Shown: in pieces, positions 1-64,000 of the stretch
How the letters are laid out: the number at the start of each line of letters is the position of its first letter
How positions within the stretch are numbered: the first letter of the stretch is position 1
Assembly (NCBI RefSeq): GCF_011046895.1
Contig: NZ_CP049249.1
Location: 620,001 to 684,000 of the forward strand
DNA from: Rhizobium rhizoryzae
GTDB lineage: Bacteria; Pseudomonadota; Alphaproteobacteria; Rhizobiales; Rhizobiaceae
Direction of reading: 5' to 3'
DNA: 64,000 nucleotides
The notes under the pieces: generated by a model
The model's input: the letters and a program-made list of their open reading frames with translations, nothing else
Database searches by the model: none
What the model was told of the DNA's origin: nothing
Translations under genes and position numbers: made by a program

Positions 1-338
1 CGTTCAGCGATCAAAGCCTTGTCATGCCCGGTCATCTTGAGGCCGAAGCCGATGTTTTCCGCCACCGTCATATGAGGATAGAGCGCGTAGGACTGGAAGA
101 CCATGGCAACGCCACGCTCGGAAGGTCCGACACTGGTCATATCCTTGCCACCGATGGAAAGTGCGCCGGAGGTAATTTCTTCAAGGCCAGCAATCATTCG
201 CAGCAGGGTAGATTTGCCACAACCGGATGGGCCGACGAACACGCAGAACTCGCCGTCCTTCACATCGAGGTCGACGCCTTTGATGACGCTGAGCGCGCCA
301 AACTGCTTCTTCACGCCGCGAAGGTTTACGTCAGCCAT
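1..338 (-). CDS. Sugar ABC transporter ATP-binding protein (UgpC/MsmK type), 3' part cut by window edge
   Basis: This is the N-terminal ~112 residues of a CUT1-family ATPase, which powers import of oligosaccharides at the inner membrane. The reading frame begins [14 protein letters not shown] and shows a Walker A motif (GPSGCGKST) near residue 40 and the Q-loop region ([12 protein letters not shown]) near residue 85; the signature motif, Walker B and C-terminal regulatory domain lie beyond the edge. The start overlaps the last 8 bases of the alpha-galactosidase gene, so it is the last visible gene of the operon binding protein - permease - permease - alpha-galactosidase - ATPase. The family is certain; such ATPases are sometimes shared by several sugar transporters, so exclusive service to this operon is inference. 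Confidence 0.92.
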
Positions 339-2436
339 GGGTCTTGCCTCCCTCTTGTCGTTCTAGTTCAAGCATCAATGCACTTTCGGGTCGCAACATC
401 GGTAGCGGCAAACCGCTCAGGACTGCATTTCGGAGATCAAATGAGATCTCACCTGCCAGCAACCGCCGTTGCCAATCCGACATCCGGATGAAATCGGGTT
501 CGGCCGGAAGATGCTTTCTCATCCTCCACTGGCCCCCAAAGCCTGCAAGCCTTTCTGGCAACCTGAGCGGGGCCGGCTGTTCGCCCACCATTTGTGGCCC
601 TTGCGCAATGAACAACACGATCTTGTGCGCATTGGAGGCGCCCCAAACGTAGCGGCCATCCTGCGGCTCCAGCTGGAAATTTGCGCCGGGCGCATGCAGC
701 AGATCCCGAAGCCGCTTGTATTCCGCGATGTAGACGTTCAACTCGGACTTCTCTTCTTCAGAGAGTTCAAGCGGGTTGAGCTCGACACCCAGATGGTAGG
801 CCATCGCCACCAAAGCCCGGAAGGACAGGCTGTGACGCCGCCCCGTCTGGTGATTGGGTGACGCCGAGATATGACTTCCGAGAATTTCGGGAGGAATGAA
901 CAGAGACGCACCGCGCTGGATCTCCAACCGCTCCAACGCATCAGTGCAGTCGGAAGTCCAAACGCGGTGCGTCCGCGCCAGAACGCCGTAATCGATGCGC
1001 CCGCCCCCCGACGCGCAACTTTCGATTTCGACGTCTGGATGCGCCTGCCGGATCCGGTCCATCAAGGCGTAGACCGCGCGGGTCTGCGCGGAGATTGCTG
1101 CCCTGCCATCACGACCGCCAGCATGGGTCAGGTCACGGTTCATGTCCCATTTGATGTAGGAGACGGCGTGATTGGAGAGCACCGCATCAATCTTCTCGAA
1201 GAGATAGTCCCTGGCCTCAGGACGCGTCAGATCAAGGACGAGCTGATTGCGCGACAGCAGATGCGGCCTGCCTTCCACCTGCAGCGCCCAATCCGGATGT
1301 GCCTCGAACAGACGAGAAACCGGATTGACCATTTCGGGCTCGAACCAGATGCCAAATTGCATCCCGAGACCCGTGACATGATCGACCAGTGGCTTAAGGC
1401 CTTCAGGATATTTGCGCGGATCGATATCCCAGTCGCCAAGGCTCGTGGTGTCGTCGTCCCGTTTGCCAAACCAGCCATCGTCCAGAACGAAGCGCTCGAT
1501 CCCGATCTGCGCGGCGGCACTGGCCTGATCCTTCAACGATTGAAGGCGATGATCAAAGTAATTGCCTTCCCAGGTGTTCAGGGTCACCGGGCGGGGGCTC
1601 ATCTTTCCTTCCGGCCAGTTGAGCAGTTCCCACCGCACGAAGGCATGGAAGGCCTCCGGATCCGGGCCTGCATAGGCCCACGGACTTTGATAGCTCTCAC
1701 CCGGCTTCAGGATCGCCTCCCCGGCTTCGAATAATTCACCGAGGTGAACCAGCCGCTGGCCATCATCCGTTCTATCGATCACGATCTGATGGCCGCCACT
1801 CCATCCCAGCGCCACGCCGAACCGCTGGCCTTGGCCTCCCAGGTAGAGCATGGGAAAGCGATCATGCGACGTACGCCCGCGACGACTTTCCTGCGACCAG
1901 ATACCGGTGCCCAGAGGCTCGCGACGGATCTGGAACTCTCGCCCCCACATGCCGGTGAACGTGCTGATATCGACATCGGGCCACGTCACGGGAAATGTGC
2001 CGGCCATGCACCGATCAAGCTGGTAGGCGTCACTTCCCAGATTTGTCAGCGTGGTGCCCATGGCAATGATGCCAGAGGGATAGGCCGACAAGGTGATGGT
2101 GAGTGCGAGCTTTGCAACGTCGTCACGCGCGGTCAATGTCGTCGTCTGGCCAGTTGCTTCGACCGCCCAGTTGCCGAACTGCGCAATGAAATCTTGGCCT
2201 TGCCTATGGCCGGATATCGCGGGCCAACCGAAATATCCCATTCCGCCCGTTGGCAGCAGGACGCTGGCGGGAACCGCGACATCCATGCCGTTGATCCGGC
2301 TGGAGCGATCGATTTCGAACAGGGCATCAGGCTGCAGCCGACCAGCTCCGAAGCTCAGAATTTCCGGCATGCCGAGAGCAGGCAGACGCAAGCTCAGACC
2401 GAACTCGGGCGAGCCAATGTTTACGATGGTGGTCAT
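331..2436 (-). CDS. melA: Alpha-galactosidase, GH36 family
   Basis: Hydrolyses alpha-1,6-galactosides such as melibiose, raffinose or galactinol, probably in the cytoplasm because no signal peptide is seen. The protein is 701 residues, normal for bacterial GH36 enzymes. The nucleophile motif KWDMNR places the aspartate at about residue 431, and the CASGGGRID and WTSDCTD segments supply the acid/base aspartate at about residue 496. The start MTTIVNIG at 2436 overlaps the upstream permease stop by four bases (ATGA); a longer frame reaching 2559 would run deep into the permease gene and is rejected. Its place inside a CUT1 importer operon means imported alpha-galactosides are cut directly after uptake. 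The family is clear; the natural substrate is inferred. Confidence 0.93.
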
Positions 2437-3284
2437 CCCTTGGTCGCTCCGAGCGTCAGGCCTGCAATGAAGTGTTTTTGCATGAGGAAGAACATCGCGA
2501 CTGGCGGAAGGGCCGCGATGATGGATCCGGCCGAGACAAGATGCCAGGCGGCAACCCATTGACCGTTCAACGAATAGAGCCCGGCCGTGACCGGCATGGC
2601 GTGCTGCCCTTGAACCAGCACCGTCGCCCAGAAATAATCATTCCAGACAAAGGTGAACACGAGAACGGACAGAGCGGCGATGGCCGGACGCATCAACGGC
2701 AGGACGATGTAGCGAAAGATCCGCCACTCAGAGACACCCTCGACACGGGCAGATTCAATCAGCGCGAATGGAAGCCCCTTGATGAAGTTTCGCATGAATA
2801 GCGTGCAGAACCCGGTCTGAAAGGCAACATGGAAGAGAACAAGACCGAGCGTTGTATCGTAAAGCCCTGCCTTCAGCGTCATGTCTCGGACAGGCACCAT
2901 CAGGATCTGGAACGGAATGAAATTTCCCGCCACGAACATGAAGAAAAGCAGCAAGTTGGCGCGGAACTTGTAGACCGCAAGCGCAAAACCCGTGAGGCAT
3001 GACAAAGCTACAGCGCCGATAACGGTGGGGATCGTAACCTTGAAGGAATTGAGGATGTAAAGCCCGATAGGCGAGTCCCTGAACACAGCCGTGTAATTCT
3101 CGACGCCGCCGAAGCCGGACGGAATGCCGAAATAGTTGCCGGCAGCGAGATCACTCGCAGGGCGCACCGAGGTTATTGCGACCCCGATCAGCGGCAACAG
3201 CCAGAGAACCAGCGCCAGAGGAAGCACCACCTTGTAGGCGGTCTGAGCGAACGGAGACGCTTTCTGAATGGGAGTAGGAAACAT
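2433..3284 (-). CDS. Sugar ABC transporter permease (MalG type)
   Basis: Inner-membrane permease of the CUT1 family, 283 residues with about six hydrophobic segments. The C-terminal half carries the EAA loop (ESARVEGVSEWRIFRYIVLPLMRP) that docks on the ATPase. The start codon shares a base with the stop of the MalF-type permease upstream (TGATG), and its own stop overlaps the alpha-galactosidase start, so the genes are translationally coupled. With its partner it should form the channel for an alpha-galactoside taken from the binding protein at 4281-5513. Family assignment is firm; the cargo is inferred from the neighbouring enzyme. Confidence 0.93.
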   Translation of the reverse strand: MFPTPIQKASPFAQTAYKVVLPLALVLWLLPLIGVAITSVRPASDLAAGNYFGIPSGFGGVENYTAVFRDSPIGLYILNSFKVTIPTVIGAVALSCLTGFALAVYKFRANLLLFFMFVAGNFIPFQILMVPVRDMTLKAGLYDTTLGLVLFHVAFQTGFCTLFMRNFIKGLPFALIESARVEGVSEWRIFRYIVLPLMRPAIAALSVLVFTFVWNDYFWATVLVQGQHAMPVTAGLYSLNGQWVAAWHLVSAGSIIAALPPVAMFFLMQKHFIAGLTLGATKG

Positions 3285-4192
3285 CAGCTATTCCTTTCCT
3301 GCATCAGCATGCGCACGATGAAGAGCGTGATGAAGATCATCATGATCAGGAAGAGAACCACGGCTATCGCAGCCCCATAGCCCATCCGGAACCCATATTC
3401 CGACAGCGCCTGCTCGTACATGAAATAGGAGAGAACCTGGCTTGACCCGTAAGGCCCACCGGAGGTCATGATGGAGACCAGGTCGAAGGAGCGCAGGGAG
3501 CCGATGACTGTCACGACCATGGCGATGAAGGTTGCAGGTGCGAGCTGGGGCAGGACCACATACCACAGCAGCTTGATGCCCTTGGCGCCGTCCATGCGCG
3601 CCGCTTCAACCTGTTCGGGATTGATGTTGTTGAGACCCGTCAAATACAGGATCATGCAATAGGCGGTCTGCGGCCAAAGGCCCGCGACGATGATTCCGTA
3701 GGTCACGAAGCGCTCGTCCGCCAGAATGGCGATCTGCTGTCCGGTCAGATTTTCGATCAGCTTCGAGAACAGCCCGAAATCCGGCGCGTAGAACCAGGTG
3801 AAGATCAGACCAACGACAACCTGGCTGATGACGAAGGGAAAGAAAAACAGTGACTTGTAGAGCCGGATACCGGTAACCGTCTGGTTCAGGAATAGCGCGA
3901 CGGCGAGACCGGCCGGAATGGAGAGCAGATAGAGCACCAGCCACAGAACGTTGTTCTTCAGCGAGGTGTAGAAGGAATTGTCGCCCATCAACTCGACATA
4001 GTTGCCAAGGCCAATCCAGACCTTATCGCCGAGACCATCCCAGTCATGAAAACTGATCCAGATCGACTCGATGATCGGAAAGAGCACGTAGATAACGAAC
4101 ATCGCCATGCCTGGCGCCAGGAACAGCCAGGGCGCAAGCCTTTGCTGGTTCTTTTTCCAGTAGCCGGTTGACGACGGAACAGCCTCGCTCAT
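3284..4192 (-). CDS. Sugar ABC transporter permease (MalF/UgpA type)
   Basis: A 302-residue CUT1 permease with an N-terminal transmembrane segment (PWLFLAPGMAMFVIYVLFP) and an EAA loop near residue 215 (EAARMDGAKGIKLLWYVVLPQL). I choose the ATG at 4192, preceded by AGAGGCG, because upstream in-frame codons give an atypical basic leader that overlaps the binding-protein gene. It lies 88 bases downstream of that gene, across a strong hairpin, and is coupled to the second permease. It is half of the membrane channel of the alpha-galactoside importer. Confidence 0.92.
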   Translation of the reverse strand: MSEAVPSSTGYWKKNQQRLAPWLFLAPGMAMFVIYVLFPIIESIWISFHDWDGLGDKVWIGLGNYVELMGDNSFYTSLKNNVLWLVLYLLSIPAGLAVALFLNQTVTGIRLYKSLFFFPFVISQVVVGLIFTWFYAPDFGLFSKLIENLTGQQIAILADERFVTYGIIVAGLWPQTAYCMILYLTGLNNINPEQVEAARMDGAKGIKLLWYVVLPQLAPATFIAMVVTVIGSLRSFDLVSIMTSGGPYGSSQVLSYFMYEQALSEYGFRMGYGAAIAVVLFLIMMIFITLFIVRMLMQERNS

Positions 4193-4226
4193 GGTCGCGC
4201 CTCTGTTGATGACGTTGCGATAGATC

Positions 4227-4261
4227 GGGCAGCCGCGTCCGATGCACGGTCGCGACTGCCC
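4227..4261 (-). terminator. Intergenic hairpin between binding protein and permease genes
   Basis: An 11-bp stem (arms 4227-4237 and 4251-4261, one G-U pair in the leftward transcript) surrounds a 13-base loop. It sits just after the stop of the binding-protein gene and before the permease start, and is not followed by a T tract. Hairpins here typically cause partial termination or protect the upstream message from 3' decay, giving excess binding protein. The structure is seen directly; the function is inferred. Confidence 0.6.
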
Positions 4262-4280
4262 CAAGTCCGGGAGGAGGACT

Positions 4281-5513
4281 CTACTTGTGTACGCGCTGAC
4301 GGATCTTCTCGAGGCGCTCCAGGATGGCGTCAGCCTTGTCCGGCTTGACCATGAATTCCTGGAAACCCTCCATGCCGGCCTTTGCCATTTCGGCGTTCGC
4401 ATCACGGTCGTAGAACTGCGCGAGTGCATAGGCACCCGAAAGCATTTCAAAGCCTTGCTTCAGGAACACATCCTGCGGCTTTTCGGCCTTGTTGTTGACC
4501 GGAAGCTGGCCGAGCGTCGCGTTCATCTTGCTCTGCGCAGCGGGCGATGCGACATAGGCGAGGAATTTCTTCGCGTCTTCCTTGTTCTTGGCCTTGGCCG
4601 GAATGTGGAAGGTGTCTGTCGGAGCCTCTTCGGCGACAGGCAGGTTCGGCGTGATCTGCGGGAACTGCAGGAAGCCGATCTGCTCCTCCTTCAGGCCGCC
4701 GCTCTTCATCGTCGCGACGGCGAAGTTACCCATCAGGTACATGGCGGCCTTGCCCTGAACCATCTGCGGTACGGCGTCCTGCCAGTCGATGGCAGCATGG
4801 TTTGCAACGAAGTAGCCCGGCTTCACCAGTTCTGCCCACTTGGCGAACACGGCCTTTACGCGCGGATCCGTATACGGAACCTTGCCGGAAGTGAGGTCCA
4901 TGTGGAACTCGTAGCCGTTGACGCGCAGGTTCAGGTAATCGAACCAGCCGCCGGTTGGCCACAAGGCCTTTGTGCCGATTGTGAAAGGCGTGATGCCCGC
5001 AGCCTTCAGCTTTTCGCAAGCGGCCAGAAGCTCGGCCCAGGTCTTGGGAGGCGTAATGCCCTGCTTCTCGAAAATGTCCTTACGATAGTAGATGCCCCAC
5101 TGATAGTAGGTGTAGGGAACACCCCACTTCTTGCCGTCAATCGTCATCGAAGATGCTGCGGACTTGAGCTGGTCATTCAGTCCATTTGCGGTCCAGACAT
5201 CCGAAACATCGGCAAACAGGCCAGCCTTTACGAAAGGCTCCATGCGGTTGCCAGCATACCATGCCGCCACATCCGGCGCATCGGCAGTCAGAAAGTTGCG
5301 GATTGCCGCCTTATAGCCTTCGTGGTCGAAGTTGTTCCACTTCACCTTGATGTCCGGATGCGCCTTCTGGAAATCGGCAATCAGTTCCTCCATCGCCTTC
5401 TTCGGCGCCGGATCGGAATGGTCCGAGTTGATCACGATTTCACCCGCGAATGCCGTGGATGAGAATAAGGCAGCAGACAAGGCAAGGGCCTTCAGGCCGT
5501 TGAAAAAGGTCAT
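4281..5513 (-). CDS. Periplasmic alpha-galactoside-binding protein (CUT1 family SBP)
   Basis: A 410-residue extracellular solute-binding protein of the MalE/UgpB class. Residues 1-23 form a signal peptide ending AFA, and the mature protein starts GEIVINSDHSD. Aromatic residues suited to sugar stacking are frequent (for example YTYYQWGIYY near residue 137 and WPTGGWFDYLNLR near 185). A strong ribosome site (GGGAGG) precedes the ATG. It is the first gene of the operon and is divergent from the AraC-type regulator. An alpha-galactoside binding protein is studied in Agrobacterium (MelB, associated with galactinol and melibiose); this gene fits that role by context, but I cannot confirm orthology. 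Confidence 0.88.
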   Translation of the reverse strand: MTFFNGLKALALSAALFSSTAFAGEIVINSDHSDPAPKKAMEELIADFQKAHPDIKVKWNNFDHEGYKAAIRNFLTADAPDVAAWYAGNRMEPFVKAGLFADVSDVWTANGLNDQLKSAASSMTIDGKKWGVPYTYYQWGIYYRKDIFEKQGITPPKTWAELLAACEKLKAAGITPFTIGTKALWPTGGWFDYLNLRVNGYEFHMDLTSGKVPYTDPRVKAVFAKWAELVKPGYFVANHAAIDWQDAVPQMVQGKAAMYLMGNFAVATMKSGGLKEEQIGFLQFPQITPNLPVAEEAPTDTFHIPAKAKNKEDAKKFLAYVASPAAQSKMNATLGQLPVNNKAEKPQDVFLKQGFEMLSGAYALAQFYDRDANAEMAKAGMEGFQEFMVKPDKADAILERLEKIRQRVHK

Positions 5514-5668
5514 GTTTTCCTCCCGATGACCGTCATTCAGTCGCTAACGCCCGACACCCTGCCGCCAATTCGATGAACGCGGATCCGGGTTTCAAGCATG
5601 ACAATATCATTTGCTTTAAAACCGTAATGATCTACCGTCATTCTATCGATCTTTTCCGGAATCCTAAG
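5514..5668. promoter_or_regulatory. Divergent control region with three copies of an ATNACGGT-like element
   Basis: This 155-bp gap must hold both the leftward operon promoter and the promoter of the AraC-type regulator. The ten bases ACCGTCATTC occur at 5529-5538 and again at 5634-5643, and the related ACCGTAATGA lies at 5621-5630. All three have the same orientation, and the two close copies are 13 bp apart. Same-direction repeats of this kind are the usual binding pattern of AraC-family activators. I could not assign convincing -35 and -10 boxes. Confidence 0.5.
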
Positions 5669-6580
5669 ATGGAACGTTTGGCAAAAATCAATAATGACGA
5701 ATCCGTCCCGGTTCATCCTGACCATGACCCACGACATCCGCTCGTCATATTTGGAGATCATCGGTTCTGTGCGGGAGAATGCCTCGATGTGCAGCGCATG
5801 GCCGGGCCGCACATGCATAGCCAGATTGAACTTAATTTCGTCCTTCGTGGACGCATGAGCTACTGGTTCGATGGGCGCGAGTTGACGATTGATGAAAACC
5901 GCCTTTGCCTCTTCTGGGGAATGATCCCGCATCAAGTCACGGACCGGGAGGAAGGCACGCAGTTCGTCTGCCTCTATGTGCCGATGTCGGTGCTCCTGGG
6001 TTTTCCCAACCTCAGCCGGTTCCGCAACGCCGTCTTCCGCGGCGCTGTGATCGAGGCGATGGAGATGCGCCCCTGGGAAAGCGAGGTCTTCAAGCGCTGG
6101 CGGGATGAGTTGCTATCCGGTGATGCCGAACTGATGGAGATCGTTCGCTCTGAACTGACAGCGCGGGTCATGCGCATCGAGCGCGAAGGATGGCGTGATC
6201 TGAGGGAGCAAGGTGACGCAATCGCAAGCTTGGGCAAAAGAGATGCGGATTGGGTCATTCATGTCGAGAAAATGCTAAGATTCATTGGAGAAGGCGCCTT
6301 GAGCGAAATCTCCGCCGAAGATGTGGGGCGGGCTGCGGGCCTGCATCCCAACTATGCCATGACACTGTTCCGCAAGGCGGTCGGCATGACCATCAATCAG
6401 GCCATCATTCGGCACAGACTGGACACGGCACAATCGCTTTTGATCGCAACAGATCTGCCGATCACGGAGGTTGCCTACGAGTCAGGCTTTGGTTCGCTCT
6501 CCACGTTTTATGAGGCATTCCAGCGTCGGTTTAAGGAAAAGCCCGTTCTGTATCGCAAACGCCTTCGCCCTTCCGGCTAA
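5669..6580 (+). CDS. AraC-family transcriptional regulator of the alpha-galactoside operon
   Basis: A 303-residue protein with an N-terminal cupin-like sensor domain (about residues 20-150, including PHMHSQIELNFVLRG and GMIPHQV) and a C-terminal double helix-turn-helix (about 200-300; the second recognition region is ITEVAYESGFGSLSTFYEAFQRRF). I start at the ATG at 5669, giving MERLAKINND; an in-frame ATG at 5573 adds 32 residues that look like intergenic sequence. Divergent placement and the sugar-sensor architecture resemble MelR/RhaS-type activators. It probably activates the operon at 4281-1 when an alpha-galactoside is present; this is inference from position. Confidence 0.88.
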   Translation: MERLAKINNDESVPVHPDHDPRHPLVIFGDHRFCAGECLDVQRMAGPHMHSQIELNFVLRGRMSYWFDGRELTIDENRLCLFWGMIPHQVTDREEGTQFVCLYVPMSVLLGFPNLSRFRNAVFRGAVIEAMEMRPWESEVFKRWRDELLSGDAELMEIVRSELTARVMRIEREGWRDLREQGDAIASLGKRDADWVIHVEKMLRFIGEGALSEISAEDVGRAAGLHPNYAMTLFRKAVGMTINQAIIRHRLDTAQSLLIATDLPITEVAYESGFGSLSTFYEAFQRRFKEKPVLYRKRLRPSG

Positions 6581-6598
6581 TCGGAACAACCAAGGATC

Positions 6599-6620
6599 GG
6601 CGGCCGGTTTCCCGGCCACC
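6599..6620. terminator. GC-rich hairpin between convergent araC-type and DUF992 genes
   Basis: A perfect 6-bp core stem (GGCCGG at 6602-6607 with CCGGCC at 6612-6617, loop TTTC), extended by two further G-C pairs across one mismatch, lies between the convergent stops at 6580 and 6631. There is no T tract on either side, so it may act as a weak bidirectional terminator. Confidence 0.45.
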
Positions 6621-6630
6621 GCCTTGCCCA

Positions 6631-7134
6631 TCAGCCTGCGTGGTTCAGTTGGAGACGAGAAACGCCGGCGGCGACGTTCAAACCTGTTCCAACCTGAGCA
6701 CTGACTGGCTGAAGGGCAAAATTCCTGGAGTTTCCGCCAATCAGCGCGTTGGCACCGACGCCGACCCCGGCGGCAGCAGACGCGGAGGCGCCGACATAGC
6801 TGCCAGCCAGCGAGCCTTCGCCGATGCGAGACGCAGCAGTGCTGACAACCACCCAGTTGAGGTAGGTTTTTCCCGTCACGCCAATATCGAGACCGAGCTT
6901 GCCGATCGAACCGGTGTAACGCTCAACCTTGCCATTCTGCTGACGGAACTGGCACTGCACCTTCTTGCTCGAACCGAGGATCAAGCCCACGCCACCTTCG
7001 ATTTCGCAACTCAGCGCACCGATACGCTGACCAGGCTCCGCTGCTTGGGCACGGGAAGCTTTTCCGCTTGCCGCAAAGGCGGCCGGAGTTGCTGCGAGAG
7101 ATGCGATTGTGGCGAGAAGAATGATCTTTTTCAT
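6631..7134 (-). CDS. DUF992 family exported protein (copy 1)
   Basis: A 167-residue protein with a clear signal peptide (MKKIILLATIASLAATPAAFA), so it is exported to the periplasm or beyond. The mature part matches the DUF992 pattern: GALSC, GGVGLILGSSKKVQCQF, YTGSIGKLGLDIG, then a glycine- and alanine-rich C-terminal half. Two conserved cysteines could form a disulfide. Function is not known for this family, which is common in Rhizobiales. It follows the BON-domain gene by 26 bases and is probably the third gene of the CsbD-BON-DUF992 operon. A paralogue lies at 9552-10085. Confidence 0.85.
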   Translation of the reverse strand: MKKIILLATIASLAATPAAFAASGKASRAQAAEPGQRIGALSCEIEGGVGLILGSSKKVQCQFRQQNGKVERYTGSIGKLGLDIGVTGKTYLNWVVVSTAASRIGEGSLAGSYVGASASAAAGVGVGANALIGGNSRNFALQPVSAQVGTGLNVAAGVSRLQLNHAG

Positions 7135-7160
7135 AATGTTCTCTTCCTTCAGAAGCTGAT

Positions 7161-7484
7161 TTAGCTATGGTCCGGGATGACCGCGTCATTAACAGCGATA
7201 TAGCGAGGCAGATGGAACCGTGGCTGCACGGCGAGGTCGGCCAGAACGCTACGTCCGGTGAAGACTTCAGCGATAGCAATCGCGGTCTCCAGTGTATCGG
7301 TGGAGTCCACCTCACCTGTCAGGACAATCCGACCATCCTCGAAGGCACAGGTAATGCTGCTTTTTTCGAGTCCCTGCGCATAGGCAAGGATCGACTGCAA
7401 GGCAGCACAAACACTGTGATCCTGGGGGTGTCCGCGCATCTGAGAACGTGCGTGTGCGACAATCATCATACCTGCCTCGCTCAC
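7161..7484 (-). CDS. Small BON-domain-like protein
   Basis: About 107 residues from the GTG at 7484, or 102 from the ATG at 7469; the region GAGGCAGG sits too close to that ATG to decide. Residues 25-90 resemble a BON domain (alternating helix and strand, with ITCAFEDGRIVLTGEVDSTDTLETAIAIAEVFTGRSVLADLAV). BON domains bind phospholipid or other envelope surfaces in OsmY-type stress proteins. No signal peptide is evident, so a cytoplasmic or membrane-peripheral place is possible. It lies 15 bases after the CsbD gene and 26 before DUF992, which suggests one transcript. The domain call is by pattern only. Confidence 0.7.
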   Translation of the reverse strand: MSEAGMMIVAHARSQMRGHPQDHSVCAALQSILAYAQGLEKSSITCAFEDGRIVLTGEVDSTDTLETAIAIAEVFTGRSVLADLAVQPRFHLPRYIAVNDAVIPDHS

Positions 7485-7499
7485 GGGTTGATCCGGAAA

Positions 7500-7679
7500 C
7501 TACTTGAGGGCGGACTTCACGGAGTCCTTGGCCTTGCCGACAGCGCTCTGCGCTTCGCCGGCAACCTTGTCGGCCTTGCCCTCGATCTCGAGGTCACGAT
7601 TGCCCGTTACCTTGCCGACGGCTTCCTTGATCGTACCCTTCGCCTGACGGGCAGCACCTTCGATCCGGTTCTTATCCAT
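7500..7679 (-). CDS. CsbD-like stress protein
   Basis: A 59-residue gene beginning MDKNRIEGAARQAKGTIKEA and ending KSALK. It has the CsbD repeat pattern: two copies of a lysine/glycine/alanine-rich segment (GKVTGN near 22, GKADKVAGEAQ near 34, GKAKDS near 48). CsbD proteins are small, abundant, poorly understood stress-response proteins. The ribosome site AAGGAG sits 8 bases before the ATG. It appears to be the first gene of a three-gene operon with the BON and DUF992 genes. The coding call is strong because every feature of the family is present despite the size. Confidence 0.88.
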   Translation of the reverse strand: MDKNRIEGAARQAKGTIKEAVGKVTGNRDLEIEGKADKVAGEAQSAVGKAKDSVKSALK

Positions 7680-7772
7680 GATCCTACTCCTTGTTTCAGT
7701 TGGGCCAGCAGCGCTTCATTGCGCTACATGACTGGAGATAGGACCGGAAACGGCGCTGATGCAGAGAAAGAA

Positions 7773-7791
7773 CTACTAATCCTGCTAGTAG
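7773..7791. promoter_or_regulatory. Inverted repeat upstream of csbD-like gene / after luxR-type gene
   Basis: CTACTA (7773-7778) and TAGTAG (7786-7791) form a perfect 6-bp inverted repeat with a 7-base spacer. It lies 94 bp upstream of the CsbD start and begins just past the stop of the PAS-LuxR gene. It could be an operator for that regulator or a weak terminator; the T-rich stretch on its leftward side (TTCTTTC) is modest. Confidence 0.35.
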
Positions 7792-7795
7792 GTTT

Positions 7796-9310
7796 TCACC
7801 TTTTTTTGCCTTTCGATGTCTTTTTGGCAGAAGATGCACCGTTCCCGCTGAACCCACGCTCGCGCGCCCATATCACGGCTGCGGCACGCCGATTGACACC
7901 GATCTTGTTGTAGAGGGACGCCACATGATTGCGAATGGTATGGCGCGACAGGCAAAGCGCATCGCCCATCTCGGCATCACTCAAACCATCGCAGATCAAT
8001 CCGAGAATCTCGCTCTCTCGCTCGCTTAGATCTCTGAGTTCCGCGGACGGGCTTTTCCCGGTAGAAGCCTGACGCAAGGTGGCGAGGCGATCCACGACAG
8101 TTCTGCTGAACCAGGATGTATCGGCCATGACGCTTTCGATGGCCTCGATGAGTTCCAGTTCCGACCGTCTTCTTTCCGTCACATCCTGCACCGACCACAG
8201 CACGCACGCATGGTCATTGATCTCTACCCGTTCTGCAGAGACCAGACATTCAGCCGTATCGCCATTTGCCAACATCATACGCATGGCGACGTCCCTCACA
8301 GGCACATTGTCACGCAAATGCTGCTCGATTTCCTTACGGGCCTTCGTGTCTTCCCAAAGCTTCAAATCGGCTGCCGTCTTTCCAATGACAGATTCGATCT
8401 TCCTGCCACTCAGCGACGAGAAAGCTTCATTGACTTCCATGAAGACGAAGTCATCCAACCGCGCGATTGCGGCCGGTGCAGGCGACAAGCGGAATGACTT
8501 GGAGAACCTCTCTTCACTCTGGCGAAGAGCGTTCTGCGCCTTGCGACGCCCATCGAGATCGGCAAAAGTAAACAGCATGCAGGGCACCTCACCGACAGGG
8601 ATGGGCTCGCCCGCCACAATGACCAATCGATCTCCACCATCCGGAAGCGGTATCAGGGCCTCGCGCTGACGTATGACCCTGCCTTCCGCCAGCTTGATCA
8701 TGGCGTCATCACCCGTCTCGCAATTGGAGAACAGTCCGATTTCCTCGACCATCTTGCCCAGCACATCGTCTTGGCTCAGTCCGGTCATTTCCATGAAACC
8801 CTGGTTGACGCGGATGAAGCGTTGGTCGTCCAGCCTGCATATGAGTCCCGGCGCGGGATTGGCGTTGAAGGATTTTTCGAAACGCTTTTCTGCCTCATAG
8901 CGCGGGGTTTCGTCGCGAATGATCAGCACCAGAACATCAGGCTTGGCACCGGCGTCTTCGAGGATCAGCGTTCGCACGACATGAACCCAGCACGCGTCAG
9001 GATCGCTGGTCGGAGAGACTTCGATGGTGACCCCGTCCAATGCTTCCCCGCCCAGTAGCCGTTCAAGCGGGTACTGCCCCTCGTCGAGCGTGTGGTTGTT
9101 TCGATACCGAAGAGTGAAGCGGCGGCGGTAATCCGCAACAGTCTCGCCAAGTCCGGCAAGATCTTCCACGCGGTGGCTCTTCAGGGCTGCTTCGTTTGCC
9201 CAACCGATCCTGCCATCCAGCTCCACAAGGATAAGACCGTCTGTCAGGCCTGCGATAAGCTGCTGCAGGACGGTGCGGTTTATGCGTGGTGCTTCAGCGG
9301 CTTCGTTCAT
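7796..9310 (-). CDS. Orphan triple-PAS sensor with LuxR-type DNA-binding domain
   Basis: A 504-residue soluble regulator. Three PAS-like domains follow one another (about residues 14-130, 140-255 and 265-380), the last two starting with related FEKSFNANPAP and FSKSFRLSPAP segments. The C-terminus is a LuxR/FixJ helix-turn-helix (about 428-490: LSERESEILGLICDGLSD, then LSRHTIRNHVASLYNKIG). There is no receiver, kinase or transmembrane segment, so it probably senses an internal ligand, redox state or light directly and binds DNA itself. The LOV cysteine motif is absent. It lies between the CsbD operon and the second DUF992 gene, which are candidate targets. The ligand is unknown. Confidence 0.88.
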   Translation of the reverse strand: MNEAAEAPRINRTVLQQLIAGLTDGLILVELDGRIGWANEAALKSHRVEDLAGLGETVADYRRRFTLRYRNNHTLDEGQYPLERLLGGEALDGVTIEVSPTSDPDACWVHVVRTLILEDAGAKPDVLVLIIRDETPRYEAEKRFEKSFNANPAPGLICRLDDQRFIRVNQGFMEMTGLSQDDVLGKMVEEIGLFSNCETGDDAMIKLAEGRVIRQREALIPLPDGGDRLVIVAGEPIPVGEVPCMLFTFADLDGRRKAQNALRQSEERFSKSFRLSPAPAAIARLDDFVFMEVNEAFSSLSGRKIESVIGKTAADLKLWEDTKARKEIEQHLRDNVPVRDVAMRMMLANGDTAECLVSAERVEINDHACVLWSVQDVTERRRSELELIEAIESVMADTSWFSRTVVDRLATLRQASTGKSPSAELRDLSERESEILGLICDGLSDAEMGDALCLSRHTIRNHVASLYNKIGVNRRAAAVIWARERGFSGNGASSAKKTSKGKKR

Positions 9311-9551
9311 GGAGATCCGGTTCCAATTTGAATGGACCTTAAAGTGTGAACGATCTTGTGCAGGACAAGTGGCATTATCCTGATGTTGAACTCGGTGGAA
9401 AAGACGTCTGGCGACTAAAGAAAATAAACAAAGGGTTTACGAGGATCATTTTTTTGCCACGCGCGTTGATGAGGAAATTCACAAGCGTCAGCATTGCTGA
9501 GTCGAGAACTGCCGCACCAAACGCATAGAGTAATACCCAAGGAGTAAACCC

Positions 9552-10085
9552 ATGAAGAAAATCCTCGCAGTTGCCATCTCTGCTCTGCCCGTCATTGCAA
9601 GCGCTGGCACAGCATTTTCAGCCGACACCATATCCCGCTATGACCGCGCTCCGGTTGCTCAGGAGCAGGACCAGCGCGGTGGCGTGCGCATCGGCTATCT
9701 GGATTGCACGATCGGTGGCGGCGTTGGCTACGTGCTCGGTTCTGCGAAGGAAGCTGACTGCGTCTTTACGTCCGCGATGGGTGGTGAGCCGCTCGACCGT
9801 TATACGGGCGTTGTGCGCAAGATGGGCGTAGACCTTGGCTTCACGACGAAACAGCGGATGGTCTGGGCCGTTTTCGCTCCGACTGCCGGTTACCACCGCG
9901 GTTCACTCGGCGGCCTTTATCAGGGCGCAACGGCTGAGGTAACCGTTGTTGCAGGCGTCGGCGCCAACGTTCTCGTCGGCGGCACGTCCGGATCGATCCA
10001 CCTTCAGACGGTCAGCGTCCAGGGCCAGCTTGGCCTGAACCTCGCTGCAACCGGAACCTCTGTGACGCTTACTCCTGCAAGCTGA
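9552..10085 (+). CDS. DUF992 family exported protein (copy 2)
   Basis: A 177-residue protein with a signal peptide (MKKILAVAISALPVIASAGTAFS) and the DUF992 core: GYLDCTIGGGVGYVLGSAKEADCVF, YTGVVRKMGVDLGF, then a Gly/Ala-rich C-terminal region rich in predicted beta strands. It is clearly paralogous to 6631-7134, sharing the cysteine pair and the YTG..KxGxDxG motif. AAGGAG precedes the ATG. It is a single-gene unit ending in a strong terminator and is divergent from the PAS-LuxR gene across 241 bp. No biochemical function can be assigned. Confidence 0.87.
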   Translation: MKKILAVAISALPVIASAGTAFSADTISRYDRAPVAQEQDQRGGVRIGYLDCTIGGGVGYVLGSAKEADCVFTSAMGGEPLDRYTGVVRKMGVDLGFTTKQRMVWAVFAPTAGYHRGSLGGLYQGATAEVTVVAGVGANVLVGGTSGSIHLQTVSVQGQLGLNLAATGTSVTLTPAS

Positions 10086-10110
10086 GGTCGGTAGTATCAA
10101 TGAACATGAA

Positions 10111-10140
10111 AGCGTCTGCTCCGGCAGGCGCTTTTTTCTT
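10111..10140 (+). terminator. Strong rho-independent terminator after DUF992 copy 2
   Basis: A 9-bp stem (AGCGTCTGC at 10111-10119 with GCAGGCGCT at 10124-10132, one G-U pair) closed by a TCCG tetraloop and followed by a run of six T. This is a textbook intrinsic terminator 26 bases past the DUF992 stop. Confidence 0.93.
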
Positions 10141-10254
10141 GGCCTTGTCTTTATTCAGATTTACTTGAAAAGACTTGATCTGTGATCGCTGGTTCGATTT
10201 GGATCCATCGGCACATGACCAACCCACCGCTTCTATGCCGAACCGGAGTTCCAG

Positions 10255-10890
10255 ATGACCGCACTCGTCGACAATGCCAAGCGATTGGCTGACCGCCTCC
10301 TGTCGTCCTACTCGGGTTCTCGACTACTTGCAGGCATGGCCGGAGCACCCGGATCCGGAAAGTCGTCGCTGGCGGATGCAGTAGTGGAAGAGATCAACCA
10401 CAAGCGGCCGGGCTTTGCCGCGGTCTTCCCAATGGACGGATTTCACTACGACGACGCCGTGCTTCGAGATATGGGTCGCCTTGCCAACAAGGGTGCCATC
10501 GATACGTTCGATGCGCATGGTCTGAGACATATGCTGCAAAGGCTGAAGGCCAATGAAGATGATACAATCGCCGTTCCGGTTTTTGATCGATCCATTGAAA
10601 TTGCCAGGGCTGGGGGTCGCCTCATCCCGCGTGAGACGGGCATCATCGTTTGCGAAGGTAATTATCTGCTGATGCGCAACGAGCCTTGGGACCGGCTGCA
10701 TCAGATCTTTGACCTCACCGTTCTGGTTGAAGTGCCGGTCGAGGAGTTGCGCCGACGTTTGCGAGAGCGCTGGTTCTTTTACGGTCTCGACGAGGAAGGC
10801 ATTCGTCGAAAGCTGGACGACAATGACATTCCAAACGGGGTGGCCATCATGGACGGCAGCATCGAACCTGATGTCCGGGTTCCAAATTGA
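10255..10890 (+). CDS. P-loop kinase of the uridine kinase/PanK-like family (FrcK-like)
   Basis: A 211-residue kinase with a Walker A motif (GAPGSGKSS, residues 29-37), an aspartate-containing MDGFHYDD segment near residue 61 that fits the substrate/catalytic site of the phosphoribulokinase/uridine kinase family, and a lid-like RRRLRERWFFYG near 165. The length is normal. Similar kinases occur as frcK with the rhizobial fructose importer, but here the downstream neighbour is an ion-type permease rather than a sugar ABC system. Its phosphate acceptor, a sugar or a nucleoside, cannot be told from sequence alone. Confidence 0.8.
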   Translation: MTALVDNAKRLADRLLSSYSGSRLLAGMAGAPGSGKSSLADAVVEEINHKRPGFAAVFPMDGFHYDDAVLRDMGRLANKGAIDTFDAHGLRHMLQRLKANEDDTIAVPVFDRSIEIARAGGRLIPRETGIIVCEGNYLLMRNEPWDRLHQIFDLTVLVEVPVEELRRRLRERWFFYGLDEEGIRRKLDDNDIPNGVAIMDGSIEPDVRVPN

Positions 10891-10920
10891 ATCCGCGATG
10901 CGCTTCAAGGACATGATTGC

Positions 10921-12183
10921 ATGACTTCGGTTACTATGACCTGGCTTATTGCGGGCATGACCGCCTTTGGCGTCGTCGTCCGTCCTTTTCGATGGCCGGA
11001 AGCGGTCTGGGCGGTTGCCGGTGCTGCAATGCTCCTCCTCCTCAATATCATCGGTTGGAGCGACGCCGTCAGCGGCGTACTGAAAGGGTTCGACGTCTAC
11101 CTCTTTCTCATCGGAATGATGTTGCTATCGGAGCTTGCCAGGCGAGAGGGCCTGTTCGACTGGATTGCCGCGATCGCTACCTCCGCTGCGAAAGGATCTC
11201 CGCGCCGTCTTTTTTGCCTGGTTTACGCAGTCGGCGTGGTTGTCACGGTCTTTCTGTCAAATGACGCAACAGCGGTTGTCCTGACACCGGCGGTTTATGC
11301 CGCCTGTCGTGCAGCGAAGGTAAAGGACCCTCTGCCCTATCTCCTGATCTGCGCATTCATCGCCAACGCCGCGAGCTTCGTCCTGCCCATTTCGAATCCC
11401 GCAAACTTGGTCATCTTTGCGGGTGGAGAGATGCCGCCCCTGTCCCGTTGGCTGGCGACATTCCTGCTCCCCTCAATTGCTGCGATCGCCATTACCTTTG
11501 TTTGCCTCTACGGGACGCAGCGCAAAGCATTGATGGCAGATGAACTGGCAGAAAACATTCCAACACCGGAATTGACACGAGCGGCAAAAATCTCTGGTAT
11601 CGGTCTATGCATCACTGCCGCTGTGTTGGTCATAGCTTCTGCCCTGCATCTTGATCTTGGAATCCCCACCTTCATAGCCGGTGTCATCACAACCCTTGGC
11701 GTCCTGCTGCTCACCCGCCAGAACCCTCTTGAGGTTTTACGTGGGGTCAGCTGGAGCGTTTTGCCACTGGTCGCAGGTCTTTTCGTCGTTGTGGAAGCCG
11801 TGAACAAAACCGGGCTGACATCGCTTCTTGCGCAGCAGCTAGCAACGCTTGCGGCGGAATCAGAAACACAAGCGATAGCGATTGCAGGCACCGGCGTCGC
11901 GATTGTTTCAAACCTCGTCAACAACCTGCCAGCAGGTCTGTTCGCCGGAAGCGCGGTGCAGGCCGCGAATGTGTCAGATGCCATCGCGGGCGCTGTACTC
12001 ATTGGTGTAGACCTTGGCCCGAACCTGTCGGTCACGGGGTCACTTGCCACCATCCTCTGGCTTACAGCATTGCGACGCGAAGGCATTCACATGAGTGCCT
12101 TCGCCTTCCTGAAGTTGGGCTTGGTGGTGATGACCCCAGCGCTTGCGGCTGCACTGGGAACTCTCATCCTGCAAAGCTTCTAG
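10921..12183 (+). CDS. ArsB/NhaD-type membrane transporter
   Basis: A 420-residue integral membrane protein with about 11 hydrophobic segments, of the ion transporter superfamily that includes ArsB, NhaD and citrate carriers. Diagnostic features are FLSNDATAVVLTPAV near residue 110, SFVLPISNPANLVIF near 155 and the matching VSNLVNNLPAGLF in the second half, the pseudo-repeated substrate-site loops. No arsC or arsR is nearby, so arsenite efflux is not supported by context; a sodium/proton or organic anion carrier is equally possible. It starts 30 bases after the kinase and may be cotranscribed. Its stop lies one base from the convergent mmsB stop. Confidence 0.82.
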   Translation: MTSVTMTWLIAGMTAFGVVVRPFRWPEAVWAVAGAAMLLLLNIIGWSDAVSGVLKGFDVYLFLIGMMLLSELARREGLFDWIAAIATSAAKGSPRRLFCLVYAVGVVVTVFLSNDATAVVLTPAVYAACRAAKVKDPLPYLLICAFIANAASFVLPISNPANLVIFAGGEMPPLSRWLATFLLPSIAAIAITFVCLYGTQRKALMADELAENIPTPELTRAAKISGIGLCITAAVLVIASALHLDLGIPTFIAGVITTLGVLLLTRQNPLEVLRGVSWSVLPLVAGLFVVVEAVNKTGLTSLLAQQLATLAAESETQAIAIAGTGVAIVSNLVNNLPAGLFAGSAVQAANVSDAIAGAVLIGVDLGPNLSVTGSLATILWLTALRREGIHMSAFAFLKLGLVVMTPALAAALGTLILQSF

Positions 12184-12184
12184 G

Positions 12185-13063
12185 TCATTTCGTACGGAGC
12201 ATCTCGATGATGCCAGAGAAATCCGTCCCACCATGGCCTGAGGCCTCGAACTCGCGGTAAAGAGCCGCAGCCGCAGCGCCCAGCGGCGTATTCGCTCCGC
12301 TGCTGTTTGCCGCATCCTGGGAGAGCAGCAGATCCTTCAGCATCAGGGCTGCTGCGAACCCGGGCTGGTAGTCGCGGTTGGCAGGTGAAGTCGGAACCGG
12401 GCCCGGAACCGGGCAGTAGGTATTGACCGACCAGCACTGACCGGACGAGGTGGAAACCACATCGAACAGCGCCTGATGGGTCAGGCCAAGCTTTTCGCCC
12501 AGCGCAAAGGCTTCGCAGGCGCCAATCATCGAAATGCCAAGCAGCATGTTGTTGCAGATCTTTGCGGCCTGACCAGCGCCGCCGCCGCCGCAATGGACAA
12601 TGCGTTTTCCCATGGCCTCGAGGATTGGGCGCGCAGCGTCAAAGGCGGCCTGCGTGCCTCCCGCCATGAAGGTGAGTGTTGCCTGCGCTGCTCCCGAGAT
12701 ACCACCGGACACCGGCGCGTCAAGGGAATGGCAATTGGCCTCGGCTGAAAGTTGATGCGCCTTTCGGGCTGAATCCACATCGATGGTCGAGCAATCGATC
12801 AACAGTGTGCCAGATGCAAGCGATGGCTTGAGCTCTGACCAGACGGAGAGCACATGCTCCCCCTTCGGCAGCATGGTGATGATCACGGTTGCGCCCTCGC
12901 ATGCGTCAGCCAAGGACGAGACCGCCTGCACCCCGGCCTCTCCGGCTGCCTTGCGGCTGTGCTCCGACAGATCGAAACCGCGAACCACGTGGCCAGCCTT
13001 CACCAGATTGGCGGCCATTGGTCCGCCCATGTTTCCAAGTCCTACAAATGCAATATTCGCCAT
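12185..13063 (-). CDS. mmsB: 3-hydroxyisobutyrate dehydrogenase
   Basis: Oxidises 3-hydroxyisobutyrate to methylmalonate semialdehyde with NAD, a late step of valine breakdown. The protein is 292 residues, starting MANIAFVGLGNMGGPMAANL, with the Rossmann GLGNMG motif, the DAPVSGG substrate loop near residue 118, the catalytic lysine in GQAAKICNN near 170 and the C-terminal GQCWSVNTYCPVPGPVP segment typical of MmsB rather than tartronate semialdehyde reductase. GGGAGG precedes the ATG at 13063. It follows the GMC oxidoreductase by 22 bases. The enzymes that make its substrate are at 43034-57442; the next enzyme, MmsA, is not in the window. Confidence 0.93.
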   Translation of the reverse strand: MANIAFVGLGNMGGPMAANLVKAGHVVRGFDLSEHSRKAAGEAGVQAVSSLADACEGATVIITMLPKGEHVLSVWSELKPSLASGTLLIDCSTIDVDSARKAHQLSAEANCHSLDAPVSGGISGAAQATLTFMAGGTQAAFDAARPILEAMGKRIVHCGGGGAGQAAKICNNMLLGISMIGACEAFALGEKLGLTHQALFDVVSTSSGQCWSVNTYCPVPGPVPTSPANRDYQPGFAAALMLKDLLLSQDAANSSGANTPLGAAAAALYREFEASGHGGTDFSGIIEMLRTK

Positions 13064-13085
13064 AATCAAAGTCCTCCCGATGCCA

Positions 13086-14681
13086 TTATCTATTGTCTTC
13101 CAAAATCATCATCGCCGCTTTTTCCGCAATCATGACCGTTGGTGAATTCGTGTTTCCCGACGTGATCGTCGGCATGATGGAGGCATCTGCTATTCGCAGA
13201 CGTCCAAGAGCCCGCATCCGCAATCGCGGATCGACGACGCTCTCCGGGTCCGGCCCCATGCGGCAGGTGCCGACAGGGTGGAAAATCGTCGTTCCGATCT
13301 CTCCAGCGGCTTTGACCAGTTCCTCCTCAGTCTGATAACTCGGACCCGGCTTATATTCCTGCGGATTATAGCGGGCGAAGGAAGGCTTAGAAACGATCTC
13401 GCGCGTCAACCGGATAGACTGCGCGGCGACCATCCGGTCACTTTCCGTCGAAAGATAGCGGGGCGCGATAGCAGGCTGTTGCGCAAAATCAGCGCTCTTT
13501 GCATGTACAGAACCTCGACTGTCTGGCCGCAGATTACACACGCTTGCTGTAATGGCCGGGAAGGTGTGAACAGGATCGCCAAACTTATCGAGGGAAACGG
13601 GCTGCACATGGTACTGCAGGTCCGGCGTTTCCTTCTCGGGTCCGGAACGGGTGAAGATGCCAAGCTGGCTGGGCGCCATCGCCATGGGGCCGGATCGTTT
13701 TGCCAGATATTCGAGACCGATCGCCATCTTGCCAAACAGGCTGGACGCCTTCTCATTCAGAGTTGGGACACCGGTCACCTTGAAAGTCAGGCGCAGTTGC
13801 AGATGATCCTGAAGATTTTCGCCCACCTGGCCGACTTCCTTGACAAGGTCGATTCCAGCATTTTGCAAAACCTCTCCCCGCCCGACACCCGACAGTTCCA
13901 AAAGATGCGGCGAGCCGATCGCTCCAGCCGAAAGCACTGTCTCGCGACGGGCATAGAATCGCTGATCGACGCCCCCGACGGATACCTCGACACCCTTCAC
14001 CTCTCCCTGTTCGATGATGAGCTTTTTCGCCTGCGCCTTGGTCACGACGCGTAGATTGCCGCGTTTCATTGCGGGCCGAAGAAAGGCCTTGACCGTGTTC
14101 CAGCGAATGCCCGAACGCTGATTGACGTCAAAGTAGCCAGACCCTTCGTTGGTGCCTCGGTTGAAATCCGGCGTCTTGGGAATGCCTGCCTCTTCCGCCG
14201 CCTGCTGGAAGGCATCGAGAACCGCCCAGCGAACGCGGGCGGTTTCCACGCGCCATTCCCCACCGGCTCCGTGCATGTCATCGCCGCCCTTATGAAAATC
14301 CTCGGATTTCCGGAAAAGCGGCAAGACGTCATCCCAACCCCAGCCGGGATTGCCCATCTGTCGCCACTGATCGTAGTCGCGTGCCTGGCCGCGCATATAG
14401 ATCATGCCGTTGATCGAAGAGCAGCCGCCAAGAACCTTGCCGCGAGGATAGTTCAGCGCGCGGCCGTTGAGACCCTGTTCCTTCTCGGTCTGGAAGCACC
14501 AGTCCGTCCGGGGATTGTTGATGCAATAGAGATAGCCGACCGGAATGTGGATCCAATGATAATTGTCGTTTCCGCCAGCCTCCAGAAGCAGAACCGTGTT
14601 CTTCCCGTCGGCGGACAGGCGGTTGGCGAGCACGCAGCCAGCAGTCCCTGCACCAATGATAATGTAATCGAAGCTATTCAT
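13086..14681 (-). CDS. GMC-family FAD oxidoreductase (choline/alcohol dehydrogenase type)
   Basis: A 531-residue flavoprotein. The start MNSFDYIIIGAGTAGCVLANRLS contains the FAD-binding GxGxxG; PRGKVLGGCSSINGMIYMRG near residue 80 is the first GMC signature and GAIGSPHLLELSGVG near 255 the second. The C-terminal HPVGTCRMG and SGNTNSPTVMIAEKAA segments hold the catalytic His and Asn region. Such enzymes oxidise primary alcohols or choline to aldehydes. No aldehyde dehydrogenase or bet genes are near, so choline is not favoured. Placement between a HAAT importer and mmsB suggests an imported alcohol or hydroxy acid, but the substrate is open. Confidence 0.88.
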   Translation of the reverse strand: MNSFDYIIIGAGTAGCVLANRLSADGKNTVLLLEAGGNDNYHWIHIPVGYLYCINNPRTDWCFQTEKEQGLNGRALNYPRGKVLGGCSSINGMIYMRGQARDYDQWRQMGNPGWGWDDVLPLFRKSEDFHKGGDDMHGAGGEWRVETARVRWAVLDAFQQAAEEAGIPKTPDFNRGTNEGSGYFDVNQRSGIRWNTVKAFLRPAMKRGNLRVVTKAQAKKLIIEQGEVKGVEVSVGGVDQRFYARRETVLSAGAIGSPHLLELSGVGRGEVLQNAGIDLVKEVGQVGENLQDHLQLRLTFKVTGVPTLNEKASSLFGKMAIGLEYLAKRSGPMAMAPSQLGIFTRSGPEKETPDLQYHVQPVSLDKFGDPVHTFPAITASVCNLRPDSRGSVHAKSADFAQQPAIAPRYLSTESDRMVAAQSIRLTREIVSKPSFARYNPQEYKPGPSYQTEEELVKAAGEIGTTIFHPVGTCRMGPDPESVVDPRLRMRALGRLRIADASIMPTITSGNTNSPTVMIAEKAAMMILEDNR

Positions 14682-14710
14682 GACACAGCTCGTGAGATGG
14701 GCAAAGGTTG

Positions 14711-14737
14711 GCATGGGCGCGCTCAATGCGCCCATGC
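14711..14737. repeat. Perfect inverted repeat between livM-type and GMC genes
   Basis: GCATGGGCGC (14711-14720) and GCGCCCATGC (14728-14737) form a perfect 10-bp stem with a 7-base loop. It lies in the 92-bp gap between the last transporter gene and the GMC gene, both leftward. There is no T tract, so partial termination, RNA processing or an operator are all possible. Confidence 0.55.
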
Positions 14738-14773
14738 GGAGTTTAAACTAGAAGCTTTGGTGCGATTATCGGG

Positions 14774-15784
14774 TTAGAGCCAGCGCGCCAGCCCGAATTT
14801 TCGGCCGATCCTTGAGGCCGCCAGTTCCCCCACCACGCCACGTCGGAAGACCAGCACGCAGATCATGAACACAGCGCCGGTGATGATCGTGACCGGGAAG
14901 CCGGTCGTTGCCAGATAATTGCCCAGCATGACCACAATTGCGGAGCCGAGGATGGGGCCAAGCATGGTGCCGATGCCACCAAGCAGTGTCATCAGGATCA
15001 CCTCGCCGGAGGTCTGCCAGCCCACATCGGTCAGCGTCGCGAACTGGAACACAAGAGCTTTGGTGCCGCCTGCCAATCCGGCAAGCGCTGCCGACATCAC
15101 GAAGGCTCCGAGCTTGTAGCGCGCGACGGAATAGCCAAGTGAGATCGCCCGTTGCTCGTTCTCGCGGATGGATTTCAGGATCATGCCGAAGGGCGAATGC
15201 ACGAAGCGCCAGATGATGAAAACGCCAATCAGGAAGATCGCGGCCACGGTGTAATACATGGCGATCGGCTGGCTGAGATCGATGAAGCCGAAGAGATGCC
15301 CACGCGGAACAGACTGGATACCGTCCTCACCATGCGTGAACTTGGCCTGCAGGCAGAAGAAGAAGAACATCTGCGCAAGCGACAGCGTGATCATTGAGAA
15401 ATAAATGCCCTGTCGCCGGATCGCAAAGAAACCCATGATGAGGCCGAGAGCGGCGCCGCCTGCAGTTCCGATGAGAATGCCGAGTTCAGGCGGCACGCCC
15501 CATTCCTTCACGCTGTGCGCGGTGAAATAGGCAGCGCCGCCGAAAAAGGCCGCATGCCCGAAGGAAAGAAGACCGGTATAGCCGATCAGAAGGTTGAAGG
15601 CAGCCGCAAAGAGAGCAAAGCAGAGCACCTTCATGATGAAGACCGGGTAGATCAGGAAGGGCGCAACAAGAAGCAGCAACAAGCCTGCAATGAGCGCAAG
15701 ACGCCTCGCCGTGATCTCGGATTTCGAAACAGAACGGTCATCGAGGGCATCAGACGGGACGGTGGAGGTGTGAATTTCAGCCAT
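14774..15784 (-). CDS. livM: HAAT-family ABC transporter permease, LivM type
   Basis: A 336-residue inner-membrane permease with about nine hydrophobic segments. YTGLLSFGHAAFFGGAAYFTA near residue 70 and the ENEQRAISLGYSVARYKLGAF coupling loop near 210 are LivM hallmarks. The ATG at 15784 has GGGAG upstream; the stop of LivH lies 4 bases before. It is the second permease of a five-gene system (18175-19380 binding protein, then ATPase LivG, ATPase LivF, LivH, LivM). The name is structural: the cargo may not be a branched-chain amino acid. Confidence 0.92.
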   Translation of the reverse strand: MAEIHTSTVPSDALDDRSVSKSEITARRLALIAGLLLLLVAPFLIYPVFIMKVLCFALFAAAFNLLIGYTGLLSFGHAAFFGGAAYFTAHSVKEWGVPPELGILIGTAGGAALGLIMGFFAIRRQGIYFSMITLSLAQMFFFFCLQAKFTHGEDGIQSVPRGHLFGFIDLSQPIAMYYTVAAIFLIGVFIIWRFVHSPFGMILKSIRENEQRAISLGYSVARYKLGAFVMSAALAGLAGGTKALVFQFATLTDVGWQTSGEVILMTLLGGIGTMLGPILGSAIVVMLGNYLATTGFPVTIITGAVFMICVLVFRRGVVGELAASRIGRKFGLARWL

Positions 15785-15788
15785 GTTC

Positions 15789-16673
15789 TTACTCCCGTCC
15801 AAACAGTCCGGCAGGCCGGACCAGCAGGACTATTGCCATGATGACAAAGATCACTGTGTTGGAGGCTTCCGGATAGAACACCTTGGTCAGGCCTTCGGTA
15901 ATGCCCAGAACATAGCCCGTTACGATCGCACCAAGGATGGATCCCATTCCGCCCACGACGACCACCGCAAAAACGACGATGATGATGTTGGAGCCCATCA
16001 AGGGCGAGACTTGGTAGATTGGCGCTGCCAGCACACCTGCAAAGGCAGCAAGAGCAACACCCAGCCCGTAGGTCAGCGTCAGCAGGATCGGCACGTTGAC
16101 GCCGAACGCCTGCACAAGCGTGGAATTTTCCGTTGCTGCCCGAAGATAGGCGCCAAGCTTTGTCTTCTCGATCAGCAGCCAGGTTCCGATGCAGACTACC
16201 AGCGAGGCGACAACCACCCAACCGCGATAGTTCGGCAGGAACATGAAGCCGAGGTTCGTGCCGCCCGCAAGCGATGGAGGCGTGGCATAGGGCTGACCGG
16301 ATGCGCCATAGTAGTAGCGGAAAATGCCTTCCAGCATCAGCGCAAGGCCGAAGGTGAAGAGCAGACCGTAGAGCGGATCAAGACCATAGAGCCTTTGCAG
16401 GAACAGCCGCTCGATAACGGCGCCGAACACGCCGACGATGATGGGTGTCAGGATGAGCGCCGGCCAGTAGCCAATGCCGGCAAAATGGAGAAGCAGATAA
16501 GCCGTGAACGCACCCAGCATATACTGTGCGCCATGCGCAAAGTTGATCATGCGCAGAAGGCCGAAGATGATCGCCAGCCCGAGCGACAACAGGGCATAGA
16601 AAGACCCGTTGATCAGACCGATCAGAAGCTGCCCCAGCAGCGCGGGAAGCGGAACTCCGAAAACCATTGTCAT
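15789..16673 (-). CDS. livH: HAAT-family ABC transporter permease, LivH type
   Basis: A 294-residue permease with LivH features: INGSFYALLSLGLAIIFGLLRMINFAHGAQYMLGAF in the N-terminal part and the coupling helix in the loop LGAYLRAATENSTLVQAFGVNV near residue 175. The start is ATG 16673 or the second ATG two codons on. The gene begins 3 bases past the LivF stop. It pairs with LivM to form the membrane pore. Confidence 0.92.
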   Translation of the reverse strand: MTMVFGVPLPALLGQLLIGLINGSFYALLSLGLAIIFGLLRMINFAHGAQYMLGAFTAYLLLHFAGIGYWPALILTPIIVGVFGAVIERLFLQRLYGLDPLYGLLFTFGLALMLEGIFRYYYGASGQPYATPPSLAGGTNLGFMFLPNYRGWVVVASLVVCIGTWLLIEKTKLGAYLRAATENSTLVQAFGVNVPILLTLTYGLGVALAAFAGVLAAPIYQVSPLMGSNIIIVVFAVVVVGGMGSILGAIVTGYVLGITEGLTKVFYPEASNTVIFVIMAIVLLVRPAGLFGRE

Positions 16674-16676
16674 GGT

Positions 16677-17378
16677 TCAGACTCCTAGAACTTTATGGAG
16701 TTCATCCATGCGCTCGCCAAGCTGCGCAACGGGAAACTCCGATTGAATATGGCCGTGATCCATGAGGTAGAAGCGGTCGGCAACGCGACTTGCAAACCGG
16801 AAATTCTGCTCCACCAGAAGAACCGTTATACCGCGCTGTTTCAGGCGTATGAGCACGTCACCGATCCTTTGCACGATGACCGGCGCAAGCCCCTCCGTTG
16901 GTTCATCCAGAAGCAGCATCCGCACACCCGTGCGCAGGATCCGCGCAATAGCCAGCATCTGCTGCTCGCCACCGGAAAGCTTGGTCCCAGGACTGTTTCG
17001 ACGCTCGTGGAGGTTTGGAAACAGTTCGAAAATCTCGTCAACCGTCATGCCGTTCTTGGCGATCTGCGGCGGCAGCATGAGGTTTTCGATGACACTGAGG
17101 CTCGCGAAGATACCCCGCTCTTCCGGTACGAAACCCAAGCCATGCCGCGCCGTCTTGTGCAGCGGTACGGGCATCATGTCCTGATCGTTAAATCGCAGAG
17201 TACCCTTGCGCTGGCGGATGATGCCCATGATAGTGCGCAGCGTCGTCGTCTTGCCGACGCCGTTGCGGCCAAGCAGGGTTACCGTCTCGCCTTCACGGAT
17301 CTGCATGTCGACCCCATGCAGAACGTGGCTTTCGCCATACCATGCGTTGAGGCCGCGAACGTCCAGTAATGCGTTCAT
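16677..17378 (-). CDS. livF: HAAT-family ABC transporter ATPase, LivF type
   Basis: A 233-residue ATPase with Walker A GRNGVGKTT (near residue 37), the family loop FVPEERGIFASLSVIENL, signature LSGGEQQMLAIAR and Walker B MLLLDEPTEGLAP. The ATG at 17378 gives MNALLDVRGLNAWYG, the standard LivF start; the longer frame to 17468 overlaps LivG and is rejected. It partners with LivG to drive the importer and lacks the extra arm found in LivG. Confidence 0.93.
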   Translation of the reverse strand: MNALLDVRGLNAWYGESHVLHGVDMQIREGETVTLLGRNGVGKTTTLRTIMGIIRQRKGTLRFNDQDMMPVPLHKTARHGLGFVPEERGIFASLSVIENLMLPPQIAKNGMTVDEIFELFPNLHERRNSPGTKLSGGEQQMLAIARILRTGVRMLLLDEPTEGLAPVIVQRIGDVLIRLKQRGITVLLVEQNFRFASRVADRFYLMDHGHIQSEFPVAQLGERMDELHKVLGV

Positions 17379-17379
17379 C

Positions 17380-18162
17380 TCAATCCTCCTCGCGGCCCAT
17401 ATAGGCCGTGCGCACCTGTGGATCCTGGCTGACGGTTGCGTAGTCCCCCGCTGCGAGGATTTCGCCACGCTGGAGCACGGTGACCCGGTCGCAGATGTCG
17501 GCCACGACCGACAGGTTGTGCTCGACCATCAAGACGGCGCGCGTTTTGGCGACGGAGCGGATGAGCCCGGCAATGGCGGTGATATCCTCCTGCCCCATCC
17601 CAGCCAGCGGTTCGTCGAGCAGCAGCACTTTAGGATCGAGAGCGAGTGTCGTTGCAATCTCCAGAACGCGTTTGCGCCCATAGGATAGGTCCGCCGCAAG
17701 CGCATCGCGCTCCCGCATGAGCCCGACGGTTGTCAGCAGGGCATCGGCTTTCCCTGTCAGGGTGTCGAGCGCGGACATCGGCCGCCAGAACTGGTGTGCC
17801 AGACCGTTCGGTCGCTGCAGGGCTACCCTGACATTGTCCAGCACCGTCAGATGCGGGAAGACCGCCGATATCTGGAATGAGCGCACCAGCCCCATTCGTG
17901 CCACGCGGTCCGGGGAAGTGGACGTGATGTCTTCGCCCATAAGGGTAATTTTACCCGCGGTTGGCTGAAGAAACTTGGTCAAAAGATTGAACACCGTCGT
18001 CTTCCCGGCGCCATTAGGCCCGATAAGCGCATGGATCTCACCATGGAAGACGTCGATATCAACATTGTTGACCGCCAGAAAACCACCGAAGCGGCGAGAG
18101 AGACCACGCGCGGAAAGGACCGCGCGTTGCTCCCCCAGGGACTGTGGGGATGGTGCGTTCAT
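17380..18162 (-). CDS. livG: HAAT-family ABC transporter ATPase, LivG type
   Basis: A 260-residue ATPase: Walker A GPNGAGKTT near residue 52, the LivG-type RMGLVRSFQISAVFPHLTVLDNV, a signature shortened to LSYGRKRVLEIA and Walker B LLLDEPLAGMGQEDI. The second serine/glycine pair of the usual LSGGQ is replaced by LSYGR, a normal variant in LivG. It starts 12 bases after the binding-protein stop and ends one base before the LivF start, so the two ATPases are tightly coupled. Confidence 0.93.
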   Translation of the reverse strand: MNAPSPQSLGEQRAVLSARGLSRRFGGFLAVNNVDIDVFHGEIHALIGPNGAGKTTVFNLLTKFLQPTAGKITLMGEDITSTSPDRVARMGLVRSFQISAVFPHLTVLDNVRVALQRPNGLAHQFWRPMSALDTLTGKADALLTTVGLMRERDALAADLSYGRKRVLEIATTLALDPKVLLLDEPLAGMGQEDITAIAGLIRSVAKTRAVLMVEHNLSVVADICDRVTVLQRGEILAAGDYATVSQDPQVRTAYMGREED

Positions 18163-18174
18163 GAAAAGACCCGC

Positions 18175-19380
18175 TTATTTTACGAGGTCACAGCCGCTCT
18201 TGGCCGGATCGATATAGGCTTCCTTGCCAGGAATGGTGGCAAGAACCTTGAAGTAGTCCCAGGGCTTCTTGCTCTCGGACGGCTTCTTGACTTCCAGCAG
18301 GTACATGTCCTTGATCATGCGGCCATTCGGGCCAACAGTGCCCTTGCCCGCGAAGACGTCTTCGACCGGCATGGAATGCAACTGCTTGGCAACGGCTTCC
18401 GTCTCATCCGTTCCGGCCTTCTGGATGGCCTTCAGGTATTGAAGAACAGCAGAATAGGTGCCCGCCTGGATCATGTTCGGCATTTTGCCAGTGCGCTTCA
18501 TATAACGCTCGCCGAACTTGCGGCTCTCGTCGTCACGATCCCAGTAGAAACCTTCCGTCAGGGTCAGACCCTGTGCCGCTTCAAGACCGAGGCCGTTGAC
18601 TTCGGCAAGCGTGAAGAGCAGCGCTGCAAGGCGCTGTCCGCTCTGCGTGATGCCAAATTCCGCTGCCTGCTTGATGGCGTTCTGCGTATCCGCGCCAGCA
18701 TTCGCGAGACCGACGACATTCGCACCGGATGACTGCGCCTGAAGCAGGAACGACGAGTAGTCTGCGTTGCTGAGCGGATGGCGGACTGCACCCACCACTT
18801 CACCACCATTGGCCTTGACGAATTCGCTGGTCTGGCCCTCGAGCGAGTAACCGAATGCGTAGTCAGCCGTCAGGAAGAACCACTTCTTGCCGCCCTGCTT
18901 GACGAGCGCGCCGCCGGTGCCAACAGCCAGAGCATGTGTATCGTAGGCCCAATGGAAGCCATAGGGGCTGCACTGCTTGCCCGTCAGTTCTGTCGTCGCA
19001 GCACCGGTAACGATGTCGATCTTCTTCTTTTCCTTTGCAATCGCCTGCACCGCGAGAGCGACGGAAGACGTCGTCAATTCCATGATGGCATCGACCTGGT
19101 TTGTGTCGAACCACTGGCGTGCGATGTTGGAAGCGATGTCCGGCTTGTTCTGATGGTCAGCGTCAACAATCTCGATGGCGCTATCGAGCACCTTGCCGCC
19201 AAAATCTTCAACGGCCATCTTTGCCGCCTCGACAGAGCCCTTGCCGCCGAAATCGGCATAGACACCGGACTGGTCGTTCAGAATGCCGATCTTCACCTTT
19301 CCGTCGGAAACGGAAGCAGCAAACGCCATGGATGTGCTGGCAAGAAGCGCCGCAGCCGACGCCAGAATAGTTCCGCGCAT
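18175..19380 (-). CDS. HAAT-family periplasmic binding protein (LivJ/amide-type)
   Basis: A 401-residue Leu/Ile/Val-type periplasmic binding protein. The signal peptide (MRGTILASAAALLASTSMAFA) is followed by KVKIGILNDQSGVYADFGGKG, the usual first strand and ligand loop. The start at 19380 gives a clean signal peptide. Ligand-loop residues differ from classic LivJ (NDQSGVYADFGG, ELTTSSVALAVQ), and this subgroup is often linked to aromatic or hydroxy acids rather than leucine. It is the first gene of the leftward operon and has a LysR regulator divergent to it. The uptake role is sure; the ligand is not. Confidence 0.88.
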   Translation of the reverse strand: MRGTILASAAALLASTSMAFAASVSDGKVKIGILNDQSGVYADFGGKGSVEAAKMAVEDFGGKVLDSAIEIVDADHQNKPDIASNIARQWFDTNQVDAIMELTTSSVALAVQAIAKEKKKIDIVTGAATTELTGKQCSPYGFHWAYDTHALAVGTGGALVKQGGKKWFFLTADYAFGYSLEGQTSEFVKANGGEVVGAVRHPLSNADYSSFLLQAQSSGANVVGLANAGADTQNAIKQAAEFGITQSGQRLAALLFTLAEVNGLGLEAAQGLTLTEGFYWDRDDESRKFGERYMKRTGKMPNMIQAGTYSAVLQYLKAIQKAGTDETEAVAKQLHSMPVEDVFAGKGTVGPNGRMIKDMYLLEVKKPSESKKPWDYFKVLATIPGKEAYIDPAKSGCDLVK

Positions 19381-19419
19381 ATCATTATCCTCCCAGAGAT
19401 AGTGCGTGGCGCTCATATG

Positions 19420-19552
19420 AGCCTGTTCAAAAACAGGCTGCTGGCTCTCCTCAAAGCCCGCAGCTCGAGAATTATGTTTCTCTTAAAAATCCGCTTGTGC
19501 AAGCGTTTGAACGAACTAATTTCAAACAGCATCTGTTCAAAAATGAACAGAT
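19420..19552. promoter_or_regulatory. Paired palindromic operators in the LysR / HAAT-operon divergent region
   Basis: Two related palindromes flank the region. At 19420-19439, AGCCTGTT and AACAGGCT are separated by 4 bases. At 19531-19552, ATCTGTTCA and TGAACAGAT are separated by AAAA. Both share CTGTT-n-AACAG and their centres are 112 bp apart. A third inverted repeat, GTTTGAA (19505-19511) and TTCAAAC (19521-19527), lies between them. The first is 40 bp upstream of the binding-protein start, the second 13 bp upstream of the LysR start. Sites for the LysR protein are the simplest reading. Confidence 0.65.
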
Positions 19553-19565
19553 AGGGGAGAAGCTC

Positions 19566-20525
19566 GTGACCAAAGCGCACTTTACATGGGATGACCTGCA
19601 ATTCTTTCTTGCTGTGGCGCGTTCAGGCCAGCTCTCGACGGCAGCGAGAAAACTGAGGACAAGTCACGCCACGGTCTCGCGCCGCATCGATCGGCTGGAG
19701 TTTACCCTGAAGGTCAAGCTCTTCGAGCGTAACCCGCGCGGCTATGTGCTGACACCAATTGGCCAGCGATTCGTGGAAACGGCAGAGAAGGTCGAACAGG
19801 AGACCGAGCGGCTGGAAGCGGAACTGGCCGGTCAGGGGCCTGCTCAGCAAGGTGTCGTGCGCATCTCTGCACCGGAGGGCTTCTCGAACTTCTTTCTCGC
19901 CGCCCGTTTCGGAGAACTTTCCGCACGCTATCCAAATCTCGCACTTGAACTTGTGACGATCCAGCAGATCATGGCGCTCTCACGCAAGGAGGCCGATCTT
20001 GCCGTCGTCCTCGATCCGCCAAAGGCGGGGCCCTATCATGTCGAGAAACTGACCGACTACGCGCTGCAAATCTATGCAAGCCAGAGCTATCTCGACCGTC
20101 GTGGCACGCCGGAAAGCCGAGAGGAACTGCTCAATCACCAATTCATCGGTTATATTCAGGATATGATCTTTGCGCCGGGGCTGGACTATCTGGGAGACAT
20201 CCATCCGCGCATTCAACCGAGCCTGCAAAGCTCCAGTATCTTCGCGCAATTGACCGCAACCCGAAATGGATTGGGGGTCTGCGTTCTGCCCTTTTTCATC
20301 GCCCGCCAATATCCGGAACTTCAGCCAGTGTTGAGCGACGTGAAGCTTGACCGGCACTATTGGCTAGTTTGTCACCAGGATCTCGTGCAGTCCAGCCGTA
20401 TTCGCGCAATCATTGGCTTTCTTCGGGATATCGTGGCGAAGGACCAGAGCCAGTTTCTGTCAAACGGCGTTGATGAACCGCGCGCAAAGGGCAGAGGCAG
20501 ACATACGACCGTCTCATCCGGTTGA
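19566..20525 (+). CDS. LysR-family transcriptional regulator
   Basis: A 319-residue LysR protein starting at GTG 19566 with GGGGAGAAG 4 bases upstream. The N-terminal helix-turn-helix (FLAVARSGQLSTAARKLRTSHATVSRRIDRLE, residues about 12-43) is typical, and the rest is a substrate-binding effector domain. The longer frame from 19497 would run through the palindrome and is rejected. It is divergent from the HAAT importer, whose control region carries two matched palindromes, so it likely regulates that operon and itself. Its stop overlaps the aldose epimerase stop by 12 bases in convergent orientation. Confidence 0.9.
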   Translation: MTKAHFTWDDLQFFLAVARSGQLSTAARKLRTSHATVSRRIDRLEFTLKVKLFERNPRGYVLTPIGQRFVETAEKVEQETERLEAELAGQGPAQQGVVRISAPEGFSNFFLAARFGELSARYPNLALELVTIQQIMALSRKEADLAVVLDPPKAGPYHVEKLTDYALQIYASQSYLDRRGTPESREELLNHQFIGYIQDMIFAPGLDYLGDIHPRIQPSLQSSSIFAQLTATRNGLGVCVLPFFIARQYPELQPVLSDVKLDRHYWLVCHQDLVQSSRIRAIIGFLRDIVAKDQSQFLSNGVDEPRAKGRGRHTTVSSG

Positions 20526-21398
20526 TCGAACAGAGACGCGAACCGATCCGGCAATCGCTTCGCCCGGTCTCAGAACGGTCAAATCTCTTGCCTGCCGCAG
20601 CTCGGGGTTCAGGTTCAAGACGCCGGCTGCCGCGCTTACTGGCTCAAGGCAGAGGTAACGTTCTGTTCGATGGACCGCGATGTGCTTGAAGACAGGATCT
20701 GCAGTCACGGCCACGTCCCATCCTCTTTTCGAAGAGTAGGATGCCTCGGTCCAGTCGCGGAAGTGCAGCGTATAGCCAACCTCAGCGGGAATCTCCTCCG
20801 ATTGACGAGCAGCAGGCGCGGCCAGTGTCGGAAGGTTCTGCTTATCCAGCACATAGGCATTCCGGGCATCTGTCCGGGCGGCTGCGGATAGATCAGCGGC
20901 GAGATAAGGATGCCAGCCGAAACATCCGGGCATGGGATCATCAGAGCGATTGACAAGCTCCAGGTGGACAGTCAGGCCAAGGTCATCGAGTCCAATCTGC
21001 TGGTGCGCGATGAATGCAAATGGCCAGTCGGCATCGGCTTCAAAATCCAATCGCAAGGACACGGACGAACTTGAGGATGACGTGACCTGCCACACCCGCT
21101 GGTGGGCAGGACCGTGCATCACATCGCCGCCAAGGGCAGGATGCGGCCGCAAATGACGGAGCACGCCGTCATGATGAAACGCGGCCTGCTTGATCCGATT
21201 GTGGAAAGGGAACAGCGGATAGCCACCGGCTTTCGGCCAGTTCAAGGGATCGAATTCCGACGCAGTGATGGGCACGAGAATATCGCCCGCCTCAGCATGG
21301 CGAAGGCTGGCAACCCGCCCTCCCCACGCTGGAATGACACGGACCGTAAACTGCCCGTGCGCAATGTCGACCACCTCAAGCGAAGGCATAGGAACCAT
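20514..21398 (-). CDS. Aldose 1-epimerase family protein
   Basis: A 294-residue mutarotase-like protein. The family's histidine pattern is visible: PLFPFHNRIKQAAF near residue 60, HGPAHQRVWQV near 93 and GWHPYLAADL near 155, with a probable catalytic glutamate in YLCLEPVSAAAG near 265. The ATG at 21398 lies inside the last codons of the dehydratase gene, a 23-base overlap in another frame that suggests translational coupling; the next ATG at 21389 is also possible. It probably interconverts anomers of the sugar handled by the operon. Its natural sugar is unknown. Confidence 0.87.
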   Translation of the reverse strand: MVPMPSLEVVDIAHGQFTVRVIPAWGGRVASLRHAEAGDILVPITASEFDPLNWPKAGGYPLFPFHNRIKQAAFHHDGVLRHLRPHPALGGDVMHGPAHQRVWQVTSSSSSSVSLRLDFEADADWPFAFIAHQQIGLDDLGLTVHLELVNRSDDPMPGCFGWHPYLAADLSAAARTDARNAYVLDKQNLPTLAAPAARQSEEIPAEVGYTLHFRDWTEASYSSKRGWDVAVTADPVFKHIAVHRTERYLCLEPVSAAAGVLNLNPELRQARDLTVLRPGEAIAGSVRVSVRSTG

Positions 21399-22563
21399 CA
21401 GGACGCTTAGGTACCCGGCGCTGCCAATGCACATAGCCATCTTCCTGCATGGCCTTCTCATCCATTTCGACACCCCAGCCGGGACGATCCGGGCGCAGTT
21501 CCAGATAGCCATCCTTCGGCAGATACGGATCGACAACGTAGCGCGTTTCGTCTTCACGCGTCTCGACATCGGTCCCGCCGTAGACATAGCACTGGCCGCG
21601 CGGCAGGCGATATTCCAGGATACGGAAGTTCTGGGTCGCCGCGGCGAAGTGAACATTCACCGCCGTGGCAAGCGGACCCATGGGGTTATGCGGTGCCATG
21701 CTGACGAAATGGGCTTCAGCCAGAACGGCAATCTTGCGCATTTCAGTGATGCCGCCGACGACGCAGATATCCGGCTGGATCCAGTCTGCACCCTTGACCT
21801 GCAACAGACGCAGGAATTCGAAGCGGCTGTAGAGGCTTTCACCTGTCGCGAGCGTGCAGTTGAGACCCTGCTTCAGATCACCCCAGGCCTCGATGTTCTC
21901 TGGCCGCAGCGGCTCTTCGAAGAACAACGGATCGTAAGGAGCAAGCGCATTGCCAAGCTGCCGCGCCGCCGCAGGTTCAAAGATCTTTGCATGTGCATCG
22001 AACGCGATTTCGTAGTCGGAACGGATCGTCTCACGCAGGGAGCGGAAATATTCCGCCGAAGCGCGAACGACCTCACCCCAGCGATTGGCATGCAGATCGA
22101 TGCGCCATGGACTTAGCTTGAAGGCGGTAAAGCCCCAGCCTTCGTTCAGGCGATCAAGCTCTTCCTTGGCAGCGGGCGCATCCGGTGCCGTGTAGACACC
22201 AGCGTAGACGCGGATCTTGTCACGCACCGCGCCACCCAGGAGCTTGTAGACCGGCACATTTGCAGCCTTCGCCGCCAGATCCCACAAGCAATGGTCAAGC
22301 GCTGAAATTGCCGAAAGCCCGAGCGCACCGGGGGGGAAGCGACTTTGCTGGATCAGCAGGTTGACGAGATACTCCACGCGCGTCGGATCCTGCCCGGCGA
22401 TGAAGCCATAGAGGTAATCCAGTAGCGGCGGCAGCGCGAGGTCGGGGCCGTGATTGTAGCATTCACCCCAGCCGGTCAACCCATCATCAGTGTCCAGAGC
22501 GACGATAACGCGGGGACGGTCTTTGTCGCGCGTCACGAAGACGCGCATGCGATCAATTTTCAT
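21376..22563 (-). CDS. Enolase-superfamily sugar-acid dehydratase, D-galactonate dehydratase-like
   Basis: A 395-residue mandelate-racemase-group enzyme. Catalytic positions resemble DgoD: FKLSPW near residue 160, FDAHAKIF (Asp and His), FFEEPLRPEN, a third metal ligand in ATGESLYSRFEF, QPDICVVGGITEM, and the acid/base His in MAPHNPMGPLA. The lysine of KxK is replaced, as in galactonate dehydratases. It would remove water from an aldonate to give a 2-keto-3-deoxy acid. It follows the transporter ATPase by 25 bases and overlaps the epimerase gene. The subgroup is well supported; whether galactonate is the true substrate is not. Confidence 0.87.
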   Translation of the reverse strand: MKIDRMRVFVTRDKDRPRVIVALDTDDGLTGWGECYNHGPDLALPPLLDYLYGFIAGQDPTRVEYLVNLLIQQSRFPPGALGLSAISALDHCLWDLAAKAANVPVYKLLGGAVRDKIRVYAGVYTAPDAPAAKEELDRLNEGWGFTAFKLSPWRIDLHANRWGEVVRASAEYFRSLRETIRSDYEIAFDAHAKIFEPAAARQLGNALAPYDPLFFEEPLRPENIEAWGDLKQGLNCTLATGESLYSRFEFLRLLQVKGADWIQPDICVVGGITEMRKIAVLAEAHFVSMAPHNPMGPLATAVNVHFAAATQNFRILEYRLPRGQCYVYGGTDVETREDETRYVVDPYLPKDGYLELRPDRPGWGVEMDEKAMQEDGYVHWQRRVPKRPDGSYAFA

Positions 22564-22588
22564 GGTTATGCCTCATGCAATGTCGGAT

Positions 22589-24313
22589 TTATCGCCCCGC
22601 GCTGCCATTCTTTACGGCTGCGGGCTCGATGTAGCGGAAGCGGCGCGAACGGTCGCGGTCGCGTGGATCTGGACGCGGAATGGCGGAAAGCAGCGCCTGC
22701 GTGTAGGGATGATCGGGTGCGTTGCAGACCTTCTCTGCCTCACCGACTTCGACGATCTTGCCTCGATACATGACGCCCACGCGGTCGCACATGTAGCGAA
22801 TGACGCCGATGTCGTGGCTGATGAAGATGTAAGCGAGCCCCAACTGGTCCTGCAGCTTCATCAGGAGATCGAGAACCTGGAAGCGCACCGAAACATCCAG
22901 CGCCGATGTCGCTTCGTCTGCGACAATAATGCGTGGGTTCAAGGTGATGGCGCGGGCAATCCCAATGCGCTGGCGCTGGCCACCGGAAAAGGCATGCGGG
23001 TAGCGCTCACGGCCACGAGGATCGAGACCGACCTGTTCCATGAGGTGACTGACCCTGTCATCTAGTTCCTTGCCTCTGGCAATGCCGTTGACGAGGAGCG
23101 GCTCACCAATAACCTGAGCCACCGTCATGCGCGGGTTAAGGGAGCCAAAAGGATCCTGAAACACCATGCGCAACTCGCGGCGGGCCTTTTTCAGTTCCTC
23201 GCCATCGATTTTTGCGAGATCGACCACGGAACCATCTGCCTTGCGGTAGAGCATTTCGCCGGCGGTCGGGTCGTAAAGCCGCATGATGGCGCGGCCCATG
23301 GTCGTCTTGCCGGAACCACTTTCGCCGACGATACCAAGAGTTTCGCCCGGCAGCAGTGATATGGAAACGTTATCGAGCGCCTTCACAGTGCCGAACTGCT
23401 GCGAAAGATTGCGCACTTCGAGAATGGGCGGCGCAGTCTGGTCCAGCGACGGTCGGGCAAGCCGTATTTCCGCCTTCTGCTCCAGCTTCAGCACGGAGCC
23501 GATCAGCATCTTCGTGTAGGGATCCTGCGGCGAATGGAAGATCTGCTCGACCGTTCCATACTCCTTGGCGACGCCGTGATGCATGACGAGCACGTCATCG
23601 GCAATCTGCGCAACCACACCCATGTCGTGGGTGATGAACAGAACCGCCATACCGCTTTGCTTCTGCAGGCGAGCGATGAGGTCCAGGATTTCGGCCTGCG
23701 TCGTCACATCAAGCGCCGTCGTCGGTTCATCGGCGATCAGGAGCTTTGGACGGCAGGCCAGCGCCATGGCAATCATCGCACGTTGGCGCATGCCGCCGGA
23801 ATACTGGAACGCGTAGCGGTCGATTGCCAGTTCCGGGTTCGGGATTTCAACCTGCCGCAGCAGATTGATCGCCTCGGCGCGGGCCTCGTCCTTCGTCATC
23901 TTCATGTGAAGACGGATGGCTTCCGTGATCTGGTCGCCCACCGTATGCACCGGCGATAGCGAGGACATCGGCTCCTGAAAGATCATTGCAATGTCACGCC
24001 CGCGCACGGCACGGATCGCCTTGCTGCGCGGGTGCAATTTCGCCAAATCGATCGAGACGCCATCTGCCGTGTTCAGCATGATGGAGCCGGAGGCGATCTG
24101 ACCGGGCGCGTCGACAATCTGCAGGATTGAACGGGCGGTCACCGATTTGCCGGAACCACTTTCGCCGACGACACAGAGCGTCTTGCCGGCTTCAATCGAG
24201 AATGAGAGATCGTTGACAGCGCGGAATACGCCAGTTCGCAGGGGAAACTCGGTAACGAGATTGCGAACTTCCAGAAGCGGCTTGCGGGCGGGCATGGAGA
24301 GAACATCAGACAT
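22589..24313 (-). CDS. Fused two-domain peptide-type ABC ATPase (DppD-DppF / GsiA-like)
   Basis: A 574-residue protein joining two ATPases of the dipeptide/oligopeptide class. Each half has Walker A (GESGSGKS twice, residues about 44 and 328), a signature ([15 protein letters not shown] and [15 protein letters not shown]) and Walker B ([11 protein letters not shown] and [11 protein letters not shown]). The fusion replaces the usual separate D and F proteins. It lies between the permease gene (9 bases upstream) and the dehydratase. Importers of this class carry peptides but also some oligosaccharides and sugar derivatives, the likelier cargo here. Confidence 0.92.
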
Positions 24314-24322
24314 GGTTCGCCC

Positions 24323-25444
24323 TCACTTGTTGTAGGGATCGGCTGCATCGCGCAGACCGTCACCCAGAAGGTTGAGCGCCATGACGGCGACGACAACGGC
24401 AGCACCGGGCATGAACAGCCACGGAGCGGTTGCGATCGAGCGAATGTTCTGGGCCTCGCGCAGAAGCACGCCCCACGAGATGGTCGGCGGCTGGAGGCCA
24501 AGGCCGAGGAAGGAAAGCGACGTTTCGGCCAGAATCATGGCCGGGACCGCAAGCGTGACCGACGCAATGATATGGCTGGAGAAGCTCGGAAGCATGTGGC
24601 GGAAGATAATGCGACCTTCCGAGACACCATCGAGGCGGGCGGCGGCGACGAATTCTTCCGTTCTCAGTGACAGGAAGCGGCCACGAACGACGCGGGCAAG
24701 CTGCGCCCAGCCGGTCAGCGACAGGATGATCGTAATCATCATGTACTGCATCGTCGCGGGCCAGCCCTGTGGCAGGGCGGCGGCCATGGCAAGCCAGATC
24801 GGGATCGTCGGTAGCGAGAGAACGAAATCGATCACCCGCTGCATGAAGAAATCGATGCGCCCACCGTAATATCCCGAAATACCGCCAAGCACGATGCCGA
24901 GCACCAGCGAGATGAAGACGCCGACGAGACCAATGGACAACGAGATCTGCGCACCCTGTATAACACGGCTATAGACATCTCGCCCCAGGCGGTCAGCGCC
25001 AAACAGAAAGAGCGGGCGCGAAGGGTCACCTGACGCCAGAAGATGGACGTTGCTGTTGAACAGTCCGAGCACGGAATATTCGTAGCCTCTGCCGAAGAAC
25101 TGGATCGGCACTTTCCTCGTCGTGTCTTCAACGAAGATTGCCGCGAGTGTCTGCGGATCGCGCGTCAGCTTCATGGGGTGAAAGTAAGGCCCAATAGAAA
25201 AGCCGTTCGATGTATCGAACAGATGGATCCGCTGCGGCGGCGAAAACGTCGCCCGCGCATTCTGGGCAACAGGATCGTTGATCGCGAAGAAGCCGGGAAC
25301 AAGCGCCACGATATACATGGCAACCGTGATCCAAAGCGAGATCATTGCAAGTTTGTGGCGCTTGAATGCCCACCAGATAAGCTGCCACTGCGATGCAACG
25401 GCGGCGCGATCCGGTTGATAGGTTGAGATAGCTGCATCAACCAT
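24323..25444 (-). CDS. Peptide/nickel-type ABC permease (DppC type), long form
   Basis: A 373-residue permease of the DppC/OppC class. The C-terminal EAA loop (AARLDGVSEGRIIFRHMLPSF) is near residue 285. About 80 residues between the first and second membrane segments form a periplasmic region rich in aromatic residues (FDTSNGFSIGPYFHPMKL, FFGRGYEYSVLGLF), longer than in the E. coli proteins; this expanded form occurs in a rhizobial subgroup. It starts 10 bases past the DppB-type stop. Confidence 0.9.
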   Translation of the reverse strand: MVDAAISTYQPDRAAVASQWQLIWWAFKRHKLAMISLWITVAMYIVALVPGFFAINDPVAQNARATFSPPQRIHLFDTSNGFSIGPYFHPMKLTRDPQTLAAIFVEDTTRKVPIQFFGRGYEYSVLGLFNSNVHLLASGDPSRPLFLFGADRLGRDVYSRVIQGAQISLSIGLVGVFISLVLGIVLGGISGYYGGRIDFFMQRVIDFVLSLPTIPIWLAMAAALPQGWPATMQYMMITIILSLTGWAQLARVVRGRFLSLRTEEFVAAARLDGVSEGRIIFRHMLPSFSSHIIASVTLAVPAMILAETSLSFLGLGLQPPTISWGVLLREAQNIRSIATAPWLFMPGAAVVVAVMALNLLGDGLRDAADPYNK

Positions 25445-25454
25445 GGTCGCCCTC

Positions 25455-26450
25455 CTATTCGAGACGGATACGGGGATCGACCATGGCCAGCAGGATATCG
25501 CTGATCAGGGATCCGATGAGGGTGAGTGCGCAGATGAGAAGCACGAAGGCACCCGCCAGATACATGTCCTGCGCCATGAGCGCCTGGAGCAGAAGCGGCG
25601 CTGCCGTCGGCAGGTTCAGGACGATCGCGACCACCACCGAACCGGAGATCAGGTTCGGCAAGAGCCAGGCAATCGTCGAGATGAAAGGGTTGAGCGCGAT
25701 ACGCATCGGGTACTTTGTCAGCAGACGAAACTCGGAAAGTCCCTTGGCGCGTGCGGTCGTGACATAGGGTTTCGGCAGTTCGTCCAGCATGTTGGCGCGC
25801 ATGACGCGAATGAGGCTGGCCGTAGACGAAACAGCAAGAATGGTCACCGGCAGCCAGATGTGGGTCATGAGATCCACCATCTTGGCGATGCTCCACGGCG
25901 CTGTCTCGTATTCCTGCGAGAACAGGCCACCGACGTCGGCTCCGAATTCAACGGCTGCGACATACATCAGCACGAGCGCCAGCAGAAAGGACGGGACAGA
26001 CAATCCGAAGAAGCTGAAAGCCGTGAAGGCATAGTCGCCAATGGAGTACTTCTTGACGGCTGAGTACACGCCGATGGGCAGAGCGATTGCCCAAGTTGCC
26101 AGAAGACTTGCGATGGCGAGAACGAGCGTCAGTGCCATGCGCTCCCAGATCAGGCCTGATACCGGCTGCTGCCATTCGAAGGAGATGCCAAAATCGCCAC
26201 GGCTCAAGATGCCCCACATCCACTTGCCATACTGGACCAGCATGGGGTCATCGAGGCCGAAACGTTCACGCAATTGCGCAGCCGTGTTCTGGTCAACGAC
26301 TTCGTTCGAAGCGGCAAGGGTTGCGATATAGGTGGTGACATAGTCGCCCGGTGGCAACTGAATGAGCACGAAAGCTAGAAAGCTGACCGCGAACAGGGAT
26401 GGTATCATCCAGAGCAGCCGTTTCCCGATAAATTTCAGCATGGCAGGCAC
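25455..26450 (-). CDS. Peptide/nickel-type ABC permease (DppB type)
   Basis: A 331-residue permease of the DppB/OppB class with the N-terminal segment KRLLWMIPSLFAVSFLAFVLIQLPPGDY, the family-typical start, and a C-terminal EAA loop (TARAKGLSEFRLLTKYPMRIALNPF). It lies 105 bases downstream of the binding-protein gene across a GC-rich hairpin. It forms the channel with the permease at 24323-25444. Confidence 0.91.
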   Translation of the reverse strand: MPAMLKFIGKRLLWMIPSLFAVSFLAFVLIQLPPGDYVTTYIATLAASNEVVDQNTAAQLRERFGLDDPMLVQYGKWMWGILSRGDFGISFEWQQPVSGLIWERMALTLVLAIASLLATWAIALPIGVYSAVKKYSIGDYAFTAFSFFGLSVPSFLLALVLMYVAAVEFGADVGGLFSQEYETAPWSIAKMVDLMTHIWLPVTILAVSSTASLIRVMRANMLDELPKPYVTTARAKGLSEFRLLTKYPMRIALNPFISTIAWLLPNLISGSVVVAIVLNLPTAAPLLLQALMAQDMYLAGAFVLLICALTLIGSLISDILLAMVDPRIRLE

Positions 26451-26519
26451 TCGTGAGCAAGGTCCGCCGGACGCCAGCAGCGATACTGCGCTGTCGTCCG
26501 GGAAACTTCGTGGAATGGA

Positions 26520-26543
26520 GCGCCGCCCTTAACAAGGCGGCGC
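26520..26543 (-). terminator. GC-rich hairpin between binding-protein and permease genes
   Basis: GCGCCGCC (26520-26527) and GGCGGCGC (26536-26543) form a perfect 8-bp stem with an 8-base loop, 12 bases after the stop of the binding-protein gene. There is no T tract. A role in raising binding-protein mRNA over the permease part is inferred, as at 4227, 37841 and 60584. Confidence 0.55.
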
Positions 26544-26555
26544 CAGCTCTGGTGA

Positions 26556-28505
26556 TCAGGTGTTGAAGGTGAATTGCTGCGGCAAAGCAGGGCCCGGGTT
26601 CGGCCAGGACCAGCTGTCAGGCTGCTTCTCCGGGACGTTTCGCAGGTTGTTGCGAATGACGCCAAAGCCGCCAACCGCAAGGCATACGCCGATCGTCTCG
26701 AACTCTTCAGCCGTGATGTCGAAGAGTTGCTTCATGATCGCACCGCGCTTTTGCAGGTCCGCCGTGGAACGCGCCTCATCAAACAGCTTGAAGCGCTTCT
26801 TCTGGCTTTCCGGCGGCTCTTCGCCCTTCGCACCGTTAGACGTGTACCAGAGCGTCCACGGAATGGCATAACGGGAGCCCTGCGGATGGAACGCAAAGAA
26901 GTCGCGCGGATCGAGCATCGGATCCAGACCGCCCGGACCCGGCCAGACTGCCGCATCATGGGCGTTGTCGTCACCGCGTGTATAATAAAGCGCGCGCTCG
27001 ATAGTGTTGACCTTGATGTCGATGCCAATGCCCGCCCATTGCGTCTTCACCAGTTCCAGCACGTCGACCAGATCCGGGTAAAGCGTCGGGATCACGTCGA
27101 TGGCAAAAAAGACCGGCTGACCATCTGGCCGCAGACGGATGCCATTGGCATTCTTCTTGCTGTAGCCCGCCTTATCCAGAAGCTCGTTCGCTTTGGCAGC
27201 ATCGAACTCAGTGAACTGACGCCCGAGCTTTTCATGGTACCACGGATGTGTGGGGCGCGGTCCTGCCTGATAGGGTTCGCTCTGGCCGAAGTAGACGATA
27301 TCGATGATTTCCTGACGGTTCATGCCGAGAGACAATGCCTGCCGGAAGGACTTGTCGGCGAACATCTTGCGCATCGCCGGATCTTTATGCGTCATGTTCA
27401 GGTAGATCTGGCACTGCTGCGAGGCAGAGGGGATCAGCGTCAGCAGGCGGTAATCGCCCTTTTTCATGTTCTCGGAAAGCGTTGGCTTGTTGGCGAGAAC
27501 GCTGACATGGCGCTCCTGAATATCGATCTTGCCGGAGATGACGTTCAGCATCAGCGATTCGACATCCTGGCTGATGCCGAAGTTGATTTCATCGATATAG
27601 GGCAGCTGGTTGCCTTCGGTATCGACCTGCCAGAAGTAAGGGTTACGCGTCATCAGCACGCGTGTTGCACCGCCGGAATAGGCTTCCTTGACAACCCAGG
27701 GATCGAGGGTCGGCTTTTCGACATTGCCCCAGCGAGACGGAATTTCGATATCGCCGCACTTTGCACGGAAGAGTTCGGGCCAGCTGTTGACGCCCGCTGC
27801 CTTCACATCATCGGCCAGCTTCGGATTGTACTTGGGCAGGAACTTGCTGCAGTAATGTTTTGCAAACAGCGTCGGGTGCTGCCCAAGCGGTGTTGCCAGG
27901 TTTTCAAGATAGAGCGCATTCGGTCCGGCAAACTTGAACTTGACCGTGTAGTCATTGACCTTCGTAACTTCGACCGCCTTGCCGGCAACGGAAAGCTGCG
28001 CCGGGGTAGCGCTGTAAAGCTCCTTGTTCTTGACGCAGTCTTCGATGGCGAAAACAACGTCGTCGGCAGTAAATGGATTGCCGTCAGACCACTTCACACC
28101 CTGCAACAAATAGAAGGTGAACTCTGTCGCGTCCGCGCTGACTTCCCACTTCTCTGCCAGGTTGGGCAGAACCTCGGTGAAGTCCATGTTCCAGCGCACC
28201 AGACCCTGGTTGCCGACCATGCGCAAAATGCCATTATGGTCGGATGAGCCACGCAGGCCACGGCGCAGAGAGCCGCCATAGGAACCGATTTTTTCAAACG
28301 GCTTCACCACCATCGGCTTCGGCGGAATACGCTCGGCAAGCGGCGGAAGCTTCCCGTCTTTTACCATTGCCGCAAGCTGAGGCGCCTCTTTGCCAGTCGC
28401 AGCCGAAGCACCCCGTGGCGCAAGCGACATGGCCGCCGCCGCCCCGATGCCTGCCAGAACCGTACGGCGTGAAACGCCCGGCATCTTGTTATCCCCGTCA
28501 CCCAT
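26556..28505 (-). CDS. Family-5 periplasmic binding protein with Tat-type signal
   Basis: A 649-residue extracellular solute-binding protein of the DppA/OppA class. The N-terminus holds a twin-arginine signal (SRRTVLAGIG, about residues 12-21, then a hydrophobic run ending GASA), so it is probably exported folded. Family features include LAEKWEVSADATEFTFYLLQGVKWSDGNPFTADDV near residue 110. The ATG at 28505 has GGAGGAGAAG just upstream. It is the first gene of a six-gene leftward operon. The neighbours are sugar-acid enzymes, not peptidases, so its ligand is more likely an oligosaccharide or uronide than a peptide. Confidence 0.88.
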   Translation of the reverse strand: MGDGDNKMPGVSRRTVLAGIGAAAAMSLAPRGASAATGKEAPQLAAMVKDGKLPPLAERIPPKPMVVKPFEKIGSYGGSLRRGLRGSSDHNGILRMVGNQGLVRWNMDFTEVLPNLAEKWEVSADATEFTFYLLQGVKWSDGNPFTADDVVFAIEDCVKNKELYSATPAQLSVAGKAVEVTKVNDYTVKFKFAGPNALYLENLATPLGQHPTLFAKHYCSKFLPKYNPKLADDVKAAGVNSWPELFRAKCGDIEIPSRWGNVEKPTLDPWVVKEAYSGGATRVLMTRNPYFWQVDTEGNQLPYIDEINFGISQDVESLMLNVISGKIDIQERHVSVLANKPTLSENMKKGDYRLLTLIPSASQQCQIYLNMTHKDPAMRKMFADKSFRQALSLGMNRQEIIDIVYFGQSEPYQAGPRPTHPWYHEKLGRQFTEFDAAKANELLDKAGYSKKNANGIRLRPDGQPVFFAIDVIPTLYPDLVDVLELVKTQWAGIGIDIKVNTIERALYYTRGDDNAHDAAVWPGPGGLDPMLDPRDFFAFHPQGSRYAIPWTLWYTSNGAKGEEPPESQKKRFKLFDEARSTADLQKRGAIMKQLFDITAEEFETIGVCLAVGGFGVIRNNLRNVPEKQPDSWSWPNPGPALPQQFTFNT

Positions 28506-28620
28506 CGTCTTCTCCTCCAGAAACTGAATGGCATCCGTGCCGCCGACTCCTCGCAGCACTGATGCGGCCCCTCCAGGCCAGCGGTCGAACCATATGCACG
28601 TTTTCAGATGATTACAAGTA

Positions 28621-28651
28621 TTGACAGATTTTTACAGCTTTTATAAATCTG
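28621..28651 (+). promoter_or_regulatory. Promoter with overlapping inverted repeat before the RraA-like operon
   Basis: TTGACA (28621-28626) is followed at 15 to 17 bases by TATAAA/TAAATC (28642-28649), a good sigma-70-type pair. CAGATTT (28625-28631) and AAATCTG (28645-28651) form an inverted repeat spanning exactly the -35 to -10 interval. It lies in the gap between the divergent binding-protein and RraA-like genes, so the GntR protein encoded at 29421-30134 is the natural candidate to bind here. Confidence 0.55.
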
Positions 28652-28707
28652 CCGCGATATTGCGAGCCCACGGGGTTCGCCGAGGGGTTTCAAAGGGAGA
28701 AGACGAA

Positions 28708-29421
28708 ATGGCAGTCAGCGAAGCGGCGCGTGACAAATTGAAAGCGGTTTCGACCGCAACCTTGACGACTGTCATGCTGAAACGTGGCTTTCGCAATGTC
28801 TTCATCGCCGGCATTCACAAGATCAACCATGACGCCCCGCGAATGGTCGGTCCGGCCTACACATTGCGCTACATCCCCGCCCGCGAAGATCTTGATCATC
28901 TTGGTGTTTTTGCTGACCGCGGTCATCCGCAGCGTCGCGCTGTGGAGGAATGCCCGGAAGGGGCAGTTCTGGTCATGGACAGCCGCAAGGATCCAAGCGC
29001 TGCATCTGCTGGTAGCATTCTGGTAACCCGTCTCTGGAAGCGTGGAGTTGCCGGTGTAGTAACCGATGGAGGGTTCCGGGATACGCCAGATATCGCCGAA
29101 CTTCCCTTCCCCGCCTATCACGCTGCTCCATCTGCGCCGACCAACCTGATCCGTCACCACGCCCTGGACATTAACCAGCCCATCGGCTGCGGTGATGTTG
29201 CAGTTTACCCGGGAGACATTCTGGTCGGAGACAACGAAGGCGTTGTCGTTATCCCTTCCGATATCGCCGAGGACGTGGCAAACGAAGCGTTCGAACAGAC
29301 GGTTTTCGAGGACTTCGTCGAAGAACAGGTGCGCGCAGGTCGATCGATTTTCGGCATCTATCCGCCAAGCCCGGAAGCCGAAAAAGAATTCGCCGCCTGG
29401 CGAAAGGAAAAGGGGCGCTAA
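28708..29421 (+). CDS. RraA-like / HMG-CHA aldolase family protein
   Basis: A 237-residue protein of the RraA fold, which includes 4-hydroxy-4-methyl-2-oxoglutarate aldolases and RNase E regulators. The catalytic motif GVVTDGGFRDTPDI near residue 140 keeps the Arg-Asp pair used by the aldolases, and GDILVGDNEGVVVIP near 185 is family-typical. ATG 28708 has AAGGGAGAAG upstream. It is first in a rightward operon with GntR, SMP-30 and DapA-like genes. In a sugar-acid context an aldolase or decarboxylase acting on a keto acid is more likely than RNase E control; the substrate is unknown. Confidence 0.82.
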   Translation: MAVSEAARDKLKAVSTATLTTVMLKRGFRNVFIAGIHKINHDAPRMVGPAYTLRYIPAREDLDHLGVFADRGHPQRRAVEECPEGAVLVMDSRKDPSAASAGSILVTRLWKRGVAGVVTDGGFRDTPDIAELPFPAYHAAPSAPTNLIRHHALDINQPIGCGDVAVYPGDILVGDNEGVVVIPSDIAEDVANEAFEQTVFEDFVEEQVRAGRSIFGIYPPSPEAEKEFAAWRKEKGR

Positions 29422-30134
29422 TGAACAAACCCGAGCTCATTGCGAGCCAGAGACAGGACCCGCGGTTCAGCGACATCATCTACGAGAAGATCGTCGGAAT
29501 GATTGCTGATGGTCGGTTTCCAGTCAACGAACGACTGCCTTCGGAGACCAACCTCTCGACGATGCTGGGCGCATCACGCCCCGTCGTCCGCGAGGCTCTG
29601 GAAAAGCTCCGCGCGGACCAGTTGATCGTATCTCGCAAGGGTTCGGGTTCCTATGTTCGCCAGCGGCCGGATCAGTCTGTCCTCACGGAAGTGCCGGTCG
29701 GATCCCTGGCCGACGTACAGCGCTTCTTCGAATTTCGCGCAGGACTGGAAGCGGAAGCCGCCTCCCTGGCGGCGAAAAACTGGCAGATGCAGGACAAATC
29801 CCTCATCGAGTCGAGGTTCGACGAGTTAGAAGCCTGTCTGCAGCGAGGGGATCTTGGCGCGAAAGAAGATCAGGCTTTGCACGACGCCATTGCCCTTGCC
29901 ACGGGCAACCAGTTCCACACGCTGGTCAGGGAATGGTTCAAGCCGCATATCGCCATCGGCATGTCAGTTACCCGTTCACTCAGCCTGAAGAGAACGCCAG
30001 CGCATGTTCGTGCCGTGCAGGATGAGCATGCGGAAATCGTCGCGGCCATCTTCGCGCGTGATGAACAGCGCGCCCATGGGGCCATGAAGACACACATTTT
30101 GAACGCCCGGGCACGCATGTTCCAGGGCGTATGA
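29421..30134 (+). CDS. FadR-subfamily GntR regulator
   Basis: A 237-residue regulator. The N-terminal winged helix (about residues 20-85) includes RLPSETNLSTMLGASRPVVREALEKLRADQLIVSRKGSGSYV; the C-terminal all-helical FCD domain binds ligand, with metal-binding histidines (DQALHDAIALATGN, and EIVAAI followed by the GAMKTHI histidine). Its ATG overlaps the previous stop (TAATG). It sits between the two halves of the sugar-acid cluster and probably represses both, with an aldonate or uronate as inducer. Confidence 0.9.
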   Translation: MNKPELIASQRQDPRFSDIIYEKIVGMIADGRFPVNERLPSETNLSTMLGASRPVVREALEKLRADQLIVSRKGSGSYVRQRPDQSVLTEVPVGSLADVQRFFEFRAGLEAEAASLAAKNWQMQDKSLIESRFDELEACLQRGDLGAKEDQALHDAIALATGNQFHTLVREWFKPHIAIGMSVTRSLSLKRTPAHVRAVQDEHAEIVAAIFARDEQRAHGAMKTHILNARARMFQGV

Positions 30135-30198
30135 CCAGCAAGGCACGGCGTGGGGAGACGTCGCTTGTCTTGGGTAAAGCATGCAATTGGAGGAAATT

Positions 30199-31080
30199 AT
30201 GCCATCGCCACGCGTGATACATCCAAAGGTGCGCCGTCTCATGGACACGCCTTTGAGAGTCGGGGAGTCGCCGACATGGGACGACCGGACAGGGGATTTG
30301 TGGCTGGTGGATGTACTGGCTCCCGCCGTCTACTGTATCCGTGCGGATGGGAGACTTAGCCATTACCCGATGCCCGCATTGATCGGTAGCCTTGCGCTCT
30401 GCGAAAGCGGCAAAATCATCGTGGCATTGCAAACCGGTGTCCACGTCATGGACCCTGAGTCCGGCGCGCTGACCTTGTTCTGCAATCCGGATGGTGGGCG
30501 TCCTGACAGCCGTTTGAACGATGGCAAGGTGGGCCCCGATGGGCATTTCTGGATCGGGACTCGGGATGAAGCCATTCCACCAACCGCCAATGGGCGTCTC
30601 TACCGGGTGGCACCTGACGGAACGTTTCAGACAATCATCGAAGATGGCCTGTTCACTTCCAACGGCCTGGCATGGAGTGCGGATGGAAGAACGATGTTCC
30701 ATTCCGACAGTAGTGGCCAGTTCCTGCAGAGTTTTGACTTCGACCCTGCTACAGGCTCGCTCGGACCTGCGAGACGGCTGACCAAATTCACCAACGCGGA
30801 AGGCCGTCCGGATGGGGGCGCCACCGATGTGGATGGCTTCTACTGGAGTGCCGGGGTTCTGGATGGAAAGCTGAACCGGATAAGCCCGGACGGTGAGATT
30901 GTCGAGCTCTATCAACTGCCGTTGAGCGGACCGACCATGCCGTGTTTTGGCGGTCCGGATCTTCGCACCCTTTTCGTCACGACGCTCGTGCGTGAGGTGA
31001 ATGGCGAAATGGAACACGGAACCGTCATCGCAATCGACGTGGATGTGACCGGCGTGCCGGTTCCCCGTTTCCCTATCTGA
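30199..31080 (+). CDS. SMP-30/gluconolactonase-family lactonase
   Basis: A 293-residue six-bladed beta-propeller of the SMP-30/LRE type. The metal-binding glutamate is in RVGESPTWDDRTGDLWLVDV near residue 20, with SRLNDGKVGPDGHFWIGTRDE near 110, SNGLAWSADGRTMFHSDS near 155 and DGGATDVDGFYWSAG near 205. ATG 30199 follows TTGGAGGAAATT, a strong ribosome site. Such enzymes open sugar lactones to aldonates, the natural step before the DgoD-like dehydratase at 21376. No dehydrogenase to make the lactone is seen in this cluster, so the imported compound may already be a lactone or acid. Confidence 0.88.
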   Translation: MPSPRVIHPKVRRLMDTPLRVGESPTWDDRTGDLWLVDVLAPAVYCIRADGRLSHYPMPALIGSLALCESGKIIVALQTGVHVMDPESGALTLFCNPDGGRPDSRLNDGKVGPDGHFWIGTRDEAIPPTANGRLYRVAPDGTFQTIIEDGLFTSNGLAWSADGRTMFHSDSSGQFLQSFDFDPATGSLGPARRLTKFTNAEGRPDGGATDVDGFYWSAGVLDGKLNRISPDGEIVELYQLPLSGPTMPCFGGPDLRTLFVTTLVREVNGEMEHGTVIAIDVDVTGVPVPRFPI

Positions 31081-31104
31081 ATCCGATTCTCCGAAAGGTT
31101 TTCC

Positions 31105-32007
31105 ATGTCCATTCAAGCCATCAAGTCGGCCCTCGCCGGCGTGTCCGGTGTGCCGGTCACCGCCTATGATTCTGTCGGAGAAGTGAACCCGGAGGTCACC
31201 CGAGAAGTCTATCGTCGCGTCGCGGATGCTGGCATCCACAATATCGTGGCTGCCGGAAATACCGGGGAGTTCTATGCTCTGACGGTCGATGAAATCTACA
31301 AGGTTCAGGACGCTGCAGTTGCGGGCGTCAACGGCAAAGCTCCCGTCACCGCTGCAATCGGTCGCTCCCAGCGCGAAGCCCTGCAAATGGCGCGGCGCGC
31401 GAAGGAAATCGGCGCAAGTGCCGTCATGTCCCACCAACCGGTTGACCCCTTCGCTGCCCCGCAATCGCAAATCGACTATTTCCGTGGATTGGCAGAGGGA
31501 AGCGAACTGCCGCTGGTTGCCTATGTGCGAGCAGATGGCTTCAGCGTGGACGACATGAAGCGGCTTGCTGATCACCCGAACATTGCAGGCATTAAATTCG
31601 CAACGACCGATCTCATGCTGCTGTCGCGCGCGATCTCCGCCTCAGACGCGAACGGCGCGCTCTATGTCTGCGGTCTGGCGGAAAGCTGGGCACCTGCCTT
31701 TGCCGCCGTGGGTGCTAGAGGCTTCACATCCGGCCTCGTCAATGTCGCCCCGCAACTGTCACTCGAAGTTCACAAGGCGCTGAGCCAGGGTGATTTCGAG
31801 ACCGCCAGACTCGTCGTCGAGAAGATTGAGTTGTTCGAGCGTCTTCGGACGAAGTTCCGCAACGGTGCGAATGTTACGGTCGTCAAGGAAGCGCTTGAGA
31901 TTCAGGGACTGCAGGTTGGTCCGGTGCGCGTTCCCGGACTGCCACGCCTGGATGAGGCTGACCGGGAAACACTGCGCCAGTTGATCGAAGGCTGGAACGT
32001 CAAATAA
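31105..32007 (+). CDS. DapA-family (class I aldolase/lyase) protein
   Basis: A 300-residue TIM-barrel protein of the dihydrodipicolinate synthase/N-acetylneuraminate lyase family. The Schiff-base lysine is in NIAGIKFATTDL near residue 170, and the tyrosine in LVAYVRADGF near 145; the GNTGEFYALT motif near 50 replaces the DapA GTTGE. In sugar-acid clusters such proteins act as 2-keto-3-deoxy acid aldolases or dehydratases (KdgD, KDG aldolase). Here it could cleave or dehydrate the product of the enolase-type dehydratase. Its stop overlaps the UxuB stop by 8 bases on the other strand. Confidence 0.87.
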   Translation: MSIQAIKSALAGVSGVPVTAYDSVGEVNPEVTREVYRRVADAGIHNIVAAGNTGEFYALTVDEIYKVQDAAVAGVNGKAPVTAAIGRSQREALQMARRAKEIGASAVMSHQPVDPFAAPQSQIDYFRGLAEGSELPLVAYVRADGFSVDDMKRLADHPNIAGIKFATTDLMLLSRAISASDANGALYVCGLAESWAPAFAAVGARGFTSGLVNVAPQLSLEVHKALSQGDFETARLVVEKIELFERLRTKFRNGANVTVVKEALEIQGLQVGPVRVPGLPRLDEADRETLRQLIEGWNVK

Positions 32008-33409
32008 CCTGATGCTCCCGAATGGAAGCGTTGATCTGGTCACGCCAGTTCCGCGCTTCCTTCAACTGCTCGGGAAAGAGGCCAGGGAGGGCAAAGAACG
32101 AAGCTGAGGGATCGTTCGGCTCCATGCCTTGAGCCGCGGCCAGAACTTCGGCACGCCGGGGGTCATCGCAGTCTCCACGCTTGCGCACCGCAGCCATCCA
32201 GGTGCCGACAGCATAGGCTGTTGCGTCAGCACGTTCTCCCTGCATCAGGGCATCGATCGCGGGGGCCAGCAGACGTTGCGGCAATTTCTGCGTCGTATCC
32301 AGCGAGATTTGTATGTTGCGATGCGCAATCGTCGGATTGGCGAAGCGGGCCAGAAGCTCATCGATATAGGCTGGAAGATCAATTCCTGGCACGGGGTCGA
32401 GAGTGCTGACCACTTCCTCCATGTGATTGCGCGCCTTCGCGGCCAGTTCCGGAACCGCCATGACCTCGCGAATATAATCAAGGCCGTTGAGGATGCCGAG
32501 ATGCGCAAGCAACGTGTGCGAACCGTTCAGCAGGCGGAGCTTCATCTTTTCATACGGCTCGACGTTTTCGGCGAAAATCGCGCCTCCCGCTTCCCACGAA
32601 GGACGCCCTTCGACAAACCTGTCTTCGATCACCCATTGCAAGAACGGTTCGGTATCAAGTGCCAGACGATCATCCACGCCGAGAAGAGAGGCAGCACGCC
32701 GGCGTGTTTCTTCGGTTGCCGCAGGAACGATCCGATCCACCATCGAGCACGGAAAAGCGCCCTCCCGCTCAATCCATTCTGCCAGACCGGTACCTCTGGT
32801 ACGGGCCATGTCCAGCACCAGCCGCTGAATGACCCTGCCGTTGGCGGGCAGATTATCGCAGCAGAGAACGGTGAAGGGCTTCAACCCCGCAGCATGGCGA
32901 AGGGCCAGACCTTCAACGATGAAGCCAAGAACGCCGCTTGGCTTATGCGGGTTTGCGAGGTCATGCGCTACGGCTGCGTGGTTATGGTCAAGTCCGCCAG
33001 TCACCGGATGCAGCCCATAGGCTTTCTCCGAGACAGTCATGGTCACGATCCTGATAGCCGGATCAGCCAGATAATCGAGGACGCGTTGTCCGTCCTTCGC
33101 AGCGCAGATCCAGTCGACCGTTGCCCCCAAAACTTCTGAACTATCTCCTGCCTCGCTCCGCACCGTGATGGAATAAAGCCCGTCCTGCGCGGCAAGCGCC
33201 TCCACCGGCTCCGGCGAACGAAGGTTTACGGCCACAATCCCCCAGTCGCCAAACTGCGCCTCTAAGGCTCGCTGCGTATAGACCGCCTGGTGAGCGCGAT
33301 GAAAGGCGCCGAGACCGATGTGCAGGATACCGGGTTTCAGTCTATCCTGATCATATCCGGGGCGACGTATATTGGCTGGCAGGGCTGAACCTTTGGAAAG
33401 AAATGTCAT
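32000..33409 (-). CDS. uxuB: Fructuronate reductase / mannitol dehydrogenase family
   Basis: A 469-residue polyol/uronate dehydrogenase of the long-chain mannitol dehydrogenase family. ILHIGLGAFHRAHQAVYTQ near residue 30 is the nucleotide-binding start, CCDNLPANGRVIQRLVLDMA near 190 the family signature, and KMKLRLLNGSHTLLAHLG near 290 has the catalytic lysine and histidine region. GGGAG lies 7 bases before the ATG. It starts three bases past the UxuA stop. With UxuA next door, D-fructuronate to D-mannonate is the favoured reaction; mannitol oxidation is an alternative. Confidence 0.87.
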   Translation of the reverse strand: MTFLSKGSALPANIRRPGYDQDRLKPGILHIGLGAFHRAHQAVYTQRALEAQFGDWGIVAVNLRSPEPVEALAAQDGLYSITVRSEAGDSSEVLGATVDWICAAKDGQRVLDYLADPAIRIVTMTVSEKAYGLHPVTGGLDHNHAAVAHDLANPHKPSGVLGFIVEGLALRHAAGLKPFTVLCCDNLPANGRVIQRLVLDMARTRGTGLAEWIEREGAFPCSMVDRIVPAATEETRRRAASLLGVDDRLALDTEPFLQWVIEDRFVEGRPSWEAGGAIFAENVEPYEKMKLRLLNGSHTLLAHLGILNGLDYIREVMAVPELAAKARNHMEEVVSTLDPVPGIDLPAYIDELLARFANPTIAHRNIQISLDTTQKLPQRLLAPAIDALMQGERADATAYAVGTWMAAVRKRGDCDDPRRAEVLAAAQGMEPNDPSASFFALPGLFPEQLKEARNWRDQINASIREHQVI

Positions 33410-33411
33410 TT

Positions 33412-34611
33412 TTACGCTCCCAGCCCATAGCGCTGGTGTTTCAGCGTCCTTTCAATGCCACGCAATTCCGCCAGCCCCTTGAGACGCCCGATCGCCGGAT
33501 AGCCCGGTTGCGCGCCGCGTGTCAGGTCGTCCAGAATTTCCTGGCCGTGGTCCGGCCGCATGGGGATCTGGTGGTCTGTGCGCCCTTCCTCCAGGCGCCT
33601 CGCCTCTTCCGAGACAAGCGCTGCGATGACGGCAACCATGTCTGTGCCGCCTTCCAGATGCTCGTCCTCGAAGAAAGAACAGGGCACTGTATCCGTATCA
33701 CGCGTTACATTGCGCAGATGCACGAAATGAATGCGATCGGCGAAACGCGTAGCGATAAAGGGCAGATCATTGTCCGCCCTTGCCCCCAGCGAACCGGTGC
33801 AGAGCGTCACGCCGTTGGCGCGGGCATCCACTTGGCCAAGCATGTGGGCATAGTCTGCCTCGGTGGACAGAATGCGCGGAAGACCCAAGAGCGGCCACGG
33901 CGGGTCATCTCCGTGAGCGCAGATGTTGATGCCTACCTGTTCTGCTACGGGCGTCACTTCACTCAAGAAATCGATGAGGTTCTGCTGCAACCGCTCTCGG
34001 TTAACGCCCTGATAGGTGCGTAGCTTCTCCAGCAATTGATCCAGCGTATAGCCATCCGCCGAACCGGGAAGGCCAGCGCCGATGTTCTTGCCAAGCGCTG
34101 CGATCTTGCTATCCGCCATCTCAGAGAAGCGACGATGAGCCTCCTCCCTCAACCATTCCGGATAATCGAGCGCGGCATCCGGTCGTTTCAGGATGTGGAC
34201 ATCAAAGGCGGCAAAATCCGTCAGGTCAAAGCGCATTGCCTTGGCGCCGTGCCGCGTTTCCCAGCGCAAATCCGTGCGCGTCCAGTCCAGCACTGGCATG
34301 AAGTTGTAGCACACCGTGCGGATGCCGGACGCGGAAAGACGGTGAAGCGTTTCCTGCCAGTTGGCAATGTGTCGCTTCCAGTCGCCCGTCTGGGTCTTGA
34401 TGTCTTCCGAAACCGGAACGCTTTCAACGACATCCCAGTAGAGACCACCCGCCTTGATCTCCTGGTGTCGCTTTGCAATCTCGTCCACAGGCCAGACTTC
34501 GCCCGTCGCGATATGGTGGAGAGCACTAACAATACCCTCCGCGCCCGCCTGTGCCGCATCCTGCACGCTCACCTTGTCGATCGGGCCGAACCACCGCCAC
34601 GTATGTCTCAT
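33412..34611 (-). CDS. uxuA: D-mannonate dehydratase
   Basis: A 399-residue UxuA-family enzyme that dehydrates D-mannonate to 2-keto-3-deoxygluconate. Typical features are MRHTWRWFGPIDKVSVQDAAQAG at the start, SGIRTVCYNFMPVLDWTRTDL near residue 100, metal-site segments ICAHGDDPPWPLLGLPRI near 230 and CTGSLGARADND near 270, and IHFVHLRNV near 300. The length is normal. It precedes UxuB in the TRAP-linked operon. No KDG kinase or aldolase follows, so KDG must be processed elsewhere. Confidence 0.94.
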   Translation of the reverse strand: MRHTWRWFGPIDKVSVQDAAQAGAEGIVSALHHIATGEVWPVDEIAKRHQEIKAGGLYWDVVESVPVSEDIKTQTGDWKRHIANWQETLHRLSASGIRTVCYNFMPVLDWTRTDLRWETRHGAKAMRFDLTDFAAFDVHILKRPDAALDYPEWLREEAHRRFSEMADSKIAALGKNIGAGLPGSADGYTLDQLLEKLRTYQGVNRERLQQNLIDFLSEVTPVAEQVGINICAHGDDPPWPLLGLPRILSTEADYAHMLGQVDARANGVTLCTGSLGARADNDLPFIATRFADRIHFVHLRNVTRDTDTVPCSFFEDEHLEGGTDMVAVIAALVSEEARRLEEGRTDHQIPMRPDHGQEILDDLTRGAQPGYPAIGRLKGLAELRGIERTLKHQRYGLGA

Positions 34612-34629
34612 CGTCTTTTCCTTAAAATT

Positions 34630-35679
34630 CTAGTCCGTCTGCTTGAACGTCAATTGCACCTTGCACGCGACAGTTCTGTCACCGGCCTGCTCGAAGGCGT
34701 CGATAGCCTGCTCGAGCGGAAACTCGTGGGAGATGATCGGCCTGACATCGATGGCCCGGCTTGAAATCAGATCAACGGCCTGAGCAAACTCCGCGTGAAA
34801 GCGTTGCGATCCCCGCCAGACGATTTCCTTGCCCACCAGGGCATTCAGCGGAATGGTGAGGTCACCCGTCACGCCGACCTGAACGATCGTTCCTCGCGGT
34901 TTGATGGCTGCGAAGGCGGATCTGAGAGCAGGACCTGCAGCAGAACAGTCAAACACCACATCGAATTTGCCCTTGTTCTCCTGATAAGGAGCCAACGCCT
35001 CCCCATCGCGCGCCACATTGATCGTGACATCCGCTCCCATGGCAGGCGCACGGGCAAGGGCCGCATCGGTCAGGTCCGTCACAACAATTGTGCCAGCACC
35101 AGCGTGGTGGGCCGCCGCGACAACCAGCAGACCAATCGGGCCAGCGCCGGTGACGAGCAGCGTCTTTCCTGCCAAGTTACCTGCTTGCGAAACCGCGTGC
35201 AGGCAGACAGCCAAAGGTTCGGCACAGGCGGCCTCGCCGGCCGTGACATTGCCGCCAACCGCATGGCATTGTCTGGCGGGCACGACCATTTGATCGCGGA
35301 ACATTCCGTTTTCGTGTGGCAGGCGCATGGCAGAGCCCATGAACCGCATATTCAGGCAATGAATTGGCTGGTTGATGGCGCAATATTCGCAATGGCCGCA
35401 GGGCTGCGAAGGGTTGACCGCCACCAGCTCTCCGATGGCAAGACCGCTGACGCCGGACCCAAGCGCCTTTACGATGCCGGAAGCTTCGTGACCGGCGATG
35501 ATGGGTTCACGTACCCGCACAGGCCCAAAGCCGCCATCCTGATAGTAATGCAGATCTGATCCGCAAATGCCACCCGCCGCCATGGCAAGCAGAACTTCGC
35601 CCTCGCCCGGCATGTGGGTATCCACCTCTTCCACGCGAAGATCGCGTGTCGCGTGGAGACGAGCAACGCGCGTCTTCAT
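34630..35679 (-). CDS. Zinc-dependent dehydrogenase, L-idonate/L-gulonate 5-dehydrogenase type
   Basis: A 349-residue medium-chain alcohol dehydrogenase. Catalytic zinc ligands are in GGICGSDLHYY and AGHEASG, the structural-zinc cysteines in PCGHCEYCAINQPIHC near residue 100, and the NAD-binding GAGPIGLL near 180. It resembles L-idonate 5-dehydrogenase. Next to UxuA and UxuB it fits a route in which L-gulonate is oxidised to fructuronate, reduced to mannonate and dehydrated. This pathway is known in other bacteria, but whether this protein uses gulonate or idonate is inference. Confidence 0.84.
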   Translation of the reverse strand: MKTRVARLHATRDLRVEEVDTHMPGEGEVLLAMAAGGICGSDLHYYQDGGFGPVRVREPIIAGHEASGIVKALGSGVSGLAIGELVAVNPSQPCGHCEYCAINQPIHCLNMRFMGSAMRLPHENGMFRDQMVVPARQCHAVGGNVTAGEAACAEPLAVCLHAVSQAGNLAGKTLLVTGAGPIGLLVVAAAHHAGAGTIVVTDLTDAALARAPAMGADVTINVARDGEALAPYQENKGKFDVVFDCSAAGPALRSAFAAIKPRGTIVQVGVTGDLTIPLNALVGKEIVWRGSQRFHAEFAQAVDLISSRAIDVRPIISHEFPLEQAIDAFEQAGDRTVACKVQLTFKQTD

Positions 35680-35738
35680 GTGTTTCTAGCCTCGATGTTT
35701 GGTGGTAGCTCCCGCCACGAGACGCGGGAGCCTTTTGA

Positions 35739-37145
35739 TTAGCGAATGAGGCCCATTTCCCTCGGCAGCCAAAGTGTAATGCCTGGAATGAAGGTGATCA
35801 GCAGGAGCGCGAAGAGCAACGGCACCAGCCATGGTACGATCGCCATCGTGGTGCGCTCCACGGAAAGCTTGGCGACACGCGAGAGAACGAACAGGACCAT
35901 TCCTAACGGCGGATGAAGAAGGCCGATCATCAGGTTCAATGTCATGATCAGGCCGAAATGGACCGGATCGATACCGAACTGCTTCACGAGCGGCAGCAGG
36001 ATCGGAACGAGAATGGTGATGGCCGCGATGGTATCCAGGAAACATCCGACGAAGAGCATCAGCAGGTTTACGAGAATGAGGAAGACCCACTTGTTGCTCG
36101 TGATCGACAGGATTGCATCCGAGAGAAGCTGGGCGGTCTGGCTCACAGTCAGCAACCATGCAAAGACTGAGGCTGCTGCAACGATGAACAGGACAGACGC
36201 CGTGGTTTCCACCGTATCCAGTGTCGCCTTGGCAACTGACTTCAACGTCATGGTGCGGTAACGGACCAAGCCCAGGAAAAGCGACCAGAGTACTGCCGCG
36301 ACAGCTGCTTCTGTGGGCGTGAACCAGCCCATCGTCATGCCGCCAATCAGAATGACGGGTGTCATCAGCGCCATGACGGCAGAGAAGTCAAAATACCAGT
36401 CGCATAGCAAAAGCACGATCAAGGCAACGAAGATGGCCCAGTTCAACGAAAGGCCAAGCATCGTCAGGATCCAGATGCCGGTTGGCACAGCCATCACCAC
36501 GAGGACTTCGAGGGATGCGCCCAGCAAGTTCTTGATGCTGAAAGGCGTATCGGAACCCCAACGCTTGATATAGGCGAAGATCGCGACGGTGATCATCATC
36601 AGCACGGTCATGACCACGCCGGGGATGATGCCCGCCATGAAAAGGGCGCCGATGGAGACATTGGCCATCATGCCGTAGATGACAAAGGGCAGCGAAGGCG
36701 GGAAGATTGGCCCAAGCGTTGCGGATGCAGCGGTAACGCCGACGGCTGCTTCCACCGGATAACCGTGGTCCTTCATGGCCTTGATTTCGATGGTGCCGAT
36801 GCCCGCTGCATCGGCGAGCGCCGTGCCCGACATGCCGGAGAACACGACAGAGCCGATGATGTTGACCTGCGCCAGGCCGCCTTTCATCCAGCCGACAAGT
36901 GCGACCGCGAATGAGTAGATGCGGCCTGTGACACCGGCAATGTTCATGAGATTGCCAGCCAGAATGAAGAAAGGAACGGCCAGCAGAGGAAAGCTTTCAA
37001 CGCCCGCGATCAGACGCTGAGCGGCGATGATATCTGGCGCGACATCATAGAACACGATGTAGAGGACCGATGAGACGGCCATGGAAACTGCAACCGGCAG
37101 ACCCAGCACCATCAACGCCAGAAAGGATCCAATCAGGAGAAGCAT
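35739..37145 (-). CDS. dctM: TRAP transporter large membrane subunit (DctM)
   Basis: A 468-residue membrane protein of the TRAP large-subunit family. GMSGTALADAAGIGTIEIKAM near residue 105 and GLLHPPLGMVLFVLSRVA near 415 are family signatures. It is about 40 residues longer than most DctM proteins owing to a hydrophobic stretch near residues 220-265 that looks like an extra membrane pair. The ATG at 37145 is preferred over TTG 37154 because GAGG is then properly spaced. It works with the DctQ- and DctP-type genes. Confidence 0.92.
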   Translation of the reverse strand: MLLLIGSFLALMVLGLPVAVSMAVSSVLYIVFYDVAPDIIAAQRLIAGVESFPLLAVPFFILAGNLMNIAGVTGRIYSFAVALVGWMKGGLAQVNIIGSVVFSGMSGTALADAAGIGTIEIKAMKDHGYPVEAAVGVTAASATLGPIFPPSLPFVIYGMMANVSIGALFMAGIIPGVVMTVLMMITVAIFAYIKRWGSDTPFSIKNLLGASLEVLVVMAVPTGIWILTMLGLSLNWAIFVALIVLLLCDWYFDFSAVMALMTPVILIGGMTMGWFTPTEAAVAAVLWSLFLGLVRYRTMTLKSVAKATLDTVETTASVLFIVAAASVFAWLLTVSQTAQLLSDAILSITSNKWVFLILVNLLMLFVGCFLDTIAAITILVPILLPLVKQFGIDPVHFGLIMTLNLMIGLLHPPLGMVLFVLSRVAKLSVERTTMAIVPWLVPLLFALLLITFIPGITLWLPREMGLIR

Positions 37146-37150
37146 ATCAA

Positions 37151-37729
37151 TCAATCCTCTGCGTTCTGGAAGGCTTCAGGGCGCTCGAGAACGGAATAGC
37201 CGCGGCGCATATTGGCAATGAAAACCTGGATGGAACGGCCCAGCATCAGGACGAAGGCGGCGAGAACCGTATAAAAAACAATGTTCCGGGGCAGTTGGAC
37301 AGTCACCATTTCCTCGTCGGCGACGATCTCCATGTAGCGCCACATGAGCCAGGAGCCGTAGGCGAAGAAGCCGATGCGGATGATATCCACCGCTGTCGCC
37401 ATGATGCGCGTCACGCGCGCCGGGAGGTAATGATACAGAACGTCGACCTGGATATGCCGTGACATTCGCACGCACATGACCGACCCCATGAACACAACGC
37501 CGATCAGGCAGTTGACGGCGATTTCTTCCGTCCAGGCGTAACTGTCATTCAGCACGTAGCGCGTGAAGAACTGCAGAAACACGCAAGCCGTCATCACCCA
37601 GAAGAGACCAAGAGTGAGCCAGTCCTCGAAGGCATAGACCTTTAGGTCGACATGGGCCGGCGCTTCGTCGAAGGTATGCGCCAATTCCTCCGGCGTGACC
37701 GGTGTATGGATTTCCTGTGCCGCAGACAT
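37151..37729 (-). CDS. dctQ: TRAP transporter small membrane subunit (DctQ)
   Basis: A 192-residue DctQ protein with four predicted membrane segments; VLNDSYAWTEEIAVNCLIGVVFMGS in the middle is the family core. The start at ATG 37729 has AGGAAA six bases upstream; ATG 37753 would add eight residues. The gene ends five bases before the DctM start. A hairpin at 37841-37863 separates it from the binding-protein gene. Confidence 0.88.
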   Translation of the reverse strand: MSAAQEIHTPVTPEELAHTFDEAPAHVDLKVYAFEDWLTLGLFWVMTACVFLQFFTRYVLNDSYAWTEEIAVNCLIGVVFMGSVMCVRMSRHIQVDVLYHYLPARVTRIMATAVDIIRIGFFAYGSWLMWRYMEIVADEEMVTVQLPRNIVFYTVLAAFVLMLGRSIQVFIANMRRGYSVLERPEAFQNAED

Positions 37730-37840
37730 CAGCAATTTCCTGTTCAAGAACATAGCTTCGCCGGTCAGGCAGTGGCCTGATTTTTTGAAGAGGCCTGTCG
37801 ATTGGCGACAAGGCACGGATCGAAGCGGATTGCAGAAGGG

Positions 37841-37863
37841 GGCGCGGCGTCAGCCGCCGCGCC
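37841..37863 (-). terminator. GC-rich hairpin between TRAP binding-protein and DctQ genes
   Basis: GGCGCGGCG (37841-37849) and CGCCGCGCC (37855-37863) form a perfect 9-bp stem with a 5-base loop, 7 bases past the binding-protein stop. There is no T tract. Partial termination or 3' protection of the binding-protein message is inferred. Confidence 0.6.
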
Positions 37864-37870
37864 GAAGGCG

Positions 37871-38845
37871 TTACTTGATCGCGCGGATGGCGTCCCAATC
37901 AGCCTTTTCATAGCCGAAGTCCTCGAGCTTGACCTTCTCGATGACGTTCTTCTCAAAATCAGCCTTATCGACTTCCGTTACCGTGATGCCCTTTTTCTTG
38001 AACTCGTCGACGAGTTCCTTCTCGCGGGCCTCGATCTTCTTGGTGCCACGCTCAGCTGCCTGTTGAGCGACTTCCGAGAAGATCTTCTTGTCCTCGTCGG
38101 ACAGGCTGGTCCAAAGCTTTTTCGAGAAGAGCGTATTCAGGTGGTCGACAATATGGCCGCTCAGGACGATGTTCTTTTGAACTTCGTAGAACTTCTTCGC
38201 TTCAATCGTCGTCAGCGGATTTTCCTGCGCATCGACAGTGCCGTTCTGCAGGGCAAGGTAAACTTCAGCGAAGGCAATCGGCGTTGTGTTTGCACCGCAT
38301 GCACGCGGCATTGCAAGGTAGGCCGGAACGTCAGGCACGCGCATCTTCACGCCCTGCAGATCAGCGCATTTGGAAATCGGCTTGTTGGATGTCGTGTGGC
38401 GCGTACCGTAATAGGTGACGGCTGCGATGTGGTTGCCCGTCTTATCCTCGTAGCCCTTGGCCAGACGCTTGAAAACGTCACTCTTGGTGTAAGCGATGAG
38501 ATGGCTCGGATCACGGAAGATGTAAGGATAGTAGGTAACGCCGATCGGCTTGAAATCGCGCGCAGCAAAGCTGGAGCCCGAGATGATGATATCGACCGTA
38601 CCCAGCTTGAGGCCCTGATTGATATCAGCTTCCTTGCCAAGCTGTGATGCCGGGAAGACATCGATCTTGTAACGTCCATTCGTCCGCTTGGCGATTTCCT
38701 GCGCCGCCCAGACGGATTCCGTGTGGAACGGCTCGGACGTTTCATACACGTGCGCCCATTTGAGCGCCGTCTCGGCATGCGCTGAAAGCGTGGATGCCAC
38801 GATGACGGCGGCAGCTCCCAGCAATGTCTTGAATCTCAGTTTCAT
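37871..38845 (-). CDS. dctP: TRAP transporter periplasmic binding protein (DctP)
   Basis: A 324-residue DctP-family protein with signal peptide MKLRFKTLLGAAAVIVASTLSAHA. The carboxylate-binding arginine lies in LQGVKMRVPDVPAYLAM near residue 165, and NGTVDAQENPLTTI near 208 is the conserved core. TRAP systems import organic acids, in line with the UxuA/UxuB/idonate-type enzymes downstream. The likely cargo is a hexuronate or aldonate. First gene of a leftward operon reaching 32000; the GntR gene lies 54 bases upstream in the same direction. Confidence 0.93.
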   Translation of the reverse strand: MKLRFKTLLGAAAVIVASTLSAHAETALKWAHVYETSEPFHTESVWAAQEIAKRTNGRYKIDVFPASQLGKEADINQGLKLGTVDIIISGSSFAARDFKPIGVTYYPYIFRDPSHLIAYTKSDVFKRLAKGYEDKTGNHIAAVTYYGTRHTTSNKPISKCADLQGVKMRVPDVPAYLAMPRACGANTTPIAFAEVYLALQNGTVDAQENPLTTIEAKKFYEVQKNIVLSGHIVDHLNTLFSKKLWTSLSDEDKKIFSEVAQQAAERGTKKIEAREKELVDEFKKKGITVTEVDKADFEKNVIEKVKLEDFGYEKADWDAIRAIK

Positions 38846-38899
38846 TCTTTCCTCCCAAGTAAAGCAGACTTATCGAACGACTGAACCGGAGCGGCTCAA

Positions 38900-39613
38900 T
38901 CATTTCTCTCTCGGTTGCTCCTCCCCGAAGCTTTCCGAGAATCTCTTTTGCGCTAACGTCAGATGGCTGCGCATTGCCTCGCGCGCGGCAGCAGGATCAC
39001 CCGTCGCCAGCGCATCGCGAATGATATGATGCTCCTCCAGAGCCAGCTTCCAGGTATGCGGGCCCTCGAAATAGCTGGCAAGTTTGGTGAAGTACGGCGA
39101 CATGCGGGAATCATAGATCAGGCCTGTGAAGTGCTTGAGGGCCGAATTTCCAATCATATCCGCAATGGCCGTATGAAAATCGCGATCGCAGCCCAGCGCC
39201 ACTTCCGGGTCATCGAGCGAGCGTGCCATCCGCTCGAGCGTGGCATCGATCCGTTGGAGACCAGCTCGCGTGACGCGCCGCGCAGCCTCTTCAGCAATCG
39301 CGCTTTCGATAAGGCATCGCGCCTGCAGAATTTCCAGCGGACCTTCTGTGTCTTCCAACTGGCGAAGCTCACCAGACCCTTGAGATTTCTGGCTGATATA
39401 GACCCCCGACCCCATGCGGATCTGGATATGGCCTTCGACTTCCAGGACAATCAGCGCTTCACGAACCGTTGGTCGAGATACGGCGAAACGCTCGGCAAGT
39501 TCACGCTCCGGCGGCAGACGCGTACCGGGCTTCAATTCGCCGGCCTCTATCAGCGCGCGTATCTGTTCCGCGACCTGCCGATAAAGGCGGCGCGGCTCCA
39601 AAGCCACGAACAT
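38900..39613 (-). CDS. FadR-subfamily GntR regulator of the TRAP/Uxu operon
   Basis: A 237-residue regulator, start ATG 39613 with GGGGAGGG upstream. The winged helix (about residues 9-72) contains RLPPERELAERFAVSRPTVREALIVLEVEGHIQIRMGSGVYI, close to UxuR/ExuR/DgoR-type proteins, and the C-terminal FCD domain has the metal histidines (DRDFHTAIADMIGN, EEHHIIRDAL). It is transcribed toward the TRAP genes and may be cotranscribed with them. A perfect palindrome upstream (39651-39667) is likely its own operator. An aldonate or hexuronate inducer is probable. Confidence 0.92.
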   Translation of the reverse strand: MFVALEPRRLYRQVAEQIRALIEAGELKPGTRLPPERELAERFAVSRPTVREALIVLEVEGHIQIRMGSGVYISQKSQGSGELRQLEDTEGPLEILQARCLIESAIAEEAARRVTRAGLQRIDATLERMARSLDDPEVALGCDRDFHTAIADMIGNSALKHFTGLIYDSRMSPYFTKLASYFEGPHTWKLALEEHHIIRDALATGDPAAAREAMRSHLTLAQKRFSESFGEEQPREK

Positions 39614-39650
39614 TGAACCCTCCCCGCGCATCCTCTCCCGATACGCCATC

Positions 39651-39702
39651 GGTCAGATTGTCTGACCAATTGCTACTATGGGTTAATTCCCGCAGGTGTC
39701 AA
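39651..39702 (-). promoter_or_regulatory. Promoter and palindromic operator upstream of the GntR gene
   Basis: On the leftward strand TTGACA (39702-39697) is followed after 17 bases by ATAGTA (39679-39674), a good -35/-10 pair. Just downstream GGTCAGA (39651-39657) and TCTGACC (39661-39667), separated by TTG, form a perfect 7-bp palindrome. The TGGTCAGACNA form is typical of FadR/GntR regulators of hexuronate genes. Binding there would cover the transcription start. Confidence 0.72.
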
Positions 39703-39722
39703 GCGGGAAAGTTAAGGAGATG

Positions 39723-40805
39723 CTAAGAAGCAGGAGCATCGATCGGTTTCGGCAATCTGACATCATATTGCTCAGCGAGAGCACTGAATGCTTGAGACGT
39801 GGCAGGATCAAGTTGAACGCCTGCGGCTTCGCGCTCGCGCGCGACACGCCATTCGCGATCACCCGGTGCCATGACATCTTCACCGTCCCGCGGGCGCGAT
39901 CCACGCAACTGTTCAAGATATCTTTGCATGCCTGCGTCGAACGTCGCCCGATCCACGAAGGCTTCCGGCTTCAGTGCCAGCACGAAGGCGCCCATTTCCC
40001 GTGGCGTTGCAAAATCCGGCCCGCCCATGGGCGCAATGTCGAACGAAAGGCGCATGCCCGTCAGAACAGCACTGAAGATTTCAGCAACGCCCGCGAGTGC
40101 GGCACCCTTGAACCCGAAAGCCGCCCCGAGTGGCGCCAGCATTTCAGTCGCGTTCGCATCCGTCGTATCGACACCATCGGCATCCGACGCGACTGCTGGC
40201 GGCAAGGCCAGCCCAAGGCTCCGGTAAAGAAGAACGCGATTGAAGGGAACGGCGCTCGTCGCCATGTCCAGCAACCAGGGAGCATCTCCAGACACAGGAA
40301 CTGCAACGCTGATCGGGTTCGTGCCATGGAATCGCTCTGCACCATCGTGCAAGCGAACAAAGCTGTCAGAGTTACAGAACGTGATGCCGAGAAAGCCTTT
40401 CTCGGCCGCGTGAAGCGAATAGGCACCCGCCGGACCGAAGTGCGATGTATTGCGAATGGCAACGGCCCCGATGCCGAATTGATCGGCGAGGTCTGTTGCA
40501 AGGTCCATTGCCTCGTAAGCAGCCAAGGCGCCGTGGGCGTGATCGGCGTCCAGAGAAGCCACTGCGCCAAACCGGTTCGCAACCTTCAAATTCGGCGCCT
40601 TATTGACCCGCCCCCCATTCAGAACCTGAACATAGTGGGGAAGCAGCCGTATGCCGTGGCTATCCACGCCAAACCGCGTTCCGTGCATCATTGCACGCGT
40701 TGCAGCCTTCGATGTCGGCTGATCGGCACCCGCGGCCAACAGGACGTCGAACGTAAATCGCTCCACTTCAGCCAGCGTCAGTCGCGGTTCAAGGCTCTGG
40801 TTCAA
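39723..40805 (-). CDS. Ldh2-family malate/lactate/ureidoglycolate-type dehydrogenase
   Basis: A protein of about 360 residues in the Ldh2/MDG family of NAD(P)-dependent 2-hydroxyacid dehydrogenases. RFGVDSHGIRLLPHYVQVL near residue 45 and RNTSHFGPAGAYSLHAAEKGFLG near 120 hold the catalytic histidines; GTNPISVAVP near 165 and LLDMATSAVPFNRV follow. The frame opens at GTG 40841, but that lies inside a perfect palindrome; TTG 40805 with GGAAGAG upstream is a better start. It may reduce a keto-sugar acid linked to the dehydratase at 41911. The substrate is unclear. Confidence 0.83.
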   Translation of the reverse strand: MNQSLEPRLTLAEVERFTFDVLLAAGADQPTSKAATRAMMHGTRFGVDSHGIRLLPHYVQVLNGGRVNKAPNLKVANRFGAVASLDADHAHGALAAYEAMDLATDLADQFGIGAVAIRNTSHFGPAGAYSLHAAEKGFLGITFCNSDSFVRLHDGAERFHGTNPISVAVPVSGDAPWLLDMATSAVPFNRVLLYRSLGLALPPAVASDADGVDTTDANATEMLAPLGAAFGFKGAALAGVAEIFSAVLTGMRLSFDIAPMGGPDFATPREMGAFVLALKPEAFVDRATFDAGMQRYLEQLRGSRPRDGEDVMAPGDREWRVAREREAAGVQLDPATSQAFSALAEQYDVRLPKPIDAPAS

Positions 40806-40824
40806 GAGATCATCTCTTCCATAA

Positions 40825-40852
40825 AAACGTCTAATGCACACACTAGACGTTT
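40825..40852. promoter_or_regulatory. Perfect inverted repeat in the divergent Ldh2 / GntR region
   Basis: AAACGTCTA (40825-40833) and TAGACGTTT (40844-40852) are perfect 9-base arms with a 10-base spacer. It lies 20 bp upstream of the Ldh2 start (TTG 40805) and 37 bp upstream of the GntR ATG. This is a strong operator candidate for the double-headed GntR protein, which could then control both directions. Confidence 0.7.
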
Positions 40853-40888
40853 GAAGTTATATGTGCAATCCCTCATGTCAATTGATCC

Positions 40889-41875
40889 ATGAGAAATCGC
40901 TGTCAGGTCATGCACACAAACAACCGCGTCCCAAAACTGTACCGGCAGGCGTATGACGTGCTGGTCCGCGACATCCGTACCGGGGCATATCAACGTGGCA
41001 TGCGGCTGAGCGAAACACAGATCGCCGAGCGCTTCAGCATAAGCCGGGCTCCGGCGCGGCAGGCACTTCAGGAACTGGAACGTGACGGCCTTGTGCGCAA
41101 GGCACAAGGCCGGGGATACGAGATTAGCGACTGTGACCGATTGGGCAATTCTCAGCTTTTAGCACAGCTGCCCCTCGCAGAAGTCGAACCCAGATCAAGC
41201 TGGGAACTCATCTATCCGGAAGTCGAGCTGGAAATCGTCTCCCGCACGGCGCTTGCCAGTTGGCGGATCAACGAGGCTATCCTTGCAAGACACTATGGAG
41301 TAAGCCGTACCGTAGCGCGGGATGTTGTGGCAAGACTTCAGGAACGCGGCATTGTTCGCAAGGACCAAAGCGCCCGCTGGTATGCGCAGGCCCTGACCCG
41401 CGACCACATTGAAGAGCTTTACGAGTTACGCTGGGTGTTGGAGCCGCTTGCCTTGCAAAAAGCGGCTCAACGAGTCCCGTCAGAGCATTTCACGCTATTG
41501 AGACGGCATCTTGAGGAAGCGTTGGATGCCCCCCAGGTTCCCAGCGAAACGCTTGACCGGCTGGAGCAGGAACTCCATGTCGATCTCTTATCACACTGCG
41601 GCAATCAGGCGCTTTTGCGCGCCGTAAGCCTGCCGCAGGCCCTGCTGGTCGCGCATCATTTTCTCTACCGTCAAACATCAGACATGTTCGCGAGCGAGCC
41701 GTTTCTACCTGAGCATCTGACCATCATCCTGAACCTGGAACAGGGTAAACTCGCGATGGCTTGCGATGCGCTCGTCCATCACCTTCAAGTTTCCCGCCAA
41801 CGAGCCATGCTGCGCATTGAAGCCGTGGCCAACAGCATTACGCCTGCTGCACTGCCTTATCTGGAGCAGCTGTAG
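40889..41875 (+). CDS. GntR-family regulator with two tandem winged-helix domains
   Basis: A 328-residue protein. Residues 16-80 are a normal GntR winged helix ([19 protein letters not shown] then [12 protein letters not shown]). Residues 105-168 repeat the pattern ([19 protein letters not shown] then [12 protein letters not shown]), so two winged helices follow one another. Residues 171-328 resemble the helical FCD ligand domain, with helix-rich but degenerate metal-site positions. The start may be ATG 40889 or ATG 40910. It faces away from the Ldh2 gene across a perfect inverted repeat and is followed by an enolase-type dehydratase. Two heads per chain could bind extended or paired sites. 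Confidence 0.85.
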
Positions 41876-41910
41876 CGGTAGCCATTCGATATCCTGGAGG
41901 AGGATCCGCA

Positions 41911-43029
41911 ATGAAAATCACTGCCGTCGAACCGTTCATTCTACATTTGCCGCTCACATCGGATTCCATCTCCGACTCCACCCATAGCATCACGCACTGG
42001 GGCGTGGTCGGCGCCAAGATCACGACGGCTGACGGGCTGGAAGGCTACGGCTTTACCGGAACACATGCGCATCTGGCCTCGGACAGGCTGATCACCGCTT
42101 GCATTCGCGATTGCTATACACCGCTGCTGTTGGGAGAGGATGCGGCGGACCATCAGCGTCTCTGGACGAAACTTGCGCGCTACCCGGCGCTTCAATGGGT
42201 TGGGCGCGCGGGCATTACGCATCTGGCACTGGCAGCGGTGGATGTTGCCCTGTGGGATCTGGCCGCCAAGAAGGCGGGTGTTCCTCTCTGGTCACTACTG
42301 GGCGGAGCAAGAACTGAAAAGCTGGAGGCCTATAACACCGACATCGGCTGGATTTCCTTCTCGAAGGAAGCGTTGATTGCGGGTTCGGCGCGGGCTGTGG
42401 AAGAAGAGGGCTTTACCCGCATCAAGATCAAGGTCGGCCATGATGATCCCAATACAGACATCGAGCGCCTCGCCGCCGTGCGCGCCCGTGTGGGGAACAA
42501 TGTTCGCGTCGCAATCGACGCGAACGGTCGGTGGGACCTTCCAACCTGCCAGCGCTTCTGCGCACGGGCTGAAGGACTGGATATCTACTGGTTCGAGGAA
42601 CCCATGTGGTATGACGATATTGCCAGTCACGCAGCGCTTGCCCGCAATACATCGATACCCGTCGCATTGGGCGAACAGCTCTACACCGTGGATGCTTTCC
42701 GCAGCTTCATCAATGCGGGAGCGGTTCAGTATGTGCAGCCGGATGTGACCCGGCTCGGCGGCATCACCGAATACATCCAGGTCGCCGATCTGGCACTCGC
42801 GAACCGGCTGCCGGTGGTACCCCACGCTGGCGAGATGAGCCAGGTGCATGTGCATCTCAGCTACTGGCACCCGGCCTCAACAATCCTTGAATATATCCCT
42901 TGGATCAAGGATCACTTCCACGAGCCTTCTCACGTGAAGGACGGCATTTTCCTGCGTCCGCAACAGCCAGGGGCCAGCACAACACCCTTGGCAGAAAGCG
43001 TTGAGCGCTACTGCAAATCTCTTTCCTGA
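41911..43029 (+). CDS. Enolase-superfamily (MR/MLE) sugar-acid dehydratase
   Basis: A 372-residue enolase-superfamily enzyme. The KxK motif is in RIKIKVG near residue 172, metal ligands are in [17 protein letters not shown] and ALGEQLYT, the Asp of the His-Asp dyad follows in [13 protein letters not shown], and the His is in [13 protein letters not shown] near 300. This is the mandelate racemase subgroup, which contains acid-sugar dehydratases. It differs from the DgoD-like enzyme at 21376. GGAGGAGG lies upstream of the ATG. It follows GntR by 35 bases and, with Ldh2, may form a small acid-sugar module. The substrate is not identified. Confidence 0.86.
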
Positions 43030-43033
43030 TCAA

Positions 43034-44071
43034 TCAGCGGGCGGGGAGCAGCAAATCCCCGCCTTCGGCTTCCTGCATCATCAGCGCAAGAAGTTCGCGC
43101 GGAACATCATCCAAACCGGCATATTTCCAGCGCGGATTGCGATCCTTGTCTACGATCACCGCGCGAATGCCCTCGATGAAATCGCCGTGCTCCAGGACGC
43201 GGGAAACGAAGCGGTATTCATTGCGAATGCCGATTTCCAGCGTGTCCGCTTCGCGAATGGCTTTTAGCGTTGCCTGAAGCGAGATGGGGGAACCACGGCG
43301 AATGGCTTCCAGCGCCTTCACGGCCCATTCGGATGAGAGTGTACTCAGCCTATCGGTAATGTCATGAACGGTTTCGCCGCTGAAGGCGTGATCAATTTCT
43401 GACTGTCTCTCCGCGAAAACCGAGGTTGGCGGTGTTGACGAGAATTCAGAGATGACCGTTGCATCGCCAGTTTCTATCAGTCTGGCTTTGAGAGCCGCCA
43501 GCTTTTCACGCTCGACATAATGATCCGCAAGTTTGGCGTAGATGGCGTCGGCACCGTTCATGCGCGTGCCGGTCAGTCCCAGATATTCGCCCAGATGACC
43601 AGGTGCCTGATGAAGGAGATAGGTGCCGCCGACATCGGTAATCAGGCCGATGCTGCATTCCGGCATGGCGACAACGGAATGCTCCGTCACGATCCTGTGC
43701 GAACCATGGGCCGAAAGCCCCACACCACCGCCCATGACGATGCCATCCATGAAGGCAACATAAGGTTTCGGATAGTGCGCGATCATCGCATTCAGCCGAT
43801 ACTCATCCCGCCAGAAAGCATTTCCGGCATCGAACTGACCGGCCCGCCCATGTTCGTACATGGCCGACAGATCGCCACCAGCAGAGAAGGCACGTTCACT
43901 ATCGGAATCCACCATGACCAGCGAGATAGCGGGGTCATCCGCCCAGCGCGTCATTGCCTCGGTCATACCGTCAACGATGGCTTCATTGACTGCATTCAGC
44001 ACCTTGGGACGCGTCAGCGTGATATAGCCGACACGGCCTTCGACGCGAATGGTAAGATCGGAATTGCTCAT
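43034..44071 (-). CDS. 3-hydroxyisobutyryl-CoA hydrolase / enoyl-CoA hydratase family
   Basis: A 345-residue crotonase-fold protein. The oxyanion-hole segments are in FSAGGDLSAMYEHGR near residue 62 and GIVMGGGVGLSAHGSHRIVTE near 110, with the HIBCH-type ECSIGLITDVGGTYLLHQAPG near 138. The length and the long C-terminal part (EFSSTPPTSVF and after) fit 3-hydroxyisobutyryl-CoA hydrolase rather than a short hydratase. It would release 3-hydroxyisobutyrate from its CoA ester in valine breakdown, feeding mmsB at 12185. Last gene of the leftward bkd/liu run, 24 bases after liuC. Confidence 0.88.
   Translation of the reverse strand: MSNSDLTIRVEGRVGYITLTRPKVLNAVNEAIVDGMTEAMTRWADDPAISLVMVDSDSERAFSAGGDLSAMYEHGRAGQFDAGNAFWRDEYRLNAMIAHYPKPYVAFMDGIVMGGGVGLSAHGSHRIVTEHSVVAMPECSIGLITDVGGTYLLHQAPGHLGEYLGLTGTRMNGADAIYAKLADHYVEREKLAALKARLIETGDATVISEFSSTPPTSVFAERQSEIDHAFSGETVHDITDRLSTLSSEWAVKALEAIRRGSPISLQATLKAIREADTLEIGIRNEYRFVSRVLEHGDFIEGIRAVIVDKDRNPRWKYAGLDDVPRELLALMMQEAEGGDLLLPAR
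43040..43063 (+). terminator. GC-rich hairpin at the convergent 3' ends
   Basis: GGCGGGGA (43040-43047) and TCCCCGCC (43056-43063) form an 8-bp perfect stem with an 8-base loop, 10 bases past the stop of the rightward dehydratase and inside the final codons of the HIBCH gene. With no T tract it would be a weak terminator for the rightward transcript. Confidence 0.4.
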
Positions 44072-44095
44072 GCCGGATATCCTGTCATGACGGAC

Positions 44096-44881
44096 TTAAC
44101 TGTGATCCCAGTGGGGTTTACGCTTTTCGAAGAAGGCGGCAATGCCTTCTTTAGCCTCATCCTGCTCCCAGGCATCGGCCAGTGCGCTGATGCTTTCCTC
44201 GATCCGGTCAGCGTCGAGTGATCGGGAAAGCGAACGTGCCAGCGCCTTTGCAGACGCAACAGCACCCGGTGCCGTGGAAAGATAAAGTTCCGCTTCCGCG
44301 ATCGCCTCGCTCATCAAGGCGTCCGCACTGACCACCCGCGACACAATTCCAAGTTCCACGGCTTCCAAGGCCGAGAACCGTTTTGCCGACATGAACACGC
44401 GTCGTGCCCGTCCCTCGCCCATGCGCGCCAGCACATAGGGGCCAATAGTTGCCGGAATGATGCCAAGCCGTGTTTCTGTCAGACCGAACAAGGTCTCCGG
44501 CGTCGCGAGCGCCACATCGCATATGCAGGCCATGCCCACACCGCCGCCAAAGGCGCTGCCATGGATGGCGCCGATCAACGGCTGAGGCAGGCCGTTCAAT
44601 GCGCCTAGCATGGTTGCGAGTTTGCGCGCCTCCGCCATGCGCGTTTTCCGATCAGACTGCATTTGCTGGCGCATCCAGTCCAGATCGCCACCGGCACAAA
44701 ATGTGGCTCCATCACCGGAGAGAATGACGGCCCGCCAGTCCCGCCGCTCCTGTGCGCTTGCCGCAAATTCCGTCAACTCCGCGATCATCTGTGCTGATAG
44801 CGCATTGCGCTTGTCAGGCCGGATCAGGCGAAGCTGCACAATACCGCGCGCATCGACCTCCACCTTGATCGTCTCGCTCAT
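44096..44881 (-). CDS. liuC: 3-methylglutaconyl-CoA hydratase
   Basis: A 261-residue enoyl-CoA hydratase-family enzyme that hydrates 3-methylglutaconyl-CoA to HMG-CoA in leucine breakdown. FCAGGDLDWMRQ near residue 60 and GSAFGGGVGMACICDVALA near 110 build the CoA and oxyanion sites; FGLTETRLGIIPATIGPYVL near 132 is characteristic of this subgroup. Its start overlaps the HMG-CoA lyase stop by four bases (ATGA). Context with liuA, B, D, E makes the role near certain. Confidence 0.92.
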   Translation of the reverse strand: MSETIKVEVDARGIVQLRLIRPDKRNALSAQMIAELTEFAASAQERRDWRAVILSGDGATFCAGGDLDWMRQQMQSDRKTRMAEARKLATMLGALNGLPQPLIGAIHGSAFGGGVGMACICDVALATPETLFGLTETRLGIIPATIGPYVLARMGEGRARRVFMSAKRFSALEAVELGIVSRVVSADALMSEAIAEAELYLSTAPGAVASAKALARSLSRSLDADRIEESISALADAWEQDEAKEGIAAFFEKRKPHWDHS

Positions 44882-45735
44882 GTCCCGCTCCTCAGCGTTT
44901 TGGCGAAAGCAGCAGCATCATCAAGCGCATCGAGATCAAGACCGGTCTCGAAACCTGATGCAGCCAGATGCCGCGCCACGGCTTCCGTTGCCACATTGCC
45001 CGCCGCCCCCGGCGCATAGGGGCAGCCGCCCAAGCCACCGACAGAGGCATCGAATACCCGCAACCCCTTTTCCAGTGCCACGTCTATATTGCGGAGCGCC
45101 CGACCGCCGGTATCATGAAAATGCCCTGCCAGTTTTCGAGCCGGAACGACATCCAGCACAGCTTCCAGCATGGCTGCCACGGCTTGCGGCGTGCCGCGCC
45201 CCAGCGTCTCTCCAAGCGAGATTTCTTGGCAACCGAGTGCTGCCAACTTGCCAGCAACACGGGCAACCGGTTCGGGTTCAACACGGCCTTCGAAGGGGCA
45301 ATCTGTAACGACTGACACATAACCGCGAAGGCGTAGACGAGCTGCCAGCGCTGACTCGGCTACCGGCTTCAAGCGTTCCAGGCTTTCGGCAATCGAGGTA
45401 TTGAGATTGGCACGGCTGAAGCCTTCCGAGGCCGAAACAAAGATTGCCACCTCATCAGCACCGGCCAGCTTTGCAGCCTCGTATCCCCTCAGGTTCGGTG
45501 CAAGCACCGCATAGGACCGACCTTGGCGACGTGGAACACTCGCCATCACCTCTGCCGCATCTGCCATCTGCGGCACCCATCTGGGGCTGACGAAACTGGT
45601 GGCCTCGATCCGGCGAAACCCGCAGCGACTGAGCTTTTCGATCAGAGCCAGCTTATCGGCGGTTGGGATGACCCGCTTCTCGTTCTGCAGCCCGTCGCGC
45701 GGACCGACCTCATAAAGCTCCACCAATTCAGCCAT
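44878..45735 (-). CDS. liuE: Hydroxymethylglutaryl-CoA lyase
   Basis: A 285-residue TIM-barrel enzyme that splits HMG-CoA into acetoacetate and acetyl-CoA. EVGPRDGLQNE near residue 8 gives the metal-binding Asp, and SVGGLGGCPYAPGAAGNVATE near 235 is the HMG-CoA lyase signature with the active-site cysteine. ATG 45735 overlaps the liuD stop by eight bases; the longer frame to 45828 is rejected. Final enzyme of the leucine route. Confidence 0.95.
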   Translation of the reverse strand: MAELVELYEVGPRDGLQNEKRVIPTADKLALIEKLSRCGFRRIEATSFVSPRWVPQMADAAEVMASVPRRQGRSYAVLAPNLRGYEAAKLAGADEVAIFVSASEGFSRANLNTSIAESLERLKPVAESALAARLRLRGYVSVVTDCPFEGRVEPEPVARVAGKLAALGCQEISLGETLGRGTPQAVAAMLEAVLDVVPARKLAGHFHDTGGRALRNIDVALEKGLRVFDASVGGLGGCPYAPGAAGNVATEAVARHLAASGFETGLDLDALDDAAAFAKTLRSGT

Positions 45736-47680
45736 GCGGCACAGCCTCCGGCTCCAGCTGAACCAGCGGATCGCCCGCAGAAATCTGTGTGCCTTCTGAT
45801 ACGAACACCTCCGCGACACGGCCGGCACGCGCGGCTTTCAGCGTGTGCTCCATCTTCATGGCTTCCAGTACGCACAGCGGCTGACCGGCCTCCACCGTCT
45901 CCCCCGCTTGCACAAGCATTGCGCGCACCAGCCCAGGCATGGGGGCAAGCGTAACATCGCCGCCGGGACCAGCCGACTGATCGCGATCCAGCGGATCGTG
46001 CAGGCGGAAGCTCAAAAGGTGCCCAGACGAGAAGACGTGGTAACCTTCGGCTTCAACAACCTGCGCATCGGGTTGCCCTTCGAGAGACCAGCCGGAACCG
46101 CGGCGAACGGCGGTAAAGACATCGCCTTCAATTGATGCCTGTGCTTGATCGGGGTGAGTGAGTTGAAGCCTCACCTCCAGCATTTCTCCCGCCTCTTCCA
46201 GAGCAACACATTGCTCCAATGGAGCCCAGAGAGAAAATCCGGCAAGCGGATCGTTGGGAATTGCCGCAGCATGGAGAGCCGCCAAGCCTGCCATAGCCAT
46301 CTCCCGCCTACGGCTCTCCGGCTTTGCCGTCAGCGCAGCAAGGTCTCTGGCAATCAAACCCGTATCGACTTCGCCTTTGGCAAATCCTTCATGACGGGAA
46401 AGCGCGGCGAGGAAGGTCAGGTTCGTCACCGTCCCAGCCACCTGCGCTTCATCCAAGGCGCGGGAAAGCTTTGAAAGCGCGATGTCCCGCGTCGGCCCAT
46501 GGGTGATGATCTTGGCGATCATCGGATCGTACCAGGGCGAGATCTCATCGCCGGTACGAACGCCGGTGTCGGCACGGCAGTTGGTGGGGAAAGCCAGATG
46601 CGCCAACCTGCCCGTTGAGGGCAAGAAACCGGCATCCACGTCTTCCGCATAAAGCCGGGCCTCGAAAGCATGGCCGTTCAGTCGGATGTCATCCTGGCCA
46701 AGCGGCAGGCGCTCGCCGCTCGCCACACGCAATTGCCATTCCACGAGATCGAGCCCGGTGACCGCCTCTGTGACAGGATGCTCTACCTGAAGCCGAGTGT
46801 TCATTTCCATGAACCAGAAGCGATCCGGGCGAAGCCCTTCTGACCCATCGACAATGAATTCGATGGTGCCCGCGCCGGAATAGCCGATGGCTTTCGCCGC
46901 CTTGACCGCCGCCGACCCCATGGCTCCACGCATCTGGAGCGTCATGCCGGGGGCTGGCGCTTCCTCGATCACCTTTTGATGCCGCCGCTGGAGCGAACAA
47001 TCTCGCTCGAAAAGGTGCACGGCATCTATGCCATCACCAAAAACCTGCACCTCGATATGACGGGGTGCAGCGACATATTTTTCGATGAGAACGGCGTCAT
47101 TGCCGAAAGCATTTGCAGCTTCCGCCTTGGCGGAGCGAAGCGCATCGGCAAATTCGCCAGCGCTTTCCACCCGCCGCATTCCCTTGCCACCACCACCGGC
47201 GACGGCCTTGATAAGTACCGGATAGCCGATGCGTTCGGCCTGCTGAGCCAAGAATGCACCGTCCTGATTATCCCCGTGATAACCGGGAACGACCGGAACG
47301 CCCGCTTTCTCCATCAGCGCCTTGGCCGCATCCTTCAGGCCCATGGCACGAATGGCGTCGGCGGAAGGACCGATGAAGACGAGACCGGCAGCCTTTACCG
47401 CATCGACGAGATCCGGGTTTTCCGACAGAAAACCGTAGCCCGGATGGATGGCCTCCACACCCGTTTGAAGCGCAGCAGCGATGATGGCATCACCCCTTAG
47501 ATAGCTATCCTTGGGAGCTGCGCCGCCGATGCAGACTGCCACATCCGCCAGCTTTACGTGCAACGCATTTCGGTCGGCTTCCGAATAGACGGCAACCGTC
47601 GAGACACCCAGCTGGCGTGCTGTCTTGATGATGCGGCAGGCAATCTCACCGCGATTGGCAATCAGGATCTTGCGAAACAT
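45728..47680 (-). CDS. liuD: Methylcrotonyl-CoA carboxylase, biotin-containing alpha subunit
   Basis: A 650-residue subunit with biotin carboxylase (about residues 1-445: FRKILIANRGEIACRI, the ATP-grasp loop VAGGGGKGMRRV, EMNTRLQVEHPVTE) and a C-terminal biotinyl domain with the biotinylated lysine at residue 609 in LEAMKMEH. Start ATG 47680 is preceded by GGGGAGAG. It carboxylates 3-methylcrotonyl-CoA together with liuB, the next gene upstream. The AMKM motif and the liu context separate it from acetyl- and propionyl-CoA carboxylases. Confidence 0.95.
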   Translation of the reverse strand: MFRKILIANRGEIACRIIKTARQLGVSTVAVYSEADRNALHVKLADVAVCIGGAAPKDSYLRGDAIIAAALQTGVEAIHPGYGFLSENPDLVDAVKAAGLVFIGPSADAIRAMGLKDAAKALMEKAGVPVVPGYHGDNQDGAFLAQQAERIGYPVLIKAVAGGGGKGMRRVESAGEFADALRSAKAEAANAFGNDAVLIEKYVAAPRHIEVQVFGDGIDAVHLFERDCSLQRRHQKVIEEAPAPGMTLQMRGAMGSAAVKAAKAIGYSGAGTIEFIVDGSEGLRPDRFWFMEMNTRLQVEHPVTEAVTGLDLVEWQLRVASGERLPLGQDDIRLNGHAFEARLYAEDVDAGFLPSTGRLAHLAFPTNCRADTGVRTGDEISPWYDPMIAKIITHGPTRDIALSKLSRALDEAQVAGTVTNLTFLAALSRHEGFAKGEVDTGLIARDLAALTAKPESRRREMAMAGLAALHAAAIPNDPLAGFSLWAPLEQCVALEEAGEMLEVRLQLTHPDQAQASIEGDVFTAVRRGSGWSLEGQPDAQVVEAEGYHVFSSGHLLSFRLHDPLDRDQSAGPGGDVTLAPMPGLVRAMLVQAGETVEAGQPLCVLEAMKMEHTLKAARAGRVAEVFVSEGTQISAGDPLVQLEPEAVPHG

Positions 47681-47700
47681 TGTTCTCTCCCCTTTTGCCA

Positions 47701-49305
47701 TCACATTCGGAACAGGCCGAACCGGGTTTCCCCGATTGGCGCGTTCAGGCTGGCGGAAAGTGAAAGGGCAAGAACCTCACGCGTCTTGCGCGGATCCACG
47801 ATGCCATCGTCCCAGAGACGCGCCGAGGCATAAAGCGGGTGGCTTTGCCGCTCGAACATATCCAGTGTCGGGCGCTTGAACTCGGCTTCTTCCTCTGCGC
47901 TCCAGCTACCACCCTTGCGCTCTATGCCTTCGCGGCGAACGGTGGCCAGAACACCCGCGGCCTGCTCCCCGCCCATGACCGAAATCCGCGAATTCGGCCA
48001 TGTCCATAAAAAGCGGGGCGAGAAGGCACGACCCGCCATGCCATAATTTCCCGCCCCGAAAGAGCCGCCCACAAGCATGGTGATTTTCGGTACGGCAGTC
48101 GTCGCCACCGCCGTCACCATCTTGGCACCGTGGCGGGCAATACCTTCGTTTTCGTATTTCCTGCCCACCATGAAGCCGGTTATGTTTTGCAGGAACACCA
48201 GTGGAATGCCGCGCTGCGAACATAGCTCCACAAAATGTGCGCCCTTCTGCGCACTTTCGGAAAAAAGCACGCCATTGTTGGCGACAATCCCGACGGGGCA
48301 CCCCATGATATGGGCGAAACCGCAGACCAGCGTTTCGCCGAAGCGCGCCTTGAATTCATCAAAGCGGCTGCCGTCCACTACGCGCGCGATCACCTCACGA
48401 ATGTCATAGGGCGTGCGCAGGTCGGCAGGTACTACATCCAGCAGTTCTTCCGGATCATAGGCTGGAAGTTCCGGCGCCTGCCATTGAACGGAATGCTGCT
48501 TCTGCCGGTTGAGATTGGCAACAGCGCGGCGGGCAAGCGCCAGCGCATGGGCATCGTCTTCCGCCAGATAGTCCGCCACGCCGGAAAGGCGCGTATGAAC
48601 ATCGCCACCACCCAGATCTTCCGCACTGACGACCTCGCCGGTCGCAGCCTTCACCAGCGGTGGACCGGCCAGAAAGATCGTACCCTGATCCCGCACGATG
48701 ATGGAAACATCCGACATGGCAGGCACGTAAGCACCGCCCGCCGTACAGGACCCCATGACAACCGCGATCTGCGCCATGCCCATGGCGCTCATCTGCGCCT
48801 GATTGAAGAAGATGCGGCCAAAATGATCGCGATCCGGGAAGACCTCATCCTGGTTCGGCAGGTTCGCGCCGCCGCTATCCACGAGGTAGATGCAGGGCAG
48901 ATTGCAAGCCTCGGCAATCTCTTGCGCCCGCAAATGCTTCTTCACCGTCATTGGGTAATAGGTGCCACCCTTCACCGTCGCATCATTGGCGACGACCATG
49001 ACGTCCTGCCCCTCGACACGGCCGACACCTGCAATCAGGCCAGCCGCAGGTGCAGCACCCTCATACATGTCATGCGCAGCCGTTGCGCCAACCTCCAGAA
49101 AGGGCGATCCGATATCCAGAAGGTTGGCCACGCGCTCCCGCGGCAGCATCTTACCGCGACTTGCATGCCGCTTGCGCGCCTCCTCGCCACCCCCTTGCGC
49201 AGCAAGTTCCGCAGCCGCGCGAATGGTTTCCAGCATGGCCAGATGCGCAGCACGGTTCTTTTTCGCGCTCTCCGATCCAGCAATATGTTGGGATTTCAAT
49301 CTCAT
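47701..49305 (-). CDS. liuB: Methylcrotonyl-CoA carboxylase, carboxyltransferase beta subunit
   Basis: A 534-residue carboxyltransferase with two crotonase-like halves. [25 protein letters not shown] near residue 93 and [24 protein letters not shown] near 130 belong to MCC-beta, and [19 protein letters not shown] and [35 protein letters not shown] follow in the C half. It lies 20 bases before liuD and 36 after liuA, in the standard liu order. It forms the MCC complex with liuD. Confidence 0.95.
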
Positions 49306-49341
49306 CGGCTCCTCCAGCCGTTACACCACAGGCAAGCAGGT

Positions 49342-50505
49342 TCAGGCCATGGCGGCCATCAACTCCCGGCCAATCAGCATGCGGCGAATTTCGGATGTGC
49401 CAGCCCCAATTTCCATTAGCTTCGCATCGCGGAACAGACGGCTCACCACGCTATCACTCAAGAAGCCCGCCCCGCCCAGCGCCTGCACGGCCTGATGGGC
49501 CTGCACCATGGCCTGCTCACTGGCATAGAGCACGGCGCCTGCCGCATCCTGCCGCGTGACCGTGCCGCGATCGCAAGCCTTGGCGACCTCATAGACATAG
49601 GCGCGCGCAGTATTGAGGCTCACATACATATCGGCGATCTTGCCCTGCATGAGCTGGAAATTGCCGATCGGCTGGCCGAACTGCTCTCGGGTTGAGACAT
49701 AGGGCATGACCTCATCCAGACAGGCCGCCATGATGCCAAGCCCGATGCCGGACAGCACCACACGCTCGTAATCCAACCCAGACATCAGGACACGAACACC
49801 GCGGCCTTCTTCGCCAAGTACATTTTCGAAAGGCACTTCCACGCTGTCGAAATTCAGTTCCGCCGTATTTGAGCCGCGCATGCCCAGCTTGTCAAAATGC
49901 GGGCTGGTGGAAAAACCCCTCATGCCCTTTTCGATGATGAAGGCGGTGATGCCCTTCGATCCTGCCTCCGGGTCAGTCTTGGCATAAACCACCAGCACAT
50001 CGGCGTCAGGGCCGTTGGTGATCCAGTATTTGTTGCCCTTCAGAACGTAATGACCGTCGCGCTTTTCGGCCCTGAGCTTCATGGAGACGACATCCGACCC
50101 CGCGCCCGGCTCCGACATAGCCAGCGCGCCGACGTGTTCACCGGAAACAAGCTTCGGCAGATACTTCTGTTTCTGAGCTTCAGAACCATTCAGCTTGATC
50201 TGGTTGACGCAAAGATTGGAATGGGCACCGTAGGAAAGGCTGATGGAGGCGGAGGCACGCGCAATCTCCTCCACCGCCACCGTGTGCGCCAGATACCCCA
50301 TGCCCGCACCGCCATAGGCTTCATCCACGGTGATGCCGAGCAAGCCCAGTTCCCCCATCTCCTTCCAGAGTTGGTTCGGGAAACTATTGGAGCGATCCAC
50401 CTCGGCAGCCAGCGGCTTCACCCGTTCCTGCGCCCAGTCCTGAACGGTTTCGCGCAATGCCGCGACATCCTCTCCCAGATCGAAGCTCATCGTAGCGTGA
50501 AACAT
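49342..50505 (-). CDS. liuA: Isovaleryl-CoA dehydrogenase
   Basis: A 387-residue acyl-CoA dehydrogenase. Start ATG 50505 has GGGAGGAG upstream. [12 protein letters not shown] near residue 92, [19 protein letters not shown] near 130 and [17 protein letters not shown] near 160 are IVD-type, and the catalytic glutamate is expected near [18 protein letters not shown], around residue 250. It converts isovaleryl-CoA to 3-methylcrotonyl-CoA, passing electrons to ETF. Position directly before liuB supports leucine specificity. Confidence 0.93.
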
Positions 50506-50540
50506 GAAGTCTCCTCCCTTCCCGTTCACGATACCGCCAA

Positions 50541-51314
50541 TCAGCGGTTCTTGAAATCAGCAGGCCTGCGCGCCACGAAAGCGGCCATGCCTTCGGAGCG
50601 ATCTTCCAGGGCAAAGGTGGAATGGAACAGGCGGCGCTCGACCAACAGCCCTTCGGCAAGTGTTGTCTCAAAGGCGCGATTGACTGCTTCCTTTGCCATG
50701 GCCGCCACCGGTTGAGACATGCCAGCCACAACCGTTGCGACCTTGACCGCCTCTTCCACCAGATCCACCGCCGGGAATACGCGGCTGACGAGACCGCAAC
50801 GTTCTGCTTCAGCAGCATCCATCATGCGACCTGTCAGAACCATATCCATGGCCTTGGACTTGCCAACGAAGCGCGTCAGCCGCTGCGAACCGCCCATGCC
50901 GGGAATAGTGCCGAGCTTGATTTCCGGCTGGCCGAACTTGGCCGTATCCGATGCCAGAATGAAATCGCACATCATGGCAAGTTCGCAGCCACCGCCCAGC
51001 GCAAAGCCCGACACGGCAGCAATGATTGGCTTGCGGCGGTTGGTAAACAGCGACCATTCCGAAAACTTGTCGGTGACGGCCACATCCTGAAACGTCAGCG
51101 GCTGCATTTCCTTGATATCAGCGCCCGCCGCGAAAGCCTTTTCAGAGCCGGTCAGAACAAGGCACCCGATGCTGTCATCGGCATCCGCCTCGGCCGTAAC
51201 GGCGATCAATTCCTGCGCGACGGTGGAATTCAAGGCGTTCAGGGCTTCAGGGCGGTTAAGGCGGATCAGAAGCACGCTATCGCGGCGTTCCGTCAGAATG
51301 GTTTGGTAGGTCAT
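50541..51314 (-). CDS. Short-chain enoyl-CoA hydratase
   Basis: A 257-residue crotonase-family enzyme. [16 protein letters not shown] near residue 61, [20 protein letters not shown] near 105 (first catalytic Glu) and [20 protein letters not shown] near 128 (second Glu) match mitochondrial-type ECHS1. Start ATG 51314 follows GGGAGAGACACC. In this run it probably hydrates methacrylyl-CoA in the valine branch; it could also serve tiglyl-CoA. Confidence 0.9.
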
Positions 51315-51336
51315 GGTGTCTCTCCCTTCGGCCCGC

Positions 51337-52479
51337 TTACGCCTGCGCAATCACAGTGCGCGCCACGATCAGCCGCATGATTTCATTGGTACCTTCCAGA
51401 ATCTGGTGAACGCGAAGATCGCGCACGATCTTCTCGATCCCGTAGTCTGCCAGGTAGCCATAACCACCGTGCAGTTGCAGCGCACGGTTGGCAACATCAA
51501 ACCCGGCATCCGTCACATGCTTCTTGGCCATGGCGCAAAGCTGCGTTGCTTCCGGTAGCTTCGCATCGAGTGCTGATGCTGCACGCCACAGAAAGGTGCG
51601 AGAAACTTCCAGATCAATCGCCATTTCCGCCAGCGCAAACTGCAAGGCCTGGAACTCGTTCAGCTTCTGGCCGAAGGCCTTGCGCTCATTGGTATAGGTA
51701 ACAGCCTTATCGAGTGCCGATTGCGCGCCGCCAAGCGAACAGGCGGCGATGGAGGTGCGCCCGCCATCCAGCGCTTCCATGGCCAGTTTGAAGCCGGCTC
51801 CTTGCGGCCCCAGCATGGCATCGGCCTTAACGCGCACCTTATCGAGCATGACTGTGCGGGTTGGCTGGGCATTCCAGCCCATTTTCTTCTCGTTGGCTCC
51901 AAAGGAGAGACCGGCTGCATCCTTCTCCACCAGAAAGGCAGAAACCCCCTTGGCGCCGGGACCACCGGTGCGCGCCATGACGACATAGAGATCGGTCGCG
52001 CCAGCGCCAGAAATGAACATCTTCTGGCCGGTCAGCAGATAGTCATCACCGTCGCGCTCCGCCCGTGTTGTCAACGCAGCCGCATCCGAGCCGCAGGAGG
52101 GTTCCGTCAGGCAATAGGAGGCCAACAATTCGCCGGTGCAAAGACGCGGCAGATAGGCGGATTTCTGTACCTCGCTGCCATGCTTGTCGATCATGCTCGC
52201 GACCATGTTGTGGATCGAAAGATAGGCGGAGAAAGCCGGGCACCCCTTCGCAAGCGCTTCATAAACGAGCACCGCTTCCACCCGGCCGAGGCCGGAGCCA
52301 CCATGTGCATCGGAAACCATGATACCGCCGAGCCCGAGCGCCATGGCACTCTTGAGCACATCCACCGGAAAATGCTTGGCCTGATCCCACTCGATCGCTT
52401 GCGGTGCGACTTCATCCTGGGCAAAGGCTTCCGCCATTTCGCGAATGGCCGCCTGCTCTTCCGTCAGCGAAAAATCCAT
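51337..52479 (-). CDS. Acyl-CoA dehydrogenase, probable isobutyryl-CoA dehydrogenase
   Basis: A 380-residue flavoenzyme. [21 protein letters not shown] near residue 123 and [21 protein letters not shown] near 150 surround the FAD, and [40 protein letters not shown] near the end is typical of short branched-chain enzymes. It differs from liuA, and next to the hydratase and the 3-hydroxyisobutyryl-CoA hydrolase it fits the valine-derived substrate. 2-methylbutyryl-CoA from isoleucine is also possible. Confidence 0.88.
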
Positions 52480-52502
52480 GGGTATCCCTCCTCATTCCAC
52501 AT

Positions 52503-53891
52503 CTAAGCGTGCAGTCCCCTGCCCAATCCGGCCAGTGCGGCCTCCTGCACCGTTTCTCCAAGCGTCGGGTGCGCGTGGATCGTCGCGGCAATATCAGTCA
52601 GCGTGGCGCACATCTCCAGCGCAAGCGCGAACTCTCCGGCAAATTCGGAAACTCCAGCACCCACCGCCTGAATGCCAAGAACCAGACCGTCAGATTTTTC
52701 ATGCACAATGCGCACGAAACCATCCGTGCGCTCCAGCGTCATGGCGCGACCATTGGCCCGCAGCGGATAGGTTGCCACCGCCGCCTCCGCATTGACCGTT
52801 CGCGCCTCCTCCGGCAGTTGGCCAACCACAACGATTTCGGGATCGGTGAAGCAGACGGCGGGAATGGCGCGTTTGTCCCAGTCAACTGCTTCCCCCGCAA
52901 TCACCGCAGCTGCAATCTCCCCTTGCGCCATGGCGCGATGGGCCAGCATGGGTTCGCCGGTCACATCACCTATGGCATAAACGCCGCGCATCGATGTCTG
53001 GCACTTGCCGTTGATCTTTATGTAGCGGCCTTGCATATCGAGGCCCAGATCGGCAGCACCGCATTCGGCAACAACAGGGCGCCGGCCGACCGTGACAAGA
53101 ACCTTCTTGGCGGCGATCTTCAGTTCGCCATCCGCCGTCTTTGCCCGCAGCACCCCGCCTTCATAGCCTTCGGCTTGCGCATTGAGATGCACCTCGACGC
53201 CCAAAGCCTTCAGCCGCGTCAGAACAGGCTTTGAAAGTTCGGCGTCATATTGCGGCAGGATCTGAGCCCTGGCTTCCACGATCGTCACCTTCGCCCCGAG
53301 TTTTGCGTAAGCCGTGCCGATTTCGAGCCCGATATATCCGCCGCCGACAATCGCCAGCGTTTCCGGTACCTGTTGAAGGGAAAGTGCCTCAGTGGAGGAA
53401 AGGATATCGCCACCGAACGGCAGCGATGGCACCTCAATCGGAGCCGAGCCGGTCGCAATCACCAGATGCTCACACGAAATACGGGAGAGACCTTCAGCCG
53501 TTTTCAACTCGATGGTCTTGCCATCCAGAATGCGTGCTTCACCGTCAATCTTGCGAACCCCGGCCTTGCGGAGCAGGCCACCGACGCCGCCGGTCAGTTG
53601 GCGAACGATTCCATCCTTCCATCCCATGGTTTTCGAAAGAGCGATCTTCGGCGAGGCGGTTGCAATCCCCAGCGGAGAATGGCCGGTTGCCGCCTCCGCG
53701 ACGGCATGAAATTGCTCTGCGGCATGGATCAAAGCTTTGGAAGGGATACAGCCTACGTTAAGGCACGTTCCGCCGGGAGCAGCCTTTTCCACGATGATCG
53801 TATCAAGCCCTGCCTGACCGGCGCGAATGGCGCAGACATAGCCACCCGGACCGGCACCCAGCACCAGCACTTTGCATGAAAGATCGGTCAT
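52503..53891 (-). CDS. lpdV: Dihydrolipoamide dehydrogenase (E3) of the branched-chain keto acid complex
   Basis: A 462-residue flavoprotein. FAD site GAGPGGYVCAIRAGQ near residue 12, redox disulfide C43-C48 in GGTCLNVGCIPSKA, NAD site VGGGYIGLEIG near 175 and the C-terminal His-Glu pair in AHPTLGETVQEAAL near 440. It lies four bases after the E2 gene. It reoxidises the lipoyl arm of the complex. The dedicated position makes it LpdV rather than the general LpdA. Confidence 0.94.
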   Translation of the reverse strand: MTDLSCKVLVLGAGPGGYVCAIRAGQAGLDTIIVEKAAPGGTCLNVGCIPSKALIHAAEQFHAVAEAATGHSPLGIATASPKIALSKTMGWKDGIVRQLTGGVGGLLRKAGVRKIDGEARILDGKTIELKTAEGLSRISCEHLVIATGSAPIEVPSLPFGGDILSSTEALSLQQVPETLAIVGGGYIGLEIGTAYAKLGAKVTIVEARAQILPQYDAELSKPVLTRLKALGVEVHLNAQAEGYEGGVLRAKTADGELKIAAKKVLVTVGRRPVVAECGAADLGLDMQGRYIKINGKCQTSMRGVYAIGDVTGEPMLAHRAMAQGEIAAAVIAGEAVDWDKRAIPAVCFTDPEIVVVGQLPEEARTVNAEAAVATYPLRANGRAMTLERTDGFVRIVHEKSDGLVLGIQAVGAGVSEFAGEFALALEMCATLTDIAATIHAHPTLGETVQEAALAGLGRGLHA

Positions 53892-53895
53892 TCCA

Positions 53896-55188
53896 TCAAT
53901 CCTTCATGAAAATCAGGGCAGGAGTTTCGAGCAATGTCTTCATCCTCTGAACGAAGACTGCCGCGTCCCATCCGTCAATTATGCGATGGTCGAAGCTGGC
54001 TGAAATATTCATCATGGTGCGCGGCACGAAGGCGCTGCCGTTCCAGCTTGGGCGTACTGCCATGCGGTTGACGCCGAGAATGGCAACCTCCGGCTTGTTA
54101 ATGATCGGTGTCGTGGCAATCGCCCCCAACGGCCCAAGGGATGTGATGGTGATCGTGGAACCGGAAAGCTCTTCCCGCTTCGCCTTGCCCTCCCGGCAGG
54201 CGTCCGAAAGCCGGGCTATTTCGCCTGCAAGCTGATAGGGCGAAAGCGCCTGTGCGTTGCGCACCACGGGCACCATGAGCCCTGCTTCCGTCATCGTCGC
54301 AATGCCGATATGCACCGCAGTGGAATAATGGACTTCCTCGGCCTCATCGTCGTAACGAGCGAATATTTTCGGGCAGCTTTCCTTGGCTTTGACCAGCGCA
54401 GCCGCGATGAGTGGCAAGATAGTGAGCTTCGGCTTGTCGCCGCGCGTCTCATTGAGCTTGATGCGGACTGCCTCGATCTCGGTCACATCTACTTCTTCCA
54501 CAACAGTGATGTGCGGGATGGTGGCATTTGCCTCGCTCATGCGCTTGGCAATCATGCGGCGCAGGCCGACCACTTTCACAGTTTCCACTGTTTCCGGCCG
54601 AGGCGGATTGCGCGGCTGTGCCTGACCAGCGTTCTGGAACAGATGATCCAGATCGGTATGGGTAATGCGGCCTGCCGGCCCGCTGCCTGCAACTTGGCGA
54701 AGGTCGATGCCTGCCTCCTTTGCCCTTGCCCGTACGGCAGGGGAAGCAAGTACTGCGACACCTTCTGCACGCGGCGGCGTGGCTGTTGAGGTGAGTGCGC
54801 TTGGCCGGGTCTCAACCACCTTCAGCGAAGGTGACGCTTTCAGCGGGCAGCTTTCCGTCTGCGCCGCGGTACTGGATGTCGAAGCTGGAGCAGGCTGAGC
54901 CTCAGCAGGAGCGAGCGAGGGAGCGCCATCATCGTCCCCGCCTGCACTTTCATCTTCGATACGGATGAGATCCGAGCCGATGGCCAGCGTCTTGCCGACT
55001 TCGCCGCCGATCCAGATGACCTTGCCGCTATAGGCTGAGGTGATTTCGACCGTCGCCTTGTCTGTCATGACGGCTGCGATCGGATCATCCTCTCTCACAA
55101 GATCGCCGGGCTTGACGAGAATTTCAGTAACTTCAGCTTCCGTGACACCTTCGCCCACATCCGGCAGGCGGATTGTTCTGATACCCAT
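53896..55188 (-). CDS. bkdB: Branched-chain keto acid dehydrogenase E2, dihydrolipoyl acyltransferase
   Basis: A 430-residue E2. The lipoyl domain (residues 1-80) has the lipoylated lysine K44 in MTDKATVEIT; an Ala/Pro-rich linker follows; the E1/E3-binding domain is near 165-205 (VLASPAVRARAKEAGIDLRQV); the catalytic domain ends with SFDHRIIDGWDAAVF, containing the active-site His and Asp. ATG 55188 follows a purine-rich site; the longer frame overlaps E1 beta. It starts two bases past the E1 beta stop. Confidence 0.94.
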   Translation of the reverse strand: MGIRTIRLPDVGEGVTEAEVTEILVKPGDLVREDDPIAAVMTDKATVEITSAYSGKVIWIGGEVGKTLAIGSDLIRIEDESAGGDDDGAPSLAPAEAQPAPASTSSTAAQTESCPLKASPSLKVVETRPSALTSTATPPRAEGVAVLASPAVRARAKEAGIDLRQVAGSGPAGRITHTDLDHLFQNAGQAQPRNPPRPETVETVKVVGLRRMIAKRMSEANATIPHITVVEEVDVTEIEAVRIKLNETRGDKPKLTILPLIAAALVKAKESCPKIFARYDDEAEEVHYSTAVHIGIATMTEAGLMVPVVRNAQALSPYQLAGEIARLSDACREGKAKREELSGSTITITSLGPLGAIATTPIINKPEVAILGVNRMAVRPSWNGSAFVPRTMMNISASFDHRIIDGWDAAVFVQRMKTLLETPALIFMKD

Positions 55189-55190
55189 GA

Positions 55191-56204
55191 TCAAGCCTCC
55201 ATCACTGCTTGAAGAGCGCGACAGACGCGCTCCTGTCCGGGGAAATAATCCCACTCCAGTGCATGCGGATAAGGGGCATCCCAGCCGGTTACGCGCTGAA
55301 CCGGCGCTTCAAGATGGTAGAAGCAAGCCTCCTGCACGATGGCGATGATTTCTCCTGCCAGACCGGAGGTCTTTGTGGCTTCATGAAGGACGACACAGCG
55401 CCCGGTCTTGCGAACGGATTCCTCGATGGCTTCTAGATCGAGCGGCAGAAGCGAGCGCAGATCGATGATCTCCGCATCGACGCCAAGCGTATTCACCGCA
55501 GCTTCCGCAACGAAAACCATCGTCCCGTAGGTGAGGATCGTCACTGCCGAACCTTCCCGGTGAACGCGCGCCTTGCCGATGGGAATCGAATAGTGCCCTT
55601 CCGGCACCTCGCCGAGCACATGGTTTTTCCAGCTTTGCGCCGGGGCCTTGTGATCACCGTTGAAGGGGCCGTTATAAAGCCGCTTTGGTTCCAGAAAGAT
55701 CACCGGATCGGGATCTTCCAAGGCGGAAATCAGCAAACCCTTTGCATCATGCGGCGTGCAGGGCTGCACCACCTTCAGGCCCGCGACATGTGTGAACAAG
55801 GCTTCCGGGCTCTGGCTATGGGTCTGGCCCCCAAAGATGCCGCCACCTGTCGGCATGCGGATGACGATGGGACAAGAAAACTGCTCGTTGGAGCGATGGC
55901 GAATACGCGCCGCTTCCTGTGTGATCTGGTCATAGGCCGGATAGACATAGTCAGCGAACTGGATTTCCACGCAGGGTTTCATGCCTTGCGCCGCCATGCC
56001 GATGCCCAGACCGACAATAGCGCTTTCGTTGATTGGCGTGTCGAACACGCGCTCCTCACCATACTTCTTCTGCAAACCGGAGGTGCAGCGGAAAACGCCG
56101 CCGAAATAGCCTACGTCCTCGCCAAAAATGACGATCTGCGGGTCGCGGGCCAACATTACATCCATAGCGTCGCGAAGGGCTTCAATCATCGTCAGTTGCG
56201 CCAT
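55191..56204 (-). CDS. bkdA2: Branched-chain keto acid dehydrogenase E1 beta subunit
   Basis: A 337-residue transketolase-type protein. MTMIEALRDAMDVMLARDPQIVIFGEDVGYFGGVFRCTSGL at the start carries the thiamine-activating glutamate, and IQFADYVYPAYDQITQEAARIRHRS near residue 80 is typical of the family. It forms the alpha2beta2 E1 with bkdA1, two bases upstream. Decarboxylates the keto acids from leucine, isoleucine and valine. Confidence 0.95.
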   Translation of the reverse strand: MAQLTMIEALRDAMDVMLARDPQIVIFGEDVGYFGGVFRCTSGLQKKYGEERVFDTPINESAIVGLGIGMAAQGMKPCVEIQFADYVYPAYDQITQEAARIRHRSNEQFSCPIVIRMPTGGGIFGGQTHSQSPEALFTHVAGLKVVQPCTPHDAKGLLISALEDPDPVIFLEPKRLYNGPFNGDHKAPAQSWKNHVLGEVPEGHYSIPIGKARVHREGSAVTILTYGTMVFVAEAAVNTLGVDAEIIDLRSLLPLDLEAIEESVRKTGRCVVLHEATKTSGLAGEIIAIVQEACFYHLEAPVQRVTGWDAPYPHALEWDYFPGQERVCRALQAVMEA

Positions 56205-56206
56205 GG

Positions 56207-57442
56207 TCAGACCCCTAATTCCTGCCGCTGACGGCGAATGTGTTCCGGCATATCGGCGTAGACACCCTTGAAGATCGTGGCTCCGGGAATGGGCTTCGGA
56301 TCGATCATCGTGCCGGCCGCCTCAACGCGCTTCTGCACCTCGACAACCGTCGAGAGCACTTCCGCTTCCGCCTGGACGTGGCGCTGCTCGCTCCATTCAC
56401 CAATGTGGATGAGGTGCTTCTTCAATCGGTCTATGGGGTCGCCGAAGGGCCAGGCCTTGCCCTCGTCTCTCGGTCTGTACGCACTCGGGTCATCGGATGA
56501 TGAATGCGCCCCGACGCGGTAGGTGTACCATTCGATCAGGATCGGACCGTGGCCAGAACGCACACGCTGCGATGCCCATTCCGAAACTGCAAGCACTGCA
56601 AGATAATCATTGCCATCTACGCGGATGGCCGGAATTCCATAACCCAGAGCGCGCGCGGCGTAGGTTCTGCCCTTGCCCTTGGCAACGCCTGTATAGGTCG
56701 AGATAGCCCACTGGTTGTTCACGACGTTGAGGATAACCGGCGGGCTGTAGGACGAGGCGGACAAAAGCGCCGTATGGAAATCGTTGGATGCGGTAGAACC
56801 ATCACCGATCCAGCCGATCGAGATGTTGTCCTTCTGGGTGAGCGCATTGGCCATGGCCCAGCCAACCGCGTGCACATATTGCGTTCCGAGATTGCCGGAA
56901 ACTGTGAAATATCCATAGTCACGCGCGGAATGCAGCGTTGGCAACTGGCGGCCCTGCAGCGGATCGAATGCGTTGGAATAGAACTGCCCCAGCAACATTT
57001 CCAGCGGATAGCCGCCAGCAATCAGCAGTCCCTGTTGGCGATAGGTGGGAAAGTTCATGTCGCCCGGCTTCAGACAGCGCTGGAAGCCACAGGCGATCGC
57101 CTCTTCGCCAACGCCCTGAATATAGAACGACATCTTGCCCTGCCGTTGCGCATTCATCATACGCATGTCGATGGTGCGCGACATCATCATGTCGCGCAGC
57201 CCAGCGCGAAGCGTATCGACATCGAAGCGGTTCAAGAACTCAGCCCAAGGCCCAACTGCTTCGCCATTCTCATCCATGACGCGAATGAGCGAGTTGGCGT
57301 GCTCAACGCAATCCGCAGCCGTCACATCAAGTGGCAGAACAGGCAGCAGGCCGGCCTTCGGAATCTCCACTGAGGAGAAATCAGGCGTCTGGCCCGGTCG
57401 GGCGGGCGGGTGCGCAAATGAGAGTTTGCAATGCGAAGTCAC
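56207..57442 (-). CDS. bkdA1: Branched-chain keto acid dehydrogenase E1 alpha subunit
   Basis: A 411-residue E1 alpha. The thiamine diphosphate motif is GWIGDGSTASNDFHTALLSASSYSPPVILNVVNNQWAIST near residue 205, and the phosphorylation-loop region YRVGAHSSSDDPSAYRP is near 300. I choose GTG 57442, which has TTTGGAGGAGAAG directly upstream and gives the family's usual length; the frame continues to ATG 57487 but there the ribosome site would be inside the coding region. First gene of the bkd/liu run, 362 bp downstream of gguB. Confidence 0.9.
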   Translation of the reverse strand: MTSHCKLSFAHPPARPGQTPDFSSVEIPKAGLLPVLPLDVTAADCVEHANSLIRVMDENGEAVGPWAEFLNRFDVDTLRAGLRDMMMSRTIDMRMMNAQRQGKMSFYIQGVGEEAIACGFQRCLKPGDMNFPTYRQQGLLIAGGYPLEMLLGQFYSNAFDPLQGRQLPTLHSARDYGYFTVSGNLGTQYVHAVGWAMANALTQKDNISIGWIGDGSTASNDFHTALLSASSYSPPVILNVVNNQWAISTYTGVAKGKGRTYAARALGYGIPAIRVDGNDYLAVLAVSEWASQRVRSGHGPILIEWYTYRVGAHSSSDDPSAYRPRDEGKAWPFGDPIDRLKKHLIHIGEWSEQRHVQAEAEVLSTVVEVQKRVEAAGTMIDPKPIPGATIFKGVYADMPEHIRRQRQELGV

Positions 57443-57665
57443 GTTCTTCTCCTCCAAAGAAGTGCATTCGTTCAATCTGAAATCCATGTGCGGCAGGGCT
57501 CGGAAAACCTCCTCGTCCTCGCTCTACCGGTGGATCTGGTGGCTGTAATACCGCTCCTCTTGCGGCAGGAACGCCCCTGATCTGACGGTAATGGTAGTCT
57601 CGACCTGCCCGAAATGTCCTGATTATGTTGAGCGTGACAGCGCATGAGCCGGAAAGGACGAGTGC

Positions 57666-57680
57666 TAATTTGCGCAATTA
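57666..57680. promoter_or_regulatory. 15-bp Lrp/AsnC-like palindrome upstream of bkdA1
   Basis: TAATT (57666-57670) and AATTA (57676-57680), separated by TGCGC, form a perfect 15-bp palindrome about 230 bp upstream of bkdA1. Bkd operons are often controlled by the Lrp-family activator BkdR, which binds 15-bp palindromes of this kind. No bkdR gene is in the window, so the link is inference. Confidence 0.4.
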
Positions 57681-57740
57681 AAGTTCGCGGGCTGCCGAGC
57701 TCTCGAATCGCCGATCGCCCGTGATGTCCAGCCGAAGAAA

Positions 57741-57771
57741 CGCAAAAGCCGCGCACCTTGCGATGCGCGGC
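57741..57771 (-). terminator. Terminator after gguB
   Basis: On the leftward strand GCCGCGCA and TGCGCGGC (arms 57748-57755 and 57764-57771) form a perfect 8-bp stem with an 8-base loop, followed by TTTT (57743-57747 read leftward). It lies 33 bases past the gguB stop and should separate the ggu and bkd transcripts. Confidence 0.85.
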
Positions 57772-57803
57772 CTGTCAGGCAGTCGAAATGCTTGGGAGGA
57801 TGC

Positions 57804-58994
57804 TTAACGACGCTGATTGTAAACGTCGACGCAGACTGCACCGAGCAGAACGAGACCCTTGATCACCTGCTGATAGTCGATGCCGATACCCAGGATGGAC
57901 ATGCCGTTGTTCATGACGCCCATGAGGAAGGCGCCGATAACAGCACCGGTAACCTTGCCAACGCCACCATAGGCAGATGCACCGCCGATGAAGCAGGCAG
58001 CGATAACGTCGAGTTCGAAACCTGCGCCAGCCTTCGGTGTCGCGCTGTTCAGGCGTGCTGCAACCACGAGACCACCAAGAGCTGCCAGTACGCCCATGTT
58101 GACGAAGGTGCCAAAAACCAGACGCTGCGTCTTGATACCGGAGAGCTCGGCTGCACGGGCATTACCGCCGACTGCGTAGATCTGGCGACCGATGATCGTG
58201 CGGTTGGTGAAGAAACCATAAGCCGCAATCAGGATCGCCATGATGATCAGAACGTTTGGCATACCGCGATGGGACGCGATCAAGTAGGCAACATAGCTGA
58301 TGCTGGCGAGGACAAGGATGTTCTTTGCGACAAAGAAACCAAACGGCTCGGTTTCGACGCCATGCGACATGCGACGCCCGCGGTTCTTGATGTTCTGCCA
58401 GACCAGGAAGGCAGCGACTGCAACGCCGAGAACCAGCGATGTCAGGTACAAGCCGCCCTCAGACGAGATGAATTCCGGAATGAAGCCGGATGACAGCCGC
58501 TGGAACGTGACATCGAATGGTCCGATCGAGCGACCGCTGAGGACGGCGATCATAAGACCGCGGAAAACAAGCATGCCGGCAAGCGTCACGATGAACGATG
58601 GAATCTTCAGATAGGCGACGAAATAGCCCTGTACAGCTCCGATCAATCCGCCGAGGACCAGGCAGATAATGCAGGCCGTGACGAAATCGAAGTTGTATTG
58701 CACCATCATCATGGCGGCGACTGCGCCGATGAAACCTGCCACGGACCCGACCGAGAGGTCGATATGGCCGGTCACGATGATCATCAGCATGCCGAGCGCC
58801 ATGATGACGATATAGCTGTTCTGCAGGATGATGTTCGTGAGGTTCAGCGGCTTCAGAAGAATGCCGCCTGTCGCAAACTGGAAGAAGATGACGATGACGA
58901 GAAGCGACATCAGCATCCCGTATTCGCGCAGGTTGTCCTTGATGAAACCGGCGACGCTCTGCGGTGCCGGTGCAGTTGTTTCAGGCGTGCTCAT
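57804..58994 (-). CDS. gguB: Multiple-monosaccharide ABC transporter permease
   Basis: A 396-residue permease of the CUT2 class with ten or more hydrophobic segments. [23 protein letters not shown] near residue 75 is the CUT2 motif, and [35 protein letters not shown] near 275 the coupling loop. Its length, above the usual 320-340, matches GguB proteins. It starts on a 4-base overlap with gguA. With ChvE and GguA it imports monosaccharides such as galactose, glucose, arabinose and xylose. Confidence 0.94.
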
Positions 58995-60553
58995 TCGTCT
59001 CTCCCCTTGCGGCGCATGATAGCGCGCATGATGTTCTCCTGGGTGGCTTCAGCGCCGGCAACTTCGCCGACGAATTCGCCCTCATGCATGACCAGGATGC
59101 GATCGCAAATCCCGATCAGCTCCGGCATTTCCGAGGAGATCACCACGACTGCCTTTCCGGCATCCGCGAGTTCGTTGATAATGGAATAGATTTCGTATTT
59201 TGCACCGACGTCGATCCCGCGGGTCGGCTCGTCGAGGATCAGCAGGTCAGGGTTTGTGAACAGCCATTTCGACAGCACGACCTTTTGCTGGTTGCCGCCG
59301 GAAAGCTTGCCCGTTTCCTGATAGACATTGTGGCTGCGGATGCGCATGCGCGCGCGAAACTCCTGCGCCACCTTCATTTCTGAGATGTCGTCAATCACAC
59401 TGCTGCGTGAGACGCCAGGCAGGTTTGCCAGCGAGATGTTCTTGCGAATGTCTTCCGCCAGGATCAACCCGAGATGCTTGCGGTCTTCCGTGACATAGGC
59501 TAGACCCGCATCGATCGCCTTGGTAACCGTCGAGACATCGACAGGCTTGCCGTGCATCTTCACAGTGCCGGTGATATTGCGGCCCCAGGAACGGCCGAAG
59601 ACGCTCATAGCAAACTCGGTGCGGCCCGCACCCATCAAGCCGGAAATACCAACGACTTCGCCCGCGCGAACCTTCAGCGACAGGTTCTTCACGACCTGGC
59701 GATGCGTGTGCTGCGGATGATAAACGGACCAGTCATCCACCTCGAAGATCATCTCGCCGATCTTCGGCGTACGCTTCGGGTAGCGGCTTTCCATATCGCG
59801 GTCGACCATCTTGCGGATGATCTCGTCTTCCGGCACGACGCCAGCGTGGCAATCCATGGTATCGACAGAGCGGCCATCGCGCAGAACCGTGATGCGGTCG
59901 GCGACTTCGGAAATCTCGTTCAGCTTGTGGCTGATCATGATTGAGGTGATGCCCTGGTTCCTGAACTCTTTCAGAAGCTCCAGCAGTGCAGCACTGTCTG
60001 TTTCGTTGAGAGATGCAGTCGGCTCGTCAAGAATGAGAAGACGAACGTCCTTTGAAAGAGCCTTGGCGATTTCGACCAACTGCTGCTTGCCGACGCCGAG
60101 ATTGGTGATCAGCGTATCCGGCTGCTCGTTCAGGCCGACCTTGGCCAGCAAAGCCTTGGTGCGCTCATGAACGGCCGAACGATCAATCACGCCAAAACGC
60201 GACGGAGCGTTGGCCAGAAAGATGTTCTCGGCAATGGACAGGAGCGGTATCAGCGCGAGCTCCTGGTGAATAATAATGATGCCCAGCGCTTCAGTATCAT
60301 TGATATCGCGAAACTGGCGCTCTTCACCTGAAAACAGGATGGAGCCTTCGTAGCTGCCATGCGGATAGACGCCGGACAGAACCTTCATGAGTGTAGATTT
60401 ACCAGCGCCGTTTTCACCGACGAGCGCGTGAATTTCGCCCTCGCGAACGGTGAACGAGACGTCGGTCAAAGCCTTAACAACACCGAACGACTTAGAAATG
60501 CCACGCATTTCGAGAATCGGGGGGCGTTCAGCCGCATTGACGTGTGCGAGCAT
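58991..60553 (-). CDS. gguA: Multiple-monosaccharide ABC transporter ATPase, two-domain
   Basis: A 520-residue CUT2 ATPase with two nucleotide-binding halves. The first has Walker [10 protein letters not shown] near residue 45, Walker [14 protein letters not shown] and a poorly conserved signature ([17 protein letters not shown]); the second has a degenerate Walker A (GLMGAGRTE) and [15 protein letters not shown] with [13 protein letters not shown]. This asymmetry is normal for the family. Start ATG 60553 with GGAGATGATGG upstream. It couples to GguB and ChvE. Confidence 0.94.
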
Positions 60554-60583
60554 GCCATCATCTCCGATGGGAAACAAAGAATA

Positions 60584-60610
60584 CGGCGACGCGATTTCAA
60601 CGCGCCGCCG
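60584..60610 (-). terminator. Intergenic hairpin between chvE and gguA
   Basis: Arms 60584-60593 and 60601-60610 (CGGCGACGCG and CGCGCCGCCG) form a 9-pair stem with one mismatch and a 7-base loop, in the 74-bp gap after the binding-protein stop. There is no T tract. It probably favours chvE message over gguA-gguB. Confidence 0.6.
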
Positions 60611-60627
60611 CACTATCGATACAGGAA

Positions 60628-61692
60628 TTACTTCAGCTGGTCTTCCTTGTAGTAACCGCTGCCAACCAGAACTTCCTTCCAGTTGGTCTTGTCAACAGCA
60701 ACCGGCTTCAACAGGTAGGAAGGAACAACCTTCTTGCCGTTGTCGTAGGTCTTGGTGTCGTTGACAGTCGGCTCCTTGCCGCTCATCGCAGCATCAACCA
60801 TGTCGACGGTTACCTTCGCGAGTTCGCGGGTATCCTTGAAGATCGTGGAGTACTGTTCGCCAGCGATGATGGACTTAACAGACGGAACTTCTGCGTCCTG
60901 ACCGGAAACGAACGGCATTGCAACGCCGCCGGAACCGTAACCTACGCCCTTGAGCGAGGACAGGATGCCGATGGAGATACCGTCATAAGGAGACAGAACA
61001 GCGTTGACCTTCTTGTCGGCATAGAATGCAGACAGGATGGCGTCCATACGAGCCTGGGCGGTTGCACCGTCCCAACGCAGCGTGGAAACCTTGTCCATGC
61101 CAACCTGGCCCGAACCAACCTTGAGAACGCCCTTGTCGATCAACGGCTGGAGAACGCTCATGGCGCCGTTGTAGAAGAAGAAGGCGTTGTTATCGTCCGG
61201 CGAACCGCCGAAGAGTTCGATGTAGAACGGACCCTTTTCCGTATCAGCCTTGAGAGCCTTTACCAGCGTCGTGGCCTGCAGAACGCCGACCTGGAAGTTG
61301 TCGAATGTCGCGTAGTAGCTGACATTCGGCGTATCGCGGATCAGGCGGTCATAAGCGATGACCTTGATCTTCTTGTCGGCAGCCTGCTGCAGAACGTCCG
61401 AGAGCGTCGTGCCGTCGATCGACGCGATCACGAGTACTTTCGCACCCTTCGTGATCATGTTTTCGATCTGGGAAAGCTGGTTCGGAATGTCGTCTTCTGC
61501 GTACTGCAGGTCAACCGAGTAACCGCGTTCCTTCAGAACCTTCACCATGTTGTCGCCGTCAGCGATCCAGCGGGCGGAGGACTTGGTTGGCATGGCAACG
61601 CCGACCAGACCCTTGTCAGCAGCGCTGACAGGAGCAGCGAAGGCCATGGCGGCAAACATCGCAGCAGTCGTCAAATACTTCAAAATTTTCAT
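60628..61692 (-). CDS. chvE: Periplasmic multiple-sugar-binding protein ChvE
   Basis: A 354-residue galactose/glucose-type binding protein. Signal peptide residues 1-24 ([24 protein letters not shown]), mature start [22 protein letters not shown], then [51 protein letters not shown] and [14 protein letters not shown], all ChvE-like. ATG 61692 follows AAGGAGGAGAG. In Agrobacterium ChvE also presents sugars to the VirA kinase during plant infection; no vir gene is visible here, so only the uptake role is supported. First of chvE-gguA-gguB. Confidence 0.95.
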
Positions 61693-61744
61693 TCTTGCTC
61701 TCCTCCTTGGTCGAGCCCCCCATCGAGCTCGCCATTGTTGGCAA

Positions 61745-61767
61745 CAGGAATCAGAGCCTGATTCCTG
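61745..61767. repeat. Perfect inverted repeat between the dehydratase gene and chvE
   Basis: CAGGAATCA (61745-61753) and TGATTCCTG (61759-61767) are 9-base perfect arms with a 5-base loop, in the 89-bp gap after the dehydratase stop. Either an operator for chvE or an attenuating hairpin in the read-through transcript. There is no T tract on the leftward side. Confidence 0.55.
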
Positions 61768-61781
61768 CCGTTTCTTTTCTA

Positions 61782-63605
61782 TCAGTGATTGTCGCGCGGA
61801 ATACCTTCCGTCTGAGCAATGCGCTGATATTTCACAGCCGGCTCCAGAACGGCGCCGGTCTCCATCTGCCCGACGATGCCGCGCTGGATTTCCTGCCACG
61901 GTGTCTGGTGCTTCGGATACTGATACCCGCCCTTTGCTTCCAGTTCGCGACGGCGCTCTGCAAGCTCTTCTGCGGAAATGAGAATGTCTGCCGTGCCACG
62001 ACCCACATCGATGCGGACCTTGTCACCGGTCTTGAGCAGCGCCAGACCGCCGCCTGCGGCGGCTTCGGGCGATGCATTGAGGATGGACGGGCTGCCCGAT
62101 GTGCCGGACTGCCGGCCATCGCCGATGCACGGCAAGGATGTAACGCCCTTGTTCAGCAAGTAGCTGGGAGCGCGCATGTTGACGACTTCGGCCGCACCGG
62201 GATAACCGATTGGACCAGCACCACGCATGAACAGAACCGTGTTCTCATCGATACCGAGCGCCGGGTCATCGATGCGATGGTGATAGTCTTCCGGTCCGTC
62301 GAACACCACCGCCTTGCCCTCGAATGCATCGGGATCATTCGGATTGGAAAGGTAGCGATCGCGGAACTCCTTGGAGATCACGCTCGTCTTCATGATGGCG
62401 GACGAGAAGAGGTTGCCACGCAGGACGCGGAAGCCTGCCCGCTCCTTCAACGGTTGATCGTAAGGACGGATGACCTTCTCGTCTTCGATCACGGCGCCAC
62501 GGCAGTTTTCGCCGATGGTCTTGCCGTTTACCGTCATGGCATCTTCGTGGATCAGGCCCTGCTGCATCAACTGGTTGACGACTGCCGGTACCCCGCCTGC
62601 ATGATAGTAATCTTCGCCAAGATATTCGCCAGCAGGCTGCAGATTGACGAGAAGCGGAATTTCTTCGCCGTACTTCTGCCAGTCATCAACCGTCAGTTCG
62701 ACGCCAAGGTGACGCGCCAGACCATTGAGATGGATCGGTGCATTTGTAGAACCACCGATCGCCGAGTTGACGCGGATCGCGTTGACAAATGCTTCCTTCG
62801 TCATGATGTCCGACGGCTTCAGGTCTTCCTTCACCATCTCAACGATACGCAGGCCGGTGAGGTAGGAAATTTCCTGACGGTCACGGTAGGGAGCCGGAAT
62901 GGCGGCCGAGCCCGGAAGCTGCATGCCGAGAGCTTCCGCCAGCGAGTTCATGGTCGTCGCGGTGCCCATGGTGTTGCAGTAACCGGTCGAAGGAGCGGAC
63001 GATGCAACCAGCTTGACGAAACCGGCATAATCGATCTCGCCCTTGGCCAGCAGTTCGCGTGCTTTCCAGACGATAGTTCCGGAACCGGTACGTTCGCCAC
63101 GGAACCAACCGTTCAGCATCGGACCGACAGAAAGAGCGATAGCCGGAATGTTGACGGTGGCCGCAGCCATCAGACAGGCAGGCGTCGTCTTGTCACAGCC
63201 GATAGTCAGAACCACACCGTCCAGCGGGTAACCGTACAGGACTTCGACGAGGCCTAGATAGGCGAGGTTACGGTCCAGACCTGCTGTCGGACGCTTGCCT
63301 GTTTCCTGGATTGGATGCACCGGAAACTCGATGGCGATACCACCCGCTTCCCGGATACCTTCGCGCAGGCGGTTTGCCAGTTCGAGGTGATGACGGTTGC
63401 ACGGCGAAAGGTCCGAACCGGTCTGGGCGATGCCGATAATCGGGCGATCGGACTGGAGCTCAGCCTGGCTGAGACCAAAGTTCATGTAACGCTCAAGATA
63501 GAGCGCCGTCATGTCGGCGTTGGCAGGATTATCGAACCATGCACGCGAGCGGAGCTTTCCGTTCGGACCGGTTGCAGTTTTGGTGGGCAAATTGTCGTTG
63601 CTCAT
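61782..63605 (-). CDS. IlvD/Edd-family sugar-acid dehydratase (arabinonate/xylonate type)
   Basis: A 607-residue dehydratase with an iron-sulfur cluster. Likely cluster ligands are C69 (SPCNRHH), C137 (GCDKTTP) and C210 ([20 protein letters not shown]), with the lysine K139 near the metal. The length and the [29 protein letters not shown] segment fit the pentonate dehydratases (L-arabinonate, D-xylonate) rather than IlvD (about 560) or Edd. It lies between chvE and a Gfo/Idh/MocA sugar dehydrogenase, so it should dehydrate the aldonate made from a ChvE-imported sugar. Galactonate use cannot be excluded. Confidence 0.88.
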
Positions 63606-63646
63606 GATCTTCTTCTCACGAGAGGAATAGGTTCAGACGGCGCAAA

Positions 63647-64000
63647 TCAATCTTCGAAAGACTCAACGACATTGCGACGGCCAAGCATAAAGGCATCTGC
63701 GACATGTACCAGCGGGGAGAAGTCTGTGTCCGACCGCTTCGATGAGACAAGGTCAACGAAATGCTTATAGAGGCTGCGGTATTCGCGATCCTCCTCAACG
63801 ATCTGCGCCTCGCCATTAACGATAAGGCGGCTGCCACCGTGTGTGAGAACCACATCGCCTTCCTGTGTGGAAACGCGAATATCCCAGGTCTGCGGCCCCG
63901 TCTGGCGCCAGTCGAAGGCTGCCTTGATGGGTGTACCGCTGGCCGTCTGAAATTCCAGATCAGCAGCGATAGGTGCTGCCCGGTTTGCCGGGAAGGAAAG
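63647..64000 (-). CDS. Gfo/Idh/MocA-family sugar dehydrogenase, C-terminal part (galactose 1-dehydrogenase-like)
   Basis: The last 117 residues of a Gfo/Idh/MocA oxidoreductase continue past the window edge. Visible are AAFDWRQTGPQTWDIRVSTQEGDVVLTHGGSRL and the C-terminal EDREYRSLYKHFVDLVSSKRSDTDFSPLVHVADAFMLGRRNVVESFED. The pattern resembles bacterial galactose 1-dehydrogenases, which form the lactone in the DeLey-Doudoroff-type route. It is 41 bases upstream of the dehydratase gene in the same direction. The N-terminal NAD domain is not visible, so the call is moderate. Confidence 0.72.
   Translation of the reverse strand, partial: LSFPANRAAPIAADLEFQTASGTPIKAAFDWRQTGPQTWDIRVSTQEGDVVLTHGGSRLIVNGEAQIVEEDREYRSLYKHFVDLVSSKRSDTDFSPLVHVADAFMLGRRNVVESFED

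Follow-up and report, generated by a model that had tools for sequence, protein, structure and literature searches.

Organisation of the locus

The window analysed here is a 64,000-nucleotide stretch of the Rhizobium rhizoryzae genome (contig NZ_CP049249.1). On its minus strand lies csbD (7500-7679; Pfam CsbD, PF05532, 75.5 bits, cut-off 40), the first gene of an operon that continues with a gene for a small single-BON protein (7161-7484; Pfam BON, 33.5 bits, one domain) and with DUF992-A (6631-7134). The initial annotation had described these genes as a tight operon, and the reading frames bear this out, with gaps of 15 bases between csbD and BON and 26 bases between BON and DUF992-A. Directly upstream of csbD on the same strand, with 116 bases between its stop codon and csbD in reading-frame coordinates, is the gene for a triple-PAS LuxR (GerE) one-component regulator of 504 amino acids (7796-9310, minus strand; Pfam PAS_4/PAS_8/PAS_9 and GerE). 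Divergent from it on the plus strand is a second DUF992 gene of the general family type, DUF992-B (9552-10085). The gap between regulator and csbD holds a perfect 17-bp dyad, TACTAGcaggaTTAGTA (TACTAG-N5-TTAGTA, 7774-7790), which we propose as an operator and which in a 19-bp form reads CTACTA-N7-TAGTAG (7773-7791). Both the dyad and the regulator's same-strand position upstream of csbD had gone unremarked.

The regulator and the proteins of the operon

The regulator unites a PAS sensor part and a C-terminal LuxR/GerE helix-turn-helix (HTH) in a single protein, with matches above cut-off, as expected of a one-component PAS-LuxR regulator. PAS and GerE are its only Pfam families at E<=0.001, in agreement with the earlier description of a PAS-LuxR protein lacking receiver and kinase; nor does an autoinducer-binding domain appear at this threshold. 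Of the PAS domains Pfam places only the second and third; the evidence for the first, at the N-terminus, is secondary structure in the predicted model, where three PAS-like sets of strands and helices are followed by an HTH region at the C-terminus (pLDDT 76, pTM 0.38). Among 53 aligned sequences, His46 and His110 are present in all, and Cys158, Cys244, Cys355, Cys369 and Cys440 in 49-51. No cofactor motif was found. Our best guess from the conserved cysteines and the gene context, and a tentative one, is that the signal is redox state, possibly coupled to light.

DUF992-A and DUF992-B are the only DUF992 matches in the genome (each 165.1 bits to PF06186, cut-off 22.7) and are 41% identical. 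As the initial annotation had it, both begin with a stretch that by eye resembles a signal peptide, and they have a common cysteine pair, C43/C61, which is invariant in 12 aligned sequences. Compared with EipA for a shared beta-barrel fold, the DUF992 model (pLDDT 62) had 5uc0 as its top match, at a Foldseek E of 0.058, with a Z of 7.6 over 106 residues and an rmsd of 3.9, within 1 of the VapG/VapD rows; the DUF992 sequence gave six matches among solved structures, to proteins of other kinds (E 0.022-1.5). EipA (DUF1134) was ruled out as the sequence family of DUF992, only DUF992 being found at E<=0.001. The BON protein is divergent, with 24-44% identity to relatives other than those of R. lemnae and FKY42, and it has a single BON stretch and scores 19.6 bits against the OsmY equivalog model, below the cut-off of 174.

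Conservation of the gene order

Loci were retrieved by the regulator alone. From 61 regulator matches we removed 8 that were at least 97% identical to another, and 20 further matches less 1 brought the set to 72 distinct homologues; loci repeating the window or the L033 or L034 genomes (L063-L065, L076) stand outside these counts, and of 21 plasmid records bearing a regulator 13 were retrieved. A csbD gene lies within 1.5 kb of the regulator in 55/72, a linkage kept in Alpha-, Beta- and Gammaproteobacteria. In 47 it is downstream on the same strand (within 400 nt in 45 of these), in 8 more it is elsewhere within 1.5 kb, and 17 have no csbD within that distance. These figures count one locus (L132) as "elsewhere", yet its csbD is just downstream, its reading frame having been called too long, and include another (L068) as csbD-bearing though csbD matches in two frames. 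For the 24 distinct core members, csbD follows the regulator in 23 and DUF992 is found in 22.

Rhizobiaceae with differing outer flanks repeat one order, in which the dyad and csbD come after the regulator and are usually followed by BON and DUF992, so the co-location in related genomes that the initial annotation had set as its own refutation test is found for csbD, BON and DUF992-A. Regulator, site and operon present themselves as one cassette, apparently a module capable of passing from species to species. DUF992-A belongs to a group made up solely of 21 DUF992 tips from cassettes. DUF992-B falls outside this group, and of 9 Rhizobiaceae loci covered by 8 kb of 5' flank only 2, those of the near-identical R. 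lemnae and FKY42, have it next to the regulator. Downstream of some sister regulators lie bacteriophytochrome, KaiC-like or other stress genes, and in five relatives the dyad lies ahead of a bacteriophytochrome or KaiC-like gene.

The dyad and its promoter-like surroundings

A dyad scoring at least 10/12 was found downstream of the regulator in 35/72 regions; the 35 loci are related, 24 of them forming one Rhizobiaceae clade. A slightly looser consensus is matched in 37/72 downstream regions, against 13/1440 windows inside regulator genes. The 37 regions that fall below 10/12 for the stricter consensus include some with variant dyads (L045, L047, L111, L134) and others with none that is recognisable (for example L105, L112, L087, L096, L099). 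When the 35 loci are anchored on the dyad, its arms carry 1.52 bits per column, compared with 0.33 in the spacer, 0.60 upstream and 0.43 downstream.

Within the 4.98-Mb host genome the exact dyad has a single match, at 7774-7790. Another 14 places differ from it by at most 1 mismatch, 10 of them inside long reading frames; L119, L120, L123 and L126 may be intergenic. Across 16 genomes chosen for their core-type regulators, with 4 and 8 genomes bearing more distant regulators outside the scan, we found 14 exact sites, all lying no more than about 80 nt from where the regulator match ends and at most one per genome, though degenerate further sites are possible. Sixteen hand-picked control Rhizobiaceae genomes, 14 of them listed without a regulator match and two (G021, G030) not among the matches listed, gave 5 scattered exact sites, one of them in G030. 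A reversed control pattern is commoner than the dyad (4-20 times on each strand of a genome), so a general scarcity of such words accounts for some of the rarity of the site.

Past the dyad, sequences anchored on it at the 35 loci let us place by inference a weak -35-like hexamer, CTGCAT (7759-7764, minus strand), which lies 9 nt after the dyad, TCTG being conserved among these loci. A -10-like hexamer, CTATCT (7736-7741, minus strand), follows 17 nt after it and 32 nt after the dyad; CTANNT stands exactly 32 nt past the dyad in 17/35 loci, and two other offsets occur once each. Sigma-70 and terminator scans of 5500-10500 reported nothing at the dyad; the 1 promoter-like and 2 terminator-like sites that they did report lie below the shuffle means of 2.1 and 4.8.

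Discussion

Overall, we believe that the triple-PAS LuxR protein is probably a dedicated one-component regulator of the adjacent operon, most plausibly an activator acting through the dyad, and that regulator, site and operon form a single cassette. What the sequence itself shows is the gene order, the dyad with its conservation and near-exclusivity, and the spacing of the -10-like element. The regulator would be a cytoplasmic one-component switch whose PAS domains sense a small signal and whose GerE/LuxR-type HTH, as a dimer, would bind TACYAG-N5-YTRGTA between its own stop codon and csbD. Binding would most likely activate transcription of csbD-BON-DUF992-A, because the dyad, with its centre some 53 bp ahead of the predicted start, stands in front of a poor -35 and a better -10 element, and there would be essentially one regulator target per genome. 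The products are presumably protective proteins, CsbD and BON being cytoplasmic and DUF992-A periplasmic or located in the outer membrane.

The same arrangement could be read the other way round, with the regulator repressing the operon until its signal relieves repression. Nothing specific favours this beyond the weak -35 match and the fact that its fold relative PpsR is a repressor, and about 9 nt separate the end of the dyad from the -35-like element downstream, so that it does not overlap the inferred promoter core; we consider repression unlikely. Slightly more doubtful is a reading in which the dyad serves as a weak intrinsic terminator or as the 3' end of the regulator mRNA, csbD being served by an unrelated promoter. 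The dyad does sit close behind the regulator stop codon, often with T-rich DNA after it, and at one locus (L041) it contributes to a strong RNA hairpin (z -4.95). However, its RNA fold in the window and at L035 does not surpass that of shuffled sequences (z 0.39 and 0.59), the terminator scan left it unreported, and conservation of the arms extends to their actual sequence, beyond mere pairing. Moreover, in the set of loci that carry csbD on the 5' side of the regulator, two (L108, L110) have a dyad or near-dyad of this form in front of csbD, where it does not follow the regulator gene; no consensus dyad precedes csbD in the stretches scanned at L106, L113, L138/L150 and L129/L149.

We regard as improbable an account in which EcfG controls the operon within the general stress response and the regulator's proximity is incidental. 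The host genome's other csbD does have an EcfG-type promoter (GGAAC-N16-CGTT), and csbD of Sphingopyxis granuli is a direct EcfG target (PMC7083833). Against this, GGAAC-N15-18-CGTT matches the window only at 18391 and 23808, and we rejected an EcfG promoter as the driver of the cassette on finding none upstream of the operon; in addition, the linkage of regulator and csbD extends across the three proteobacterial classes.

Least probable is a wider envelope-stress regulon, as the initial annotation proposed, in which the regulator controls both DUF992 genes as well as the csbD operon; it agrees with most of the cassette reading and could draw on the divergent, adjacent position of DUF992-B and on a DUF992 protein listed among the outer-membrane proteins of Brucella suis (PMC6377625), but DUF992-B does not seem to belong to the unit, because it is without a site, belongs to another DUF992 clade and is adjacent in one lineage only. 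Autoregulation, or control of DUF992-B, through a dyad in the interval between the two genes (9311-9551) was likewise rejected, there being no match within 3 mismatches. The "envelope" part of that proposal is unproven, as CsbD and BON show no signal peptide visible by eye and only DUF992 looks exported. As for "regulon", what stands is a regulator and csbD-BON-DUF992 as one conserved unit; for a wide target set the word claims too much on this evidence, because none of the 16 genomes has more than one copy of the exact site.

CsbD, BON and DUF992 proteins are widespread and functionally obscure, and a dedicated regulator with about one site per genome offers a direct way of finding out when the group is required. 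If our reading is correct, Alphaproteobacteria have a means of controlling csbD that is separate from the general stress response. A light or redox input becomes testable through the association of sister regulators with bacteriophytochrome and KaiC-like genes. More speculatively, triple-PAS LuxR proteins may make up an unnamed family of transferable stress switches, each with a single site, that spans three proteobacterial classes, running parallel to EcfG/RpoS and reading redox or light through the conserved cysteines (four in PAS domains, one in the HTH), with csbD as usual partner and, in some lineages, a like site before bacteriophytochrome, KaiC-like, DUF2382, DUF1652 or sensor-kinase genes. 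Searches of open-licence literature, where absence is weak evidence, found nothing joining CsbD, LuxR and PAS domain, or DUF2382 and CsbD; by titles and abstracts, open-licence papers on CsbD and LuxR include none on this cassette. Open-licence papers pairing CsbD with phytochrome were plant papers.

Comparison with known systems

Several known systems share parts of this design. PpsR/CrtJ proteins also join several PAS domains to an HTH, and triple-PAS PpsR is the nearest fold and top structural match of the regulator (4hh2, Foldseek E 1.2e-17); the HTH of PpsR, however, is of the Fis type whereas ours is GerE/LuxR, and the NCBIfam PpsR-CrtJ model scores 21.9 bits, below its cut-off of 275.4. 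EL222 is a LOV-LuxR one-component photoreceptor in which a PAS-superfamily sensor is fused to a LuxR HTH, and the regulator HTH was matched by profile to its structure 8a5r, but the LOV cysteine motif NC[RK]FLQ is absent from all 53 regulator sequences. The EcfG-controlled csbD genes of Alphaproteobacteria encode the same stress-protein family, yet the cassette csbD lacks an EcfG promoter and has its own linked regulator. Streptomyces PimM and PteF are described in PMC9394381 as having an N-terminal PAS domain and a C-terminal LuxR-type HTH and as being encoded in their target polyene cluster, just as the regulator here is proposed to be encoded with its targets. That source states that PAS-LuxR genes had been found in polyene clusters only; there the proteins have one PAS domain, whereas here there are three, and the partners are stress genes of Proteobacteria. 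From sequence, then, we read the triple-PAS LuxR and csbD cassette as a new, variant form of one-component PAS-LuxR control.

Results

The initial annotation called the genes, gaps and families of the CsbD/BON/DUF992/PAS-LuxR locus correctly, and its observation of an operon accompanied by a PAS-LuxR protein stands. The triple-PAS LuxR regulator (7796-9310, minus strand) lies directly upstream of, and on the same strand as, the operon of csbD (7500-7679), BON (7161-7484) and DUF992-A (6631-7134), with 116 bases in between, and DUF992-B (9552-10085) is divergent relative to the regulator. On one flank are an AraC-family regulator (MelR-like, under that model's cut-off) and a solute-binding protein, on the other a nucleoside-kinase-like gene and an ArsB/CitMHS-type transporter. 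The contig that contains the window measures 1.2 Mb and the whole genome 4.98 Mb.

With the regulator alone as bait, csbD is immediately downstream in 15 of 15 loci from named genomes, the closest being those of Rhizobium lemnae (99%) and Rhizobium sp. FKY42 (96%). BON and DUF992 are also present in 10 of 10 Rhizobiaceae loci among them (the FKY42 DUF992 being cut short), and neither was matched in the five from Lysobacteraceae, Luteimonas and Rhodanobacter. The FKY42 DUF992-A (L034, 10177-10382; L numbers denote loci, G numbers genomes) has a large internal deletion; the adjacent DUF992-B is intact and 99% identical to the window's.

Whole-genome searches, which took in the window's own genome, found the regulator in 10/57 genomes of the genus (E<=1e-30) and, at E<=1e-100, in 19/297 of the family, 3/337 of the class and 20/398 of the phylum. 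The distribution is patchy, and 21 plasmid records from Alpha- and Betaproteobacteria carry the regulator, two of them typed conjugative. Among 72 distinct regulators (near-duplicates removed), csbD lies at most 1.5 kb downstream, on the regulator's strand, in 47 and elsewhere within 1.5 kb in eight (one of which, L132, really has it just downstream); none was found within 1.5 kb in 17. For the 24 distinct Rhizobiaceae core members, at least 63% identical to the window's regulator, the figures are 23 for csbD after the regulator, 22 for DUF992 (not found in L082 or L104) and 20 for BON (none found in L067, L068, L082 or L104). The L068 copy may be decaying, because the csbD matches there (3079-3245) fall in two frames and one internal stop interrupts the regulator as read in the first search.

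The regulator-csbD gap holds a dyad overlooked in the initial annotation, TACTAGcaggaTTAGTA at 7774-7790. Its 19-bp form, CTACTA-N7-TAGTAG (7773-7791), is the sole match in the window at up to two mismatches (0.06 expected from shuffles) and the sole exact match in the genome. Many Rhizobiaceae loci have a AAAAAAGGTCA-like element immediately upstream of the dyad; the window has a weaker form at ~7795-7808, overlapping the regulator stop codon.

At least 10 of the 12 positions of the consensus TACYAG-N5-CTRGTA are matched in 35 of the 72 regions reaching up to 200 nt past the regulator stop, including those of all 24 core members, with an information content of 1.52 bits per column in the arms, 0.33 in the spacer and 0.43-0.60 in the surroundings; in 17 of these 35 a CTANNT box follows at exactly 32 nt. 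A slightly looser consensus finds the dyad in 37/72 regions versus 13/1440 windows within regulator genes. In named gammaproteobacterial loci the half-site reads GCACYAG (L041, L042, L044) or GCACTAA (L045, L047). The exact form TACYAG-N5-YTRGTA occurs 14 times across 16 Rhizobiaceae genomes whose regulators are of the core type, always no farther than ~80 nt from where the regulator match ends; at that place two of the genomes, G300 and G017, contain just a degenerate copy. Sixteen other Rhizobiaceae genomes, a hand-chosen control set, hold five scattered exact sites. In both genome sets a reversed control pattern turns up more often than the site, so rarity alone is weak proof; what argues for the dyad as a candidate operator is the placement of all 14 sites.

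Could the dyad instead terminate regulator transcription? RNA at the L041 dyad folds better than shuffles, and RNA at the window dyad folds no better than shuffles, but the perfect dyad of L110 and the near-dyad of L108 each precede a csbD located 5' of the regulator, which argues against a terminator. Before the similarly placed csbD of L106, L113, L138/L150 and L129/L149, no dyad of this consensus was found within the scanned stretches. L150 (3576-3594, reverse-complemented locus) has a perfect dyad of another sequence, GCATCAG-TGCAA-CTGATGC, ~0.5 kb upstream of csbD, which resembles the GCATCA/TGATGC repeat of L090.

Genes for sister triple-PAS LuxR proteins from the window's genus directly precede bacteriophytochrome genes in L069 (assigned by PAS_2 on partial sequence), L070 and L071 (PAS_2/GAF/PHY) and L073 (by eye), and a KaiC-like ATPase in L072. 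The intervening dyad matches at 10-11 of 12 positions in L069-L072, and in L073, read by eye, it overlaps the regulator stop codon. In L104 the dyad stands in front of a PAS-HWE kinase gene. Three regulators from another family of the phylum (L131, L134, L135) have a GCACTAG-type dyad before a DUF1652 gene (Pfam for L135, by eye for the others). DUF2382 occurs downstream in L093 (Pfam) and as the second gene in L096 (by eye), where a transmembrane-looking protein with no Pfam match follows the regulator; L082 is similar by eye.

In a midpoint-rooted FastTree tree, with non-cassette sequences from the best 30 loci of a search that found DUF992 in 121/151 genomes, the 21 DUF992 proteins from cassettes of regulator, dyad and operon form a single group without any other DUF992 (the cassette node has a local support of 0.71), and DUF992-B falls among ordinary family copies.

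Discussion

Overall, the earlier interpretation, an envelope-stress regulon of the operon and both DUF992 genes with the signal sensed directly by the PAS protein, was half right. A regulator-operon unit exists, with support beyond what the initial annotation could have had, and looks from its sequence like a single-site local switch. On present evidence the unit does not include DUF992-B.

A predicted -10 (7741-7736) and a poor predicted -35 (7764-7759) would put the dyad centre near -53, a position fit for an activator. By sequence the regulator HTH is closest to NarL/VpsT/EL222-type domains, and the best match of the PAS part is PpsR, from a predicted model of low confidence in domain arrangement (pTM 0.38). 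Of 53 regulator sequences, 49-51 retain each of five cysteines, of which Cys440 lies within the HTH, and all have two PAS1 histidines; we tentatively suggest a signal of redox type or one coupled to light.

An outer-membrane protein list for Brucella suis includes a DUF992 protein (BR0708; PMC6377625). The DUF992 model is all-beta and best matches Brucella COG5400 (EipA, 5uc0), a protein described as periplasmic, needed for envelope-stress resistance and possibly lipid-interacting (PMC10787603). Since the model is of low confidence (pLDDT 62) and the match lies beneath the aligner's trust level, a function of DUF992-A in the envelope should be read as a lead and not as a finding.

The general stress response offers a direct comparison. 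In Sphingopyxis granuli, csbD is a direct EcfG target and GGAAC-N16-CGTT is an EcfG promoter form (PMC7083833). The second csbD of the window's genome (C4:44117; L075, about 1480-1750) has this form upstream, whereas no EcfG-type promoter was found at the cassette csbD; on this basis the genome's two csbD genes look differently wired.
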